Source: Halosolutus halophilus
GTDB taxonomy: Archaea > Halobacteriota > Halobacteria > Halobacteriales > Natrialbaceae
Length of the DNA: 64,000 nt
Direction of reading: 5' to 3'
Assembly: GCF_022869805.1 (NCBI RefSeq)
Contig: NZ_CP094974.1
Location: 2,542,001 to 2,606,000 of the forward strand
In this document: in pieces, positions 1-64,000 of the stretch
Layout: each line of letters starts with the position of its first letter
Numbering within the stretch: position 1 is the first letter of the stretch
Translations under genes and position numbers: made by a program
Notes under the pieces: model-generated
Told to the model about the DNA's origin: nothing
The model's input: only the letters and a program-made list of their open reading frames with translations
Databases searched by the model: none

Positions 1-1
1 C

Positions 2-49
2 GCCGAAAACGTCGAAGAGGCCGCCGACGAGTTCGACGTCTCGGCGTAG
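2..49 (+). CDS. C-terminal tail of an upstream gene (probably phasin-like)
   Basis: Only the last 15 codons are inside the window, ending in TAG at 47-49. The peptide is acidic and ends ADEFDVSA. It lies 42 bp before phaE on the same strand. In haloarchaeal PHA clusters the gene just before phaE is usually the granule protein phaP, so that identity is inferred from context only; the 15 residues cannot prove it. Confidence 0.5.
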   Translation, partial: AENVEEAADEFDVSA

Positions 50-91
50 AGAGCCCTCAGTCTTTTCACACTAGCACCCCAATTTTAGCCA

Positions 92-643
92 ATGGCAGAC
101 TCACAGCAGCCCCAGGCGCAGAACTGGAACGCATTCGTCGAACAGTGGAACGAACAGTTCCTCGAGACGCTCGAGGACAACATGGAGGCCCAGGCCCGGT
201 TCGTCGAGAGCTGGTCGGAAGCCGTCGGCGAGGTCAGCGAGGACACCGAGATTTCGGACGGCGTCGAGGGCTACGCCCGCGCCTACGAGACGTGGATGAA
301 CGCCTCCCAGCAGATGGTCGAGCGAATGAACGACGCCCTCGAGGGCGAAGACGTCGAGATCGAGGAGTTCCGTGACGTCTGGCTCAACACGGCCAACGAG
401 GCGTTCAAGGAGATCATGTCGACGACGGCCTTCGCCAAGATGACCGGTGAAACCGTCGGCGACGTCCTCGAACTCCAGCAGCAGGCCGACGAAGCCGCCG
501 AAGAGACGCTGCACAACCTCGGCTTCGCGACCGAGGGCGACGTCGTGGAGGTCGGCGATCGTCTCGTCGAACTCGAGCGTCGCCAACACGCCGTCGAGCA
601 AAAACTCGACCGCGTCCTCGAACACATCGAAGACGAGCAATGA
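92..643 (+). CDS. phaE: PHA synthase subunit PhaE (class III)
   Basis: 183-residue acidic, largely helical protein that begins with [19 protein letters not shown] and closes with a predicted coiled coil (about residues 150-183, [20 protein letters not shown]). In class III PHA synthases PhaE has no catalytic residues; it pairs with PhaC and is needed for its activity on the granule surface. The stop overlaps the phaC start by 4 nt (ATGA), so the two are translationally coupled. Size and position match haloarchaeal PhaE, which is shorter than bacterial forms. Confidence 0.93.
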
Positions 644-2208
644 ACAACCCATACGCAACCGTTCTGGACATCCAGCGGCAGGCCTGGGAAGGTGCGGCCG
701 ACCTGGCCGACAAGAGCCGCGTCGCACCCGAGCGAACCGAAACGCTCGAGAACGTCGAGGTCGGCCAGACCCCGAGCGAGGTCGTCTACGAGGAGAACAA
801 GCTCCGGCTCCTCCACTACGAGCCGATGACCGAGGAGCAACACGACATCCCGATTCTCGTCGTCTACGCGCTGATCAACAAGCCGTACATCCTCGACCTG
901 CAGCCGGACCGATCGGTCGTCCAGACGCTGCTCGAGGCCGGCTTCGACGTCTACCTGATCGACTGGGGCGAGCCGTCCAAGCTCGATCGATCGCTCACCC
1001 TCGACGACTACGTTACCCGGTACATCGACAACTGCGTCGACGTCGTGCGCGAGCGCTCAGGCCAGGATGCGATCAACGTCCTCGGCTACTGTATGGGCGG
1101 CACCAAGTCGGCCATGTACGCCGCGCTCAACCCCGAGAAGGTCGAGAATCTCGCCCTGATGGCCGCCGGGCTGTGCTTCGCCGGCGACGGCGGCGTCCTC
1201 GAACTCTGGGGGGCCGAGAACTACTACGACCCGGAGAAGGTGACCGAAACCTTCGACAACGTCCCCGCGGAGTTCCTCGACATCGGGTTCGCGCTGATGG
1301 ATCCGATCGCGAACAACCTGACGAAGTACGTCCGCTTCTACGACAACGTGGAGGACGAGGACTTCGTCGAGAACTTCGCCCGGATGGAGCGCTGGCTCGG
1401 CGAGGGGATCGACGTCGCCGGCGCCGCCTACGAGGAGTTCATCGAGGACATCTACCAGGACAACAAGCTGTACGAGAACGAACTCCACCTGAACGGCAAG
1501 CACGTCGACATCACCAACATCGACATGCCCGTCCTCCAGATCGTCGCGGAGTACGACCACCTCATCCCGCCGGAGGCCTCCAAGCCGTTCAACGAGAAGA
1601 TCACCTCCGACGACACCGAGATCATGGAGTTCGCGACGGGTCACATCGGCATGTCCGTCTCCTCGCGGAGCCACGCCGAACTCTGGCCCGACGTCTGTGA
1701 CTGGTTCGAGGCCCGATCGAGCGGGGACGGCGAAACACCGGCGGAGCCACGTGAATCCGACGCCGCGCCGGAGACGTCGGAGCCCAAAACGGCCGACGCA
1801 GCCCTCGCCGAAGACGTCGCGGGCGACGAGAGCGGTGCCGAGGGCCTGACCGACGGCAGCGCGACCGTCGATCGGAAGGCCGACGACCTCCCCGGTGAAG
1901 CGCGGTCCGACGAGGAGATCGCCGAACGCGCGGAAGACGACGTCCAGGAAGCGCCCGCGGAACCGGGCGAGATGGCCGTCGACGAGGCCATCGCCGAGGA
2001 CGTCACCGACGAGGAGATCACCGAGGAGTCCGCGGACGACCTCACCGACCTCACCGGCGTCGGCCAGGCCTACGCGGAGGATCTCACCGAGGCCGGTATC
2101 GAGACGTTCGACGACCTCGCAGCCGCCGACGTCGCCGAACTCGCGACCGAAACGGGAATCTCGCCGAGCCGGATCGAGGACTGGATCGAGCAGGCGACGA
2201 ACCGATAG
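640..2208 (+). CDS. phaC: Class III poly(3-hydroxyalkanoate) synthase PhaC with C-terminal HhH extension
   Basis: 522-residue alpha/beta-hydrolase-fold polymerase that joins 3-hydroxyacyl-CoA units into PHA on granules. The lipase-box-like motif GYCMGG carries the nucleophile C151; the other catalytic residues are D306 (AEYDHLIPP) and H335 (TGHIGMSV). The catalytic domain ends near residue 360. It is followed by about 100 very acidic, low-complexity residues and then by a helix-hairpin-helix-like domain (about 468-522: [12 protein letters not shown] ... [14 protein letters not shown]). The long tail is a haloarchaeal trait and absent from bacterial PhaC. The gene is cotranscribed with phaE. 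Confidence 0.95.
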
Positions 2209-2269
2209 CCGATTCGGTGGCTGAGTCCGATCGGGATCGGGCTTCGGATCAGGGTCACGGTCGTGGTCA

Positions 2270-2280
2270 CGTCGGTTTTT
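2270..2280 (+). terminator. Possible T-tract terminator after phaC
   Basis: A run of five T residues (CGGTTTTTGAC) sits about 65 bp after the phaC stop in otherwise GC-rich DNA. Archaeal termination often needs only a T-tract. There is no clear stem-loop, so support is weak. Confidence 0.3.
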
Positions 2281-2440
2281 GACACGGCTCTCCGGAACAA
2301 TCCCGTCAGCCGGTGATATCGCCGATCGGCGGCAGGCCCCGGGAACGATCACCGGCGAGACTGGAGTCGGCGGCTGGCAACCGGTGAGGCCGAGCGGAAA
2401 ACACGTTCGATTTGCTGTATGTTCTGTTATCCCACAGGTC

Positions 2441-2450
2441 GTTATTTAGC
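2441..2450 (+). promoter_or_regulatory. TATA-like box of the SDR (phaB-like) gene
   Basis: GTTATTTAGC is an AT-rich stretch centred about 28 bp before the ATG at 2474, the spacing expected for a leaderless or short-leader haloarchaeal transcript. It indicates that the reductase has its own promoter in addition to any read-through from phaEC. Confidence 0.5.
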
Positions 2451-2473
2451 ATCGGACGTGGAACGTTCCGACC

Positions 2474-3217
2474 ATGTCTATGGAGGGACGCACCTGTGTC
2501 ATCACAGGTTCGGCACGTGGCATCGGACGGGGTATCGCGGAGTACCTCGGCGAAGAGGGGGCGAACGTGGTCGTCAACTACCGATCGTCTGAGGGGCCCG
2601 CCCACGAAGCCGTCGACGCGATCGAGTCGGCGGGAGGACAGGCAGTCGCGGCGCAGGCCGACGTCTCCGTACGCGATGAGGTCGAACACATGCACGAGGT
2701 CTGCCACGAGGCGTTCGGGCCCGCCGACGTACTGGTGAACAACGCCGGCATCACCGCGGACGAGCAGTTCACGGATATGACCCGCGAGGAGTGGGATCGC
2801 GTGATGGACGTCAACCTCGGCGGGATGTTCAACTGTACCCAGGTGTTCTACGACGACATCTGGAACGCCCACGAGGGGCGATTGATCAACATCTCCAGCG
2901 TCGTCGGCAAGCAGGGCAACTTCGGCCAGGCGAACTACGCCGCCGCCAAGAGCGGCATGTTCGGCTTCACCCGAACGATCGCGCTCGAACTCGCGAAAGG
3001 GGGGTCGACCGCCAACTGCGTCGCCCCCGGCTTCACGCGCACGGACATGCTCGAATCCGTCCCGGACAAGGTCCTCGATCGGATCATCGCCGGGATTCCG
3101 CTCGAGCGACTCGCCGAGGTCGAGGACATCGCGGCGGTCGTCCAGTTCCTCGCGAGCGAGGACTCCTCGTACGTCACCGGCGAAGTGATCGACGTCAACG
3201 GCGGCATGGACCTTTAG
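2474..3217 (+). CDS. phaB: SDR family reductase, probable acetoacetyl-CoA reductase
   Basis: 247-residue classical short-chain dehydrogenase. It shows the Rossmann glycine motif TGSARGIG (about 11-18), NNAG (about 89-92), the catalytic Ser in NISSVVG and the YxxxK pair in NYAAAKSG. An Arg shortly after the glycine motif and another in NYRSS favour NADPH. Members of this family next to phaEC reduce acetoacetyl-CoA to (R)-3-hydroxybutyryl-CoA, supplying the synthase. The alternative is a FabG-like 3-oxoacyl reductase; the family call is certain and the substrate is inferred from position. Confidence 0.85.
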   Translation: MSMEGRTCVITGSARGIGRGIAEYLGEEGANVVVNYRSSEGPAHEAVDAIESAGGQAVAAQADVSVRDEVEHMHEVCHEAFGPADVLVNNAGITADEQFTDMTREEWDRVMDVNLGGMFNCTQVFYDDIWNAHEGRLINISSVVGKQGNFGQANYAAAKSGMFGFTRTIALELAKGGSTANCVAPGFTRTDMLESVPDKVLDRIIAGIPLERLAEVEDIAAVVQFLASEDSSYVTGEVIDVNGGMDL

Positions 3218-3319
3218 GGGAGAGAGCGTCGCTGTCCCCTCGACCCGCGCAGTTCGGTCCGAACGTGTAGGCGGGACTGGTGGACACGATCCGTCGAAAC
3301 GGGTTCGTACGCCCGCCCG

Positions 3320-3337
3320 GCTAAAATATATTTTAGC
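3320..3337. promoter_or_regulatory. 18-bp perfect AT-rich palindrome upstream of proteasome genes
   Basis: GCTAAAATATATTTTAGC is a perfect inverted repeat and the only strongly AT-rich stretch between the SDR stop and the beta-subunit start. It lies about 37 bp before the ATG at 3374, so it probably contains the TATA box; its symmetry could also make it an operator or a bidirectional T-tract terminator. Confidence 0.5.
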
Positions 3338-3373
3338 TAACAGTTAATCCCGCGAGCCCCCTCCTGTCCGGTG

Positions 3374-4139
3374 ATGCACCAGACAGACCACGGCGTGCCC
3401 GTCAGCGGGCCAGGATTCGAATCGATCGACGGTACGGAGTCAAATCGAACCACCGTTCGCTCCCGGACGGACGGACGGACACGCCAGTACGGCCGACACG
3501 AGCGAAATCGTCACGACCGGAACCACGACGCTCGGCGCCGTCGGTGCGGACGGGGTCGTCCTCGCCGCCGACACGCGAGCGAGCCTGGGCGGCCAGTTCG
3601 TGACGAATCGAACGGCTCGAAAGATCGCGCCCGTCGACGATCGGACGGCCGTCGCGTTCGCGGGGAGCGTCAGCGACGCGCAGTCGTTCGTTCGGGGGTT
3701 GCGCGCCGAACTCCGGCTGTACGCGTTACGCCACGACGGGTCGGCGTCGATCGAGACGGCGGCGACGGTCGCCGGCGATCTGGTTCGACGGGGGACCTAC
3801 CGGATCCTCGATCTCGTCCTCGGCGGGGTCGACGACGAACCGGCGGTGTACCAGATCGGCCCCGGCGGCGGTGTCATGCGCACCGAGTACGCGGCGAGTG
3901 GCAGCGGAATGCAACTGGCGTACGGCGCCCTCGAAGGTGCCTACGAGTCCGACCTCCCGCTGGCCGACCTCCGGGAGACCGCTGCCAGAGCCGTTTACAG
4001 CGCGACCGAACGGGATACCGCCAGCGGTGACGGGATGACGATCGCGACGATCACCGGCGACGACCTCGAAATCGAGGTCTTCGACGCCCCAGGGGACGCC
4101 GTCGCGGCGACGACCGTTTCGAGCGCGGAGGGAGCCTGA
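3374..4139 (+). CDS. psmB: Proteasome beta subunit, reading frame interrupted in the propeptide
   Basis: The mature part starts with the processing site G|TTT (Thr1 codon at 3522) and continues TTTLGAVGADGVVLAADTRAS. It has the nucleophile T1, D17, an aligned Lys (K34) and the later SGSGMQLAYG segment, as in a catalytic beta subunit. No ATG, GTG or TTG opens this frame upstream; the frame closes at TGA 3372. ATG 3374 starts a good propeptide-like sequence (MHQTDHGVPVSGPG) in another frame. The two frames meet at a GGAC x4 repeat (3465-3480), and removing one GGAC unit joins them exactly. GTG 3600 would lack Thr1 and be inactive. The stop is 1 nt before the alpha-subunit ATG. Confidence 0.8.
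3465..3480 (+). repeat. GGAC x4 tetranucleotide repeat at the beta-subunit frameshift
   Basis: Four head-to-tail GGAC units lie within the predicted propeptide. With three (or six) units, ATG 3374 is in frame with Thr1 at 3522; with the four present here it is not. This is a classic substrate for slipped-strand copy-number change. Confidence 0.85.
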
Positions 4140-4140
4140 G

Positions 4141-4893
4141 ATGGAGCCGAGCAGTCACCAGCAGGCATACGATCGGGGCAGTACCCTCTTTTCGCCCGAC
4201 GGACGGCTCTACCAGGTCGAGTACGCACGGGAAGCCGTCGAACGGGGGTCACCGAGCGTCGGTGTGACGACCGACGCGGGGGTCGTCCTCGCGGCCCGAA
4301 AGCGACTCCGATCGCCGTTACTCGAGTCGTCGTCCGTCGAGAAGATTCACCTGGTCGACGATCACGTCGCGATCGCGTCGGCGGGACACGCCGCCGACGC
4401 TCGACAGCTCGTCGACGTCGCTCGCCGGACGGGCCAGCAACACCGGGTGCGATACGGGGAGCCGATCGGGATCGAGGCGCTCGCGAACCAGCTCGCCGAT
4501 CGGATCCAGACGAACACCCAGCGCGGTGGCTCGCGTCCGTACGGTGCGGCGTTGCTCGTCGGTGGCGTCGAGCGGCGGACTGATGGCAGCCGACCGCGTC
4601 TGTTCGAGGTCGATCCCAGCGGAACCGCCTACGGCTGGGACGCGGTCGCGATCGGGACCGACGGGGACGAGCGAACCCGGTTCTTCGAGGACCGGATCGG
4701 CGACGCGGCGGGATCGGAACGCGCCGATCGCCGGTGGGGGACCCACACGGCGCTCGAGGCGCTCCAGGCGACGGTCGAGGACACGCTCGACCCGGCCGCG
4801 CTCGACGTCCGCTCGATCGATCCCGAATCGGCAACGGTCGAGAGAATTTCGGATGCCGAGATCGAGGGCCACCTCGAGGAAATCGCCTCGTAG
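4141..4893 (+). CDS. psmA: Proteasome alpha subunit (second paralogue)
   Basis: 250 residues with the alpha-type signature YDRGSTLFSPDGRLYQVEYA at the N-terminus, the H0 helix that gates the 20S barrel, and a normal Ntn core (VGVTTDAGVVLAARKR, GHAADARQLVDVAR). Alpha subunits form the outer rings and dock the PAN/Cdc48 ATPases. The gene follows the beta gene by 1 nt, so this is a dicistron. Main haloarchaeal proteasome genes are usually unlinked, and this sequence is divergent (Arg-rich, with an extra RRTDGSRP loop), so I read it as an accessory pair. Confidence 0.9.
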   Translation: MEPSSHQQAYDRGSTLFSPDGRLYQVEYAREAVERGSPSVGVTTDAGVVLAARKRLRSPLLESSSVEKIHLVDDHVAIASAGHAADARQLVDVARRTGQQHRVRYGEPIGIEALANQLADRIQTNTQRGGSRPYGAALLVGGVERRTDGSRPRLFEVDPSGTAYGWDAVAIGTDGDERTRFFEDRIGDAAGSERADRRWGTHTALEALQATVEDTLDPAALDVRSIDPESATVERISDAEIEGHLEEIAS

Positions 4894-4960
4894 TCGCATC
4901 GACCGACGGGAATCGCTCCGGTCCGGCGCGATCGGCTACCGACGATCGACCCGTTCGAAC

Positions 4961-5953
4961 CTACGCGTCGGCCGCCGATCGCTGTACGTCGACGACGTCC
5001 ACTCCCGCACCGACGTAGAGTGCGAGGACGTCGTCCCCGAGCGTTGCGGTGACGCGAACTGCGAGTGGCTCCTCCGAGAGGATCGTTTCCGACCACTCGT
5101 GACCGACGTTCCAGATCGGCCGGTTCCGGACGTCCTGCCCGTGTTCGTGGTAGAACGACACGATCGCCGGATGGTCGAGCAACGCGAGCGTCACCGGACA
5201 GCGGACCTCGGTGCCACAGCAGCCACACTCGAATTCGGCCTGGACGTGATCCGTGAGTTCGGCCGGAAGTTCGTCGGCGACGGCGGTCGCGGGCGTGACC
5301 AGCCGGGCGGTCACGTCGCCGCTACACTCCGGACAGACGCCGTCGTGCATGAGCGAGAGCCGATGCCGGTGGTGACGATCGAACGCCTCGGGAAACGTCT
5401 CGCCGTGAGCATCGAGTCCGGACGGCGGAAAGCCGAGTCGGAGCAGCGATCGTTCACACTCGCGACAGGCGATCGTCACGACGTTGTCGGTCGATCGTGC
5501 GGCGAGGGCCTCCCGGTCACAGAACGGACAGGCGTCCGAAAGGGGGACGGGCGGATGATCGACGCGGTGCGTGTACGCACCGGTCGCGATCGCTCTCGCG
5601 ACCTGCAGGCCGGCGTAGGTGAGTTCGTACCCGTCGTCGTGCTTTCGAAGGTAGGGACCGACGAGTTGCTCGAGGTGGTAGGCGAATCCGGCGGACGTGT
5701 CGACGTCCGTTTCCTCGAACAGCGTCGAGAACTGGACGCGTTCCGCGTCGGTGCCCCGGGTCTCCGCCAGCACCGTCTCGAGAATTTCTAGCCGGATCTC
5801 GTTACCGAGCGCCTGAAAGGCGTCGCTGGGTGCCGAGACGCGCTCGGCTCGATCGGGGTTCGCGTCGAGCGGGCCCTGCACCGTCGCGCCCGAGTCGGGA
5901 CCGCCGGCGTCCCCAGATCCGATCGTCGGCTCGTCCACGTCCTCGAACGACAT
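4961..5953 (-). CDS. Winged-helix regulator with zinc ribbons (haloarchaeal ArsR-like)
   Basis: 330 residues. After a disordered N-terminus there is a winged-helix segment (about 43-118: AFQALGNEIRLEILETVL ... LRKHDDGYELTYAGLQVARA) as in ArsR-type regulators. It is followed by one or two treble-clef/zinc-ribbon units with CPFC...CREC and CPEC...CGCC cysteine pairs. It is probably a cytosolic DNA-binding regulator; the ligand is unknown. It converges on the proteasome pair and is followed by moaC on the same strand after a 150-bp gap. Confidence 0.75.
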   Translation of the reverse strand: MSFEDVDEPTIGSGDAGGPDSGATVQGPLDANPDRAERVSAPSDAFQALGNEIRLEILETVLAETRGTDAERVQFSTLFEETDVDTSAGFAYHLEQLVGPYLRKHDDGYELTYAGLQVARAIATGAYTHRVDHPPVPLSDACPFCDREALAARSTDNVVTIACRECERSLLRLGFPPSGLDAHGETFPEAFDRHHRHRLSLMHDGVCPECSGDVTARLVTPATAVADELPAELTDHVQAEFECGCCGTEVRCPVTLALLDHPAIVSFYHEHGQDVRNRPIWNVGHEWSETILSEEPLAVRVTATLGDDVLALYVGAGVDVVDVQRSAADA

Positions 5954-6102
5954 GGGTCAGTCTTTCAGGGTCGAACAAAAGTAGGTGCCGGCAGCAGCAA
6001 TCGAGAGCGTCCCGCGTCAGACGGTGGCCGGTCCCGACCGATCGGCTCTCGGGCGGGGGACGCGGCGTCGAGCGCGGTACGGAGTGGCGTCTCCAGCGTC
6101 GT

Positions 6103-6654
6103 TCATCCCGATCGTTCTCGGCGACGTTTCTCCTTCTCTAGGACCCGCACGTTCTCGATCCCGGTATCGGGGTACTGGCCGTCGTCGTCCTTCTCGACGG
6201 CCTTGACCATGTCCCAGACGACGTTCAGCCCCGTCGTGACGCCCTCGAGGGCCTCCATCTCGCAGCCCGTCTTCCCCGTGGTCTCGACCGCTACCTCGAG
6301 TTCGACCCGATCGTCTCGCAACTCGAACGCGGTGTCGACGTTCGTGATCGGGATCTGGTGGCACATCGGAATCGTCTCCCAGGTGTGTTTGACGGCCTGG
6401 ATCGCCCCGACGCGAGCGGTCGCGAGCACGTCACCCTTCCCGATCCGGTCTTCCCTGATCGCCTCGATCGTCGACGGCTGGAGGTGGATTTCGCCGGCCG
6501 CGACGGCCCGGCGCTCGCTGTCGGGTTTGTCGCCGACGTCGACCATCTGGACGTCGCCCTCGTCGGTGGTGTGGGTGAGGTCGTCGGCCGCGGTACCGCG
6601 TTCGGGACCGTCGTCGGTCGCGTCCGCCGTCGGCTCCGATCGGTCGTCACTCAT
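6103..6654 (-). CDS. moaC: Cyclic pyranopterin monophosphate synthase MoaC
   Basis: Molybdenum cofactor step that converts the MoaA product to cyclic pyranopterin monophosphate. Recognisable motifs are VDVGDKPDSERRAVAAGEI, MCHQIPI (MCHPIPL in most homologues) and the active-site helix EMEALEGVTTGLNVVWDMVKAVEKD with the catalytic Lys. A 40-residue acidic extension precedes the core. ATG 6654 (MSDDRSE) is preferred over the slightly longer MRRMSDD. The start overlaps the end of the upstream NAD(P)HX-repair gene by a few bases, so the two are probably cotranscribed. Confidence 0.93.
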   Translation of the reverse strand: MSDDRSEPTADATDDGPERGTAADDLTHTTDEGDVQMVDVGDKPDSERRAVAAGEIHLQPSTIEAIREDRIGKGDVLATARVGAIQAVKHTWETIPMCHQIPITNVDTAFELRDDRVELEVAVETTGKTGCEMEALEGVTTGLNVVWDMVKAVEKDDDGQYPDTGIENVRVLEKEKRRRERSG

Positions 6655-8074
6655 CCGTCTCACCCCACAGGACCGCGGGAAGTTCCGCGAGCAGATCCGA
6701 CGCGAGGAAGCCGTGCGCGTCCCGCTCGGCCAGTCGTTCGCCCGCGCGGCCGTTCACGCGGGCGGCCGCCGCCGCGGCGTCGAGCGGATCGGCGTGCTCG
6801 AGCAGCGCGGCGACGATGCCGGCGAGCGTATCGCCGGTCCCGCCGACTTTCATTCCGGGCGTGCCCGATCGGCTGATCCGCGTTCGCTCGCCGTCGGTCA
6901 CGACGTCCGCGGCCCCCTTCGCGAGGACGACGTGACCGAGGTCGGCCGCGAAGGACTCGATTTCGTCGACCGCCTCGCGCAGGGAGTCGGTCTCGGGACC
7001 GCCCATTCCCGCGAGTTCCCGGCGGTTCGGGGTGCAGACGAGCGTCGCGTCGGTCTCGATCTCGGGCACGATTTCCAGCGCGTCGGCGTCCACGACCGCC
7101 GGTCCCGTGTAGGTCGAGAGGAACGTGCGGGCGGCCTCGAGCGTCTCGTCCGCGGTGCCGAGGCCGGGACCGAGCACGACGACGTCGTCGTATCGCTCGG
7201 CCGTGTCGACGAGGTCGTCGACCTGGTCCGGCGTGAGGACGTCGTTCTCGTAGGACTGGACGATCAGGTCCTCGGCGTAGCCCTGGATCTCGCCCGCGAC
7301 CGACTCGGGTGCGGCGACGAAGGAGAGTTCCGCACCGGCCCGCAGCGCGGCCTGTGCGGCCAGCGCCGGTGCCCCGGTGTAGGGACCGCCGCCGATGACG
7401 TACGGACGGCCCTCGCGATCCGCGGGCCGGGCGAGTCGAACGTCGCCGGGACCGACGAAGCGTTCCGCCGCCGCCGGAATGCCGATGTCAGCGACGGTCA
7501 CCTCGGCGTCGAGATCGGAGAGGCCCGGCTTCTCGTCGTGGAAGGTGACGACGTGGTCGGCCGCCACGCCGTTTGCGGCGCGGTCGCCGCCGTCCGCGTC
7601 GAACCCGGAGGGGACGTCGACCGCGAGGACGGTCGCGTCGGACCCGTTGATCGCCCGCGCCGCCGTGGCGGCGGGTTCGCGCAACTCGCCGGTGATCCCG
7701 GTCCCGAGCATGGCGTCCACCACGACGTCGCAGTCCGGCAGTTCGACCCCGCTCGAGTCGGTCACTTCCCGGGTGTCGTACTCCGCCCGCTGGAGGGCGT
7801 CCCAGTTCTCTCGGGCGATCTCCGTCCCGATCGCGGCCGATCGGCCGAGCAAGAGCGTCGTCACGTCGTACTCGGGGAGAAAACGGACGGCGACGAACGC
7901 GTCCCCGCCGTTGTTCCCGCGCCCCGCGACGACGACGATCCGATCGCCGGGGTCGGCGATCTCCCTGATCCGCCGGGCGACGGCGTTCCCGCTCGACTCC
8001 ATCAACTGCTTTCGCGGCACGCCGAGCGCGGCGGCGTTCTCGTCGACTGCGGCCATCCGCTCGCCTGTAATCAT
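6647..8074 (-). CDS. nnrD: Bifunctional NAD(P)H-hydrate epimerase / ADP-dependent dehydratase
   Basis: Repairs hydrated NAD(P)H. The N-terminal epimerase (YjeF) half has MITGERMAAVDENAAALGVPR and GRGNNGGDAFVAVR. The C-terminal ribokinase-like dehydratase half begins near residue 225 (YVIGGGPYTGAPALAAQAAL) and carries the KVGGTGDTLAGIVAALL nucleotide/catalytic motif. About 475 residues from ATG 8074; an upstream in-frame ATG at 8104 adds ten residues that do not look conserved. Fusion of both activities is standard in archaea. It lies just upstream of moaC. Confidence 0.93.
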   Translation of the reverse strand: MITGERMAAVDENAAALGVPRKQLMESSGNAVARRIREIADPGDRIVVVAGRGNNGGDAFVAVRFLPEYDVTTLLLGRSAAIGTEIARENWDALQRAEYDTREVTDSSGVELPDCDVVVDAMLGTGITGELREPAATAARAINGSDATVLAVDVPSGFDADGGDRAANGVAADHVVTFHDEKPGLSDLDAEVTVADIGIPAAAERFVGPGDVRLARPADREGRPYVIGGGPYTGAPALAAQAALRAGAELSFVAAPESVAGEIQGYAEDLIVQSYENDVLTPDQVDDLVDTAERYDDVVVLGPGLGTADETLEAARTFLSTYTGPAVVDADALEIVPEIETDATLVCTPNRRELAGMGGPETDSLREAVDEIESFAADLGHVVLAKGAADVVTDGERTRISRSGTPGMKVGGTGDTLAGIVAALLEHADPLDAAAAAARVNGRAGERLAERDAHGFLASDLLAELPAVLWGETDE

Positions 8075-8179
8075 ACGCAGGGGTTCGACCGGACGACCGT
8101 TCAAGATTGCGGAGGTCGCTCCCGTGGTTCCAGCCCCGTCGGCCTCGCGAGCGGGGCCCGACCGCGGCCGACTCGGTCG

Positions 8180-8190
8180 CAGTATATTTC
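8180..8190 (+). promoter_or_regulatory. TATA box of the thiolase gene
   Basis: CAGTATATTTC is centred about 30 bp before the ATG at 8215, a spacing consistent with leaderless transcription. It supports ATG 8215 over the longer open frame that begins at 8107. Confidence 0.65.
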
Positions 8191-8214
8191 GTGCTGGTCG
8201 GTGACAGGACTCGT

Positions 8215-9366
8215 ATGCGAGAGGCTGTCATCGTCGACGCCGTTCGGACGCCGTTCGGGGCGCGAGGCGGGGCTTTCGCGGACGTTCACCCGCAGGACCT
8301 CGCCGCGGAGCCGCTGATCGCGCTCGAGGAACGGCTCGGATTCGACCCGCAGGAGACCATCGAGGACGTCATCTACGGCTGCGTGAGCCCGATCGACGAG
8401 CAGGGCGGCAACGTCGGGCGGATCGCCCCGCTGGTCGCCGGCTGGGGCGACGACGTGCCGGGCGTCCAGTTGAACCGAATGTGTGGCTCCGGACAACAGG
8501 CGATCAACTTCGCCGCGGGCGCGATCGCAACCGGAGCACACGACGTCATCGTCGCCGGCGGCGTGGAACACATGACCCGCGTCCCGATGGGAAGCGACTT
8601 CGGCGGCGTGACGGAGACCTACTTCGATCACTACGACGAACTGGTCCAGCAGGGCGAGAGCGCGGAACGGATCGCCGAGCAGTGGGGGTTCGATCGGCGC
8701 GAACTCGACGAACTCGCCGTCGAGTCCCAGCACCGTTGGAAGGCGGCGTGGGACGACGGTCGGTACGACTCTCAGATCGTACCCGTCCGGGTCGAGGACG
8801 ACGACGAGACGCGCGTTGTCGACACGGACGGCCACCCCCGACCGGAGTCGACGGTCGACGACCTCGGGGATCTCCCGCTCGCGTTCAGGAGCGAGGGCGA
8901 CGGCGTGATCCACGCGGGCAACTCGTCGGGGATCGTCGACGGCGCGAGCGCGGTGCTCGTGACGAGCCGAGAAGCGGCCGAAGAGCACGGCTGGGAGCCG
9001 ATGGCCCGGATCGTCCAGACCGAGGTGGTCGGAGTCGACCCCGTTACGATGCTCACCGGGCCGATCCCCGCGACCGAGGGCGTCCTCGAGAAGACCGAAT
9101 TCACGATCGACGACGTCGACCTCTTCGAGGTCAACGAGGCGTTCGCGTCCGTCGTCGCGGCGTGGCTCGAGGAAACCGGAGCTTCGTGGGAGGATACCAA
9201 CGTCAACGGCGGCGCGATCGCCCACGGCCACCCGCTGGGAGCGACGGGGTCGGCCCTGCTCACGAAACTCGTCCACGAACTGGAGCGCCGCGGGGACGAC
9301 GTCGGTCTCTCGACGATGTGTATCGGGTTCGGGCAGGGGATTGCGACGATCGTCGAGCGCCTCTAG
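8215..9366 (+). CDS. Acetyl-CoA C-acyltransferase (thiolase)
   Basis: 383-residue thiolase (acetoacetyl-CoA synthesis or beta-oxidation cleavage). All catalytic features are present: nucleophile C90 in NRMCGSGQQAI, H339 in AHGHPLGATG and C369 in MCIGFGQG. The start MREAVIVDAVRTPFGARGG is typical. It is divergent from the nnrD/moaC pair and convergent with an acyl-CoA dehydrogenase. Sitting near the PHA genes, it could supply acetoacetyl-CoA for PHA synthesis, but it could equally serve fatty-acid breakdown together with the neighbouring dehydrogenase. Confidence 0.93.
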   Translation: MREAVIVDAVRTPFGARGGAFADVHPQDLAAEPLIALEERLGFDPQETIEDVIYGCVSPIDEQGGNVGRIAPLVAGWGDDVPGVQLNRMCGSGQQAINFAAGAIATGAHDVIVAGGVEHMTRVPMGSDFGGVTETYFDHYDELVQQGESAERIAEQWGFDRRELDELAVESQHRWKAAWDDGRYDSQIVPVRVEDDDETRVVDTDGHPRPESTVDDLGDLPLAFRSEGDGVIHAGNSSGIVDGASAVLVTSREAAEEHGWEPMARIVQTEVVGVDPVTMLTGPIPATEGVLEKTEFTIDDVDLFEVNEAFASVVAAWLEETGASWEDTNVNGGAIAHGHPLGATGSALLTKLVHELERRGDDVGLSTMCIGFGQGIATIVERL

Positions 9367-9398
9367 CCGGCTGACCGTTCCGGCAACGACGGTTCCCC

Positions 9399-10619
9399 TT
9401 AGTCGATTCCGAGTCGGTCGGCGATCGTGTTCAACTGGATCTCGTCGGTGCCCTCGACGATCCGGAGAATGCGACCGAGCAGCAGGTGGTCGACGTAGGG
9501 GTTTTCCTCCGCGAGACCGTTGCTGCCGTGGACCTGGACGACGTCGTCGGCGACGTCCCAGAGCACGTTCGTCGCGAACCACTTGCAGATCGACGCCGCC
9601 TCGATCGCCGACCCGGACCGCTCGAGTTCCCACGCCGCGCGTAATCCGGCCGCGTCGGCCGCGTACGATCGCGCCCGGCCGCGGGCGAGTTTGTGCGAGA
9701 TGCCCTGGAACGAGCCGATCGATCGGCCGAACGCCTCGCGCTGGTTCGCGTACTCGACGCCGCGTTCGAGCAGGTGCTCCGCGAAGCCGACGGCCTCGGC
9801 GGCCAGTTCCAGCCGGCCGAGCGAGAGGAACTCCATGGCGGTGTAGAACGCGGCGTCGACCTCGCCGAGCACCCGATCCTCGGAGAGGCGAACGTCGTCG
9901 AAGACGAGTTCGGCCTGCATCCCCTCCATCCCGACCGCGTTGTTCATCGCGCCCAGGTCGTACTCGTCGGCCTCGACGAGAAAGCAGGTGATGCCGCCGT
10001 ACCGACCCGCCTCCGACTGGGGCGTCGTCCGGGCGAACACCTGCACGAAGTCGGCGTAGGGCGCGTTCGTGATCCACTGTTTGCGCCCGTTCAGCACCCA
10101 TTCGTCGCCATCCGTTTCGGCCGACGTTTCCATGTCCGGCGCGTCCGAACCCACCCCGGGCTCCGTCAGCGCGAAGGCGGTCGACTTCTCGCCGGCGATC
10201 GCCGGTTCAAGGTAGCGATCGACCTGGTCACCCTCGGCGGCCGCGAGCAGCGGCTTCGGTCCCTCCGGGCCGGCGAGGACGAACTTGGTGAGTCCCGTGC
10301 CGTGGCTGGCGACGTGGCGCTTGGCGCGATACCACGTCACGGTCGAGACGCCCTCGCCGCCGACCTCCTCGGGGAGGTTCATCGCGTAGAACCCCGCGTC
10401 GGCGCTGCGCTTCCGGATCCGTTCGATGGCGTCGACGACCTCGTCGACGTAGCGCCCGTCGGGCCGGTGGCGAAGCCGGGGATTCGACCACGTCTCGCCC
10501 AGGTCCGACTCGATCGGGTCGACCTCCCTTGCGACGAACTCGTCGAGGCTGTCGAGCACGAGTCGCGTCTCCTCGTCGACGCCGAAGCTGACGCCGGACA
10601 CCTGTTCCTGTGTCACCAT
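9399..10619 (-). CDS. Acyl-CoA dehydrogenase
   Basis: 406-residue FAD-dependent acyl-CoA dehydrogenase. It has the N-terminal helical domain, the substrate/FAD beta domain (TEPGVGSDAPDMET, NGRKQWITNA) and the C-terminal helical domain ending in RIVEGTDEIQLNTIADRLG, where Glu of EGT is the usual catalytic base. ATG 10619 (MVTQEQVSG) is taken as the start; the longer open frame upstream is intergenic. The gene is divergent from an SDR and convergent with the thiolase, suggesting fatty-acid or branched-chain acyl-CoA oxidation. Confidence 0.93.
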   Translation of the reverse strand: MVTQEQVSGVSFGVDEETRLVLDSLDEFVAREVDPIESDLGETWSNPRLRHRPDGRYVDEVVDAIERIRKRSADAGFYAMNLPEEVGGEGVSTVTWYRAKRHVASHGTGLTKFVLAGPEGPKPLLAAAEGDQVDRYLEPAIAGEKSTAFALTEPGVGSDAPDMETSAETDGDEWVLNGRKQWITNAPYADFVQVFARTTPQSEAGRYGGITCFLVEADEYDLGAMNNAVGMEGMQAELVFDDVRLSEDRVLGEVDAAFYTAMEFLSLGRLELAAEAVGFAEHLLERGVEYANQREAFGRSIGSFQGISHKLARGRARSYAADAAGLRAAWELERSGSAIEAASICKWFATNVLWDVADDVVQVHGSNGLAEENPYVDHLLLGRILRIVEGTDEIQLNTIADRLGID

Positions 10620-10730
10620 ACCACAGAGAACTGTCGGATCGCGCATCAATCCACCGGTCGAAAAAACGGAACCGACCACGGACGATCGGTCACGAAACGT
10701 TAACACACACCGGCATGAATAGGACCGGGT

Positions 10731-11507
10731 ATGGAGTTCGGACTCGACGACAGGACTGCCCTCGTGACCGGGGGCGCGGGACGAATCGGGAGCGCGGACT
10801 GTCACGTACTCGCGGAGGAAGGCGCCGAGGTCGTCGTCCTCGACGTGAACGAGGAGGGCGCACGGGAGGTCGCCGACGAGATCGAAGCCGACGGCGGGGA
10901 CGCCATGGCCGTCGGGTGCGACCTGACCGATCGGGACGAGGTTGCCGACACCGTCGAGGCCGTGCGGGAGGAAACCGGCGGCGTCGACGTCCTCGTCAAC
11001 AACGCGGGGATGGTCGACGCCGTCGGCCGAGTGGGCGACCTGGACGACGACCTCTGGGATCGCGACATGGAGATCAACCTCACCGGGACCTACAACATCA
11101 CCGAACGGATTTTCCCGGCGATGTGCGATCGCGGCTGGGGCCGGGTCATCTCGATGTCCTCGGTCGCCGGGACTCACGGCGGCTTCGGCCAGTTATCCTA
11201 TTCGACGACGAAATCCGGACTCGTCGGCTTCGGCAAGACGCTCGCGCTGGAAGGGGCCCCCGAGGGCGTCACCTCGAATATCATCGCGCCATCGATCGTC
11301 GTCGGCCAACTCGCGGAGATGGACCCGGACGATATCGAGGACGTCAATCCACACTGGGCGGACATCGCCCGTGCGACCCCCGCGGGACACCTCGGCCGCG
11401 AGGAGGACGTGGCCAACCTCGTCGCCTACCTCGCCAGCGAGCAGGCGGGGTTCGTCACCGGACAGGTCGTCGGCGTCACCGGGGGCGTCGATCTGTTCAC
11501 CTACTGA
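10731..11507 (+). CDS. SDR family oxidoreductase
   Basis: 258 residues with the glycine motif TGGAGRIG, NNAG, SMSSVAG and a Tyr/Lys pair in LSYSTTKSGLVGFGK. The expected catalytic Tyr is in the LSYSTTKS segment. It resembles 3-oxoacyl-[ACP]/hydroxyacyl-CoA reductases. Divergent promoter region with the acyl-CoA dehydrogenase; GTTAACACACA at about 10700 may hold the promoter. The substrate cannot be assigned, but a beta-oxidation or branched acyl role fits the neighbourhood. Confidence 0.85.
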   Translation: MEFGLDDRTALVTGGAGRIGSADCHVLAEEGAEVVVLDVNEEGAREVADEIEADGGDAMAVGCDLTDRDEVADTVEAVREETGGVDVLVNNAGMVDAVGRVGDLDDDLWDRDMEINLTGTYNITERIFPAMCDRGWGRVISMSSVAGTHGGFGQLSYSTTKSGLVGFGKTLALEGAPEGVTSNIIAPSIVVGQLAEMDPDDIEDVNPHWADIARATPAGHLGREEDVANLVAYLASEQAGFVTGQVVGVTGGVDLFTY

Positions 11508-11563
11508 CGCGGCGATCGGTTTTCTCGGGGACGATGGTCACGTCGGACGGTACAGCACGTCGA

Positions 11564-11842
11564 TCAGTACCGGATCTCGAATCCGTCCTCGCCCCGTGGC
11601 TCGTCGTACTCGACCTCGACGTCGTCGACGTCGGCCGCCGGGCTGCCCTCGTGACAGAACTCGACCATCGATTCGACGGCGTCCTCGGGTCCCTCGAAGA
11701 CCGCCTCGACGCGACCGTCGTCTAAGTTCTTGACCCAGCCGTCGACGCCGTGCTCGCGGGCCGTGTCGCGAGTCGTCGCCCGGTAGTAGACGCCCTGTAC
11801 CTTTCCCGAGACGAAGACGTGGGCACGGGTTCGATCCGTCAT
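11564..11842 (-). CDS. acyP: Acylphosphatase
   Basis: 92-residue ferredoxin-like-fold hydrolase of acyl phosphates. It has the signature GKVQGVYYR (phosphate loop plus catalytic Arg) and WVKNLDDGRVEAVFEG (catalytic Asn), with normal full length. ATG 11842 (MTDRTRAHVF) is preferred to the in-frame ATG 27 nt upstream because it matches the family N-terminus. Convergent with the SDR. Confidence 0.93.
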   Translation of the reverse strand: MTDRTRAHVFVSGKVQGVYYRATTRDTAREHGVDGWVKNLDDGRVEAVFEGPEDAVESMVEFCHEGSPAADVDDVEVEYDEPRGEDGFEIRY

Positions 11843-11924
11843 GTACGAGCCATCGATCGCGATCGGCAAAAATCATGCTCGTCCGTCCGATCGCGCGTGT
11901 CGTCCGGACGGCGATCGCCCCGTG

Positions 11925-12980
11925 TCACTCGAGTTGTTTCCACTCCATGCCGACCGGGTCTTCGGGCGGTTCGAGCGGACTCCCGCGCAGTTCTGATCTG
12001 ACCTCCGGTTCGTTGTACGATCGCGGCGCGACGTCGTTCGGGCCGTCGGGGTAAAACAACGACGCGAGCAGCTGTACGTGTCCGCGACCGACGCAGAGTT
12101 CGAACTGCCCGCCACCGTACATGTCGATATCGTGGTCCTCACAGTACTCGATCGTCTCGAACAGCGACCGGACGGTCCCGAACCGCGACGGTTTGACGTT
12201 ACACCAGGTCGGTTCGAACGGCCGCCCGCGCAGGTCGTCCACGCCGTGGATCGGCGCGTCCCACGAGAGGCGGTCCGCGTTCGCCGCGAGAAGGTCCCGG
12301 ACGTCCTCGGAGACCGCCGGGTCCTCCACGACGGCATCGGGGAACGATTCGAAGACCCGTCGGTAGAGCGCGGGGTCTGCCGGCTGATCGACCTCCGTCC
12401 CCTCGTACTGGCCCTTCAGGTCGAGCGCGCGGACAGCGCCGGTCTCCGCGAGCATCGCGAACGTCTCCTCGGTCCACTCCGCGGTCGGATCGAGTTTGAA
12501 CTCGCACTCGGGGTTGACCGCGAGCGTCTCTTCGACTCGCGCAGGGTCGCCGTCCGGTAACCGCGCGCTGGCGACGAACCGAACTGGAGACCGCTCGCGA
12601 TCGAGCAGCGACGCGAGCGTCGCGTCGTTTTGCTTGAGCGCCAGGTCGAGCGCGGCGCTCTCGACGGCCCAGCGCCGGTAGTTTCGGGATATCTCGCGCT
12701 CGGGCGGCTTCGTCGGGAAGAGATCCACGTCGTCGAGCGACCGGGAGAACTCGTCGAACGTGTACTCGCCCGCGAAGTCGAACACCGGCGGATCGGGCAA
12801 CGCCTCGTGGTCGACGGCCTCGTAGGTAACGTCCTCGCCAGCGCCGAACTCGTCTCCCGCCAGCAGGACGAACGTCGACGTGACGCGGGTGGACCCGTTC
12901 GAGGTCTCCCGGCGACGGCTGGTCCGTTCCTCAGTCTCTACCGTCAGCGGGAGGTCCGCGACGCGATCGTACAGCGTCAT
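11925..12980 (-). CDS. Enolase-superfamily protein
   Basis: 351 residues. The pattern of a capping N-terminal domain and a TIM barrel is visible: the barrel segment has LDLKGQYEG, a VVEDPAV metal-ligand-like strand, SWDAPIHG and NVKPSRFGTVRSLFETIEYCE, consistent with the mandelate-racemase/OSBS side of the enolase superfamily. The KxK and Asp/Glu ligands are only partly recognisable, so the activity is open; it is not enolase itself. Monocistronic, with an AT-rich divergent region upstream. Confidence 0.7.
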   Translation of the reverse strand: MTLYDRVADLPLTVETEERTSRRRETSNGSTRVTSTFVLLAGDEFGAGEDVTYEAVDHEALPDPPVFDFAGEYTFDEFSRSLDDVDLFPTKPPEREISRNYRRWAVESAALDLALKQNDATLASLLDRERSPVRFVASARLPDGDPARVEETLAVNPECEFKLDPTAEWTEETFAMLAETGAVRALDLKGQYEGTEVDQPADPALYRRVFESFPDAVVEDPAVSEDVRDLLAANADRLSWDAPIHGVDDLRGRPFEPTWCNVKPSRFGTVRSLFETIEYCEDHDIDMYGGGQFELCVGRGHVQLLASLFYPDGPNDVAPRSYNEPEVRSELRGSPLEPPEDPVGMEWKQLE

Positions 12981-13444
12981 TGCGCGTGCTGACGAGCGAG
13001 GCCGCAGACGAGCGTCGGAACGGCCACGGAGCTGTCGATACGGTCGAACCCGGGCGAGGATGAACGGGACGGGCGACGGTGCTGCACTTGGCGTTCCATC
13101 GAGCGATAGTATGGTGCGAATGGTACATAACTATTGGGTTACAACGGCCGCCGTTAGTTCCTATCGGTTCCCCATTACGGGCATAATTATCGCATATGGA
13201 GTCCCCTTGTGATTGAGCAGTAGTGGGAATATCACTCACGAGTATTCGCCTACGACGCGAAGCGGTTAGAACGAGAATTCACGTTGAGTATCGCGGCCCG
13301 AAGGCCGCGGTAGCGTACTTGCCTCGCTGTTCGAGTCGCGTAATAACGCGTCTCGATCGGAAATCCGGCCGGCGTGAGGTCGTCCGCGACGTCGGGACCG
13401 CGGAAGCGACAACCCGACGGTGTTCCAGCACCTATCCGCCTGCA
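12981..13444. other. Intergenic region with AT-rich promoter and a GC hairpin
   Basis: 464 bp without a convincing gene. It contains an AT-rich stretch (about 13110-13150, ACATAACTATTGGGTT) suited to divergent promoters. At 13292-13309 there is a 7-bp perfect stem with a CGAA loop (CGCGGCC CGAA GGCCGCG). No T-tract follows the hairpin, so a terminator is unlikely; function unknown. Confidence 0.4.
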
Positions 13445-14437
13445 GTGACCGTACGCCATCGAGACGGCATCCACTTCGAGTTCGCTGGCACCGACGACGC
13501 CGGCATCGTCGCGGACGCGCGGAGCGCCGTCGGCGAGATCAACGTCGTGAGCCACGCCCACGCCGATCACACGTTCCGATCGACCCCCGAAACCGTCGTC
13601 TGTTCGGCCGAGACGGCAGCGATCGCGGCGGCCCGGACCGGGATCGAATTCGAATTCGTCGAGCGCGCGGCGGGAATCGAACTCGTCCCGGCGGGCCACG
13701 TCGTCGGTTCCCGTGCGGCCCTGCTGGAGGACGGGGACAGCCGCCGCTACTGCTACACCGGCGACGTCTCGACGCGCGATCGGTGCTACCTCGAGGGGTT
13801 CGATCCCTCGGCCGTCGAGGCCGACGTGCTCGTGATCGAGACCACCTACGGCAGCCCGGAGTACCGGTTTCCCGCCCAGTCCGACCTCGAATCGGCGATC
13901 GCGGACTGGCTACGCGACGCCGCCGATCGGCCGCTGTTCCTGTTCGGCTACTCGCTCGGCCGCGCACAGAAACTCCAGTGGATCGCACAGAACGCAACTG
14001 ACCGCGAGATCCTCGTCTCGGACACGATCCACGAGGTCACGCGAGCGATCGAGTCGGCGACCGAACTCGCGTTCGCCGGCCAGCCGTACGACTCCCTGCG
14101 GGGGCTGACCGACGAAATCGTGATCCTGCCGTCGAACCAGGCCCGATCGGACTGGGTCGAAACCGTGGTCGATCGCGAGGACGGACTGAAGGCGGGGTTT
14201 TCGGGCTGGGCCGTCGACGACTCGTTCCGCTATCGGGGCGGCTACGACGTCACCTTCCCGCTGACCGACCACTGCGACTTCGACGAACTCGTCGCGACGG
14301 TTCGCGAGATCGACCCCGAGGTCGTCTACACCCACCACGGCTTCGACGAGGAGTTCGCGGACCTGCTCGCGACCGAGTACGGCTTCCGGGCACGACCGCT
14401 GAAGCGCGACCAGCGGACGCTCGGGGAGTTCCGCTGA
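13445..14437 (+). CDS. MBL-fold exonuclease-like protein (mRNA 3'-end processing factor type)
   Basis: 330 residues from GTG 13445 (TVRHRDGIHFEF); the open frame extends further upstream but that part looks non-coding. The metallo-beta-lactamase metal motif SHAHADH is followed by PAGHVVGSRAALLE, CYTGDVSTRD and a C-terminal H in YTHHGFDEEF. VLVIETTYGSPEYRFPAQ and FLFGYSLGRAQKLQ are typical of the beta-CASP-like group that acts on RNA or DNA in archaea. The stop overlaps the next small gene by 1 nt (TGATG). Confidence 0.8.
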   Translation: MTVRHRDGIHFEFAGTDDAGIVADARSAVGEINVVSHAHADHTFRSTPETVVCSAETAAIAAARTGIEFEFVERAAGIELVPAGHVVGSRAALLEDGDSRRYCYTGDVSTRDRCYLEGFDPSAVEADVLVIETTYGSPEYRFPAQSDLESAIADWLRDAADRPLFLFGYSLGRAQKLQWIAQNATDREILVSDTIHEVTRAIESATELAFAGQPYDSLRGLTDEIVILPSNQARSDWVETVVDREDGLKAGFSGWAVDDSFRYRGGYDVTFPLTDHCDFDELVATVREIDPEVVYTHHGFDEEFADLLATEYGFRARPLKRDQRTLGEFR

Positions 14438-14685
14438 TGGGCCTCATCGATCGATTCGAGGAGGAGTTCCTCGACGTCTCGGGTCGGCGAGCCACGCTGC
14501 GGGAACTCCTCGAACTACTGTTCGGTTCGATCCTGTTCGTTCTCGTCGCGACCGCGCTCGCGTACTACCTGCTCGGCGAGACCGTCGCGATCGGCGTCGC
14601 CGCAGTGCTCGTCGTCGTGTTCGGAACGATGCTCGTTTCGCAGGCCTACTGGGCCCGTGCTGGTCGCGGGGACTACGACGAGTAG
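14437..14685 (+). CDS. Small membrane protein, two TM helices
   Basis: 82 residues with a cytosolic amphipathic N-terminus and two hydrophobic segments (about 28-45, LFGSILFVLVATALAYYLL, and 50-67, AIGVAAVLVVVFGTMLV), ending in an acidic tail. It is translationally coupled to the MBL-fold gene by a 1-nt overlap. No family recognised. Confidence 0.75.
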   Translation: MGLIDRFEEEFLDVSGRRATLRELLELLFGSILFVLVATALAYYLLGETVAIGVAAVLVVVFGTMLVSQAYWARAGRGDYDE

Positions 14686-15092
14686 CCGTGCTCGGCCTCG
14701 CGCACCGGATCCTCACCGGACTCGCCGCGGAGTCAACTCCACCGTAACTGTTCTGGCGGCTTCGGGGCATGCCAGCACCGAGACGGGGCCGAAGGTCGAT
14801 GTCGATGTCGACGTTGACGGTCAGTCGTCGCCACACCGGTCGCTGGTTTGGCTAAAAACCGCTTAAAACCCCTCGCATTTCCGAACTCTCGAACCGAAAC
14901 TGGCGAATAATGTCAAAGTTATGAAGCTGCCGATAGTCTCAAATCCCTCTGCAGTGAATCGGATTCAGGCCGATAGATGTAGTTATAGCTACAATTTCTA
15001 AATATTTAACCTACCAAATTTTTAAATAAGTTGAGTACTCACCTACAGCCGGTGGGCTCTCTTGTCACACGCCCCACCCCCTTCCAACGTCT
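14686..15092 (+). other. AT-rich leader/promoter region
   Basis: 407 bp. The right part (about 14930-15045) is unusually AT-rich (TATTTAACCTACCAAATTTT), with several TATA-like runs. It most likely holds the promoter and leader of the small zinc-finger gene at 15093. No gene seen. Confidence 0.4.
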
Positions 15093-15245
15093 ATGAACGG
15101 TGATCAGTCGACGCTCGGTCGGTGTCCTGAGTGCGGCAGTTCGATCCCGAGCGGCTGGCAGCTAATCGAGTACGAACGCGAGGACGGAGCGGACGGCGTT
15201 TTCGCCGAGTGTCCATCGTGTTCCGAGGTCGTCGCGCCGAAGTGA
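15093..15245 (+). CDS. Small zinc-ribbon (CPxCG-type) protein
   Basis: 50-residue ORF starting MNGDQSTLGRCPECGSS and ending CPSCSEVVAPK. Two CPxC knuckles (CPEC, CPSC) spaced by about 28 residues make a single zinc ribbon. Haloarchaea encode many such very small one-domain zinc proteins, several of them linked to stress and biofilm phenotypes. An AT-rich promoter region precedes it. The role is unknown, but the cysteine pattern makes a chance ORF unlikely. Confidence 0.7.
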   Translation: MNGDQSTLGRCPECGSSIPSGWQLIEYEREDGADGVFAECPSCSEVVAPK

Positions 15246-15776
15246 CACCGGCGATCCGGTCGTGCTGATCGCCTCTCGAATTCAAACAGAAATACGTTCA
15301 GTTCGCATCCGTCCCGTGCAGTTCTTTCACTGAAATACCTATAGTAGCAACTGAAACGATTCACACACTGATCGCAAAGCCGTCCTGCGATTAGGTGTGC
15401 ACTGACTTTCAGTTGCTACTCTAGCTGAAGGACGACAACAGAGCGACGGGAACTCGATCGCGGCCATCCGGCACACGCGCAGTCGATCGCACTACCGGGA
15501 GTGACGGAATGTTCGGCAACTCGACGACTGGTTCGATGTCGGGATCGGGCACCTCGTGAACCGCCTCGGGATTGACCCGAGGCGCTCGCCTTGTCTCTCC
15601 GGAGGTCGAATCGACCACTGCAGCGTAGCGATCGTGCAACGCTTCCCCCGAGCGCACCGGCCTCGTGGACGATCGCGTAGCGCACGTATGAGGATACGGG
15701 AGCGATCCCGGGTCGCGATCGGAGTGTCCCGTTTCCTCGAATTCGTTCTACGGGCGAACGTGCTGGTATCGTGTCC
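15246..15776. other. Intergenic region with a MITE-like palindrome
   Basis: 531 bp between the zinc-ribbon gene and the glycosylase. The main feature is the palindrome at 15339-15424. The rest shows only arginine/serine-rich shadow frames; one minus-strand frame (15421-15657) reads somewhat protein-like and ends inside the palindrome, but I cannot assign it. Confidence 0.4.
15339..15424. repeat. 86-bp imperfect palindromic element (MITE-like)
   Basis: Outer arms at 15339-15356 (CTATAGTAGCAACTGAAA) and 15407-15424 (TTTCAGTTGCTACTCTAG) match at 17 of 18 positions as inverted repeats. The inner part is also partly self-complementary (CACACACTGATCGCA versus TGCGATTAGGTGTG). The whole could fold into one long hairpin, the form expected of a non-autonomous transposon relic or REP-like element. 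Confidence 0.6.
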
Positions 15777-16691
15777 CTACGGGTCTCGTCCACCAGTTCT
15801 GAGGAAATGGAACACGTACGTCTGGGCGTAGCCCGCGTACTCACCCCCGAGGCGGTCGCGTATCGCCCGGGAGGTCGCCGCATACGAGCCCCGATCGCAG
15901 TCGGGGTAGTACTCCTCGATCGCCGACCGGATCCAGGTGTCGAGCGGTACGGCCTCGTCGAAGCCGAGCGAAAAGAGGAGGACGCAGTCGGCCACCTTGT
16001 CGCCGACGCCGACGAACTGGGTCAGATACTCCCGCGCGGCCTCGTACTCGAGGTCGCGAGCCTCCGCTGGGTGGGCCTCGCCGGAGGCGACCATCTCGGC
16101 CGTTCGCACGACGTAGGGGGCGCGATAGCCCAGCCCGAGGTCACGGAGCTCCGCCTCGGTCGCGGCCGCGAGCTGTTCCGGCGTCGGGAAGGCGTGGTAC
16201 GTCTCCCCGTCGAACGCGATCGGGTCGCCGTACTCGCGGGCCAGCGTCGAGACCATGTCGTGGATGCGGCTCACGCGCATCTGGGCCGAACAGATAAAGG
16301 AGATCAGCGTCCCGAAGGGCGGATCCTCGACGAGTCGCATGCCCCGATGGGCATCGTAGGCCTCCCGGACGAGCGGGTCGTCGGGGGCGGCCGCGGCGAT
16401 CGCTTCGAGGTCGTCGTCCAGCCGCAGGAGGTTCCGCAGGACCGACTCGGCGTCGGTCGACGACTGCCACTCCAGCGCGTCGTTCCGGTGGCGGACGCGT
16501 ATCACTCCGCCGGAAGACGACCCGTCTCCCGAGCCGTCGACGACGGTGTAATACCACGCCCCGGGTGCCGGTTCGCCGGTGTACATCTCGCCGTCCGATC
16601 GACGCCAGAGGTAGCTCTGGCCGCTCTCGAGCGTTCGGTACAGGTCGAACCCACCCGAAAGCTCGGCGACAGGGATCGCACCCGATTGCAT
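15777..16691 (-). CDS. ogg: 8-oxoguanine DNA glycosylase (OGG1-type HhH-GPD)
   Basis: 304 residues. An OGG N-terminal domain (AELSGGFDLYRTLESGQSYLW) is followed by the HhH-GPD domain. The hairpin and catalytic Lys are in LTQFVGVGDKVADCVLLFSLG and the catalytic Asp in AVPLDTWI, matching K249/D268 of human OGG1. It excises 8-oxoG and acts as a beta-lyase. Start at ATG 16691 (MQSGAIPVAEL). It stands alone, convergent with the preceding intergenic element. An AlkA-type 3-methyladenine glycosylase is less likely because of the OGG_N part. Confidence 0.9.
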   Translation of the reverse strand: MQSGAIPVAELSGGFDLYRTLESGQSYLWRRSDGEMYTGEPAPGAWYYTVVDGSGDGSSSGGVIRVRHRNDALEWQSSTDAESVLRNLLRLDDDLEAIAAAAPDDPLVREAYDAHRGMRLVEDPPFGTLISFICSAQMRVSRIHDMVSTLAREYGDPIAFDGETYHAFPTPEQLAAATEAELRDLGLGYRAPYVVRTAEMVASGEAHPAEARDLEYEAAREYLTQFVGVGDKVADCVLLFSLGFDEAVPLDTWIRSAIEEYYPDCDRGSYAATSRAIRDRLGGEYAGYAQTYVFHFLRTGGRDP

Positions 16692-17325
16692 TCGCCGGAG
16701 AGTTGGCGAGGGATGGCTTGGGCCTTTCGAACCGGTATCCGGGCCGAGAGTGCTTCGAAACGGCCCGCGTTCGAACACGCTACCTCGTCGTTACCGGCTG
16801 ATTACCGGTCGGACGGCGGTTGAGATACCTTCGAAGGGGTTCTCGCGGCCGCAACGAGTACCCGTTCGCTGTCCGCGATCCAGCGACTGCCGTTCAGGGT
16901 TCGATCGCCCGGTGTGTGTCCTGTGAACAAACCCCGGAAAGTATTATGTCACCCACGCCGGATGTGTGAGTTACGTTCCGACCGATGATCCCGACCACCC
17001 CATCGACTCGCGCTCCGGCACGGACGAACGCCGGGACGCGCGGTCTCGCGTCCAGCCGAACCGGTGCTGGATTCGCGATCGGTGGTCGTGGACGGGATCT
17101 CGCTCGCTCCGTTTCGGGGCCGGTCGGGATCGCACCCGTCCGCGCCGCGTGACGTCGCGTCCGGCCGGACGGCGACACCCTTTTCGGACACGGTTCGACG
17201 CGTGTGCCTGGTGTGTTCGGCGGGTCCGGCTACGTCGATCGTGCGCGCGATATTCCCGCAGTGAACAGGCGCTGCTCCCGGGTTCGCGGGCCCGGGTGTC
17301 GAGTTCGACTCTCGACGGGGGCCTC
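16692..17325. other. 634-bp gap without recognisable gene
   Basis: The three frames on both strands give only Arg/Ser-rich shadow translations. There is one short AT-rich run (AAGTATTATG, about 16939-16948). Nothing else seen. Confidence 0.35.
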
Positions 17326-17655
17326 ATGAACGACCACAGTACCGTCGTCGCGGCGACGGTCACCGTTCGCGTCCCGCTACGCGCCACCGGTGATCTCGTC
17401 GACGGCGCACGACGCGTCGTCGATCGACTCGACGCGGTCGATCGACTCGAGACAGCGACCGTTCGAGGGATCTCGCCCGGCCTGAACGACACGACCGTCG
17501 ACCTCCACGTCCGACTCGCGCTCGACGGCGTCGATCGGAGTGGCGACGAGGCAGACCTCCGGGACGAACTCGAGTGCGGTGCCGGCGTCGTCAGCGTCGA
17601 TGCCCTCGAGGCGGGCGATGCGGACACGCCCCCGCTCGAGGCCGAGGTCGGCTGA
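17326..17655 (+). CDS. Hypothetical protein (109 aa)
   Basis: Starts MNDHSTVVAATVTVRVPL. The sequence alternates hydrophobic and charged residues in a way consistent with a small alpha/beta domain (beta strand 7-17, helix 20-38, strands around 45 and 61), has haloarchaeal acidity and avoids the Arg-rich look of shadow frames. No known family. It lies about 100 bp upstream of the DUF4336 gene on the same strand. Confidence 0.5.
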   Translation: MNDHSTVVAATVTVRVPLRATGDLVDGARRVVDRLDAVDRLETATVRGISPGLNDTTVDLHVRLALDGVDRSGDEADLRDELECGAGVVSVDALEAGDADTPPLEAEVG

Positions 17656-17716
17656 CCCGAGTCGTCGTTCCAGCGGGCCGATCGACGCCATTCCGTCGAC
17701 CTCTCGCTGCGGCGAT

Positions 17717-17727
17717 CGTTTATTACG
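17717..17727 (+). promoter_or_regulatory. TATA-like box of the DUF4336 gene
   Basis: CGTTTATTACG lies about 30 bp before ATG 17753 and about 20 bp before the alternative ATG 17741, compatible with a short-leader transcript. Confidence 0.5.
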
Positions 17728-17752
17728 CGCCACGTCGGATATGAGAAGTACG

Positions 17753-18433
17753 ATGCTCGACGAGCGGGGGCGGCAGCTGTGGACGTACGAAGAGCCGCTC
17801 CGGTTTTTCGGCGTGGATATCGGGCGAATCATGACGGTCGTTCGTCTCTCGAGCGGCGGTCTCTTCGTCCAGTCGCCGGCCGAGTTGACGGTCGAACTCC
17901 GGGAGGCGCTCGACGAACTCGGGGCCGTCCGGTTCGTGGCCCCGGCGAGCAAACTCCACGGGCACCTGTACATGGAACAGTACCGGGCGGCGTACCCGCG
18001 AGCCGAACTGCTCGCCGCGCCCGGTCTCGACGTTCGGCGGGCCGACCTGACGTTCGACCACCTTCTCGGCGATACGCCCGACCCCCGGTGGGCCACCGAT
18101 ATCGACCAGGTCGCGATCCTCGGCCACCGATGGCTCACCGAGATCGCGTACTGTCACCGGCACAGCGGGACGGTCGTTCTCGGGGACGTCGGCTTCCACG
18201 TCGATGAGACGAGCCCGCTGCAAACGCGACTCCTCGCACGGGCACTCGGCGTCTACGAGCGGGTCGCACCGCCGATCGAGTACCGGCTCACGGTGACCAA
18301 CGAGTCGACGTTTCGCCGATCGATCCGGGACGTCCTCGCGTGGGATTTCGATCGGGTGATTCCGGGGCACGGGGAGATCGTCGAGACCGGTGGAAAAGCG
18401 GCTGTCATCGACGGCTTCGACTGGGTACTGTAG
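17753..18433 (+). CDS. DUF4336 family, metallo-beta-lactamase-like hydrolase
   Basis: 226 residues. MTVVRLSSGGLFVQSPAEL, FVAPASKLHGHLYMEQYRAAYP, VVLGDVGFHV and VIPGHGEIVETGGK follow the strand order of MBL-fold proteins of the DUF4336 group; the metal sites are reduced relative to true beta-lactamases (a KLHGH segment instead of HxHxDH, with GHG near the C-terminus). Activity unknown. ATG 17753 is used; ATG 17741 would add MRST. Confidence 0.75.
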   Translation: MLDERGRQLWTYEEPLRFFGVDIGRIMTVVRLSSGGLFVQSPAELTVELREALDELGAVRFVAPASKLHGHLYMEQYRAAYPRAELLAAPGLDVRRADLTFDHLLGDTPDPRWATDIDQVAILGHRWLTEIAYCHRHSGTVVLGDVGFHVDETSPLQTRLLARALGVYERVAPPIEYRLTVTNESTFRRSIRDVLAWDFDRVIPGHGEIVETGGKAAVIDGFDWVL

Positions 18434-18452
18434 AAATCGTCTTCGGGGGGCC

Positions 18453-20372
18453 TTACTCGTCGTCTCCGTCCCGATCGACGGTCTCTTCGCGGATCGTCAT
18501 CCCCTTGCGGCCGAGGTGCTGGAGCTGACGACGGGCGAAGTCCTCTTCGCGGGTGCCACGCGTCGCGAGGACGTACACGAGCGCGCCGCCGGCGGGGCGC
18601 ATCGTTCGACCGGCGCGCTGGGTGCCCTGTCGGCGCGACCCGCCGAGTCCGGAGGCGACGATCGCCAGGTCCGCGGTCGGCAGGTCGATCCCTTCGTCGC
18701 CGACCCGCGAGACGACGAGCAGGTCGCGTTCGTTCCGGCGGAACTCGTCGAGCAATCGTCGACGCTCGTGGTGTGGGGTTTCCCCGCTGAGGAAGGGGAC
18801 GTCGAGGGCGGTCGCGAGGTCCCGGCCCTGGTCGAGGTAGTCGACGAAGACGAGCGCCTTCGAGTCGGGGTGGGCGGACAGCAGGTACCTGACCTCGTCG
18901 ACCTTGCCCCGGTTCCGGGCGGCGATCCGGTACTTCTCCTGGCCCTCCGCCGACGCGTAGGCGTTGCCCTGTTCCTCGTCACCCCACGGGACGTACCGGA
19001 TCTCGAGTTCCGGTTCGGCGACGAACCCGGACTCGAACAGCGCCTCCCAGTCGGTTCCGATCGGCGGACCGACGAGGGTGAAGATCTCGGTCTGGCGATC
19101 GTCCTCGCGGATCGGACTCGCGGAGAGGCCGAGTCGGTGCCGTGACTGCAGGTGGGTGCTCCGGCGGTAAACGTCCGAGGGAACGTGCTGGCACTCGTCG
19201 AAGATCACGAGCCCCCACTCGCGGTCGTCGAACAGCGACCGGTGGCGGTCCATACCCGCGATCTGGTAGGTCGCGATCGTCACTGGGCGAACCTCCTTCC
19301 GGCCGCCGTGGTACTGGCCGATCTGGCCGGGCTCGAGCGAGGTGTAGTCGACGATCGTATCGGCCCACTGCCGGGCCAGGTCTCGACTCGGCACGAGAAC
19401 CAGCGTCTCGCCCTCGATGTGGGCCATCGCGCCCACGGCTGCGACGGTCTTGCCGCTGCCCGGCGGACCGACGAAGACGCCCTCGCCCGCCTCGGCGAAC
19501 CGATCGACCCACGTCCGCTGGTAGTCCCGGAGCCGAACCTGGAGGTCGATCGGCAAGGCCTCGCCGGCATCCAGGTCGCGGTGGTCCCGTACCGGGTAGC
19601 CGGCTTCGTAGAGGATCCGTTTGATCGCAGCCTCGGATCCCTCGCGAACCCAGTCCTCCGTGTCGGAGATCGGCGCGTGAACGTGCTCTTCGTCGAGTTT
19701 CTGGCGAGCGACGTTCCCCATGATCTCGGCGCTGTTGGCTTCGAGGACGGTGTAGCCCTCCTCGTGGGTCGCGAGCCGGAACTGGTGGGCCCGGTCCCAC
19801 TGGCTCTCGACCCAGTCTTCGAGCGCGTCCGATCGACGACCGAGCGCCTGTCGCATCGTTCGACGGAGGGCGTCGAAGCTGTCGTGGGGCGTCTGCCAGA
19901 CGTCCTCGGGCCTGACCACGTAGCGATAGCCCTGGTCGCCGTTGGTGTCTGCGAGGTGGGCGAACTGGGAGAGTTGTGCGCGCGTGAACTGGGCGGGACG
20001 ATCGACGACGATTTCGCGGCGTTTCGGGAACACGACCACGCGTTCCCGATCGGTCAGGTCCTCCAGTTCGCTGGGGTACCAGACGACCGGATCGGTCCCG
20101 ACGGAGAGCCGCTGGAGGTCGCCGCCGTCGGCGAGGTCCTCGAGCGCCTCGCTGGCCGTCTCGTGGGAGACGTCGAGCGCGCGGGCGACGGCGGCCGCGG
20201 TCAGCACCGGCCGTCCGACCTCCTGTGAGGCGTCGTGAAAGTCCGCGAGCGAGAACCGATCGGCCGCGTCCTCGTCACGATCCGCGGTCGGCGTGGTGCC
20301 TTCGCTCGGCGCTGGCTGCTCGGCGTCGATCGATTCGTCGGGGTCGGCTGGCGAGGACCAGTCGTCAGTCAC
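18453..20372 (-). CDS. XPB/Rad25-type DNA repair helicase
   Basis: 639 residues from GTG 20372 (TDDWSSPADPDES). After an acidic linker and a helix-turn-helix-like segment comes a two-RecA SF2 core: Walker A GPPGSGKT, box II DECQH, SASPIREDD carrying the XPB RED motif, VFVDYLDQGRD and the motif VI segment QRAGRTMRP. Archaeal XPB unwinds DNA and often acts with the nuclease Bax1; no bax1 is visible next to it here. Convergent with the DUF4336 gene with only 19 bp between the stops. Confidence 0.9.
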   Translation of the reverse strand: MTDDWSSPADPDESIDAEQPAPSEGTTPTADRDEDAADRFSLADFHDASQEVGRPVLTAAAVARALDVSHETASEALEDLADGGDLQRLSVGTDPVVWYPSELEDLTDRERVVVFPKRREIVVDRPAQFTRAQLSQFAHLADTNGDQGYRYVVRPEDVWQTPHDSFDALRRTMRQALGRRSDALEDWVESQWDRAHQFRLATHEEGYTVLEANSAEIMGNVARQKLDEEHVHAPISDTEDWVREGSEAAIKRILYEAGYPVRDHRDLDAGEALPIDLQVRLRDYQRTWVDRFAEAGEGVFVGPPGSGKTVAAVGAMAHIEGETLVLVPSRDLARQWADTIVDYTSLEPGQIGQYHGGRKEVRPVTIATYQIAGMDRHRSLFDDREWGLVIFDECQHVPSDVYRRSTHLQSRHRLGLSASPIREDDRQTEIFTLVGPPIGTDWEALFESGFVAEPELEIRYVPWGDEEQGNAYASAEGQEKYRIAARNRGKVDEVRYLLSAHPDSKALVFVDYLDQGRDLATALDVPFLSGETPHHERRRLLDEFRRNERDLLVVSRVGDEGIDLPTADLAIVASGLGGSRRQGTQRAGRTMRPAGGALVYVLATRGTREEDFARRQLQHLGRKGMTIREETVDRDGDDE

Positions 20373-20785
20373 TGACGTGGCTAACGCCGGTGGGGGTAAA
20401 CCGATTTCGCTCGGCGCGCTGGTGGTGTCGATCCGGGAACGGGGTTCGAGGACGCGTCGTCCGGCCGTTGGCCGGACGAAGGCGGTAGTGGTGAGCGGAT
20501 ACCGCACGGGGGCGTTGCGATGCAAACTAGATAACTATTGCGGTAATCCGTCCGAAACTCGGCTGCCGGCGTGGACTAGCCGACCCGTCGAGGACCGGCC
20601 CGAGTACTGTCGGATACCCGTCCGAGAGTACTGTCTAGCACCGATCCGACTGCCGTCGATCGCCCGTCCCCCTGGTCCTGGCACTGGACCGCGATTCGGC
20701 CGCTATCGACGGGGGACGAACCGGCCCCCTCGTCTGCTGGCGTCTCGCCCAACAGTATATCCCGGTGGACGGTGTACGTGTTCGC
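20373..20785. other. Divergent promoter region
   Basis: 413 bp between the helicase and the 58-residue gene. It includes an AT-rich run (AACTAGATAACTATTGCGG, about 20525) that may hold the helicase promoter, and the TATA box at about 20754. No gene seen. Confidence 0.35.
20753..20761 (+). promoter_or_regulatory. TATA box of the 58-residue gene
   Basis: CAGTATATC is centred about 29 bp before ATG 20786. This spacing picks ATG 20786 over the in-frame GTG 20765 as the start of a leaderless message. Confidence 0.6.
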
Positions 20786-20962
20786 ATGTTTCGTGCGATT
20801 CTCCCGGAAGGACAGATCGTCTGTGAGCGGTACGATCAGGTGGAGGAGGGAGTCGAACTGTACGACGAGAACGACCAGTTCGTCGCGTTCGTTCCGTACA
20901 ACAATCTCCACGCGCTGGTCGACGAGGACACCTACCTGGGAGACGATCGATCGATCATGTAG
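20786..20962 (+). CDS. Small acidic haloarchaeal protein
   Basis: 58 residues: MFRAILPEGQIVCERYDQVEEG ... FVPYNNLHALVDED. The composition is strongly acidic and the pattern suggests a small beta-rich fold. Its 3' end overlaps the convergent tfb gene by 8 bp. Short orphan proteins of this look are common and conserved among haloarchaea; the function is unknown. Confidence 0.7.
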   Translation: MFRAILPEGQIVCERYDQVEEGVELYDENDQFVAFVPYNNLHALVDEDTYLGDDRSIM

Positions 20963-21905
20963 CCGGCGACTGATCGATCGCTTCGAGCTGTTCGCGATAC
21001 CGGTTCCTGACGGTGACGACCGTCGTCTGTGCGGTGTCGGCGACGGCACGCTGCGGGATCGTCTCGTCACAGAGCAAGCCGGCGGCGTAGATCGCGGCGG
21101 CGGCGAACCCGGTCGGCGATTTGCCCGAGTGTAGCCCCTGTTCGGTCGTCTCGTCGATGATTTCGACCGCTTTGGTCTCGACGTCCTTGTCGACGTCGAG
21201 TTCGGAGCAGAACCGAGGCACGAATTGTCGGGGATTCGTCGGCTCCAGGTTGATGCCGAGTTCGTCGGCGATGTACCGGTACGTGCGGCCGATCTCGCGT
21301 TGGTCGACCCTGGAGACGGAGGTCACTTCCTCGAGGCTGCGCGGAATGCCCTCCTTTCGACAGGCCGTGTAGAGCGCACTGGTTGCGACCCCCTCGATCG
21401 ATCGGCCGCGGATGAGGTCCTGTTCGAGTGCCTGTCGATAGATGACGCTCGCAGTCTCTTTGACGGGTTTCGGGACCCCGAGCGCGCTGACCATCCGGTC
21501 GATCTCGGACAGGGCGTACTTGAGGTTCCGTTCCCCGGCGTTTTTCGTTCTGATTCGTTCCTGCCAGACGCGGAGCCGATGGAGTTGGCCGTGTTTGTCG
21601 GCCGACATCGAGTGACCGTTCGCGTCCCGGTTTCGCCAGTCGATCGTCGTGGTCAGTCCCCGGTCGTGCATCGACTGGGTGAGCGGGGCACCGACGCGGG
21701 AGAGTTCGTCGTGCTCCTGTGCATTGAAGGCACGCCACTCCGGACCGTAGTCGATCGGATCTTCCGTGAGAACCAGCCCACACTCCTCGCAGACACGCTC
21801 GCTGCGGTCCGGGTCGTGAATGATCGTGTCGGTTTCGCAGTCGGGACACAGCCCGGGCTCCGCCTCCTGGGAATCGGTCCTGGTATCGATGATAGACTGC
21901 GTCAT
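20955..21905 (-). CDS. tfb: Transcription initiation factor IIB (TFB)
   Basis: 316 residues. The N-terminal zinc ribbon (CPDC ... CEEC) is followed by the B-finger/linker (DYGPEWRAFNAQEHDELSRVG) and two cyclin-like repeats (about 115-210 and 215-305) that bind TBP and the BRE element. ATG 21905 (MTQSIIDTRTD) is the natural start. Haloarchaea carry several TFBs with different promoter preferences; this may be relevant to the unusual element found upstream of the surface genes in the second half of the window, though no direct link is shown. Confidence 0.93.
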   Translation of the reverse strand: MTQSIIDTRTDSQEAEPGLCPDCETDTIIHDPDRSERVCEECGLVLTEDPIDYGPEWRAFNAQEHDELSRVGAPLTQSMHDRGLTTTIDWRNRDANGHSMSADKHGQLHRLRVWQERIRTKNAGERNLKYALSEIDRMVSALGVPKPVKETASVIYRQALEQDLIRGRSIEGVATSALYTACRKEGIPRSLEEVTSVSRVDQREIGRTYRYIADELGINLEPTNPRQFVPRFCSELDVDKDVETKAVEIIDETTEQGLHSGKSPTGFAAAAIYAAGLLCDETIPQRAVADTAQTTVVTVRNRYREQLEAIDQSPAT

Positions 21906-22638
21906 CAGTACCGGGAGCAAACCGTGCGGACACTGTAAGGGGTTCACATGGTTTCGCGGGAAACCCCGACTTACTGTGAAACCCAAAGAGAGAAGGAAGA
22001 TGACCGACACTCCCGTCCCATCCGCCCGTTCGGGCGGACGACGTTCGTGCCGAAACCGTGTCCCATCGGTTACGTCCGGGCGCGACGGACCGATCGACGA
22101 TCCGACGCCCCAGCGTGAGCAACGTGAACACGCCACATGAATCGTTTCCATCGTTTCGGTGAGGTCACGAAGTAAATCGCGTGTTCATCGCGTAAATGGG
22201 TGTTTCCAGTTCGAACCGACGTTTGCTTTTATGTCGTTGCAGTCGAACGTTCTGTACTAGTGCCGTGTTGCCGATCTGCCCGCCGGACCGTGGTCGACGC
22301 CCGTGTCCCCGCGTCCGCCAACGACGTACGCCAACGATACGTCCACACAACCGTTCGATACCAACAGTCGTCGCGTCCGATGTGATGCGACGTCGCTGGA
22401 GTCTGCGGGATCCGCGGAGACGCTGGCCGCGAAGACGATCCGTACCGTGTTTGCAGCCGGTGCAAAACGTGGCCGTGCTTAAGAGTGTCACTGTTGGTGT
22501 ACAACTTGGTGTGTCAATCGTGATTGCGAGCCCAACGAACGTACAACGGTCACTGTCGGTCCCGCAGTCCGGTGATCTTCTCGATCGTCGACTCTGGGAG
22601 TGCTGGCGTGGACGACCAGCGTCCGGAGGTCAGCGATA
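21906..22638. other. Divergent upstream region of tfb and the DUF7344-type gene
   Basis: 733 bp. Near tfb a partial inverted repeat GGTTTCGCGGGAAACC (about 21950-21966) could be an operator. At 22625-22630 GGAGGT lies 8 nt before ATG 22639, a good Shine-Dalgarno site. No gene seen between. Confidence 0.4.
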
Positions 22639-23235
22639 ATGTCTTCGATCGATACATCGTTACCTGACGAAATCGCCTCCGTTGCGGATTCCGACGAAGA
22701 AGAGCGACTCTCGAAGGACGTCATTTTCGAACTGCTGAAGAACCGCCGCCGCCGAGAAGTCCTCACGTACTTGCTCGAGGCCGACGAGACGGTCACGCTC
22801 GGTGAACTCGCCGAACAGATCGCCGCCTGGGAGAACGACACGGAAGTCAACGCCCTCAGTTCGGATCAGCGTAAACGGGTGTACGTCGCCCTCTACCAGA
22901 CCCACCTGCCCAAGATGGACGACGCCGGAATCGTCGAGTACGACCAGGATCGGGGGCTGATCTCGCTGTCGGACAACGCCGATCTACTGATGATGTACCT
23001 GGATACGGATACCCACCGACAGGACCGCTGGGATCGGTGGTACGCCCTGCTCAGCGTGATCGGGGCGGCCCTCGTCGGCGCCGCGGTTCTCGGCGTTCCG
23101 GTGCTGTCCGCGATTTCGCCGATCGCGCTCGCAGGCGTCGTCGTCGTCGCGTTTTTCCTGCTGTCCGTGGCCCACGTCGTGACGAACCGGCAACGCGAAC
23201 AGTCGGTCGACGGGAAACTGTCGCGGATCGAGTGA
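22639..23235 (+). CDS. DUF7344-type winged-helix membrane protein
   Basis: 198 residues. The N-terminal winged-helix domain (about 22-110: LSKDVIFELLKNRRRREVLTYLLEADETVTLGELAEQIAAWEN ... KRVYVALYQTHLPKMDDAGIVEYD) is followed by two hydrophobic helices (about 137-177). This architecture is typical of the haloarchaeal DUF7344 group, thought to be membrane-tethered regulators. A strong Shine-Dalgarno sequence precedes ATG 22639. It borders the surface-gene region and could regulate it, which is only an idea from position. Confidence 0.85.
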   Translation: MSSIDTSLPDEIASVADSDEEERLSKDVIFELLKNRRRREVLTYLLEADETVTLGELAEQIAAWENDTEVNALSSDQRKRVYVALYQTHLPKMDDAGIVEYDQDRGLISLSDNADLLMMYLDTDTHRQDRWDRWYALLSVIGAALVGAAVLGVPVLSAISPIALAGVVVVAFFLLSVAHVVTNRQREQSVDGKLSRIE

Positions 23236-23509
23236 CCGCCGGTCGGTGGCGCGTTCGCGAACCGGTCGCCGGCCCGGTGTCGATCGCGTCTCCCACTCTC
23301 CCCGCGTCGCCGATAGAGCGGCTTCGATTCTACCTGAGAGATCTTTTCCGGAAAGGACTGTTACCGCTGTATCCGAAGCGGTCGTACGACGCAACTGCGA
23401 AATCGTCTCCGCGTGACCGATTCCACGGGATCGATCGTCGCCACTCGAGCGGATCGACGGACGAACCGATCCGTGACGGCGGGACCGGCACAGAAAACGA
23501 AACCGGAGA

Positions 23510-25594
23510 CTACCGGTTGCGAGCGTTGTGCTGGACGTCGACTGCGGCGTCACCCAGGAGCGTGAACTCCTCGATGTTCCCCTCGAACCAGTAGGCGTCG
23601 AGCCAGTCCCCGACGACGCCGCGAACGGCCGCCCCCTCGACGACGTCTTCGTCGTCGATCGACGCGCCCTGGTAGTCGGACGCGACGACCGAACCGCTGG
23701 CTTCGAAGGCGTAACTCGAGACGTCGTCGGACTCGGTGCCGTCAATGACCAGCGCGTGTGGCAGGAACTCGTGCTCGCCGTACTCGCTGACGTCGATCTC
23801 CTCCCCGTCGAGGAAGACGTCGGCCTCCCCGTCGGTGAACGTCACGTCGGTCAGCGCACCCGAGAACCGGAACGTCTGCGTGGTGTCGGCGATCGAACTC
23901 TGGACGGTCGACCCCGAAACCGTCGTGGCGTCGTCGTCCGGGTCCGCGTCCGCGTCGAGTTCGATCGTTCCGTCGACGGTAATCTCGTAGCTCGCCGGCG
24001 TCCCCCGACCCTCGACTTCGAGGACGTGGGGCAGGTCGGGCCCGTACTCGGCCGGGTCGAGTTCCTCACCGTTTTGCACCGCCGTACCCGGGCCGTCGAC
24101 GGTCAGTTGCTCGAGGTCGCCGCTGAATCGGAACGCGTCCTTCCAGTCGGCGACCACGCCGTGGACGAATCCGTCCTCGATGGTGTCTTCCTCGTCGATC
24201 GAGGCACCGTCGACGGTAGCCTTCTCGACGTCGCCGTCGACAGCGAACTCGTAGCGGGTCGCGTCCGACGAGTCGCCGTCGATCAGGATGACGTTCTCGA
24301 GGACGTCGTCGAAGTCGTCGGGGTCGACCTCGGTGCCGTTGACGCGGACGGCCGCGTCGCCGTCGACGCTGAGCCGTTCGATCTCGCCGGCGAACCGCCA
24401 CGCGTCGAGGTAGTCGGCAACGGTTCCGCTGGCGTGTGTCCCGTCGACCTCGGCTGCGTCGTCGATCGTCGCGTCGTCGTCGGTGCTCGGCTCGACCGCG
24501 TCGCTGACGACGAACTCGTAGCTCGTCGTGTCGCCCGTGCCGTCGCCGTCGAAGACGACCACGTTCGGGAGTTCGTGGTCCGCGTCGTCGGCTGGCTCGT
24601 CCTCGGCGGCGGAGCCGGCACTCGAACCGGAACTACCGCCCGATGCGGCTTCTTTTGCGGACGTGGGAACCCCGTCGGGGATCGAGAGGTCGGGATCCCG
24701 CGAGACGCCGCTGGCGACGTTCACGGACGATCCGCTCGCCCGCTGGATCGTTCCGCGGTAGCCGCCGCTCTCGAAGGTTGCGCGGCCGGGCGATCCGTTG
24801 GCTCCGGCGACCATCGCGTATGGGTACGGCCCGTCGGCGAAGTGAGAGTCGCGGATCGTGACCGTCCCGCCGTTCCAGACCCAGACCGGGCGGCCGCTCG
24901 TCTCGATGAACCCGCCGTAGCCCGGGCCGTAGTCGGTGGTATCGTTGTACGCGACGCAGTTGACGATCTCGTCGTTGCCGCCTGCACACCGGAACGTCGA
25001 GACGCCGTTGTTCTTGCCGAAACAGTTCTCGAAACGAACGCTGCCGCCGTAGGCGGTGTTGGAACAGTAGAACCCGTTGTTCGGGTACCCCTGCACGTTG
25101 CAGCGGCGGAACGTCACGTCCGCATTACTGTTCCGGTGCATGAAGACGGCACCGGGGCCGTGGACGAAACTCGCGCCCTCTTTCGTCGCCCCGTCGCCGA
25201 GGTAGACGTTCTCGACGAGGATGTCTCCGCTGCCGGCGGTGATCGAGATCATGAACTGGCCGCCGCGGTAGAGACCCTCGAATCCGATGTTCCGGACGGC
25301 GGAATCGCCCCCCTCGATGAGGATCAGGAAGTCGTTCCCGGTCGTGAGGTCGATCAGTTTGTTCTCGTAGGTCTCGCCGCGACCGACCCTGACGACCTGT
25401 CCGTGCGCTTTCACGACGTCGTAGTCGTCGTCCGCGCCGGCGGCGCCGGTGAACGCTGCCGCCGCGGTCGTCGCCCCGGCGAGCTTCATGTACGATCGTC
25501 GGTGTAGTAATCCGCTATTACCGCGCTCGTCGGCCGACTCGGCGCCGGTATCGACGGTCCGCTCTTCGTTCGGTACTGAAGGGTCGCGTGTCAT
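23510..25594 (-). CDS. Tat-exported beta-helix protein with four C-terminal repeat modules
   Basis: 694 residues. Tat signal with twin arginine (HRRSYMKLAGATTAAAAF) near residue 32, then a right-handed parallel beta-helix domain (about 70-300) rich in Asn/Gly ladders (VRNIGFEG, VENVYLGDG, RRCNVQGYPNNGF). After a Ser/Gly linker come four about 88-residue modules starting near residues 343, 431, 521 and 610, each with a [V/A]L-x-[V/I]DG opening, a DAxRFxG-like strand and a DPxEF/Y-like end. It is likely a secreted polysaccharide-binding or -modifying protein. No catalytic residues can be named. Paralogue of 26200 and 51607. Confidence 0.85.
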   Translation of the reverse strand: MTRDPSVPNEERTVDTGAESADERGNSGLLHRRSYMKLAGATTAAAAFTGAAGADDDYDVVKAHGQVVRVGRGETYENKLIDLTTGNDFLILIEGGDSAVRNIGFEGLYRGGQFMISITAGSGDILVENVYLGDGATKEGASFVHGPGAVFMHRNSNADVTFRRCNVQGYPNNGFYCSNTAYGGSVRFENCFGKNNGVSTFRCAGGNDEIVNCVAYNDTTDYGPGYGGFIETSGRPVWVWNGGTVTIRDSHFADGPYPYAMVAGANGSPGRATFESGGYRGTIQRASGSSVNVASGVSRDPDLSIPDGVPTSAKEAASGGSSGSSAGSAAEDEPADDADHELPNVVVFDGDGTGDTTSYEFVVSDAVEPSTDDDATIDDAAEVDGTHASGTVADYLDAWRFAGEIERLSVDGDAAVRVNGTEVDPDDFDDVLENVILIDGDSSDATRYEFAVDGDVEKATVDGASIDEEDTIEDGFVHGVVADWKDAFRFSGDLEQLTVDGPGTAVQNGEELDPAEYGPDLPHVLEVEGRGTPASYEITVDGTIELDADADPDDDATTVSGSTVQSSIADTTQTFRFSGALTDVTFTDGEADVFLDGEEIDVSEYGEHEFLPHALVIDGTESDDVSSYAFEASGSVVASDYQGASIDDEDVVEGAAVRGVVGDWLDAYWFEGNIEEFTLLGDAAVDVQHNARNR

Positions 25595-26199
25595 ACAGAC
25601 GGTAATCCGAGACTACCCGCATAAACTTTCCCATCTACTTAACCTAAATTTTACAGACTATAATAGATATCGTAGTGTTCGTTACGTATTATATGAGTTT
25701 TCTGCTCTGGAATTATACGAATGGAAAATTTCGAACGGCGTACGGGTAACTCCGGGTTACCTGAACCTGACGGCCCGATCGAGCACCAGCGGAGCGGGTG
25801 CTCGGCTCCTGTCGCTGAGGTGACCGCTCCATCGATCGCTCCGTGAACGATCGAAGGCCGGAATCTCGATCGTCCGTCCGGGGACGATCAGCTATTACAC
25901 GTCACTCGGAGAGAACGCCCGCGACTGAAGTCGCGGAGAAGTCACTACGGCAATCGACTCCCGATACCGGGCCAGAACCGATCGGATCGGAAAACGAGTG
26001 GTGGAACGGCGGCGACGAGAAGAGCGGGAGTATCGAGACGGTGACGGAAAGCGGAACGCCGTTTCGGCCGGGGCGGGAAGCGTCAGCGGCAACCGGGGCG
26101 GAGGCGTTCGAAGGTGAGGTCCGGAGGACCGGTCGGCGTCAGCGGGGGTCTCTGATGGCGGGTGCGTCAGCGGGGACCGGTGGAGGGAGTGGCTCGTCG
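25595..26199. other. Upstream region of the first beta-helix gene
   Basis: 605 bp. The left 120 bp is AT-rich and contains the promoter block shared with the next beta-helix gene. The right two thirds is GC-rich with shadow frames only; I saw no remnant of the repeat modules that the shorter paralogue lacks. Confidence 0.4.
25620..25657 (-). promoter_or_regulatory. Conserved promoter block of the 694-aa beta-helix gene
   Basis: Read on the minus strand: TCTGTAAAATTTAGG, then GGGAAAGTTTATG about 26 nt before the ATG. The same arrangement occurs at 27174-27211. TTTAT is the likely TATA box; the TCTGTAAAWTT part may be BRE plus a specific site. Confidence 0.6.
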
Positions 26200-27147
26200 C
26201 TACTCGCTGGAGCCGCTGGCGGCTTCTTCGGCGGAGGTCGGGACGCCGTCCGGCATGAACGCCTCGGGATCGGTTCCGACGTCGTCCTCGAGTTGAACGG
26301 TCGAACCGGCGTGTTCGGCGATGCCGGCCTGCTCGTCGTAATCGGAGTCGCGAACGGTGACGGTCGTCGCGCTCCCGTTCGCGCCGGCGTCGATCGCCGT
26401 GTTCTGTCCGTTCATCTCGATCTGGCAGCCCTCGACTTCGATCGTGCCGGGTGCCCACGCCCAGATGCCACGTCCGGCGTACCCCTCGTCATCGACGTAG
26501 ACGCTGGAGTTGGTGACTTTGCTGCCTTCGGTCGCGAGGCGGAAGTGCGAGACGTAACAGTTGGCGGCGAAACTGCCGTCGATGTGGACCGTCCCGCCGC
26601 CGCCGGTCCCGGGCGCGGACGCGTAGATCGCGTTGTCCGCGTAGCCCTGGATGTTGACGTTCTGGATGTCGAGGTGGCCGCTGTGGTCCGGGTGGACCCA
26701 GAACGCGGTCTGGCCGTGGCCGCTCGAACTCGCGTTGCGGTCGTCGGCACCGTCGCCGAGATAGACGTTCTCGACGGTACTCGTGTTCCCACCCGTGTCG
26801 GCGACCCCGAACGTCGCGGAGCCGGTCCCGGAGGTGTTCTTGCCCTTGAACCCGATGTTTCTGATCGTCCAGTCGGTTCCCTGGGCGGTGATGACGATGT
26901 CCTTCCCGGTGGTGAGGTCGATCAGTTTGTTCTCCCAGGTCTCTCCATCGTCGACGTTGATGGTCTGACCCTCGGCCGGGATTTCCTCGTACTCCTCGTC
27001 GGCCGTCGCGGAACCGGCCACGCCGGCGGTGACCGTCGCGGCTGCGGCGGTCGCGATCGATCGCACGTAGTTCCGGCGACTTAATCGTATGTTACGGCCG
27101 TTGTTCGGAGCGGTGTCCGCTTCGGACGTACGGGGATTCTGCGCCAT
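26200..27147 (-). CDS. Tat-exported beta-helix protein, short form
   Basis: 315 residues. Twin-arginine signal (SRRNYVRSIATAAAATVTAG), then the same beta-helix pattern as its neighbours (ENKLIDLTTGKDIVI, IRNIGFKGKN, VENVYLGDGADD, NVNIQGYADNAIYA). It ends with the linker-start PDGVPTSAEEAASGSSE, the exact point where the 694- and 526-residue paralogues continue into their repeat modules. It is therefore either a natural single-domain form or a truncation. The promoter block is shared with the upstream-coded paralogue. Confidence 0.85.
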   Translation of the reverse strand: MAQNPRTSEADTAPNNGRNIRLSRRNYVRSIATAAAATVTAGVAGSATADEEYEEIPAEGQTINVDDGETWENKLIDLTTGKDIVITAQGTDWTIRNIGFKGKNTSGTGSATFGVADTGGNTSTVENVYLGDGADDRNASSSGHGQTAFWVHPDHSGHLDIQNVNIQGYADNAIYASAPGTGGGGTVHIDGSFAANCYVSHFRLATEGSKVTNSSVYVDDEGYAGRGIWAWAPGTIEVEGCQIEMNGQNTAIDAGANGSATTVTVRDSDYDEQAGIAEHAGSTVQLEDDVGTDPEAFMPDGVPTSAEEAASGSSE

Positions 27148-27459
27148 ACAGTTCCGTAACTTCGGCTTACACTCATAAACTTTTCCTTGCCAATATGGAT
27201 TAAATTTACAGAATGTATTCCTCGCACTACAGAATCGGTCAGAATGTACGGGGAAATAGTGCCAAAGTTATGACTGTAGACGCTGAACTGAAGCGGTCGA
27301 CTGGCGCGACAAACTCCACGTTTCCCGAGTAAATACGCCACTACCGCTCGATTTCGGCGGTCGTACTGCCTGAGGGACCCCGCTCGGTAGGGTCACGGTC
27401 CTCCGAGAAACAGTCGACCAGTTCGGGCAGTCACGGATTACGATCGACGGAATCGATCG
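27148..27459. other. Upstream region of the short beta-helix gene
   Basis: 312 bp, AT-rich at the left end (promoter block), GC-rich at the right. No gene seen. Confidence 0.35.
27174..27211 (-). promoter_or_regulatory. Conserved promoter block of the short beta-helix gene
   Basis: Minus-strand reading: TTCTGTAAATTTAATCC, then GGAAAAGTTTATGAG about 27 nt before the ATG at 27147. It matches the block upstream of the 694-residue paralogue, so the two are probably co-regulated. Confidence 0.6.
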
Positions 27460-28650
27460 TTACCAGGCTCGATCGGCGAACGTGAGCGTCCAGTTCGAGG
27501 GGTCGGCGATGGCCGTCCCGGCGACGGTCCACTCGTGACCGCCGTCGGTGGCGAGCGGAACTGCCAGTTGGGTCGTCGGCGAGGCGACCCACGAGAGCGG
27601 GGGCGACGCGTCCGAGACGAACCCGAACTGGGCCAGCACCAGGGCCGACATCCCGTTCCCGCTCGCACAGAGGAGGTCCGCGTCCCGACGATCCGCGACG
27701 ACCCGCTCGAGTATCGCGCGGAGTCCGTCGGTCCGGTGTCGCGTCGACGCGAGCGGTGCGACGTCGAAGAGACGGGTCAGCACCGTGCCGTCACGTTCGG
27801 TCGTCGTTCCCGCGATCACTCCCGCGATCGGTTCGCCCCAACGAGTCGCGAGGTACGCGTCGATCGACCAGAGCGGGTTCCGGAACCGCCACTCGTAGAA
27901 CCGCTCGTCGCGGGTAGCGTGCAGCGCCCCCGGCGTCGCCCGGTCCGCGAGCGTCACGAACTGCTTGACCGGCACGTCGGCGAACCGGTTGACGGTCACG
28001 TCCCCCGGGCTCGCGACCAGCGTCTCGCGTGCGCGGTGATATATCGAAGCCGGCGGACGGGCCACGCGCGAGAGGTGCGTCGATCGCCCGCCCCCGCCGT
28101 CGAGCACCGCGGTCGGTCGCTGCAGTCGATAGTACGTCGGGACCGCTCCGACGGGTTCCCAGCCCAGTGCTCGACGCGTCGAGACGTCCCTGCCGCTCGC
28201 GACGTTCGTACAGAGTGCGAAGTCACGGCTCCGGCAGTGCGATTCGAGCCGTTCGAGGAACCGCGACTCGAGCCCCCGGTGGCGGTCGTCGGGCCGGATC
28301 TCGACGTCGGCTGGCTGTCCCACGCTGATTCGCCGATCGCCTGCCGCGAACGCGAGCGTGAAACACGGCACAGCGCCGACGATATCGCCGCCACGCTCGG
28401 CGACGACCATCGGGACGCCGTCGGCGTACGGGTTCTCCTCGTACTTCCACCGGAACCACGCGTCGACCTGTCGTCTCCCGCTCGATTCGTACAGCGCGAG
28501 GACGTCCGCTCGATCGGCAGTCGTGTACGGTCTGACGACGACGTCTTCGTCGTCCCTCGAAGCGGGTGTCCGTTCGGTCGATCGATTCCTCCAGGACCCG
28601 GTCGTCGACTCGCGACCGGACGACCTGCTCGCTGACTCGTCCCGTGCCAT
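27460..28650 (-). CDS. GNAT-type N-acetyltransferase
   Basis: 396 residues with two GNAT-like halves. The first (about 38-180) has VVRPYTTADRADVLALYESSG, the acceptor-facing WFRWKYEENPYADG and the CoA-loop-like IRPDDRHRGLESRFLERL. The second, around 230-390, has YEWRFRNPLWSIDAYLATRWGEPIAGVIAG. WKYEENPYA and WRFRNP motifs recur in haloarchaeal GNATs found in polysaccharide loci. It probably acylates amino sugars or surface glycans in the cytosol. A TAACAAAG promoter-like element sits 35 bp upstream. Confidence 0.75.
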   Translation of the reverse strand: MARDESASRSSGRESTTGSWRNRSTERTPASRDDEDVVVRPYTTADRADVLALYESSGRRQVDAWFRWKYEENPYADGVPMVVAERGGDIVGAVPCFTLAFAAGDRRISVGQPADVEIRPDDRHRGLESRFLERLESHCRSRDFALCTNVASGRDVSTRRALGWEPVGAVPTYYRLQRPTAVLDGGGGRSTHLSRVARPPASIYHRARETLVASPGDVTVNRFADVPVKQFVTLADRATPGALHATRDERFYEWRFRNPLWSIDAYLATRWGEPIAGVIAGTTTERDGTVLTRLFDVAPLASTRHRTDGLRAILERVVADRRDADLLCASGNGMSALVLAQFGFVSDASPPLSWVASPTTQLAVPLATDGGHEWTVAGTAIADPSNWTLTFADRAW

Positions 28651-28685
28651 GGCGATCGGTGAGCCGACCTGACGACCGATGCGAG

Positions 28686-28694
28686 CTTTGTTAG
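28686..28694 (-). promoter_or_regulatory. TAACAAA element upstream of the GNAT gene
   Basis: Minus-strand CTAACAAAG, ending 35 bp before the start codon at 28650. One of a set of eleven similarly oriented sites in 28-64 kb. Confidence 0.5.
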
Positions 28695-28711
28695 GAGCGT
28701 CTTTGGAGCGA

Positions 28712-30514
28712 CTACGACTCGCCGGGCGGTTCGCTGTCGACGGCGTACATCCGGAACTCGTCGTTGGAGATCACCTTGTCCGCGCTCGGATCGGTCTCGA
28801 CGCCGGCGATCGCGTCCTCGCTGTAGTCGAGTTCCTGATAGACCCCGACCTCGCGGGTTTCGTCCCACTCGGTGATGGTGAGATAGTAGTCGGTGCCGTG
28901 GTACGCACCGCTGTAGTTCCCGGCTTCGAACTCGGTGGCGTTGACCTCGCCGCTCGCGGCCGATGCGCCGCTCAGCACTCCCTCGCGTTCGACGCCGTTG
29001 ATCCCGTGATCGTACCGGTACGGATCGTAGCCGAGTCCGACGTGTGGGCGTTCCTCGGCGGCGTGGTCGAACGCGGATTCGTAGCCGCTGTACTTCTCGT
29101 CGGTCACGTGCTGGTTGGGATCGTAGATAAGTGGCGACGAGAAGACCGTCATCAGACCGAGGACGAGACAGGCCCCGAGTACCACCGCGGCGATCGCGTT
29201 CGCACCGGGTCGCGAGACGAGCGACGAGAGGCCGCCGATCACCTGTGCGATGGCGATCCCCGCGAGGATCGTCACGAGGACGAAGATGAACCCGACCTGG
29301 CGAAACGCCATCGTCGGCGTGCCGAGGATGTAGACCAGGAAGATCCCGCCGAGCGGCACCAGCGCGAGGCCGAAGTAGGTGACGAACGACTTCGTCTCCC
29401 GATCGAGTTTCGTCCGCCCAATCCACGTCGCGAGGACGAACAGGCCGACGACGAGGGCGATCAGCGCCATCTCGAGGAACAGTTTGACGAACAGTTCGCC
29501 GAGACTGGCACCGATATCCGTCAGCGACGACTCGGCCTGGTCAACCTCGGCGCCGGCGCCGATGTCCGCCACGAACAGTCCGTAGATGAGGCCTCGGACG
29601 GCGCGTCTGAACGTCTCGCTGCTCATCACCCAGAGGGTGAAGAGCGACCCGAGGACGACCGTGTGGGCGTAGGTCGTCGGATGCTCCACGATCGGGTGGT
29701 CGTCGTACCGTCTGCGAGCGAGGAACTGGACCCCGGCGATCGCTCCGAGCAGGACGACCACGTTGAGCATCTGCTGGGGGTGGACGAGCAGGAGCGTGAT
29801 CCCGGTCACGTAGATGAGGACGCTAAAGGGGGACAGCCCGAACGGCAGCCGTTCGATCGTCGCCCGCCGCCGGAGGTACGCGACGAACGCAAAGATGACG
29901 ACGGGGGCCAGGAAGAGCGCGTTCGAGTTCGTGTGTACCCCCATGTGCGTCGCGATGTTGTTGATCGGCAACACCATCCAGGAGACGATCGCCGCGACGC
30001 CGATCGCCAGTTCGTCGCCGGTCACGTCTCGAACGACGAGGGGGACGAACAGCAGGAAGGGGACGAACAGCGCGACCACGGACAGGAGCAAGCCGCGTTC
30101 GATCGGAACGCCGCCGACGAAGTGGAAGATCGACGCGAGCGAGTGCAGCCCCGGATAGAACAGTTCGTGGGGAGCGATCTGCCCCTCGACGATGTCGCGC
30201 GTCCAGCCCAGATGCGTCAGCGCGTCACCCATGCCGGAAAAGCGGTAGTTCCGGATCAGCGGCAGGCTCACGATCGCCGTCGTCGTCAGCGCACCCAGTC
30301 CGATCCCGATCGCCTGCGGGCGGCCCCGGTAGGCCAGGGCCGTACTGACGGCAATCGCCAGTGCGATCGCGAACGCGGCCCACGTCACCGTCGGTGTCGC
30401 AGTGTACAGCGACGCCTCGTAGGCCGTCGCCGGATTCGCCCGCGCGACGAGAATCCCGATCGCGACGGCGGCGAACCCCACGGCGAAGGTTCCGTCGACC
30501 GTCGCCCGCCTCAT
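28712..30514 (-). CDS. Large multi-pass membrane protein, GT-C-like
   Basis: 600 residues with about 12-13 hydrophobic segments and a hydrophilic C-terminal domain of about 120 residues. The first external loop has ARANPATAYEASLYTATP, and a later loop has GMGDALTHLGWTRDIVEGQ, an Asp-rich motif of the type that binds metal and lipid-phosphate sugar in GT-C glycosyltransferases. It is paralogous to the protein encoded at 45250. Probable role: transfer of sugars from polyprenyl-phosphate donors at the cell surface. A GGGAGGGA Shine-Dalgarno precedes the ATG. Confidence 0.75.
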   Translation of the reverse strand: MRRATVDGTFAVGFAAVAIGILVARANPATAYEASLYTATPTVTWAAFAIALAIAVSTALAYRGRPQAIGIGLGALTTTAIVSLPLIRNYRFSGMGDALTHLGWTRDIVEGQIAPHELFYPGLHSLASIFHFVGGVPIERGLLLSVVALFVPFLLFVPLVVRDVTGDELAIGVAAIVSWMVLPINNIATHMGVHTNSNALFLAPVVIFAFVAYLRRRATIERLPFGLSPFSVLIYVTGITLLLVHPQQMLNVVVLLGAIAGVQFLARRRYDDHPIVEHPTTYAHTVVLGSLFTLWVMSSETFRRAVRGLIYGLFVADIGAGAEVDQAESSLTDIGASLGELFVKLFLEMALIALVVGLFVLATWIGRTKLDRETKSFVTYFGLALVPLGGIFLVYILGTPTMAFRQVGFIFVLVTILAGIAIAQVIGGLSSLVSRPGANAIAAVVLGACLVLGLMTVFSSPLIYDPNQHVTDEKYSGYESAFDHAAEERPHVGLGYDPYRYDHGINGVEREGVLSGASAASGEVNATEFEAGNYSGAYHGTDYYLTITEWDETREVGVYQELDYSEDAIAGVETDPSADKVISNDEFRMYAVDSEPPGES

Positions 30515-30593
30515 CTCGTCTCCCTCCCGACGCGTTGCGATGGGTAATCGATACGCATACGCATGTGTCGAGAAGAGCCACGGCTATCGTGCG

Positions 30594-30602
30594 GTTTGTT
30601 AT
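30594..30602 (-). promoter_or_regulatory. ATAACAAA element upstream of the 600-aa membrane protein
   Basis: Minus-strand ATAACAAAC, about 80 bp before the start. A leadered message is plausible because the gene has a Shine-Dalgarno site. Confidence 0.45.
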
Positions 30603-30810
30603 ATTGCTCCTACGATAGGGGCCAGAATCCGACGGTCCTGGCCACCCAACCGACCGCTCCCGCCGATCGGACGGGTACCGACTGTACGGTACCCCTGACG
30701 GTCAGGCGCGCGTGGCTACGAGTCGGTTTCTTCGTCGCCGACAGTTCAACGGTGGTGGCGATTTTTGTACGCGTTCGTGATCCGTCCAGGGCGAACGCGA
30801 ACCCCCAGTT

Positions 30811-32151
30811 ATGGCCTTTACCATCACCGATCTCACCGCCGACGGGACGACCCTCGAGTGTACGGTTCGGGCGTCACCCGATCTCCAGCGGTTTCTCACT
30901 GACGAACCGTTCAGGACCAGCTACGACGTCCCGATCGAGGACGTTCCCGAAGGCGTGCTCGCCGTTCCCGCGCTCGCACAGCTCTGTCCCGTCGCGTGGG
31001 CCAACGGGGCCGACGTCTACGTCGACGAGGTAGACGCGACGTTCGCCCGCGCGCTCGAAGACGTCAAGGCCACGCTGCTCTCGATGTACGACTTCATGGA
31101 GGGCGGGCGACTCTTTGTCCGTCGGACGATCGATCCCGAACCTGCTCACGGGACCGACGCGCCCGATTCAGACCGTGCCGGGGACGCGGACGGCGAGAGC
31201 GGTCTGCTGTTCACCGGCGGCGTCGACTCGACGTGTTCGTACGTTCGCCACCGCGAGGAGTCTCCGACCCTGATCAGTATTCGCGGCTGGACGATCACGC
31301 CCGATCGCGACGACGACGAGAAGTGGGACCAGTTGCGCGCGCGCGTCACGCGATTCGCCGACGATCACGGCCTCGATACGGCGTTCGTCGAGTCGAACGT
31401 ACTCGCCGCGCTCGATCACCCGATGTTGCTGGCCCACTACAAGCGGTTCGTCGACGGCGCGTGGTACAGTTCCGTCGGCCACGGACTCGGCCTGCTGGGC
31501 CTCTGTGCGCCGCTGGCCTACGCGCGCGCGATGGACGACATCTACGTCGCCGCGACCCACTGGGAGGGAATCGACCTCGAGTGGGGGTCCCGGCCCGACA
31601 TCGACGACTACGTCCGGTGGACCGGCACGCAGTGCCACCACGACGGCTACGGCCTCACCCGGCAACAACGGGTGGACGTGATCGCGGACTACGTTCGCGA
31701 CGCGGATCCCGACCTCCAGTTGCAGACCTGCAACGATCGCATGGACGGCAACTGCGGCGCGTGCGAGAAGTGTTACCGGACCGCAGTCGGGCTTCGGCTC
31801 TCGGGGCTCGATCCGACCGATCACGGCTACCCCTTCGACGACGCGGACTACCACGACCTGCGCCGATCGCTCGAACGCGGCGAGTGGGTGCTCGGCCAGG
31901 ACGAACGGTACATGTGGGAAGACATCCGCGATCGAGTCCGGGAGACCGAGCCAACCTCGCCGCCCGAACGCGCGTTCTTCGAGTGGCTCGCCGACGCCGA
32001 CCTCGAGGATCTCGTCGCGGAGTCTGCGCCGCCGCTTCTCGATCGACTCCTCCGAGCGGGCGCGCGGAACGCCCCGAATAGCGCCTACAACGCGCTCTAT
32101 CCCGCTTACTCGACGGCGAAGTCCGGGTTCGACCGCGTTCGATCGCGCTGA
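30811..32151 (+). CDS. PP-loop ATPase-like protein of a surface-polysaccharide locus
   Basis: 446 residues. The PP-loop motif is clear: SGLLFTGGVDSTCSYVRH (about 130-147), an SGGxDS variant that adenylates substrates in the N-type ATP pyrophosphatase family (QueC, GuaA, TilS). A zinc-like cluster follows (CNDRMDGNCGACEKCYR, about 310-326), resembling QueC-type C-termini. Family members usually amidate or thiolate small molecules or RNA. Placed among glycan genes, it may activate an acidic sugar or another precursor; this is inference. Divergent from the 600-residue membrane protein. Confidence 0.7.
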   Translation: MAFTITDLTADGTTLECTVRASPDLQRFLTDEPFRTSYDVPIEDVPEGVLAVPALAQLCPVAWANGADVYVDEVDATFARALEDVKATLLSMYDFMEGGRLFVRRTIDPEPAHGTDAPDSDRAGDADGESGLLFTGGVDSTCSYVRHREESPTLISIRGWTITPDRDDDEKWDQLRARVTRFADDHGLDTAFVESNVLAALDHPMLLAHYKRFVDGAWYSSVGHGLGLLGLCAPLAYARAMDDIYVAATHWEGIDLEWGSRPDIDDYVRWTGTQCHHDGYGLTRQQRVDVIADYVRDADPDLQLQTCNDRMDGNCGACEKCYRTAVGLRLSGLDPTDHGYPFDDADYHDLRRSLERGEWVLGQDERYMWEDIRDRVRETEPTSPPERAFFEWLADADLEDLVAESAPPLLDRLLRAGARNAPNSAYNALYPAYSTAKSGFDRVRSR

Positions 32152-32525
32152 TCGTCGTCGGCGTCGCCCTCCAGTAGTCGCGGGCGATCCTGGTTTCGTT
32201 CACCACACTGAACGGTGACACAGTGTGAAGATAGCGGGACCGACTCCCCGGCCGTTCTCTACGACCGATCGATACGGGCGTTACGATTTCGGAACTCGAG
32301 AGTTCGTCCCGTGGTGGCGCTGTCTTCTCACCGGTTCGATCGAACCCGGCACCGATCAACCGCGCCCTGACGGACGACTCCGTCCGGATACACCACGAGC
32401 ACCGCCGGGCGGACCGCCGCTCTCCCCGAGCGGGTAGAACGTGTAACCGTGGGACACTGTATCGGCAGACCGTCGAGGCCGTTCACGATCCGATTCGGTG
32501 CGATCGCGCCGGAACGATACTCCGT
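32152..32525. other. Convergent gap, no gene seen
   Basis: 374 bp between two convergent genes. A short dyad CACACTGAACGGTGACACAGTGTG (about 32200-32225) may form a hairpin between the two stops. Otherwise nothing seen. Confidence 0.35.
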
Positions 32526-34118
32526 CTACTCCATGTAGCCGAGTCCCTTCAACCGGTCCTCGACGTCGGCAAAGTCGTCGTCGACCGTATCGCCTTGCTC
32601 GCGCTGGGAAACGTCGACGCGTTCGACTTTCGTCGTCGACGGGGGCGCGTCCGGGTCGAAGGCGTCGAACAGCACCCGTCCGTCGGCGTTCTTCGGGACC
32701 GGTTCGCCGATTCCGTGCAGCAGGGTCGGGGCGACGTCGACGACGCGTGCGCCGCGCAACGTCGCCCCCTGGTCGATCGACGGTCCGCGACAGAGGACGA
32801 TCCCTTCCATGCGGTGGCTCGCCGTGGTCGATCCCGTATCGCCGAACGGTTCGTCCGTGATCGAGTTGCGTGCCTCGTAGCCGTCGATGGCGTTGACGAT
32901 GAGATCGGGAGAGGCGTCGTCGGTGGGGAACAGCTCGTCGCCGTCGAAGACCTCGAGCAGGGCCGTCCCGTCATCGTCGGTGACCGATTCGAAGAGGGCG
33001 ACGAGTTCGCGCTTGAGTTCCGGGACGTCGCCCGGGTCGACGACCCCGTCGTCGAAGCGATCCGTATCGTTGATGTAGACGTTGCCGGCGTCGTGAACGA
33101 ACGCCGTGGTCCGATCGTAGTCGACGTCGTAAAGCGCGTGATCGCCCGGGATCTGTTCGGCGACCGAGTCGACCAGTCGCCGCGGGAGCGTCGAGACGAT
33201 CAGTTCTTCGGAGATCCCCACCCGATCGAGCGCATCGGTGATCCGGTCGCGCGAGATGCCGAGACTCGCGAGTGCCCCCCGCGTGCCGTCGTCTTCCTCC
33301 CGGAACAGGTAGCCGTCCCGCTCGAGGAAGTGATTGACGTAGACCAGTTCGTGGATCGGCCCGAACCCGTGATCGGAGACCACGTAGAGGTCTGCGTCGT
33401 GGTCGTCCGCGTAGGCCATGACCTCGCCCAGCAGGTCGTCCAGTAGTTTGTAGTGTTTGAGCAGCAGTTCCTCGTCCCAGACGAGGTGCTGGAAGCGATC
33501 GGGGGCCGTGAAGACGAAGAAGAACAGTCGCCAGTCGTCGCCGGCGCCCTCCATCTGTAGCCGGAGGAGTTCCCGGCGCTTCGCGAGCAGTTCCTCGACG
33601 GCGTCCCGGAACTCGTCGAGTCGATCGGCGTAGTCGGGGTAGTCCAGACTGATCTCGTAGTCGGGAATCCGGTCGGCGATTTCGTCGCGGAGGGCGGGCG
33701 GATGCGTGAACTCCCGATCCGTAGACGGCGTCATCATCCCCGTCACCACGGTCCCGTCGATCTCCCGTGCGGGGTAGGTCATCGGGACGTTTCCGACGTG
33801 GGCGGGGCCGACCCGCTCCCAGAGGGTCGGTTGCCGGACGTCGTAACTCGTGTACATCTCGTGGGAGTACTCCGGAGAGAGGTTCTGGAACCCGTAGATG
33901 CCGTGTTTGTCGGGCCACACGCCGGTCGCGATCGACGGCCACGCCAGCGGGGTCGTCGGTGGGCGGGTACTCTCTAGCGTCCCGGACGCCCCTTCCTCGC
34001 GCATCCGAGCGAAGTTGGGCAGGTCGCCGCCGTCGCTCCACTGTTCGATGAGTCGCCACGGCACGCCGTCGAGACCGAGCACGAACGCGCGCTCGGTCGT
34101 CTGTGAAGATCCGCTCAT
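32526..34118 (-). CDS. Alkaline-phosphatase-superfamily phosphodiesterase (type I PDE/NPP-like)
   Basis: 530 residues. Metal ligand D17 in VLGLDGVPW, nucleophile region PPTTPLAWPSIATG (Thr55/56), KHGIYGF, and the second metal site VVSDHGFGP; FFVFTAPDRFQHLVWDE is also typical. It hydrolyses or transfers phosphoesters; in archaeal glycan loci a phospho-sugar or lipid-linked substrate is likely. The C-terminus DVEDRLKGLGYME resembles the tails of three other proteins in this window. ATG 34118 is chosen over an upstream in-frame extension. Closest paralogue: 55818. Confidence 0.85.
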   Translation of the reverse strand: MSGSSQTTERAFVLGLDGVPWRLIEQWSDGGDLPNFARMREEGASGTLESTRPPTTPLAWPSIATGVWPDKHGIYGFQNLSPEYSHEMYTSYDVRQPTLWERVGPAHVGNVPMTYPAREIDGTVVTGMMTPSTDREFTHPPALRDEIADRIPDYEISLDYPDYADRLDEFRDAVEELLAKRRELLRLQMEGAGDDWRLFFFVFTAPDRFQHLVWDEELLLKHYKLLDDLLGEVMAYADDHDADLYVVSDHGFGPIHELVYVNHFLERDGYLFREEDDGTRGALASLGISRDRITDALDRVGISEELIVSTLPRRLVDSVAEQIPGDHALYDVDYDRTTAFVHDAGNVYINDTDRFDDGVVDPGDVPELKRELVALFESVTDDDGTALLEVFDGDELFPTDDASPDLIVNAIDGYEARNSITDEPFGDTGSTTASHRMEGIVLCRGPSIDQGATLRGARVVDVAPTLLHGIGEPVPKNADGRVLFDAFDPDAPPSTTKVERVDVSQREQGDTVDDDFADVEDRLKGLGYME

Positions 34119-34180
34119 GTTTGAGTAGTGAGTATCGAGTCGGGAGACTGCCTGCTGGAAAGCAGGTGGCGAGACGAGCG

Positions 34181-34189
34181 CTTTGTTAT
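34181..34189 (-). promoter_or_regulatory. ATAACAAA element upstream of the phosphodiesterase gene
   Basis: Minus-strand ATAACAAAG preceded by T (TATAACAAAG), 63 bp before ATG 34118. Orientation agrees with the gene. Confidence 0.5.
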
Positions 34190-34334
34190 AGAGACGTAAC
34201 AGCACCCTGCGACACACCGGGTCGGCGTGTTCGGTCACCCTACCGATCGGTGTATATTAGTCTTCTGTACGTTTCTGGATCTGTTTCTCCTTACTGGAAC
34301 AGTTCCGTTCGCCGTCAGGATCGAAAAGTGATCA

Positions 34335-34343
34335 ATAACAAAA
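34335..34343 (+). promoter_or_regulatory. ATAACAAA element upstream of the deacetylase gene
   Basis: Plus-strand ATAACAAAA, 45 bp before GTG 34388, facing the gene. The divergent phosphodiesterase has its own copy on the other strand 150 bp away. Confidence 0.5.
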
Positions 34344-34387
34344 CGACCGAACCGAATTCGACACGGGTATGACACACCGTAACCAGG

Positions 34388-35347
34388 GTGGGTGCTGTGG
34401 GTAGCGTCGTGATTTCGCTCGATGCCGAACTCGGGTGGGGGTTTCACGATTTCACGTCGCCACCGCCACGACGGGTCGAGGCGGGTCGTCGCGGCTGGTC
34501 GACCATGCTGGAGTTGCTGGGAGAGTTCGATATTCCCGCGACCTGGGGCGTCGTCGGCCACCTGATGCTGGCATCCTGTGATCGTCGCCACGCCGACCAC
34601 CCCGCTCCCGAGGGGTGGTTCGAGCGCGAACGGACCGACTGGCGCGATCGGGAGGACCTCCGGTTCGGTCCCGATCTCGTCGAGGAACTGCTCGAGTCCG
34701 ACGTCGACCACGAGTTCGCCAGCCACTCGTTCTCCCACGTCCTGTTCGGACACCCGAAGACGGACCGCGAACTCGCGGACGCCGAACTCGAGCGGAGCCG
34801 CGAGATTGCGGCCGAGTGGGACCAGACGATCGACTCGTTCATCTATCCGCGCAACGATATCGGCCACCGCGACGTCCTGGTGGAACAGGGGGTCACCGCG
34901 TACCGCGGCCGGACGCCGAACCGGCACGGTGCCCGTGCCGTCTTCGATTCGACGGTCCGCGACCGATCGTTCCTCGTCGAACCGATCGTCGACGAGTACG
35001 GGCTGGTGAACGTGCCGGCCTCGCTGTTCCTCTTCGGGTTCGAGGGAACGGCGCGGACGGTGGCCGAGTCGATCTGGACGGATCCGATGGTGATGGTCGC
35101 ACGACGAGGGATCGACGAGGCGGCGCGATCGGACGGGATCTTCCACATGTGGCTCCATCCTAACAATCTCACGCACGAGCGGGACGATCGACGGATGCGG
35201 ACGATCCTCTCGTATCTCGATCGGAAGCGCGCCGAGACCGACCTCGCCGTCGAAACGATCGGCAGCATCGCGAATCGAATCAACGTCGCCCGTGGGGCCG
35301 ACGGAACCGTAAGTCCGGTCAACAGACAGCCGATGAGCGGTTATTGA
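34388..35347 (+). CDS. Polysaccharide deacetylase (NodB-like)
   Basis: 319 residues. A catalytic-base-like Asp is in VISLDAELGWGF, followed by the paired metal His of the NodB motif in EFASHSFSHVLFG, then FIYPRNDIGHRDVL, an HxxN-type substrate loop, and the late His in FHMWLHPNNL. This family removes N- or O-acetyl groups from polysaccharides. No signal peptide, so it acts on a cytosolic or lipid-linked precursor. GTG 34388 and GTG 34397 are both possible starts. Confidence 0.8.
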   Translation: MGAVGSVVISLDAELGWGFHDFTSPPPRRVEAGRRGWSTMLELLGEFDIPATWGVVGHLMLASCDRRHADHPAPEGWFERERTDWRDREDLRFGPDLVEELLESDVDHEFASHSFSHVLFGHPKTDRELADAELERSREIAAEWDQTIDSFIYPRNDIGHRDVLVEQGVTAYRGRTPNRHGARAVFDSTVRDRSFLVEPIVDEYGLVNVPASLFLFGFEGTARTVAESIWTDPMVMVARRGIDEAARSDGIFHMWLHPNNLTHERDDRRMRTILSYLDRKRAETDLAVETIGSIANRINVARGADGTVSPVNRQPMSGY

Positions 35348-35401
35348 TCGCCTGAGACGGGAACGGTGGGCTACAGGGACGACGCTGGCTGTACGCCGAT
35401 G

Positions 35402-35410
35402 ATAACAAAG
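35402..35410 (+). promoter_or_regulatory. ATAACAAA element upstream of the Gfo/Idh operon
   Basis: ATAACAAAG, 27 bp before ATG 35437, a spacing suitable for a TATA-like core promoter of a leaderless message. Confidence 0.55.
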
Positions 35411-35436
35411 CCCGCGGACGCCCCGTTCTCGTCCAG

Positions 35437-36540
35437 ATGTCATCACGACTTTTCGGCCGGTTGACCGACTCCAGCGCGCTCACGGTCGGCGTGCTGGGGG
35501 TCGGGAACATCGGCATGGTTCACCTGCAGTCGGCACTCGCGATGCCGAACGTGGCGGTCCAGGCGGCCGCCGACACCGTGCCGGAGAACCGGGAACGGGC
35601 CGAACGAGCCGGTGTGCCGCGAACGTACGACGACTACGTCGAACTCCTCGAAGCCGAGACCCTCGACGCGGCGATCGTGGCCCTCCCGCCGTTCCTCCAC
35701 GCCGACGCCGTCAGCCACGCTGCCGACGCCGGCGTCGACGTCTTCGTCGAGAAGCCGCTGGCTCGATCGACCGAGGAGGCGGACGAGTTGCTCTCGGTCG
35801 CCGATCGTGGGGGGATCGCGGTCGGCGTCGATCACACGCTCCGCTACCAGTCGGACATGCGCGGCGTCAGGCGGGCCTACGAGGAGGGACGCGTCGGCCA
35901 CGTTCCCTACGTCTCGATGACCCGGCTCAACGACAGCCCGCTCGGTCGGCCGCCCGCCGAGGACGACCCGCCCGCCTGGCCGCACGATCCCGCCGCCGCG
36001 GGCGGCGGTTCGCTGTACGAACTCGGGATCCACTGCTTCGATCTCCTCGAGTGGATCTTCGGCGACCTCGAGATCCGCGACGCGGCGACCGGCCACTCGC
36101 TCGACGTCCCGGTCGAGGACGCGGCCACGGTCCTCCTCCGATCGCCGGAGACCGAGACCACGATCACCCTGCACTGTGGCTCCTACCAGTGGGAGGAACT
36201 CCCCGAAGTGAACACCCGGCTCCGACTCGAGGGGGTTACTGGGACGATCAGCAACGACCAGTTCCTCCCCGGGAACTTCTACGCGAGTGCCGCTCGCGCC
36301 GCCCTCGAGAACGTCGCGAAGCGATTCACCGGGAGCGGACCGGACGTATACGCCCCGACGTTCTACCTCGAGGCCCACTACGACGCGCTGGCCGACTTCT
36401 GTGACGCGATCCGCGAGAACGAGACGCCGCCGATCGACGGTGCCGACGGACGGCGGGCCCTCGAACTGGCAGAGACGGCCTACGACCGCGTGCGGACGGA
36501 CGACGGGACGGAAACGGAACTGTCGGAGGTGATGCCGTGA
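35437..36540 (+). CDS. Gfo/Idh/MocA-family sugar oxidoreductase
   Basis: 367 residues. The N-terminal Rossmann domain has GVLGVGNIGMVHLQSA, and the family EKPLA motif occurs in VFVEKPLARSTEEADELL. The C-terminal domain has GGGSLYELGIHCFDLLEWIFG with the usual catalytic His. Such enzymes oxidise or reduce sugars and nucleotide sugars with NAD(P). First gene of a tight four-gene block: its stop overlaps the DUF362 start by 4 nt. Confidence 0.9.
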   Translation: MSSRLFGRLTDSSALTVGVLGVGNIGMVHLQSALAMPNVAVQAAADTVPENRERAERAGVPRTYDDYVELLEAETLDAAIVALPPFLHADAVSHAADAGVDVFVEKPLARSTEEADELLSVADRGGIAVGVDHTLRYQSDMRGVRRAYEEGRVGHVPYVSMTRLNDSPLGRPPAEDDPPAWPHDPAAAGGGSLYELGIHCFDLLEWIFGDLEIRDAATGHSLDVPVEDAATVLLRSPETETTITLHCGSYQWEELPEVNTRLRLEGVTGTISNDQFLPGNFYASAARAALENVAKRFTGSGPDVYAPTFYLEAHYDALADFCDAIRENETPPIDGADGRRALELAETAYDRVRTDDGTETELSEVMP

Positions 36541-37454
36541 GCACCGTCCGCGCTGTGACGATCGGCGAAGCCGAGCGTAGCGGCGGCTGGACGCCCGCGG
36601 TCGACGCGCGAATGGCGGCCCTCGAGACGCCGATTCGCCGCCTGCTCGAGCCGCGTGCCGCGACGCTCGCGGACGCCGACGAGATTACGGTCGTTCCCGA
36701 CGCGCACTACCCGTTTCACCCCTCGTCCGGCGTGATCACCGATCCGGCCGTCACCGGCGCGGTCGTCGCCTATCTCGAACGCGAAACGAGCGCCGACGTC
36801 GCCGTCGCCGGATCGAGCGAGTACCTGTCCGCGGAGCGCACGAGCGAGTATCTCGGCTACGACGACGTCCTCGAACGGTTCGACGCGTCGCTGTTCGACT
36901 CCGCTGACGCTGCCCGGACCGGCGAGACCGTTCGGCTCGGCGACCAGTCGGTCGCGCTCGCGGTCCCGGAACGGCTGGCATCGGGGGCCGTGATCCCGGT
37001 CCCGACGCTGCGACCGACCCGGGACGGGCCGATCGCCGGCGGGTTGCGGACGCTCGCTCGCCACGTCGACTGCTCGATCGACGGAGGCGTCGCCGGGGCC
37101 GCGGCTGCGGCCGTCGTCGATCCCGAACTCGCCGTGCTCGACGCGACGATCGCGTACGCAGGCGAGCCCTACGCGGCGGAGACGCTGTTCGTTGGGCCGA
37201 TCGCGGCCGTGGACGCCGTCGGTGCCGGGTTGCTCGATCGATCGCCCGCCGACGACGAGGCCCTCGAGTACGCGCTCCGGACGGCCCCCGACGCGATCCG
37301 GGTCGACGGCGTCGACGTGGCGTCGCTTCGCGATCGGTGCCCGTCCGGCGAGTTACCGCCGCCGACCGACCCCCATCCGGCCGTGTCGATCGCCTACCGG
37401 ACTTACGCGGCGGTTAGCGGCGACGCCGTGCCGCCACAACTCGACGGGAGGTGA
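36537..37454 (+). CDS. DUF362-like protein without ferredoxin cysteines
   Basis: 305 residues from GTG 36537 in a 4-nt overlap. ITVVPDAHYPFHPSSGVITDP, a GGLRTLARHVDCSIDGGVAGA segment and the closing VDAVGAGLLDRSP are DUF362-like; many DUF362 proteins carry Fe-S clusters, but only two isolated Cys are seen here. Function unknown. Its place between a sugar oxidoreductase and an epimerase points to a role in nucleotide-sugar chemistry. Confidence 0.65.
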   Translation: MSTVRAVTIGEAERSGGWTPAVDARMAALETPIRRLLEPRAATLADADEITVVPDAHYPFHPSSGVITDPAVTGAVVAYLERETSADVAVAGSSEYLSAERTSEYLGYDDVLERFDASLFDSADAARTGETVRLGDQSVALAVPERLASGAVIPVPTLRPTRDGPIAGGLRTLARHVDCSIDGGVAGAAAAAVVDPELAVLDATIAYAGEPYAAETLFVGPIAAVDAVGAGLLDRSPADDEALEYALRTAPDAIRVDGVDVASLRDRCPSGELPPPTDPHPAVSIAYRTYAAVSGDAVPPQLDGR

Positions 37455-38425
37455 CCACGGTGGAGACGAAGATCGCGGCCGTCACCGGCGCGACCGGCTT
37501 TCTCGGCACCCACCTCTGCGATCGACTGCTCGCGGACGGCTGGACGGTTCGGGGGCTCAGCCGGCCGACGTCGGACCGGAACGGACGCGACGACGTCGAG
37601 TGTTACGTCGGCGATCTCTTCGACGACGACGCGGTACGATCGCTCGTGGACGGGGCCTACGTCGTCTTTCACCTCGCGGGCGTCGGGCTCTGGAGCGCCG
37701 GCCCCGAGACGGTCGCGCGCGTCAACCGGGACGGCACGCGGGCCGTTATCGAGGCCTGCAGGGGGCGCGATACCGGCCGACTCGTCTTCACGAGCACCGC
37801 CGGGACGCGCCGCCCTCCGACCGAGGGTGCGGTCGCCGACGAGAGCGACGTCGCCGACCCGATCGGGGCCTACCAGTCCGCGAAGGCGGCGGCGGAGGAA
37901 CTCGTCGACGAGTACGCCGCGACCGGCGACGCCGTGACCGTCCATCCGACCTCGATCTTCGGCCCCGGCGACGACGCGTTCACGGCGCAGCTGATCGCGA
38001 TGGGGGTCGAACCGACGATGCCCGCCCACCTGCCGGGCGGCCTGAGCATCGTCGGGGTCGACGACGTCGTCGGTGGACTGCTGGCGGCCGCGGAGCACGG
38101 CACGACCGGCGAGCACTACATTCTCGGCGGCGAGAACCTCACCTACGATCGGGCCGTTTCGCGCATCGCCGAGTACACCGGCGGCTCTCCCGCCCGGGTT
38201 CGGGTTCCCGCGACGGCGATCCACGCCGCCGGCCCGGTGGCAGAGGCCGTACGCGCCGTCGCCGATCGTCACGTGTTCCCGTTCGATCGGCAGATGGCAC
38301 GGCTCGCAACGCGACGGCTCTTTTACACCTCGCGGAAGGCCCACGAGGAACTAGGCTATACCTACCGGCCGATCGAGGCGCACCTCCCCGAGACGATGGC
38401 GTGGTACCGATCGGAGTTGCGGTAG
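37451..38425 (+). CDS. NAD-dependent epimerase/dehydratase (extended SDR)
   Basis: 324 residues. The glycine motif TGATGFLGTHLCDRL, then VVFHLAGVGLWS, the catalytic Thr/Ser in FTSTAGTRR and the YxxxK pair in YQSAKAAAEELV; HPTSIFGPGDDAF is also diagnostic. It probably modifies a nucleotide sugar (epimerisation, dehydration or 3/5-hydroxysteroid-like oxidation). The start overlaps the DUF362 stop by 4 nt, so the three genes are translationally coupled. Confidence 0.88.
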   Translation: MTTVETKIAAVTGATGFLGTHLCDRLLADGWTVRGLSRPTSDRNGRDDVECYVGDLFDDDAVRSLVDGAYVVFHLAGVGLWSAGPETVARVNRDGTRAVIEACRGRDTGRLVFTSTAGTRRPPTEGAVADESDVADPIGAYQSAKAAAEELVDEYAATGDAVTVHPTSIFGPGDDAFTAQLIAMGVEPTMPAHLPGGLSIVGVDDVVGGLLAAAEHGTTGEHYILGGENLTYDRAVSRIAEYTGGSPARVRVPATAIHAAGPVAEAVRAVADRHVFPFDRQMARLATRRLFYTSRKAHEELGYTYRPIEAHLPETMAWYRSELR

Positions 38426-38521
38426 CAGGATCGGCCGGTCGGACCGGAGCTCTCTCTGGAACGCCCTCGTTCCGGTGTACGTGTACTATTACAATGGGTC
38501 GACGACGGATACTCCCACTCG

Positions 38522-39622
38522 ATGCGGATTCTCGTTTTCGCCAATACGCCCGCCCACGTGCATCTGTATCGCAACGCTGTCGCCCGGCTCACGGACGCCG
38601 GCCACGACGTGCTCGTCCTGACCCGAGAGTACGCCTGTACGACGGCGTTACTCGAGTACTTCGAACTTCCCTACCGGGTGTACGGAACCCACGAAACGGC
38701 CCGCTACTCGAAGCTCGGGTTCGCGACGGAACTGGGGAGCCAACTGCGCTCGATCGTCACCGAGACGATCCGATTTCGACCGGACGTCGTCTTCGGCCGC
38801 GGCCCCTACGCGGCGGCCGCCGGAACCATCTCCCGCACCCCCGTCGTGCTCGTCCTCGACGACGAACCGTTCGATTTCAACCACACCGTCTCCCGACCCT
38901 TCGCCGACTGTATCCTCTCGCCCGCGGTCACCCGCCGGGACCTCGGCGACGCCCACTACACGTTCGACGGCTTCAAAGAGTGTGCGTATCTCCACCCCGA
39001 CGTCTTCGAACGGGACGAAAGCGTCCGCGGCGCTCTCGGCGTCGGCCCGGACGAACGGTACGCTCTCGTCCGGTTCAACGCGCTCGACGCCCTCCACGAC
39101 GCCGATCTCGAGGGCTTCACCCCTCGCCAGCGCCGGGACCTGATCGAACGGCTCGCCGATCGCGCGACCGTCTTCGTCTCCGACGAGGGCGACGAGATGG
39201 ACTTCGACGGACTGCCGGCCCGGCCGTACGATCTCCACCCGGCGCGGATCCACGACGCGATGGCCGAGGCCTCGCTCGTCGTCTCCGACACCGGGACGAT
39301 GGTCACCGAGGCAGCACTGCTCGGCACGCCGGCGTACCGCTATCGCGGCACCGACGACCACGAGTACGGCGAGTTTCGAGAACTCGAACGCGCCGGCCTC
39401 GCCGAGCAGTTCGATTCCTACGCTCGCGTCCGCGATCGATCGCTCGAGATCCTCGCGGACGACGACGCCGAACGCCGCTGGCAGCGGCGACGACTGGCCT
39501 ACGTCGGCGGCCTGGTGAACCTGACCGACGTGCTCGTCGACGTCGCCGAATCCCGCGGCGCGATCGATCGGCTCAGTTCGGCGACGCGAGGATCGCTGCG
39601 GGCTCGATCGACGTCTCCGTAA
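38522..39622 (+). CDS. DUF354-type glycosyltransferase-like protein
   Basis: 366 residues with a GT-B look. The N-terminal half starts MRILVFANTPAHVHLYRNAVARLTDAGHDV and the C-terminal half has LHPARIHDAMAEASLVVSDTGTMVTEAALLGTPAYRY, matching the donor-binding region of DUF354/WecB-like epimerase-glycosyltransferase folds. It likely transfers or epimerises a UDP-sugar in EPS synthesis. It begins 97 bp after the epimerase; ATTACAATG at about 38489 is a variant of the local promoter element. Confidence 0.8.
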   Translation: MRILVFANTPAHVHLYRNAVARLTDAGHDVLVLTREYACTTALLEYFELPYRVYGTHETARYSKLGFATELGSQLRSIVTETIRFRPDVVFGRGPYAAAAGTISRTPVVLVLDDEPFDFNHTVSRPFADCILSPAVTRRDLGDAHYTFDGFKECAYLHPDVFERDESVRGALGVGPDERYALVRFNALDALHDADLEGFTPRQRRDLIERLADRATVFVSDEGDEMDFDGLPARPYDLHPARIHDAMAEASLVVSDTGTMVTEAALLGTPAYRYRGTDDHEYGEFRELERAGLAEQFDSYARVRDRSLEILADDDAERRWQRRRLAYVGGLVNLTDVLVDVAESRGAIDRLSSATRGSLRARSTSP

Positions 39623-39768
39623 CACGATCGATTCGTTCCAGGGTCGACTCGTTCCGGGGACCTCGGGCCCTTCGAGTACAACTGCTGGATGCTGTCGCTC
39701 GACAGGGAGTGTCTACCGCTCTCATATCGTTCATACTTACGGCGGTGCGTAACTCAGCGACGATATCG

Positions 39769-40587
39769 ATGAGCGACGACGGACTCGCTCTCGGAATCTT
39801 GCTGGCCGAACCGGCGATGGAGCGGTGGGCCGTCGAGGCCGTCGAGACGGCGATCCGAACCGCCGACGTCTCGGTCGAACAGGTGATCCTCCCGATCGAG
39901 TCGGAGTCGGCCGCCTCGAACCGCTGGAAACGGTACGCGACGTCCGTGTTCGAGTACGGGGCGTGGACCCCCGTGCTCGCCTGGCACCGGCTCGTGACCG
40001 CGCCCGACTACCTCGAGAAGGTCCCGATCGAGAACCTCGCGTGGCTCGACGATGCCGATCGCGTTCGTACGCGGACCGAGCCCGCCGACGGGATCGGCCG
40101 GCGGTTCCCGGACTCGACCGTCGATCGGATCGCGGCCGCGGACCTCGACGTGCTCTTTCGCCGCGGGTTCGGGATTCTCGAGGGGGACGTCCTCCGGACG
40201 CCGACCCACGGCGTGCTCAGTTATCACCACGGAAACGTCAGGGAATATCGGGGTCGCCCGCCCGCAGTCTGGGAATTCGCACACGACGAGCGAACTGCCG
40301 GGATCACGCTCCAGCGACTGACGCCGACGCTCGACGGAGGCGAAATCGTCGTCGAACGGGAAATCGACATCGCCGACCACCCGACCTGGCAGGCCGTCGA
40401 ACGAGCGCTGTTCGAAGCGTCGACCGACATGCTGGCAACCGCGTGCACGCGACTTGCGGACCCCGCGTTCGAACCACGGCCGCCGGACGAACTGGGTCCG
40501 TTGTACACGGAGCCAGGAGTGGTCGAGACGGTGCGGATCGAGTTCAAAACCGCGACGGGAACCGTGCTCGATCGCATCAGGTCCTGA
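39769..40587 (+). CDS. Formyltransferase-domain protein 1
   Basis: 272 residues from ATG 39769. The middle shows the Formyl_trans_N pattern FGILEGDVLRTPTHGVLSYHHGNVREYRGRPP, with the loop His and REYRG, then GITLQRLTPTLDGGEIVVER, as in methionyl-tRNA and sugar formyltransferases that use N10-formyl-THF. The usual N-terminal part is divergent and there is no tRNA-binding C-terminal domain, so a sugar- or amine-N-formylating role is more likely than initiation. Paralogue of the next gene. Confidence 0.75.
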   Translation: MSDDGLALGILLAEPAMERWAVEAVETAIRTADVSVEQVILPIESESAASNRWKRYATSVFEYGAWTPVLAWHRLVTAPDYLEKVPIENLAWLDDADRVRTRTEPADGIGRRFPDSTVDRIAAADLDVLFRRGFGILEGDVLRTPTHGVLSYHHGNVREYRGRPPAVWEFAHDERTAGITLQRLTPTLDGGEIVVEREIDIADHPTWQAVERALFEASTDMLATACTRLADPAFEPRPPDELGPLYTEPGVVETVRIEFKTATGTVLDRIRS

Positions 40588-40871
40588 CGGGTCCCACGAC
40601 GTGGGCCGCGAGACTTTTCGCTGGCTCATCTCGCCACGTTCTACTGGAACCGTTCCCAGACGCAGATCGATCGTCGACCGGGACCGGACTATCGAGTGTC
40701 GGCCGACGAACAGACGACGTCGGTGCCGGCCGAGTTTTCCTATCGCGATCGGCTCTCGCAGCGAAAAAAGGTATTTGATAATATCATCCTTCTACTTAAA
40801 CCCCCACATCAGTCACACGCAGTCACTCCACGGCTAACGTTAACGGTGGACCTCAGTATACGGTAACGGAA

Positions 40872-41711
40872 ATGGGTTGTGAGTCCATCTGCGTACTCTT
40901 CGAGGACGATTTCGTGCCCGCCTATCAGACGATGGTACTCCAGGAACTGGTCGATCGGACCGACGTCGATATCTCTCTCGTCGTCATCAACGACGAGACG
41001 CATCGGCTCAGGGACCGATCGCCGTTCGACCTGTTCGGTCGAGCCAGAACCTGGGGGGCGTGGCTCCCAGTGGGGGCCGCCATCGTACTGACGCGTGCCG
41101 TCCGCGGTCCACCCGCCTACGACACCCCGCGCCCCTTCTCGTCGGTCGATGCGCTCGCCGACGCAGACGTCGTGCGGTGTTCCCCGAACTGGGAGGGCGA
41201 TGTTTGGCGATCGATTCCGGACCCGGTCGTCGACGAGATTGCGGACAGATCCGACGTCGTCGTGCGGTTCGGTTTCGGTCTCCTCACGGGGCGAATTCTC
41301 GACGCGCCGGAACACGGCGTCCTATCCTTCCACTTCAGCGATATCAGGGAGTACAGAGGCCGAATCGGTGCCCTCTGGGAGTTCATCGACGACGAAGATT
41401 CGGTCGGGGTCACCCTACAGCAACTCACGCGGCAGGTCGACGGGGGACGAATCGTCGCCGCAGACGACGTCCCGATCTACGATCGCGATACGTACGGCAG
41501 GATCAAACGCCGACAGCGTACGACGCTGATGGGCGAGTTGCTGGTCGAGGGAATCAGAAACCTGAGCGACGACGACTTCGAACCGACTGCGCCGGACGAA
41601 CTGGGTACGTACCGGTCCGCACCGACCGTTCTCGAAGTCCTCCGGTACGTCCGAAAGAACGGCGCGAACAAGATCCGACACGGATTTTCGCGTCGACTCG
41701 ACGTCGATTGA
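40872..41711 (+). CDS. Formyltransferase-domain protein 2
   Basis: 279 residues. Same core as its neighbour: RFGFGLLTGRILDAPEHGVLSFHFSDIREYRGRIGALWEF and GVTLQQLTRQVDGGRIVAADDVPIYDRDTYGRIK. The two share overall order, the SFH/SYH-xx-xxREYRG loop and a terminal PPDELG/APDELGxxYxxP segment, so they are likely duplicates with diverged acceptors. An AT-rich stretch just upstream (about 40768-40800) contains its promoter. The stop faces the convergent phosphodiesterase gene. Confidence 0.75.
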   Translation: MGCESICVLFEDDFVPAYQTMVLQELVDRTDVDISLVVINDETHRLRDRSPFDLFGRARTWGAWLPVGAAIVLTRAVRGPPAYDTPRPFSSVDALADADVVRCSPNWEGDVWRSIPDPVVDEIADRSDVVVRFGFGLLTGRILDAPEHGVLSFHFSDIREYRGRIGALWEFIDDEDSVGVTLQQLTRQVDGGRIVAADDVPIYDRDTYGRIKRRQRTTLMGELLVEGIRNLSDDDFEPTAPDELGTYRSAPTVLEVLRYVRKNGANKIRHGFSRRLDVD

Positions 41712-41746
41712 TACCCGCTCCCGCGTGAGACGCGCTCGTCGATCGA

Positions 41747-43354
41747 TCACTCGAGGTAGCCGAGATCGGCGAGTCGTTTTTCGACATCTTCGTCCGCCGT
41801 CTCGATCGACTCGCGGCCGTCGAACCGTGGGTACTCCCTCGAACCGGGCGAGTCGACGACGGGGAGCGGCGTTCCGTCCATCCGCTCGTCGAACGGGACG
41901 TCGAGCGTCGACAGCACGGTCGGTGCGACGTCGAAGAGGTGGGCGTTCTCGACGCTCGCGTCGGGATCGATCGCCTCACCCCGGGCCGCGATCGTCCCAT
42001 CGCGCTTGTGGTTCCAGGGTTCCGCCGGCGGACCGAACTGCTCGTCGCGCAGCGTCGCCGAGAGGAAGTGATCGAAGTCGGCGGGAACGGTGACGACGTC
42101 GACGGCCCGATCGCTCTCCGGCCCGTCGAAGTACTCCTCGCGGCGGGTGACCGTCTCGAAGACGGGATCTCCGTCGGGCGTCCTGACGCGTCGCAGGTCC
42201 TCGATCAGCCGATCGCGGGCGGCCTCGTACTCCTCGGGTGGGACGACGCCTTCGGGGTCGCGCCCCGCGAGGTTGATGCGGATTCCGAGTTCGATTCGCG
42301 ATCGCACGTACGCCCGCGAAGCGGGGAAGTCGACCTGCGTCGCGCCCGCGCTGACCAGCCCCGCAGGGACGTGCCTCGCGACGATATCGTCGATTCCGAG
42401 CCGTTCGAGGGCGGCCCCGATCCGCTGGCTCGTGAGCCCGACGCTGGCGGCAGCCGCCATCGCGCGCTCGGTGATCCCCGGGTCGCGATCGGTGGCGTCT
42501 CGCCCCTGCTTGAGGTTTCCGTCGCGAATCGTCGCCCAGTTCGGCATCCCGTCGCCGCCGTTTACGGTCTCGACGTCTCCCCGTTCCCGGAGGAACTGGT
42601 TCGCGCGGAACTCGTAGCCGTCGTACGGCCCCATCCCGTGGTCGCTGGCGACGATCACCGTGTCCGGATCGCACGTCTCGAGAGTCTCGGCGAGTTGGCG
42701 GTCGACCTCGCGGTAGATCGACGCGATCGCGTCGTCGTCGTCCGGGTCCTCGTGGAAGATCGAGTCGGTCGCCTGGAACTGGACGAACCCGAACTCGGGA
42801 TCGAACCGATCGGCGAGGTAGCGAAACGCCTCGCCGCGCATCCGCACGCAGTCGGTGTAGGCTGTTCCGAGGTCTTCGTTCTCGTCGGGGTAGACGCGGT
42901 ACTCGCCGACGGCGTCCCGCACGTCGTCGAGCAGTCCGTCGGGATGGCACGCCGGGTCCTCGGGGGCGGTGTACCCCGGAATCAGCGCCCCGTCGAACGA
43001 TCGCGGCGGGTGCGTCACCGGGGCGTTGACGACGACGCTCGTGAACCCGTGTCGATCGAGCAGTCCCCACAGCGTGCGCTCGCGCACGTCGGTCGCGTTG
43101 ACCACGTCCCAGTCGTATCCCTCGAACGTGAGGAAGCTGAAGACGCCGTGTTTGCCGGGATTCGTCCCCGTGTACAGCGACGGCCACGCCGAGGCCGTCC
43201 ACGGTGGAATCTGGGACTCGAGCGGGCCGCCCGTGCCGTGCTCGTAGATCGATGCGAGCGTCGGGAGGTCGCCGGCTTCGAAAAACGGATCGAGCACCCG
43301 GTCACAGGCCGCGTCGATTCCAACCAGCAACGTCCGGAGGGAGAAGTCACCCAT
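41747..43354 (-). CDS. Alkaline-phosphatase-superfamily phosphodiesterase 2
   Basis: 535 residues. D14 in LLVGIDAACDR, nucleophile region PPWTASAWPSLYTG, KHGVFSF, FVQFQATDSIFHED, VIVASDHGMGP and the late His in ENAHLFDVAPTVLS. It differs from the 32526/55818 pair and belongs to another branch of the type I PDE/NPP group. The tail EDVEKRLADLGYLE matches the others. ATG 43354 is used; GTG 43372 would add six residues. The upstream ATAACGAAG (about 43380) is a variant of the shared element. Confidence 0.85.
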   Translation of the reverse strand: MGDFSLRTLLVGIDAACDRVLDPFFEAGDLPTLASIYEHGTGGPLESQIPPWTASAWPSLYTGTNPGKHGVFSFLTFEGYDWDVVNATDVRERTLWGLLDRHGFTSVVVNAPVTHPPRSFDGALIPGYTAPEDPACHPDGLLDDVRDAVGEYRVYPDENEDLGTAYTDCVRMRGEAFRYLADRFDPEFGFVQFQATDSIFHEDPDDDDAIASIYREVDRQLAETLETCDPDTVIVASDHGMGPYDGYEFRANQFLRERGDVETVNGGDGMPNWATIRDGNLKQGRDATDRDPGITERAMAAAASVGLTSQRIGAALERLGIDDIVARHVPAGLVSAGATQVDFPASRAYVRSRIELGIRINLAGRDPEGVVPPEEYEAARDRLIEDLRRVRTPDGDPVFETVTRREEYFDGPESDRAVDVVTVPADFDHFLSATLRDEQFGPPAEPWNHKRDGTIAARGEAIDPDASVENAHLFDVAPTVLSTLDVPFDERMDGTPLPVVDSPGSREYPRFDGRESIETADEDVEKRLADLGYLE

Positions 43355-43455
43355 CGCCGACAGTTCCGCCACGTCGTACCTTCGTTATGGTGAGAATTAC
43401 GCGCAGGGCCGTCCGTTCGGCGGCCGTCGCCCACGCGTCGCGGGGTCCCGTGGCG

Positions 43456-44466
43456 TCACTTGACTGAGTTGTACAGCGACGCGATCGTCTGCATCCCCCA
43501 CGTCCCGTACTCGATGCTGTAGTAGGTTCGCAGTTCGGGGTTAAACTTCGCCTTGTACCGGTTGATCCGGGGCGTATCCGCACCGATCAGGTCGTAGGCG
43601 GCCAGTCCGCGATCGAGCGCGTCGCTCATGACCGCCCAGTCGAGCAGGTCGTTGGTCGGCAGGTCGACGTCCGCGTCGGTGCGGACGCCGCCGAGCCACC
43701 GGCCGATCGTGTCACCGTACTCCAGCGCCAGGATGCCGCCGACGAACTCGCCGTCGACCCGGAGCGCGTACGGTCGCACCGCTCCGGTCGCGGATCGATC
43801 GGCCAGATCCAGTACGAATTCCTCGGTGACGCCGAAGCTGATCCCCTGGGATTCGTAGCGGTGGCGGACCTGTTCGACGATGAGCCGGATCTCCTCGTCG
43901 CCGCCGACCTCGATCTCGTAGGCGTCATCGTCGGCGTTCCGGATGTTGCTCCGGGCGTCGCTACTGAACGACATCAGGAGGTCGTCCTCGTCAGGTGAGA
44001 GATCGACGGCGTACGTGTACTCGGGGGTTACGTCGTACCCGTTCCACTTGAACGGACGCGAATCCTCGAACGCCGTGCTGGTCCGCAGGTGCGCGTACCG
44101 CGGCGCGAGTTCCGACTCGATCCAGTCGAAACAGCCCTCCACGAACCGTTCCTGTCGCTTGTCCCGCTTGCGCTGTTTCAGTTTCCCCATGTTCAGGAAC
44201 GCGGGGCCGAGGTACGGCACCCGGAGATGCGGCGGCGGCGAGAACGCCGTCGTGACGAACCCTTTCTCGATTTCGAAAATCGGGAAGAGGCCGACCGGTT
44301 CCTGTCCTTTGAACCCGATCAGCGGATGCAGGGTCGCGTCGGCGTGCTCGGCCTGCACCTGGAGCGCCTCGTACTCGTGACACAGCGTTCCCTGGGGCGA
44401 TCGATCGACGTAGCCGTTCCATCGCTCTATGTCGTCGTCCGTCGCGATCCGAATTTCAACGCTCAT
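43456..44466 (-). CDS. FemAB/BioF2-like N-acyltransferase
   Basis: 336 residues. IRIATDDDIERWNGYVDRSPQGTLCHEYE, then a double-GNAT order with LHPLIGFKGQEPVGLFPIFEIEKG, GPAFLNMGKLKQRKRDKRQE and GGILALEYGDTIGRWLGGVR. FemAB-like proteins transfer acyl or aminoacyl groups to cell-envelope acceptors, and in archaea they are regularly found in glycan loci. Start at ATG 44466 (MSVEIRIATDDD). Function by analogy only. Confidence 0.8.
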   Translation of the reverse strand: MSVEIRIATDDDIERWNGYVDRSPQGTLCHEYEALQVQAEHADATLHPLIGFKGQEPVGLFPIFEIEKGFVTTAFSPPPHLRVPYLGPAFLNMGKLKQRKRDKRQERFVEGCFDWIESELAPRYAHLRTSTAFEDSRPFKWNGYDVTPEYTYAVDLSPDEDDLLMSFSSDARSNIRNADDDAYEIEVGGDEEIRLIVEQVRHRYESQGISFGVTEEFVLDLADRSATGAVRPYALRVDGEFVGGILALEYGDTIGRWLGGVRTDADVDLPTNDLLDWAVMSDALDRGLAAYDLIGADTPRINRYKAKFNPELRTYYSIEYGTWGMQTIASLYNSVK

Positions 44467-44728
44467 GCGCTCTTCCAGACCTCCGCGTCTGCCGATCGTC
44501 GGCGGTCGCTGGCGCTCGCCGTCTCCCGGTTGCGAAAACTCGGCCGATCTATCATAGGTCACGGATCGGCCGACGTACTCTTTGTAATCTCCCTGTTTCT
44601 GTCACGGGACAACATCGGGCGTCGGCACACCGACGAAGAACGACCGGGTAGTCACCAACTACTGACGTTTTGGTTACTCACGTGAACCGGGCTCAAGCGG
44701 TCCGTACTGTTCGAGTATCGCGTACGTC

Positions 44729-45033
44729 GTGGCCACCACCATCCGAAACAGTCACATGCCGGTACGGCCGTCGTCGTGCCAGAGGACCGCCGTCCGCACG
44801 AGAACACCGACCCGGACGAGCAGGGACGGCATCGGCTCGAGCGCGAAGATCGTCTCGAGTACGTCGAGGTGGTCGAACGGACCGAGCGACCGCGACTCGA
44901 GTACACGCTCGGCGTCGGCACGCGACGAACGGAACGTCACGCCCACGGCCGAGGACGGAACCGTTCGCATTCCGTGTTGCTGTACGCCACCGGCATCCCC
45001 GAGACCCCGACCAACGAGAACGCGTACCTCTAG
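44729..45033 (+). pseudogene. Degenerate DUF1616 C-terminal fragment
   Basis: Pieces of the DUF1616 C-terminal domain appear in order but in shifting frames. In frame 1, VEVVERTERPRLEYTLGVG; then in frame 2, ERNVTPTAEDGTVRI; then in frame 1 again, VLLYATGIPETPTNENAYL. The intact gene at 62144 reads VVERTELRRIDYI, ERDITPTTADGPVRI and ILLYQNEVPDSPTQENAYR at the same places, and the DNA aligns (for example CGGATTTCGATCCTCCTGTA against CGCATTCCGTGTTGCTGTA, one base shorter). The N-terminal membrane part is absent. A relic of a former copy. Confidence 0.65.
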
Positions 45034-45188
45034 ACGTGCTCAAGGAGAGTGACGTGGGAAGCGAGGAAGCCATGGATAGCGACGGTGACGACAGCGCGGA
45101 CGACGAGCGATCGATCCGACCCGAGTTTCAGTCAGTCACATCGCCATCCCGCCGAGGTAGTAGAGCGCTAACTGGCGTCACAGAGGAA

Positions 45189-45197
45189 ATAACAATC
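45189..45197 (+). promoter_or_regulatory. ATAACAAT element upstream of membrane protein 2
   Basis: ATAACAATC, 53 bp before ATG 45250, facing the gene. Member of the shared set. Confidence 0.5.
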
Positions 45198-45249
45198 CGG
45201 CATTTTCCGATCCTCAAAGTCGAGTGGAATGTCACAGCAATTAGTATCA

Positions 45250-47046
45250 ATGAGACGACTTCGACTGAAGATCGCGCTCTCCGTCGGCTTTCTCTCGGTC
45301 GCAATCGCCGCGCTCGTGGCACACGCGAATCCAGCTACGGGGTACGAGATCTCGATCTACTCGATGACGCCCGACCTGGTCTGGGCGGGGTTGACCGTCG
45401 CGTTCGTCGTCTCGCTGTTCGTCGCGCTCGCCTCGACGACCCACCGAGATCGCGGATTGCGTTCCGTCGCACTCGTGCTGGGAGGCACGGTAGCGACCGT
45501 CTTCGTTGGCTTACCGATCGTCCGTGGCTATCACTTCTACGGGCAGCACGACGCGCTGACCCACCTTGGATGGGCTCGAGCGATCAGCGAGGGAACGATC
45601 ACGCCGTTCGATCTATTCTACCCCGGGATCCACACGGTAACGGTCGTGATCAACTCCGCGCTCGGGATTTCGCTCTCGCGATCGATGCTGTTCGTCGTGT
45701 TGCTGGCTTCGCTCGTGTTCTTCGCGTTCGTGCCACTCTGTGTCGGCGCGATCGTTCCGAAACGACTGGCGGTCGTCGTCGCCACGTTCTCCGCGTTCCT
45801 GCTGTTGCCGATCACGACGATCTCAATGTACATGTCCGCCCACGCGATGTCACAGGCCGTGTTGTTCTCCGCGCTGTTCGTGTACCTGTTCGCGAAGTAC
45901 GTCGACGCCGGTCGGGACGTGACGACGGTCTCCGCCGTCGGCATTTTGTTCGCCCTCGTGTCGATCGCGATCGTCACGTACCACCCACAGCTCGCCGCCC
46001 ACCTGATCGTCGTCTTACTCGGGATCGCCGCCGTCCAGTACCTTGCTCGGCGCGTGGCGAGTGCCGATCGGATCGCCGGCCAGACGCCCGTGTACGGTCA
46101 GACGCTATTCCTGATCGCGGTCTTCGTGCTATGGATCTCGAACCACGGATTCGTTTCCGATACGATCGCCTACTTCTTCATTTCCGTCGTCGAGGTCGTC
46201 TTCGGAGACGGCATGGGCGCGGGGTCATCCGTCACCACGCAAGGTGCATCGCTCCAGGCGATCGGCGGCAGTCTGATCGAGATCTTCTTCAAGCTCTTCT
46301 TCCCGCAACTCGTGTTCACGCTGCTTGCCGGTCTGCTCGGTCTCGGCGCCCTCGTCCACTGGAACCGACTCGAGAGCGTTCGCGCCGAGACGACGTACTT
46401 CGTCGCTGGGCTGTCCGGTCTCGGCTGTCTGTTCGTCGTCTACTTCCTCACGCCGGGTTCGAAGATGTACTTCCGCGCGTTCGGGCTGGTGATGCTGTTC
46501 GTCACGATCCTCGGTTCGATTTCCCTCTTTGTGATTCTAACAGAACTTCGTCGGCGCAGTTCCAGCGCTGTGGGCCGATCCGGCCACGCGCTGTTCACTG
46601 TGGGCTTTAGTTTCCTAGTGATTCTGTCGCTTGCAGCCGTATTCCCCTCGCCGTATATCTATAACGCATCACCCCACGTCTCCGAAGGGGCGATTAGCGG
46701 GTATGAAACGGCTTTCACGAACCAAGACGAAGATGTCGGGATCGTCGGATTACGGGGCACTGCCAACCGGTACGACGATGCGGTAAATGGGAACGCAGAC
46801 CGGATGCGGCTACACGAGAGCGCATCTGAAACAGCGTTCGACGATGAGCTCACTACATATTATGAATCGGATCGGTATCTTATACTCACATCTGCGGATT
46901 ACCAACGAGAGCAGCGAGCCTATCGGGGACTTCGATACGCACAAGAAGATCTGCGTTCTATAACGACTGAGCCTAGAGTGTATCGTGTTCAATCAAATGG
47001 AGAATTTGAAATGTATTATATCAATTCAGAAAATTCCACCGCGTAA
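45250..47046 (+). CDS. Large multi-pass membrane protein, GT-C-like (paralogue)
   Basis: 598 residues from ATG 45250 (MRRLRLKIAL), aligned with the start of the paralogue at 28712. It shares AHANPATGYEISIYSMTP, the metal-site-like loop GQHDALTHLGWARAISEGTI and FYPGIHT, with about 12 TM helices and a hydrophilic C-terminal domain. Codon use changes inside the gene: the first two thirds are GC-rich, while from about 46540 on it becomes AT-rich. This suggests a recombination boundary within the reading frame. ATG 45229 would add seven residues. Confidence 0.8.
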   Translation: MRRLRLKIALSVGFLSVAIAALVAHANPATGYEISIYSMTPDLVWAGLTVAFVVSLFVALASTTHRDRGLRSVALVLGGTVATVFVGLPIVRGYHFYGQHDALTHLGWARAISEGTITPFDLFYPGIHTVTVVINSALGISLSRSMLFVVLLASLVFFAFVPLCVGAIVPKRLAVVVATFSAFLLLPITTISMYMSAHAMSQAVLFSALFVYLFAKYVDAGRDVTTVSAVGILFALVSIAIVTYHPQLAAHLIVVLLGIAAVQYLARRVASADRIAGQTPVYGQTLFLIAVFVLWISNHGFVSDTIAYFFISVVEVVFGDGMGAGSSVTTQGASLQAIGGSLIEIFFKLFFPQLVFTLLAGLLGLGALVHWNRLESVRAETTYFVAGLSGLGCLFVVYFLTPGSKMYFRAFGLVMLFVTILGSISLFVILTELRRRSSSAVGRSGHALFTVGFSFLVILSLAAVFPSPYIYNASPHVSEGAISGYETAFTNQDEDVGIVGLRGTANRYDDAVNGNADRMRLHESASETAFDDELTTYYESDRYLILTSADYQREQRAYRGLRYAQEDLRSITTEPRVYRVQSNGEFEMYYINSENSTA

Positions 47047-47118
47047 TATACGGACACATACTATTTTAAAAATTTATATTCCTCCCCCAAAATACTGATT
47101 ATGTTTATTGAGTTTAGC

Positions 47119-47215
47119 GTCGGACAAAATGCGCCACACTGTTCGCACTCGAGTGGTCGTCATCGCGGGTAACAGGCCGTGAGATGTGGTTGAGTGTTTA
47201 CTGCTTTTGTCCGAC
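47119..47215. repeat. 97-bp element with GTCGGACAAAA inverted ends
   Basis: GTCGGACAAAA (47119-47129) and TTTTGTCCGAC (47205-47215) are perfect 11-bp inverted repeats. The same GTCGGACAAAAG occurs alone at 49555-49566, at the other end of the flippase gene. Too short for a transposase; a MITE or IS-end relic is likely. No clear target-site duplication. Confidence 0.5.
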
Positions 47216-47389
47216 ACGATATCACCGTCCCTGTATAGCACAATGGTAGTGACCGCAGGATATTGTGATGGATTTGTAGAATGTGAATACACGACCCGAA
47301 TTCCTATCAAAGAACCATATACCAGAATATTTATAATTATATTCGACATTATATAACCAAAATTGTGTAAACGGATCAGAAGTCGTTCC

Positions 47390-47398
47390 ATAACAAAG
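47390..47398 (+). promoter_or_regulatory. ATAACAAA element in the flippase upstream region
   Basis: ATAACAAAG, facing the flippase gene but about 435 bp before its ATG; closer to the doubtful ORF at 47514. The function of this copy is less sure. Confidence 0.35.
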
Positions 47399-47833
47399 TT
47401 AGAAAACATGATTTGACGGAGCGATGGATTGGGAAAAGCCGGTAAAGATTGAGTCGGTCGTTTTTACGTGGCCTAAAAGTGCGATTGATCGCCGTCACTG
47501 GGAACTTTAATCAATGAATCATCTTGACATCCCTCTCGATAGGGAGTCGTCGTTCATGAGTGGTGAACAAATTATTAATAACACGATATGTGATTACAAG
47601 AAACAACTCTTGAGATACCGTGTTATCGAAGACGACTGCAGGCCTCACACAGAAGGACACAACAAGCGGACGAAGGCGGCCGCTAAGCTGCACCAAAGCT
47701 ACTCAGACGAAGAGGATCGCGACTGTACTACCGAACCAGCCGTACGGACTCACCGCTTGTGTGGTGACATTTCTAAAAGTCTGAGTAATGATAGTAATGT
47801 AATCAATCAACAAATATATAAATACAACTGCTA

Positions 47834-49387
47834 ATGGCAGAACGAGAACGCGAGCTATCGGCCTTGCTTTCGAGCGCCACTTTAGTGATGCTCGGCGGGA
47901 TTATGAGTTCAGCGGCGAACCTGGCTGAACGAGTCGTAATCGGACGCTTGCTTTCACCCGCTGCTTACGGCGAGGTGAGTATCGGTATCGCGCTACTGAT
48001 GTTTATTTTGATGATCGCTCTTGCCGGCTGCACGCAGGGCGTATCACGATTCATACCAAGGTACGAGGCTGTCGAAGATCGCCGTGGGGTCTGGGTGAGC
48101 GGATTACTCGTCACGACGACGTTGTCCCTGATTCTTGGAGTAACAATGTTTCTCGTCGCTGAACCAATCGCTGCTCGACTATTCGAGACTGACGAAGCGG
48201 TAATTTTCGTGCGGTTTCTTGCAGTCTCACTACCGTTTATCGTTAGCTTTCGGATTGCCGTTGCTGGTATCCGAGGATACGAGAACACGATCTACAAGAC
48301 CGCTATTCAAAGCTTCTTGGATCCATTCCTTCGCACCGGCTTGATCGCGCTGTTATTACTTTCCGGAATCGGAATTATCGCAGTGGGAATCGCCTACTTT
48401 CTCGCTGCAATTCTGACGTCCCTCGTTGCACACGTACTCCTCAACCAAATCATGAACTTGCGCGGGAGATATCGGACGCACACAGGAGAACTTCTTACTT
48501 TCTCGATGCCGCTTGTCGTCTCGACCGTCATCGGCATCATGCTTTCTCGAACGGATACACTAATGCTTGGGTACTTCCGCAGTTCCTACGAAGTCGGCAT
48601 GTACGATGCTGCTTATCCGATTGCTGCCGGACTGACCGTCGTTCTCTCTGCGTTCGGTTTTCTCTATCTTCCGATCGCCTCACGGCTCGATGCCGATGGT
48701 GAACGGGACGTGGTTAACGACATTTACTCGACGTCGACGAAGTGGGTATATATTCTTACGTTTCCTGCATTTCTTCTACTCGTGGTCTTCCCACAAGATG
48801 TGATCATGCTTATTTTTGGACCATCCTATACGAATGCATCCGCAGTTTTACCTATCCTCGCTGTTGGCTTCTTTCTGAGCGCGACCGCCGGTCGAGACCG
48901 TGAGACGTTGTCTGCGGTCGGTGCGACTACCTGGATTGCCGTTGGGAATGGTACGGGAATTATAGCCAATATACTGTTGAATATTGTCCTTATTCCACGA
49001 TACGGATACATGGGTGCCGGTGTTGCTTCCGTTATATCACTGTTTATCGTTCACACAGTCATCTGCGGAATACTTGCAGCTAAGTACAATATCACGCCCC
49101 TCTCTCCGGAAGCAGTTCGCTGTTACGTATTCCTCCCAATCGTATTGCTCCCGCTCGCATTCGTTCTTTCGCCGTGGATTTCAATTTCCATCGTGACGCT
49201 GTTCCCGTTTCTCGTGACCGCTGGAATCATTTCTCTCATCGTCGTCGGACTTGTTGGTGGACTTGAACCCGACGACGCTGTCGTAATCAATCTCATAGAG
49301 GACAAAACAGGCGTATCCCTTCCACTGGTTCGCCGGTGGATACCGAATTCGGATAAGGAGGCGACCGATTCGTTCTATGCAAATTGA
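47834..49387 (+). CDS. Wzx-type polysaccharide flippase
   Basis: 517 residues with about 14 predicted TM helices. LVMLGGIMSSAANLAERVVIGRLLSPAAYGEVSIGIAL is the typical N-terminus of the PST/MOP flippase family; GCTQGVSRFIPRYEA and the C-terminal half helices fit. It flips lipid-linked oligosaccharides across the membrane (AglR-like in archaeal N-glycosylation). It lies in the AT-rich island, with codon use unlike the upstream genes. The GTCGGACAAAA repeats flank it on either side. Confidence 0.9.
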   Translation: MAERERELSALLSSATLVMLGGIMSSAANLAERVVIGRLLSPAAYGEVSIGIALLMFILMIALAGCTQGVSRFIPRYEAVEDRRGVWVSGLLVTTTLSLILGVTMFLVAEPIAARLFETDEAVIFVRFLAVSLPFIVSFRIAVAGIRGYENTIYKTAIQSFLDPFLRTGLIALLLLSGIGIIAVGIAYFLAAILTSLVAHVLLNQIMNLRGRYRTHTGELLTFSMPLVVSTVIGIMLSRTDTLMLGYFRSSYEVGMYDAAYPIAAGLTVVLSAFGFLYLPIASRLDADGERDVVNDIYSTSTKWVYILTFPAFLLLVVFPQDVIMLIFGPSYTNASAVLPILAVGFFLSATAGRDRETLSAVGATTWIAVGNGTGIIANILLNIVLIPRYGYMGAGVASVISLFIVHTVICGILAAKYNITPLSPEAVRCYVFLPIVLLPLAFVLSPWISISIVTLFPFLVTAGIISLIVVGLVGGLEPDDAVVINLIEDKTGVSLPLVRRWIPNSDKEATDSFYAN

Positions 49388-49662
49388 CAGAAAGGACAAT
49401 TTCTGTACGGGCTCCCGAGTGAGACTAGTATCACTGTATCGTTCAGAAATAATATAGCTGTAGGTCATTGTACGATAGTATGCCGTCTCGGTGACCAATA
49501 GTCGTACTGGTGACAACGTGCTTACGCCGCCTTCCTAAAACCCCGCTTTCGGTCGTCGGACAAAAGTGAATAGCCGTTATAAAATTCATAACTATACCTG
49601 ATCTTCCGTAGATACGATACGAGAACATGCATACAGTCAACTCAACAGGTGGAGTGGCGCCT
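49388..49662. other. AT-rich gap with a solo GTCGGACAAAAG copy
   Basis: 275 bp. Holds the 12-bp GTCGGACAAAAG at 49555-49566, identical in core to the ends of the 97-bp element upstream of the flippase. No gene seen. Confidence 0.35.
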
Positions 49663-51031
49663 ATGCGGTATTTGATGGCGAATTATCGACTGGAAATATC
49701 GTTTTCAGTCGATAACACAACAGATAGCGATCCGATCAGTCTGGCTCAGAAGGTCAACGATAGAATTTGGACAAGAGGTGTCAGTCCCCATCGAGAGTTC
49801 ACCAAACACGTCCGGGAGTGGTTGATAAATGACAGGTGATGTGCCCCTTGGCGAGTTGAACATTAGTTCGGTGGATAACGTCTATCTCTTCATAGCAGAT
49901 GCAGTACGATATGATTTCGTCCCCGAACGGGTAGCGAGTCGTGGTCGACTATTCAAAATGGCCGCAGCCGCACTGTGTACGCCACAGTCGATGTCAAGCA
50001 TCGCTACTGGCCAGTACGCGCCACGACACGGCGTAACGTGGTTTAACGACTCGCTCAATGATTCGACGACGACGCTTTTCGATCTCGACGTGACGTCAGG
50101 TTACAACGAGGTCGTCTGGAGGGGGCGAGCGATACAGGACGTAATCAAGACACGGAGAGAACCCAATCTTGAAACAGTCGAAGAGCCATTTGTTGTTCTC
50201 GAACACGATAACGGAGGTCATTCTCCATACGTCGGTTTTAAACACCAATCTACTGCAGAAATGTTTTCACAAATTTCAGATGAGAGAGAACTCCGGAATC
50301 TCTACCGGAAAACGATTGACGAGAGTACCGCTCGTTTCGAAGAGCGTCTTCGCCTCCTCGAGGAGCGTGGATTGCTAAAAAATACGCTCGTAATCTATCT
50401 CGCAGATCATGGTGAGCTGCTCGGGGAACATGGTGGCTTTGTTGGGCATGGACTACCGTCTACCCCCGAAGTCGCCTATGTTCCCGCAGTGTTCATTCAC
50501 CATTCGCTACCAAATGACTCGGCAGATGCGTTTCTACAGCACGTTGATTTACTCCCGACGATAAAATCGATAGTTGGCGATACAGGCACCCGTATCGATT
50601 CCGATGGGGAGTCGCTTCTCGCTGAAATCGATCCGAATAGACCTGCGTACACGCAGGGAATTATGCGTCCACAGGCCAAATACCGTGATACGATCGTTGA
50701 CCCGAATTACGATGCACCTAGCGTCTGGACGAAAAACGGTGGATACGTGTTTAACAACACAAACAAACTGATCACAACCATGACGGCTACGTATGATGCA
50801 CTCTTCTCAGGATACACTGGTTCGTTCAACTCCGATAAACATATTTCCACGAGACTACTGAACTCCTTTAGACATTATTTTTCCTCGGAGCAGATGTTCG
50901 GCGCTCCATCAATTTCAAAAACGGAAGCTCGACGAATGGTCGATCAAATCGCGAGTATCTCGGTTGAAACGGAGAGTAGATCGCTCGACGAAGAGACGAA
51001 AGACCATTTAGAGATGCTCGGCTATCGGTAG
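49663..51031 (+). CDS. Sulfatase-family protein, probably frameshifted near its 5' end
   Basis: The complete open frame from ATG 49829 encodes 400 residues: VYLFIADAVRYDF (metal site), the sulfatase signature region ALCTPQSMSSIATGQ, VIYLADHGELLGEHGG and a tail DHLEMLGYR. Just before it, a frame from ATG 49663 reads ...AQKVNDRIWTRGVSPHREFTKHVREWLINDR and stops in an 11-nt overlap. Dropping one T at about 49839 would join the two as NDR-DVPL, giving a natural N-terminus. So either a 1-nt frameshift broke a 455-residue gene or the shorter form is used. The signature Cys is followed by TPQS instead of the canonical xPSR. Confidence 0.7.
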
Positions 51032-51606
51032 ATGATGTGGATATGACACGACAGGAGGTTGTACGAACCGAGAAAACCGAGAAACAAGTTGGCCTGAGAG
51101 TTGCGTCTAGAAAGGACGACAGAGACGAAGCGGTAGGGGAGAGACATCATTGATCGTCCGCATTGTGGGAAAATGATCGCATAATTGTTGCACTAGAGAT
51201 AAAATCAGATCGGTTTTATTGAACGATATCTAGTAAACGAAACTGGAGGTGCACGTACGGGATGCTCCTTCAGGGAAAGCCGCTTGGTATTCGGATGCAG
51301 TTTTCGAAAGATTAGATACTGTGTGAGTGGAATGCAGTCTCAGTGGAGGTCGCTACAGGATTGTAGATTCTATAGGATCGAATCACGGACGCGGTAGGTA
51401 ACGTCGAACGGATAAGTGGTAATGAACGAGATGCGGACAGTAGTGTTATTGGTGGCTGGTAACGATTCGCTACCAGAGATCTTCTCCTGCGAACAACTGT
51501 AGCTGATATTACTATCACACGTTTTCGAGAATCTCAATAGTGGTGATAAAGGATGCACTGATTAATAGGATATTCTTTGGGAGTAGACTATCTCCAACAG
51601 AATAGT
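51032..51606. other. AT-rich gap before the third beta-helix gene
   Basis: 575 bp of low GC with several TATA-like runs (GATAAAATCAGATCGGTTTT, about 51198). A 36-codon plus-strand frame at 51043 is probably chance. The promoter block of the other two beta-helix genes is not present here. Confidence 0.35.
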
Positions 51607-53187
51607 ATGGTCAACAGAAAGCCAAGCGATGGCGATACAGATAAGAACCAATTGTTCGATCGCCGGGCCTACCTGAAAGGTATTGCGACAAGCGCCGTTA
51701 TTCCAATTGCTGCTAGTTCGACTGCCGTCGGCGCGGACAGTAGCGATGATTACGACGAAATTATCGTTTCGCCTAATGAGACGTACACGAAGCGTCTCAA
51801 AGACGGTGAAACGTGGGGAAATGTAGTCATTGACATCACAGCAACCGGTGCGAAGTTTAGAATTTACGCGATGGGTGACGACTGGACAGTCCAAAACGTC
51901 GGCATCCGAGGGATCTGGGACGATCCTTCCAAGGACGAACCGTTCATAGCATCGGGCAACGGTCAGATCGAGAATTTCTACTGGGCTGACGGAACGAACT
52001 GGACTGCACGCGGCGGTGCCGCAACTGGCATCTTCGTCCCCGCTGGCCATTCCGGACGGATCGTGATGGAGAATCTGAACTTACAGGACTTCGGCGACAA
52101 CGGGGTCTATGCGGCGAGTCCTGGAAATTCGAACGCTCACCCGGCGCCAGGCGGTGGTGGTAAGGTGATCATCCGCAATTCGTATGTTTCACACTGTACA
52201 CCAACCGGATTTCGACTTGGTACCAGCGGTTCGTATCTCGAGAACTGTGTCATGTACCGGAATTACCGGAACTACTGGGCATTCTACGAACATACCGACG
52301 TTATTGACTGCGATCTAAGCAACGCCGATGGGACTGGAGACATTAGCAACCGTAGCGGTGTCGGCGATATCGTACTCGGGGATAGTTCATGGGAAAAGAG
52401 CAACCGGGCTGAGGTTACAGCGAAAAACTCCTACTGGGAAACCGAGGCTGCACATGGTGGTGCATCCACGAGTAACATCCATGGAATGCCTGTCGACCGA
52501 ACACCTCGAACCAAACCGAGTGAAGTTGACGGCGTCCCGTTGTCGCCTGAAGAGGCTGCATCTGGATCAGCTACTTCATCAGCGCCGGCTTCGGATGGTC
52601 CGTCCGAGAGCGAAGATAAAACCCAGGAGAACGTTCTAGTATTTGACGGTAGCAACCAGGGCGATGACTGGGAAGCAACCGACTATCGATTCGCAGTGGA
52701 AGGAGGAATCGAACCGTCTGAACACGACGGTGCAGCGATCGACCCCGAACTCGAACTCGACGACGGTGCGAATAGCGTCGACCATACCGTTGCCAACTGG
52801 AAGGACGCATTCACGTTTGATGGCGACCTTCTCGAACTCGAGGTGGACGGCCCCGCAATCGTCTACCTGAACGGTGAAGAGATTGACCCGTCTGAGTTCG
52901 GTGGAAAAGAAGACGGAAGTGAAGAATCGATGCCATCTCACGCGCTGGTCATCGACGGAACCGACGCTTCCGGTCTGACGTCCTACTCGTTCTCGGTTAG
53001 CGGTGAGGTCGTCAAGGCCAACCACAGGGACGCGTCGATTGACGACGGCGACGTGATCGACGGCCAGTCGGTCAGTGGCACCGTTGCCAACTGGCGCGAC
53101 GCGTACTTGTTCAGCGGCGACATTACGGACTTCTGGCTCAAAGGGGAAGCCGACGTCACCCTCGAGTACGAAGCACAAGAGCAATAG
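51607..53187 (+). CDS. Tat-exported beta-helix protein with two C-terminal modules
   Basis: 526 residues from ATG 51607. The twin-arginine region DRRAYLKGIATSAVIPIAAS is followed by the beta-helix domain (about 60-300: TVQNVGIRGIWDD, MENLNLQDFGDNGVYAASPG, VIIRNSYVSHC). A linker with PLSPEEAASGSATSS leads to two modules beginning near residues 340 (ENVLVFDGSN) and 443 (SHALVIDGTD). The N-terminal two thirds has low-GC codon use, while the last module is GC-rich. Paralogue of 23510 (four modules) and 26200 (none). Confidence 0.85.
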   Translation: MVNRKPSDGDTDKNQLFDRRAYLKGIATSAVIPIAASSTAVGADSSDDYDEIIVSPNETYTKRLKDGETWGNVVIDITATGAKFRIYAMGDDWTVQNVGIRGIWDDPSKDEPFIASGNGQIENFYWADGTNWTARGGAATGIFVPAGHSGRIVMENLNLQDFGDNGVYAASPGNSNAHPAPGGGGKVIIRNSYVSHCTPTGFRLGTSGSYLENCVMYRNYRNYWAFYEHTDVIDCDLSNADGTGDISNRSGVGDIVLGDSSWEKSNRAEVTAKNSYWETEAAHGGASTSNIHGMPVDRTPRTKPSEVDGVPLSPEEAASGSATSSAPASDGPSESEDKTQENVLVFDGSNQGDDWEATDYRFAVEGGIEPSEHDGAAIDPELELDDGANSVDHTVANWKDAFTFDGDLLELEVDGPAIVYLNGEEIDPSEFGGKEDGSEESMPSHALVIDGTDASGLTSYSFSVSGEVVKANHRDASIDDGDVIDGQSVSGTVANWRDAYLFSGDITDFWLKGEADVTLEYEAQEQ

Positions 53188-53310
53188 TTCGCATCGATCA
53201 ATACACCGGTGAGAATCGACTGATCGACGATCCAGGCCGGTGCTCACTCTTGACTGCTAGCGGACCAATCGACCAAAAACTGTTCCAGTGATCGATTGCA
53301 GAACTGCCGC

Positions 53311-54477
53311 CTACGCCAGCTGTCCAATCGCCTCTCGTGCTAGTGCAGATTGGACAATAGTGTCGAGTCGGCCAAGGTCGACCGCGAGATCGGTATCTTT
53401 CGTTTCGCAGCCGACGTATCCGTACCACCCGCCGACGTGCTTCGTGAGCATGTAGTAGATCCCGTTGACTCGATCGATCGGCATCAGTTCGACCACGGAT
53501 ACACCGTCAGTGTAGATGAGATCGGTCAGTCCGGCACCGTGTGGCGTGACGACGCAGTCCGCCTGCGCGAACAGCGCGATCGTTTCGAGGACCGACATCG
53601 ACGAGAGTTCGTATCGTTCGAAGCCGTACACGTCGAGGCGCTCGAGCACCGCCTGTTCGTTCAGGACCCGTCGACTCGTCGCGTCGTCCCGGCTGATGTA
53701 CACGCGATTCGAAAACCGGCTCGTGTCGACCGCGCGAAGCGCCCGGTCGCGGAGGGACTCGCGAAGCCACTGGTACGAAAACGGGGACGGCTCGGGTGGG
53801 TTGATTTCCCGTCGCATCGACGGCACCACGAGTCGCTCGACCTCGCAGTACGCGGCGTCCCAGTGAACCAGATCGTCGTCGTAGCCGAGTAGTTCGAGTG
53901 TTTCCCGCTGGAAGGAGTTGAGCGAGGGGCCGACGATCAGCTTCGGCGTTCGACCCGTTTCGTTCGTGTACTGTTCGACGCCCTCCAGCCGAGTAAGCGT
54001 CTCGGCGACCCAGTGAAAGTAGCCGTCGTCCCAACTGTTGTGTAGTAACACCGCTTCCTCGATGTCGTCTCGGCGCCCGTTTCCCGCGACGATTCGCTTG
54101 GGTGATTCCCGAAGCGACCGTATCACGTTGAGCGTTTGGACGTTCGGACTGACGGACGCGTCGGCAACGTACTTCGACCCCGTCACCGCGAGCGGCGGCG
54201 ACCCGACGAGACGCGCGTCGCTGAAACTGCCCACGAACGGTCTAGAAATCGAGTACGTTCCCTCCCATCGTTCCATCTCCGGAATTTCGTTGGCATACGC
54301 GTCAGGGGCAGGAACGGTGACCGATTCAGGTTCGCCGTACTCGATCAACGAGCCGTTTTTCGAACACCGGTCGAATAACTCGTCGCGCGTTATTCGGTTT
54401 CGTTCGAGCGTGGTTACTTTCACGGCACACGAAAATCCACGTGCTTCGATCGTATTCGCGAGCGCTTCGAGGGCCAT
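53311..54477 (-). CDS. Glycosyltransferase family 61 protein
   Basis: 388 residues. GT61 features: LLHNSWDDGYFHWVAETLTRLEG, the NRVYISRDDATSRRVLNE donor motif and CVVTPHGAGLTDLIYTDGVSVVELMP. Members transfer sugars (xylose, GlcNAc and others) onto glycans or proteins. No signal peptide, so cytosolic or membrane-associated. ATG 54477 with a strong TATA box about 34 bp upstream. Convergent with the beta-helix gene. Confidence 0.88.
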   Translation of the reverse strand: MALEALANTIEARGFSCAVKVTTLERNRITRDELFDRCSKNGSLIEYGEPESVTVPAPDAYANEIPEMERWEGTYSISRPFVGSFSDARLVGSPPLAVTGSKYVADASVSPNVQTLNVIRSLRESPKRIVAGNGRRDDIEEAVLLHNSWDDGYFHWVAETLTRLEGVEQYTNETGRTPKLIVGPSLNSFQRETLELLGYDDDLVHWDAAYCEVERLVVPSMRREINPPEPSPFSYQWLRESLRDRALRAVDTSRFSNRVYISRDDATSRRVLNEQAVLERLDVYGFERYELSSMSVLETIALFAQADCVVTPHGAGLTDLIYTDGVSVVELMPIDRVNGIYYMLTKHVGGWYGYVGCETKDTDLAVDLGRLDTIVQSALAREAIGQLA

Positions 54478-54505
54478 TTAGTCACACGACCCATACATTC
54501 GGACT

Positions 54506-54515
54506 TAATTATATA
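54506..54515 (-). promoter_or_regulatory. TATA box of the GT61 gene
   Basis: Minus-strand TATATAATTA, centred about 34 bp before the start codon at 54477, in otherwise GC-rich DNA to the right. Confidence 0.6.
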
Positions 54516-54685
54516 CCGACTTACAGGAGGGTGACTCCCCCGAGACGATCGCGGCGGAACGACACTGCTACACGACCGGGGGAGTCCGTTCGGTAGGCTG
54601 CCGTTCCCCCGGTCTCGAAACCGCCCGAGCGCCCCGTAGTGGCGCTCAGATCGATCCCCGACCGCACCTTCTCGGTAGAATACCA

Positions 54686-54694
54686 ATAACAATG
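54686..54694 (+). promoter_or_regulatory. ATAACAAT element upstream of the nucleotidyltransferase gene
   Basis: ATAACAATG, 25 bp before ATG 54719, TATA-like spacing. A Shine-Dalgarno-like AAGGTGA is also present at about 54708. Confidence 0.5.
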
Positions 54695-54718
54695 CCAACT
54701 ATTCCTGAAGGTGAACAC

Positions 54719-55693
54719 ATGAACGCGATCGTCCTGGCGGGCGGATACGCGACCCGATTGTGGCCAGTCACGAAGCACCGACCGAAAATGTTGCTCCCGA
54801 TCGGGGACACGACCGTGATTGATCGGACTTTCACGGAGCTCGAGGCCGACGACAGGATTTCGGACGTGTTCGTGAGCACGAACCGGCGGTTCGCGGACGA
54901 ATTCGAGGCGTACATCGAGTCGAGTCGGTACGAGAAACTCACGCTCACCGTCGAGGAGACGACTGGCGAGGACGAGAAACTCGGCGTCGTCGGTGCGCTG
55001 GCACAGCTCGTCGATCGCGAGGGCATCGACGAGGACACGATCGTCGTCGCCGGAGACAACCTGCTCAGCTTCGACGTCGGTGAGTTCGTCGATTTCTTCC
55101 AGTCGGCCGGTGGACCGACGATCGCGGCGTACGACGTGGGCAGCGTCGATCGAGCGACGTCCTACGGCGTCATCGAACTCGACGGGACCGTTCTCACAGA
55201 GTTCCAGGAAAAACCGGACGATCCGTCGAGCACGTTGGTCTCGATCGCCTGTTACGGGTTCCCCGCGGAGACCCTCTCCGAGCTCCGGACGTACCTCGAG
55301 CGAGGACACAATCCCGACGAGCCGGGCTGGTTCGTCAGATGGCTCCACGACCGGACCGACGTCCACGCGTTCACGTTCGAAGGGGCGTGGTTCGACATCG
55401 GCACGCCGGGGAGCTATCTGGACGCCCTCGCCTGGTACCTCGACGGGCGGACGCACGTCGCGGAAAGCGCGACTGTCGAACGGTCGACGCTCGGGGAGAA
55501 CGTCCAGATCATGGCGGGGGCCGAGATCGTCGACGCGAACCTTCGCAACTCGGTCGTCTTCCCGGAGACGACGATCCGCGACTGTGAGATCCGGTCGTCG
55601 ATCGTCGACCGCGAGAACACGCTCGTGGGGCTGGACCTCCAGGATGCGCTCATCGGCGCTCACACGCGGATCCTCACGGGAGGGGAGAGGTGA
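54719..55693 (+). CDS. Sugar-phosphate nucleotidyltransferase
   Basis: 324 residues. The N-terminal signature AIVLAGGYATRLWPVTKHRPKMLLPIGD is diagnostic for the NTP_transferase family (glucose-1-phosphate thymidylyl/uridylyl or mannose-1-phosphate guanylyl transferases); VVAGDNLLSFD binds metal, and FDIGTPGSYLDAL is the sugar loop. A left-handed beta-helix-like C-terminus (AESATVERSTLGENVQIMAGAEI) follows. Related to AglF in haloarchaeal N-glycosylation. It makes the activated sugar for the nearby glycosyltransferases. The alternative ATG 54692 adds nine residues. Confidence 0.9.
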   Translation: MNAIVLAGGYATRLWPVTKHRPKMLLPIGDTTVIDRTFTELEADDRISDVFVSTNRRFADEFEAYIESSRYEKLTLTVEETTGEDEKLGVVGALAQLVDREGIDEDTIVVAGDNLLSFDVGEFVDFFQSAGGPTIAAYDVGSVDRATSYGVIELDGTVLTEFQEKPDDPSSTLVSIACYGFPAETLSELRTYLERGHNPDEPGWFVRWLHDRTDVHAFTFEGAWFDIGTPGSYLDALAWYLDGRTHVAESATVERSTLGENVQIMAGAEIVDANLRNSVVFPETTIRDCEIRSSIVDRENTLVGLDLQDALIGAHTRILTGGER

Positions 55694-55767
55694 TCCACCC
55701 GCCGGATCCGTGGGAGCCGTCTCACAGCGGCTCGCGAAAGTCGTGACTGGACGACAGAATCGATCGC

Positions 55768-55776
55768 ATAACAATA
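55768..55776 (+). promoter_or_regulatory. ATAACAAT element upstream of phosphodiesterase 3
   Basis: ATAACAATA, 42 bp before ATG 55818, facing the gene. Confidence 0.5.
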
Positions 55777-55817
55777 CACGAAGCGGCACTGAAACAGCGT
55801 GTTAGAATACCACACAA

Positions 55818-57407
55818 ATGTCAGGTACGGAGCCCCCAACTGCGGCAGACCGCGCGTTCGTTCTCGGGATCGACGGAGTCCCCTGGGATCGACTGCAGAC
55901 CTGGATTGAGGCCGGAGAGTTGCCCAACTTCGGGACGCTCGTCGACGAGGGCGTCGGCTCGCCGCTCCGAAGCACGACCCCGCCGACGACTCCCCTCGCG
56001 TGGCCGTCCATCGCGACCGGCGTCTGGCCGGACAAACACGGGATATACGGGTTCCAGCGGCTGGAGTCCGACTACACGCAGCGCATGTACACGGGCGACG
56101 ATCGGACGCAGCCGGCGCTGTGGGACCTGCTCTCGCCGGCGATCGTCGGGAACGTCCCGATGACGTTCCCGGCTAGCGAGATCGACGGCTCGATGGTCTC
56201 GGGAATGCTGTCCCCCCGAGTCGACGAACGGAGTACGCATCCCGCGACCCTCGCCGACGAGATCGACGCTCACGTCCCCGAGTACGAGATCGGATTGAAC
56301 TGGCAGCGCTACTCCGGCGCGGAAACGGCGTTCAGGAACGACCTCGCCGCGCTCGTCGACGCTCGGCGAACGCTGATGAACAGGCTGATGAAGACGGAAG
56401 AATGGCGGTTGTTCTTTTTCGTCTACACGGCCCCGGACAGACTGCAGCACCTGATCTGGGACGACGAGGTCATGCTCGAACACTACAAACACCTCGACGA
56501 CATCCTCGGGGACGTGATCGAGTACACTGATCGTCGGGACGCGAACCTCTTCGTCGTCTCCGATCACGGCTTCGGTCCGATTTCGACGTTCGTCAATCTC
56601 AACACCATCCTCTCGAACAACGGACACCTCTCGCGACGGCGTCGAACCGCCGCGCAGCACTCGCTCGAGCGACTCGGGATCACGAAGTCCGCCCTGCTAG
56701 AGACGATCAAAACGCTCGGTATCGACAACGGACGGGTGGTCAACGCCCTCCCGAAATCACTCGTCGACCGGGTCGCGACGAACGTTCCTGGCGACCACGG
56801 ACTCTACGACGTCGACTTTTCGGAGACGGTCGCGTTCGCACACGGACCGGGTCACGTGTACATTAACGATAGCGACCGATTCGATCGGGGGATCGTGGCG
56901 CCGGCCGACGTGCCGTCGGTCAGACGGGAGCTACGATCGCTGTTTTCGACCGTCACCGATCCGGAAACCGGGGAGCGTGTACTGACCGTCTCCGACGGGG
57001 ACGACCTGTTCCCGACGGACGAGTCGTCTCCCGACCTCGTCGTCCTCGGTCGGGACGGCTATGAAGAAAAGACGAAACTCGCCGCCGACGTGTTCACCGC
57101 CGCCGGCGCAAAAGCGGCGGGGCACCGGAGTCGAGGCGTGTTCTTCGCTCGAGGACCGGGAATAGCGACGTCAGACTCCGCTACGGAGCTGTCCGTCGTG
57201 GACGTGGCACCGACACTCCTGCACAGCATCGGCGAGCCGGTTCCGGAAGCCGTCGACGGAACCGTTCGAACGGATCGGCTCGCCGTCGACGCATCGCCGA
57301 CGACGCGATCTCTCGCGGACCGCGACGGCGACGACGGCGACGACGTTGCGGACGACGACTTCGACGACGTGGAGGAGCGACTCCGCGGACTCGGATACAT
57401 GGGTTGA
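55818..57407 (+). CDS. Alkaline-phosphatase-superfamily phosphodiesterase 3
   Basis: 529 residues, close paralogue of 32526 with the same motif order: D19 in VLGIDGVPW, PPTTPLAWPSIATG, KHGIYGFQRLE, FFVYTAPDRLQHLIWDDE, VVSDHGFGP and the tail DVEERLRGLGYMG. The shared WPDKHGIYGF block and the C-terminal acidic linker before the tail suggest the same kind of substrate. It follows the nucleotidyltransferase by 124 bp and is convergent with the GT4 gene. Confidence 0.88.
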   Translation: MSGTEPPTAADRAFVLGIDGVPWDRLQTWIEAGELPNFGTLVDEGVGSPLRSTTPPTTPLAWPSIATGVWPDKHGIYGFQRLESDYTQRMYTGDDRTQPALWDLLSPAIVGNVPMTFPASEIDGSMVSGMLSPRVDERSTHPATLADEIDAHVPEYEIGLNWQRYSGAETAFRNDLAALVDARRTLMNRLMKTEEWRLFFFVYTAPDRLQHLIWDDEVMLEHYKHLDDILGDVIEYTDRRDANLFVVSDHGFGPISTFVNLNTILSNNGHLSRRRRTAAQHSLERLGITKSALLETIKTLGIDNGRVVNALPKSLVDRVATNVPGDHGLYDVDFSETVAFAHGPGHVYINDSDRFDRGIVAPADVPSVRRELRSLFSTVTDPETGERVLTVSDGDDLFPTDESSPDLVVLGRDGYEEKTKLAADVFTAAGAKAAGHRSRGVFFARGPGIATSDSATELSVVDVAPTLLHSIGEPVPEAVDGTVRTDRLAVDASPTTRSLADRDGDDGDDVADDDFDDVEERLRGLGYMG

Positions 57408-57477
57408 GTTCGCGACGTCGCTGCCGGCCGACTGCGGACGGCTCCGAGAGTCGATCCGCCTTCTCCGTCCGGCGCGA

Positions 57478-58722
57478 TTAGCCGCTCGTTCGATCGGCGT
57501 GTGACACCGCAGTCGGCCGTGCCGGCTGTCCCTCCGCCGTCATCGTCGCGAGGATGCGCCGCCAGTCGGCGCGCGCCTGGTCCATCGAGAACAACGAACG
57601 CACCGCCGTCGCGGCGGCTGCGATCGATCGTCGGTTCTCGGGGTCGTCCAGACAGCGTTCCATCGCGTCGGCGAACGACGCCGGATCGCGATCTCCGACG
57701 ACCACCCCGTTCTCGCCGTCGTCGACGACGTCCGGGATCGAGCCGACCGCCGGCACGATCGGGGCCAGTCGGGTCGCCATCGCTTCGATCAGCACCAGCG
57801 GGAGCGCGTCCCGGCGGGACGTGAGCACGAACGTTCGAGACCGATGATAGTAGTCTGCCGGGTCGTCGACCCAGCCCGGAAGGTCGACCCGATCGGTCAG
57901 GCCGTAGTCGTCGAGCGTCGTCCTGACGGTCGAACGAAGCGGCCCATCGCCGACCATGACTGCCCGGATCTCGTGCCCTGCGTCGTCGAGCATCGCCAGT
58001 GACTCGACGAATCGAACGGGATCTTTCTCGTCACTGAATCGACCGATCCACACGAAGTCGTACTCGGCCTCCGCGTGCTCCTCCCGAGGGCGGTACCGGT
58101 CGGTATCGATCGCGTTCGTCAGGATCTCGATCCGACGCTCGGAGACGCCGTACCGGGCGAGTGCTTCGGCGTGGGCGCTGCCGGGCACGGAGACGACGTC
58201 GAACTGCCCGAACGCCCACCGGGGCACCGCACCGTACCACTGTCGTGCGTGGTGGTCGAGGTCGATACCGATGATCCCCAGGTGGGCGGGGTAGCCACAG
58301 AGCAGTTTCAGTGCGAGCGCGTAGAACCCGTAGGGAACGAGCGAAATAGAGACAACCGCGTCGTACTCGTTCCGGTACCCCTCGTAGAGGGCGAGGAAAA
58401 ACAGGAGGACGATTCGAAGGAGTCGCGGCCCGACGTCCGGTACTCGGACGTAGGTCGCCGATTCGATCTTGTACGCCGGATCGAGACAAACCAGGGTCGT
58501 TTCCCCGGCGACCTCGGCGAGTGGGCCGTAGTGTTGTTCGTTTTTGTGACCCAGCCCCGTCAGGACGAGCACTCGCTGCTCGTCGGCCACCCTGGCTTCG
58601 GCCCGTTCCGTCCGACGCCGCCGAGACCCGAACGGTATCGACGACCGATCGCTCCTGCTGGTCGAGGCAGTTCCGCCGGACTCGTCCGTCGTCGGGTCGG
58701 CGATCGATTCGGAACTAGTCAT
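57478..58722 (-). CDS. Glycosyltransferase family 4 protein
   Basis: 414 residues. GT-B fold with a C-terminal GT4 domain: FVWIGRFSDEKDPVRFVESLAML, AVMVGDGPLRSTVRTTLDDYGL, VDLPGWVDDPADYYHRSRTFVLTSRRDALPLVLIEAMATRLAPIV; the E-x7-E type Glu is in PLVLIEAMA. Start at ATG 58722, overlapping the stop of the alpha/alpha-barrel gene by 8 bp, so they are cotranscribed. It likely adds one sugar to the same glycan that the neighbouring genes build. Confidence 0.9.
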   Translation of the reverse strand: MTSSESIADPTTDESGGTASTSRSDRSSIPFGSRRRRTERAEARVADEQRVLVLTGLGHKNEQHYGPLAEVAGETTLVCLDPAYKIESATYVRVPDVGPRLLRIVLLFFLALYEGYRNEYDAVVSISLVPYGFYALALKLLCGYPAHLGIIGIDLDHHARQWYGAVPRWAFGQFDVVSVPGSAHAEALARYGVSERRIEILTNAIDTDRYRPREEHAEAEYDFVWIGRFSDEKDPVRFVESLAMLDDAGHEIRAVMVGDGPLRSTVRTTLDDYGLTDRVDLPGWVDDPADYYHRSRTFVLTSRRDALPLVLIEAMATRLAPIVPAVGSIPDVVDDGENGVVVGDRDPASFADAMERCLDDPENRRSIAAAATAVRSLFSMDQARADWRRILATMTAEGQPARPTAVSHADRTSG

Positions 58723-60097
58723 CGTCGGGTGCCGATCGACCGATGTCGACTCGTGAGCGGCCGCTTCGGTCGAGTTCGGCCTCTAACGGCGTCTCACTGG
58801 CCAGGAGGAACTCCGACAGCGCGTACGCCATCCACGCCTGGCACCACCGCATCAGCGTCACCCGTTTCGTGTGAAACCGGTACTTCCGATAGTAGAACTG
58901 TCCCTCGAGAACCTGCAGGTTCTCGAGTACCCACTGAAGGATCCGCTCTGCGAACTCGAGATCGCCTTCTCGCGTGAACACGAGCAGTCCCTGCGTGCTC
59001 GCGTGGATGTCCCGCGGATAGGCGTTCCGCTCGTCGAAGTTCGGTGCCCCGTTCGGCTCGAACAGCTCGGTTCGGTAGAACTCGAGTGCCGAATCCAGCG
59101 TCTCTGCGTACCGATCGGCGTCGATAACATCTCGGTATCGCTGGAACGATTCGATGATGAACCCGTTGTGGTGGTTGTCCATCGACAGGTGCGAGGCGTC
59201 TGCTGGAATCCGATAGGGCCAGCCGCCGAGATCGGTCTGTTGTGCGGCGACGTGGTCCAGAATCTTCGTCGCGCGGTCGCGGAGCTGTTCGTCCCCGAAG
59301 TACTCGTACAGATCGACGAGCATCTGTGCCCCGAGGGCGGCCGCGTTGAGCGTGTAGGAGTCCTCGGGATGATTCATGTGGTAATCGATCTTCGCGCCCT
59401 CCGGAACCTCCCGATAGTTCAGGTCTTCGATCAGGAACCACGTTGCCGATCGTGCGATCGCAGCGTATCGCTGGTCACCGCCGTCGACGCGAGCGGCGCG
59501 TAACAGCGCCTTGACCGCGTAGGTCGTGGAGACGATGTCCGCGTCGTTCGGAACGCCCTTGCAGTGCATGTGCTGGATCTCGTGGCGATGCCCTCCACAG
59601 AACCCGCTGTATCCGGTGCACTGTTCGTCGAGGAGCCACTCGACGAGGTGTTCGGCCTCCACGAGCGGGTCGAAATCGGGAGTCGGAGTTCGATCCGTGG
59701 TCGAGAGGACGTGGTAGTTTAGATTCGCCATCGAAAACAGCGCGACGCCTTTGTAATTTCGGCGGTGTTCGACGCGGAGGAGCGGTCTCACGTTCATCGG
59801 CGCCCGTTTGACGACCTCCTGGACCGCGAGGTTGAGCCACCTGTTCTCGATCGGAACGGCCGCGAGGAGTTTGCTGCTCATCCCGTCGCCGTAATCCGGA
59901 CCGGCGTAGTCCCGCTCTCGTGCATACTCGAGCGTCGCATCGAGGACGGAAACGTACCGGTCCAGGGGATGCGTCTCCGTCACCGATTCGCCGGGAGTGT
60001 CCGCCCTTCTCATCCCTGCGTCCTCCAGCTGGCTCTGTGAGGAGGCTGCTTTCAGTACCCGACCCACGTCGATATCCGAAATACTGTGAGACTGCAT
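58715..60097 (-). CDS. Alpha/alpha-barrel protein (glycosidase/cyclase-like)
   Basis: 460 residues with repeated helix pairs of a six-hairpin barrel: WLNLAVQEVVKRAP, YSGFCGGHRHEIQHMHCKG, STTYAVKALLRAARVDGG, QTDLGGWPYRIPADASHLSMDNHHNGFIIESFQRY. HNGFIIESF and the Asp/His-rich WPYRIP region could line an active site, as in GH88/GH105-like or AglQ-like proteins. Substrate unknown. Start at ATG 60097 because a TATA run lies about 28 bp upstream. Overlaps and precedes the GT4 gene. Some databases label relatives with unrelated names, which I would not trust. Confidence 0.7.
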   Translation of the reverse strand: MQSHSISDIDVGRVLKAASSQSQLEDAGMRRADTPGESVTETHPLDRYVSVLDATLEYARERDYAGPDYGDGMSSKLLAAVPIENRWLNLAVQEVVKRAPMNVRPLLRVEHRRNYKGVALFSMANLNYHVLSTTDRTPTPDFDPLVEAEHLVEWLLDEQCTGYSGFCGGHRHEIQHMHCKGVPNDADIVSTTYAVKALLRAARVDGGDQRYAAIARSATWFLIEDLNYREVPEGAKIDYHMNHPEDSYTLNAAALGAQMLVDLYEYFGDEQLRDRATKILDHVAAQQTDLGGWPYRIPADASHLSMDNHHNGFIIESFQRYRDVIDADRYAETLDSALEFYRTELFEPNGAPNFDERNAYPRDIHASTQGLLVFTREGDLEFAERILQWVLENLQVLEGQFYYRKYRFHTKRVTLMRWCQAWMAYALSEFLLASETPLEAELDRSGRSRVDIGRSAPDDD

Positions 60098-60117
60098 CTA
60101 TTGCCATCTAGAAAATT

Positions 60118-60132
60118 GTATATATTATTATA
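60118..60132 (-). promoter_or_regulatory. TATA box of the alpha/alpha-barrel gene
   Basis: AT-rich run GTATATATTATTATA centred about 28 bp before the start codon at 60097 on the minus strand; it supports that start. Confidence 0.55.
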
Positions 60133-60381
60133 CACTCGTTACCGTGCCTGTGACCGTCTGTTCGAGACGTACGACGATGGTATCCGGCGGTGAACGTCTC
60201 GATTCCGGTTCGAAGACGCCGTCAAACGTTCCGACAGAGCCCCGTTGAACGCGGACTCGGCAGATACTCGGTGGATTCGTCGAATCCGAGGGCCGAAATT
60301 GCTATACAGGCGATCGAGGTGGGATTGCGGCTACCCGATCCGCCCGTATTCCGATCGAATCGGGTGACCGCTGATGCGTCG

Positions 60382-61710
60382 TCATCCGCGCCGCCGTTTC
60401 GCCGTTATCAGCAATCCGATACAGAGGAGTGTGCCGACGGTCAGTCCGAGTCCGATCCCGTAGAGAGACGATGGGGCCGCTCCTTCGTTTTCCTGCGCCG
60501 GTGCGACGGTCACGGTCGAAAGCGACGTTACGTTCGCGGTGAAGCGATACGAGTCGCCGGATTCGTCACGAAGCGTCGTCGGCGATTCGGTCCACGTCTC
60601 CCCGTCCTGGACGTAGAGTGCCACTCGCTCCGGCTCTATCTCCCGGTCTTCCAGATACGATCCGTTGACGGTAAACGAAACGGTTGCTGCGGCGTCGCTG
60701 ATCCCCCCATCCGTCGTGATCGTCAGGTCGGTGAACGATTCGACCCCGTTCGGCGACGTCTTCGGGACGTCCGTTTGCCCGTTCACGAACGAAATCGATC
60801 CATCGGATTCGACGTCACGCAACTCGACCTCCTCGAACTCGATAGCGTCGTTCGACCCCGTCGTCGGCGTCACTGCCACGCGATCGTCTGGCTCCGCGCC
60901 CGTGACGGTCGCCGAGATCCCGTCGTCGGTTCGTTCGTACGACACAGATGGATCGTCGCAGGTTCCGGTCCTGATCGTGACCGGTTCGTCCATCGACAGG
61001 GTCGTCCGATCGGGGTCCTCCGCGCTGCCGGAGAGCGCCTCCCACTCCGTGAGTTCCCCGTCCTCGAAGTAGTCGGGATCGTGCAGGTCGTCGTTGTCGT
61101 AGTGTTCCGCGTCCTCGTTGAACGCTGGATGAATCGTCACGGCAAAGTCGTCGTCGAGGCCACCCCGGATCGCCCCGCCGTCGGTGCGACTCTCGGACCA
61201 GATCCAGGATGCGCCGGCGTACCGTTCGCCGCGATACCACTCTACCATGTTCGTTTCACCGTCGTAGAGGTCGTCTTGAACGACCCACTCGGCGTCGCTC
61301 GGAAGACCGACGATGTCGAACGTCACGACGCCGCCGCTCGTCTCACCGCCCAGCCGGTCGTGTACCATCACCAGGCTCGTTCCGTTCGTGCCTTCGTGAA
61401 GAAAGAGGATGCTCGTGTCGTCCTCCTGAAGGTGCGTCGTCCCGTGCGAGCTATACCGTCGTTCGACGTCCTCTGGGTGCGTCTCGTGATTCCGATAGTC
61501 GTAGAACTCTTCGATCGATTCACCGGACTGCAGCGGTTCGATTCGCCGGCACTCCCCGCCCTGTTCGAGGACGTACGAATCGCTCGGCTGGACGGTAGAC
61601 GACGTCGACGCCACGGCAGTCCCGGTCGCGGGTTGGTGTATCGTCGCGACCGTTCCACTACAGATCAGCGCGATCGCGGTGATCAACGCGATCAGTGTTC
61701 GTACTTTCAT
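60382..61710 (-). CDS. Secreted one-TM surface protein A
   Basis: 442 residues. Sec-type signal (RTLIALITAIALICSGTVAT), extracellular acidic beta-rich domain, and a C-terminal TM helix (LYGIGLGLTVGTLLCIGLLI) followed by KRRR, so the body faces outside. A conserved N-terminal block (GECRRIEPLQSGESIEEFYDYRN ... YSSHGTTHLQEDDTS) recurs in the protein that begins at 63523. Family unknown; possibly S-layer-associated or a carrier for the glycan. ATG 61710. Confidence 0.8.
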   Translation of the reverse strand: MKVRTLIALITAIALICSGTVATIHQPATGTAVASTSSTVQPSDSYVLEQGGECRRIEPLQSGESIEEFYDYRNHETHPEDVERRYSSHGTTHLQEDDTSILFLHEGTNGTSLVMVHDRLGGETSGGVVTFDIVGLPSDAEWVVQDDLYDGETNMVEWYRGERYAGASWIWSESRTDGGAIRGGLDDDFAVTIHPAFNEDAEHYDNDDLHDPDYFEDGELTEWEALSGSAEDPDRTTLSMDEPVTIRTGTCDDPSVSYERTDDGISATVTGAEPDDRVAVTPTTGSNDAIEFEEVELRDVESDGSISFVNGQTDVPKTSPNGVESFTDLTITTDGGISDAAATVSFTVNGSYLEDREIEPERVALYVQDGETWTESPTTLRDESGDSYRFTANVTSLSTVTVAPAQENEGAAPSSLYGIGLGLTVGTLLCIGLLITAKRRRG

Positions 61711-62143
61711 AATCTTGGTACTGTGAGTATCGTCTCGACACTGATCGGGACGTTCGTGTTCTCATGGCCCGACAGTCTCGCGCGTAGGGTCACGATCGGA
61801 CCATCGCTTCACACGTACTTTGTAAGGAATCTATTTCCGTCATCCGCGATGATCGGTTTCGATCAAAACCGGTCGAGTCGCGCCCGGAGTGAACGTCTAG
61901 GCTCGCGTTACGGCAGACCGAACCGGAACGGGGGACGTCCCGAAGGCTGGCCGTTCTCGTCGGTCTCGTCGAAACCCGTTGCGGGGCAAACGGAGGCCTA
62001 ACGGAACGATCGAACTGAGTCGGTTGCCAGCCCTGTCACGACGTTCTACTCCTGAAACGATGGGCGACTTCTCCCTTCGAACGCCGTTACCCGACGACTA
62101 ACAATAGATGGCACTGTTGAGCAGTCGATAATTGATACATCCT
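61711..62143. other. Divergent region between surface protein A and DUF1616 gene
   Basis: 433 bp. It includes the ATAACAAT-type site for the DUF1616 gene (62098). A minus-strand TTACAAAG (about 61818) is a variant facing protein A. No gene seen. Confidence 0.35.
62098..62106 (+). promoter_or_regulatory. CTAACAATA element upstream of the DUF1616 gene
   Basis: TAACAATA, 38 bp before ATG 62144. Confidence 0.5.
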
Positions 62144-63373
62144 ATGAAAGACGTTCTGTTCAAACCGTTCGCAGTAATACAGCGACGAAGCAGGTCGCTG
62201 CTCGCCGGAGCGCCAGTCGACCTGCTTCTCACGGGTGTATTCGTATTCGTCGCGACCGTCCTGCTGGCCGTCGTGGACGTCTCGTCACAACTCGTGCGCG
62301 CAGCGATCGGCTTTCCGTTGTTGTTCCTCGTTCCGGGATACGTAACGGTCTCGATGTTGTTTCCGCGGGAAACCCCGGCTCGGGGAACCGTGGCGGACAC
62401 GTCGTTACTCGTCACGCAAACCCGGGCGATCAGCGATATCGAGCGTGCGGCGCTCTCGTTCGGACTGAGTTTTGCCCTGTTACCCCTTCTCGGACTGGTG
62501 ATCGCGGCCACTCCGTGGGGGTTTACGCAACCGGTCGTCGTCGGAACGGTCAGTTGTTTCGCGCTGATCGGCGCCTCTATCGCGACCGCTCGGCGGCTAC
62601 TGATCGCCCGGGCTTATCGATACGAAGTACAGTTCGGTCGTCGACTCGAGGCCCTGCATGCGGCGATCTTCGACACGAAATCGACGATTCACACCGCCGT
62701 CAACGTCGCCCTCGTGCTCAGTATGCTGCTCGCGCTCACGTCCGTCGGCTACGCGCTCATGGCCCCGCAACAGGGCGAACAGTACACCAGCCTTCAACTG
62801 CTCACGGAGAACGAGTCCGGTGAACTCGTCGCATCGGGATATCCGGAGGAGATCCAACCGGGCGAATCGATCCCGCTCGTCATCGGGGTCGAAAACCAGG
62901 AACAGGAAGACATGAATTACACCGTCGTCGTCCAGGAACAGCGTATCGAGGACGGCGAGGTCGTCGAGAGAACGGAGTTGCGACGGATCGATTACATCGT
63001 CAATGACGGCGGTACCGCATACGGTGAGCGCGATATCACGCCCACCACTGCGGACGGCCCCGTTCGGATTTCGATCCTCCTGTACCAGAACGAGGTTCCC
63101 GATTCGCCCACCCAGGAGAACGCCTATCGGTACACTCACATCTGGACCGAGGTGACCGATTCGGCCGGCGCAGACGCGGCTGAGAGCGACGAGGTCGACG
63201 ATGCCGGTGGTGAAGAAGGCGGAGAGGACGAGGACGACGGTGAAGGGGTCGACGAAGAGGAGGACGAGGTCGACGATGGCGGTGGTGAAGAAGGCGGAGA
63301 AGGCGATGGCGGTGGTGAAGAAGGCGGAGAAGACGAGGACGGTGAAGGGGACGAAGAGGATGAAGACGAGTGA
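62144..63373 (+). CDS. DUF1616 membrane protein with acidic repeat tail
   Basis: 409 residues. TM helices near 25-45, 50-75, 105-130, 135-155 and 190-205 are followed by an external DUF1616 domain (PGESIPLVIGVENQEQEDMNYTVVVQEQR ... ILLYQNEVPDSPTQENAYRYTHIWTEV). DUF1616 proteins are common in haloarchaeal glycosylation and EPS loci. The last 60 residues are almost only Gly, Glu and Asp, coded by three 26-bp repeats. ATG 62144 (MKDVLFKPF) is the start; an upstream TTG is less likely. A degenerate copy lies at 44729-45033. Confidence 0.85.
   Translation: MKDVLFKPFAVIQRRSRSLLAGAPVDLLLTGVFVFVATVLLAVVDVSSQLVRAAIGFPLLFLVPGYVTVSMLFPRETPARGTVADTSLLVTQTRAISDIERAALSFGLSFALLPLLGLVIAATPWGFTQPVVVGTVSCFALIGASIATARRLLIARAYRYEVQFGRRLEALHAAIFDTKSTIHTAVNVALVLSMLLALTSVGYALMAPQQGEQYTSLQLLTENESGELVASGYPEEIQPGESIPLVIGVENQEQEDMNYTVVVQEQRIEDGEVVERTELRRIDYIVNDGGTAYGERDITPTTADGPVRISILLYQNEVPDSPTQENAYRYTHIWTEVTDSAGADAAESDEVDDAGGEEGGEDEDDGEGVDEEEDEVDDGGGEEGGEGDGGGEEGGEDEDGEGDEEDEDE
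63200..63330 (+). repeat. 26-bp direct repeats coding the acidic tail
   Basis: GATGCCGGTGGTGAAGAAGG..., 26 bp long, occurs at 63200-63225 (one base different), 63275-63300 and 63305-63330. The last two are 30 bp apart. All three are in frame, so copy changes would only alter the length of the Gly/Glu tail. Confidence 0.8.
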
Positions 63374-63452
63374 CAGCATCCGTGCCACGATCGTCTCCGT
63401 TCGCCCCGATCCGTGGTCCAACCGGGAATTCGAATTTTGACTAATCGACCAC

Positions 63453-63461
63453 ATAACAATA
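63453..63461 (+). promoter_or_regulatory. ATAACAATA element upstream of surface protein B
   Basis: ATAACAATA, 62 bp before ATG 63523. Same core as the sites of the DUF1616 and phosphodiesterase 3 genes. Confidence 0.5.
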
Positions 63462-63522
63462 GGCCGATGGGGGGCAGTCCGGAGTATCGAACCCTTGAGG
63501 TACGTAACACGTCGTCAAACCC

Positions 63523-64000
63523 ATGATACCATGTCGCATTATCGGTCGATTCGTCCCGTTCTCGCTCTCGGCTTCGCTCGTGATCGTACTGGTCGTCGGA
63601 CTGCTGATCGGTCCCGGCGGAGCTGCGATCGCCGCTGGTGCCCAGGAGGGCGACGAAGCGGCCGACTACTCGGTCGTCCAGGGAGACGAGTGCGTCCCCG
63701 TCGAGCCTCTCGGTGACGGCTCCCAGAGCGTCGAGGAGTTCTACGACTATCGCACGCCGAACACAGAACCGAGTTCTCACACGTACAGTTCCTACGGGAC
63801 GACGCACCTCCAGGAAGACGATACGAGCGGGTTCTTTCTGTACGACGGTCGCGACGGCCTCAGTCTCGTCCTCGTCCACGATCGGTACGACGGGAATTCC
63901 CCGGGCGGGGCAGTGACGATGCAGTTCGACGGGCTTCCCGCCGACGGAGAGTGGGTCGTCGAGGACGACAACTACAGCGAGGACCTCGGTCCCGGTCCGT
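63523..64000 (+). CDS. Secreted surface protein B (paralogue of A), cut by window end
   Basis: The first 159 residues are visible. N-terminal hydrophobic signal (SLSASLVIVLVVGLLIGPGG) and then the same block as protein A: DECVPVEPLGDGSQSVEEFYDYRT, SYGTTHLQEDDTSGFF, SLVLVHDRYDGNSPGG, and GLPADGEWVVEDD. Full length is expected near 440 residues if it follows protein A. The A - DUF1616 - B arrangement suggests the three work together at the cell surface. Confidence 0.8.
   Translation, partial: MIPCRIIGRFVPFSLSASLVIVLVVGLLIGPGGAAIAAGAQEGDEAADYSVVQGDECVPVEPLGDGSQSVEEFYDYRTPNTEPSSHTYSSYGTTHLQEDDTSGFFLYDGRDGLSLVLVHDRYDGNSPGGAVTMQFDGLPADGEWVVEDDNYSEDLGPGP

Follow-up and report, generated by a model that had tools for sequence, protein, structure and literature searches.

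Why does a proteasome beta gene of the haloarchaeon Halosolutus halophilus carry its catalytic threonine (Thr1) in a reading frame that has no start codon, and is the short tetranucleotide repeat at the frame junction a scar or a switch? The window, which is the whole analysed stretch of 64,000 nucleotides, covers 2542001-2606000 of a genome assembled as one contig and contains this gene, here called beta2, directly followed by an alpha subunit gene, alpha2. The most probable answer, to which we give a probability of roughly 0.6, is a recent slip that added four bases to beta2 in an accessory 20S operon, and not an evolved switch.

Reading frames and identity of beta2

The features of the locus are as follows, in order along the window.

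3320-3337, no strand assigned: palindromic promoter element GCTAAAATATATTTTAGC with a TATA box, present in a single genome copy
3372-3374, plus strand: TGA bounding the Thr1 frame on its 5' side (direct reading)
3374-3376, plus strand: ATG that opens the beta2 propeptide in a frame other than that of Thr1; its spacing from the palindrome equals that of the in-frame ATG in relatives
3377-3464, plus strand: first part of the propeptide, read in the ATG frame (nucleotide alignment with Natribaculum puts the 4-nt excess 3' of 3457)
3465-3480, plus strand: (GGAC)4, the tetranucleotide tract to which the +4 excess maps (direct reading, genome-wide count and leader alignment)
3481-3521, plus strand: last part of the propeptide, in the Thr1 frame and ending TG before Thr1 (HASTADTSEIVTTG, aligned to Natribaculum QTNSDDSRAIVKTG)
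3522-4139, plus strand: mature proteasome beta subunit (beta2), intact (matches to PF00227, TIGR03634 and PDB 1j2q)
4127-4131, plus strand: GGAGG, Shine-Dalgarno-like motif of alpha2 (direct reading; relatives have GGAGG(T) or GGGGG(T) there)
4141-4893, plus strand: proteasome alpha subunit (alpha2), 250 amino acids, intact (NF003075, E 3e-83; PF10584)
4961-5953, minus strand: convergent winged-helix-like gene with DUF7347 and DUF7351, adjoining the operon in nearly all orthologous loci

Direct reading of 3372-3522 confirms an earlier note on this DNA, which had placed Thr1 and the mature sequence in a frame without a start codon. After the TGA at 3372-3374 this frame contains no ATG, GTG or TTG up to Thr1 (ACC, 3522-3524), and its first start codon, GTG3600, lies inside the mature part and would give a product without Thr1. 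If an expressible gene is one with a start codon in frame with Thr1, beta2 as sequenced is not expressible. The frame of ATG3374 is a different one and continues to a TGA ending at 4030. The two frames join by simple arithmetic if the (GGAC)4 tract at 3465-3480 loses one unit or gains two, so the earlier statement that three or six copies at this junction would yield a single open reading frame also holds. By homology, ATG3374 is the true start of beta2, since its distance of 52 nt from the start of the palindrome core matches the spacing of about 48-59 nt found for the in-frame ATG of relatives.

Downstream of the break, the mature frame is free of stops. Its product matches PF00227 over positions 1-189 (E 1e-44), which amounts to homology across the whole domain, and the beta subunit of PDB 1j2q (E 1e-34); the match to TIGR03634 (E 6e-54) scores 182.4 bits and falls below the curated equivalog cut-off of 224 bits. 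Aligned to archaeal beta subunits, beta2 retains the residues of a T1 peptidase (Thr1, Asp17, Lys33, SGSG and RDTASGDG), the alignment containing the motifs TTTLGAVGADGVVLAAD, RKI, SGSG and RDTASGDG, with one inserted residue shifting Lys33 to Lys34 here. The beta2-alpha2 pair is accessory because canonical alpha and beta subunits are encoded elsewhere in the same genome, and by its sequence beta2 is evidently a diverged accessory paralogue and not the core beta. The terminal branch of the mature part measures 0.168 (versus 0.237 for a same-genus relative) and is thus not accelerated. Constraint on the gene either persists or ended only recently, and any loss would be recent, since mature beta2 is undamaged and does not evolve fast. 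The genome also encodes a third beta-like proteasome gene (L105, G000:C1:4859693-4860328) without the catalytic Thr1, TTTVG being replaced by GILVG; genes of this type occur in four of 125 family genomes, every one without Thr1, and may encode a non-catalytic beta.

The four-base excess and the GGAC tract

Between ATG and Thr1 the leader of beta2 spans 148 nt, as against 144 nt in two Natribaculum species. Four bases were deleted at each leader position in turn, and matches to the 144-nt leader of Natribaculum breve were counted. Deletions within 3458 to about 3494 gave about 92-95 matches of 144, with a maximum of 95 at 3480/3481, whereas shuffled leaders in the same test reached at most 60. 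Deletions at 3428-3446 gave about 84-90 matches only, and combinations of a one-base with a three-base deletion gained at most one match over the single four-base deletion. Ordinary global alignment of the beta2 leader with the Natribaculum leader also opens a four-base gap at the position of the tract. Measured against the two Natribaculum leaders, the excess is therefore one whole unit inside the tract, as in a slippage frameshift of the lacI type, and the earlier proposal that ATG3374 begins the propeptide in a frame one GGAC unit away from that of Thr1 is borne out. A frameshift upstream of the tract, at 3428-3446, was also considered. Protein-level comparison with three relatives whose leaders differ in length (G080, G081 and G083) gives a slightly better fit for a junction near 3428, but this candidate was dropped on the nucleotide alignment with the two closest leaders, which points to 3458-3491 and was preferred as the more direct test.

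Given the Natribaculum leader of 144 nt, three units would yield a propeptide of 48 residues, equal to that of Natribaculum. The ancestral state was thus presumably in frame and equivalent to three GGAC units, as judged from leader length in this other genus.

Comparison was extended to 37 other loci (29, a further seven, and one in-frame plasmid copy from Halomontanus rarus). No further strain of H. halophilus turned up in the genome collection, where each species is represented by a single genome; the matches came from four other species. The relatives named from that search are Natribaculum, Halostagnicola, Natronoglomus and Halovivax, and they place the genome in the Natrialbaceae. The earlier note had asked whether relatives share the same start-less frame, and they do not: at 36 of the 37 loci an in-frame start stands at the position equivalent to ATG3374. 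The +4 break is a singleton among 38 loci, and the one further broken locus owes its state to an unrelated 1-nt change. An out-of-frame state conserved across these relatives is thereby ruled out, the only other broken gene, in Halostagnicola sp. A56 (G019/L018), being shifted in the opposite direction. That accessory beta gene (L018 2816-3010, also L025) has lost one nucleotide in a run of C relative to its sister G018, and in this draft genome, 83% complete, the break is probably a sequencing error.

Propeptide sequence and length differ widely from genus to genus. In three related genomes (G111, G112 and G114) the beta propeptide contains tandem repeats of 18 nt that keep the frame (L101 2046-2109; also L100 and L102), and these repeats mark the propeptide as a region evidently permissive for repeat expansion. 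Tandem GGAC of at least two units was found in none of the 29 relatives whose propeptides were checked, and no other tetranucleotide repeated at least three times in tandem occurred in the leaders of these relatives.

Within the 5.06-Mb genome, four consecutive GGAC units occur once, at 3465-3480. Repeat and frame-break statistics rest on a 464-kb genome sample, in which (GGAC)4 is the sole four-unit array among 19 tetranucleotide arrays of at least three units. Under a fifth-order Markov model, a genome would be expected to hold about three tetranucleotide arrays of four units, whatever the unit, and three genomes simulated with this model contained no GGAC array of four units.

Probable slippage and the competing explanations

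The preferred reading begins with an ancestral beta2 that would have started at ATG3374 and encoded a 48-residue propeptide followed by Thr1, in an operon consisting of a putative operon-specific palindromic promoter, beta2 and alpha2, with the winged-helix gene convergent behind them. Slipped-strand mispairing in the sequenced lineage would then have added one unit to a (GGAC)3-like tract of the propeptide, which is under weak constraint. If the assembled letters represent the real state of the DNA in culture, translation from ATG3374 would now run out of frame to 4030, no standard start would give the Thr1-bearing subunit, and the allele would make no active beta2, or at most leaky amounts. 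Loss of a single unit would bring the frame back, and such reversion would be expected at an ordinary slippage rate, as at the CTGG hotspot of lacI. That gene carries three CTGG units, and among the mutations that inactivated it in Pseudomonas putida, as earlier in Escherichia coli, gains and losses of CTGG made up the largest class (PMC3485313). In both cases a short coding tetranucleotide tract with one unit added gives a four-unit, frameshifted and revertible allele; in lacI, however, slippage was measured under selection, whereas here there is one genome, the unit is GGAC and the three-unit state is deduced. The accident may have hit a dispensable module, because the module is patchily distributed in the family.

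An error of sequencing or assembly, by which the culture would in truth have three units and an ordinary working beta2, is unlikely but deserves real weight. The intact, unaccelerated mature beta2 speaks for it, frame-broken singletons with homologues are frequently errors (PMC3711429), and the one-base difference in the C run of the other broken relative (the 83% complete draft) resembles one. The usual sequencing errors, however, are single-base indels in homopolymers, and a clean gain of a whole unit in a 16-bp tract favours a biological slip; the genome is, moreover, a single contig with a completeness of 100 and few other frame breaks, a codon-based frame scan of the 464 kb having returned about eight unexplained frame changes in some 395 coding segments. 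Much less probable is that beta2 has long been a pseudogene and that the GGAC change came second. Loss of the module is evidently tolerated, because it is patchy and missing in many relatives, but a mature frame without a stop, retained catalytic residues, a branch that is not long, and intact alpha2 and regulator-like genes all speak against long decay. About as improbable is that recoding (a +1 ribosomal frameshift) or initiation at a codon other than ATG, GTG or TTG still yields a Thr1-bearing beta2. The stretch from 3375 to 3521 is open in both frames, and a single +1 slip anywhere within it would produce full beta2; against this, the leader has no long homopolymer, and a recoding mechanism is not conserved, because the 36 intact relatives begin in frame at the same ATG.

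The earlier note had gone further and raised a possible phase switch, and of this proposal the break at the GGAC tract with its excess of one unit stands, while an evolved switch is not supported. That the locus is phase-variable, the tract turning the accessory proteasome on and off at a selected high rate, is improbable. The tract does lie exactly at the frame junction, in a cleaved and tolerant propeptide, it is unique in the genome, and the mature gene has been kept intact. Three features define phase variation: heritable change of expression that maps to one locus, reversibility, and switching at some minimal rate without selection (PMC11868660). Four units are, however, very few for a tetranucleotide switch, and the break is a singleton. 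GeneTack recognises simple sequence repeats as switches where a repeat lies near the frameshift in several homologues (PMC3711429), and tandem GGAC is missing from all 29 relatives checked. Most known phase-variable loci serve surface or restriction-modification functions. A review of phase variation defers archaeal loci to future surveys (PMC11868660). As in the mod gene of Haemophilus influenzae, whole-unit changes in a tetranucleotide tract would shift the start in and out of frame, but mod carries over 30 copies of AGTC (PMC3711429), whereas the present tract has four, belongs to an intracellular protease, is not conserved and is known from one genome. High-frequency flipping of (GGAC)n in natural populations, as a heritable on/off control of the accessory proteasome, is improbable as well; if it did occur, protein degradation in an archaeon would be subject to a phase switch of an intracellular protease.

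On the preferred reading of recent slippage, little or no active beta2 would be expected. The earlier statement that a slip would switch an entire accessory 20S particle is too strong, given that alpha2 has a GGAGG of its own and that canonical alpha and beta are encoded elsewhere. Alpha2 begins one base after the end of beta2, with the GGAGG 9 nt 5' of its ATG, and might still be translated from this Shine-Dalgarno motif and join the core beta. In Haloferax volcanii, alternative alpha subunits yield subtypes of the particle (PMC2910475). The 20S proteasome of that species (alpha1, alpha2 and beta) resembles the present one in its archaeal alpha and beta subunits, its cleaved beta propeptide and its use of alternative subunits (PMC2910475); in H. 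halophilus, by contrast, an extra beta and an extra alpha share one operon with its own palindromic promoter.

The accessory module in the Natrialbaceae

The 18-bp palindrome upstream of beta2 occurs once in the genome even when three mismatches are allowed. Of 125 family genomes, 35 contain it, each at a single locus that always lies upstream of an accessory beta, and it is almost invariant among orthologues. Close relatives of the gene at 4961-5953 (E below about 1e-58) are present in all 35 genomes with the palindrome and in only six of the 90 others, usually directly behind the beta-alpha operon. Because the convergent gene and the palindrome occur together across the family genomes, the natural interpretation is that the winged-helix protein would be a dedicated regulator and the palindrome its operator. 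Within the family the module has a patchy distribution, and a second species of the genus lacks it. A 402-kb plasmid of Halomontanus rarus carries the beta-alpha module with its palindrome (L074 3023-4734, the beta being annotated as alpha), which suggests that the module is mobile. Among the papers searched, none dealt with this operon or with phase variation of archaeal proteasomes.

The module, with its palindromic promoter, beta2, alpha2 and convergent winged-helix gene, is a cleaner subject for study than the break itself, and its occurrence in many Natrialbaceae suggests a separately regulated alternative 20S proteasome. If the DNA is correct as sequenced, this strain would be a natural knock-out of beta2 in which alpha2 and the regulator-like gene remain intact, and it would help to probe the role of the accessory proteasome.
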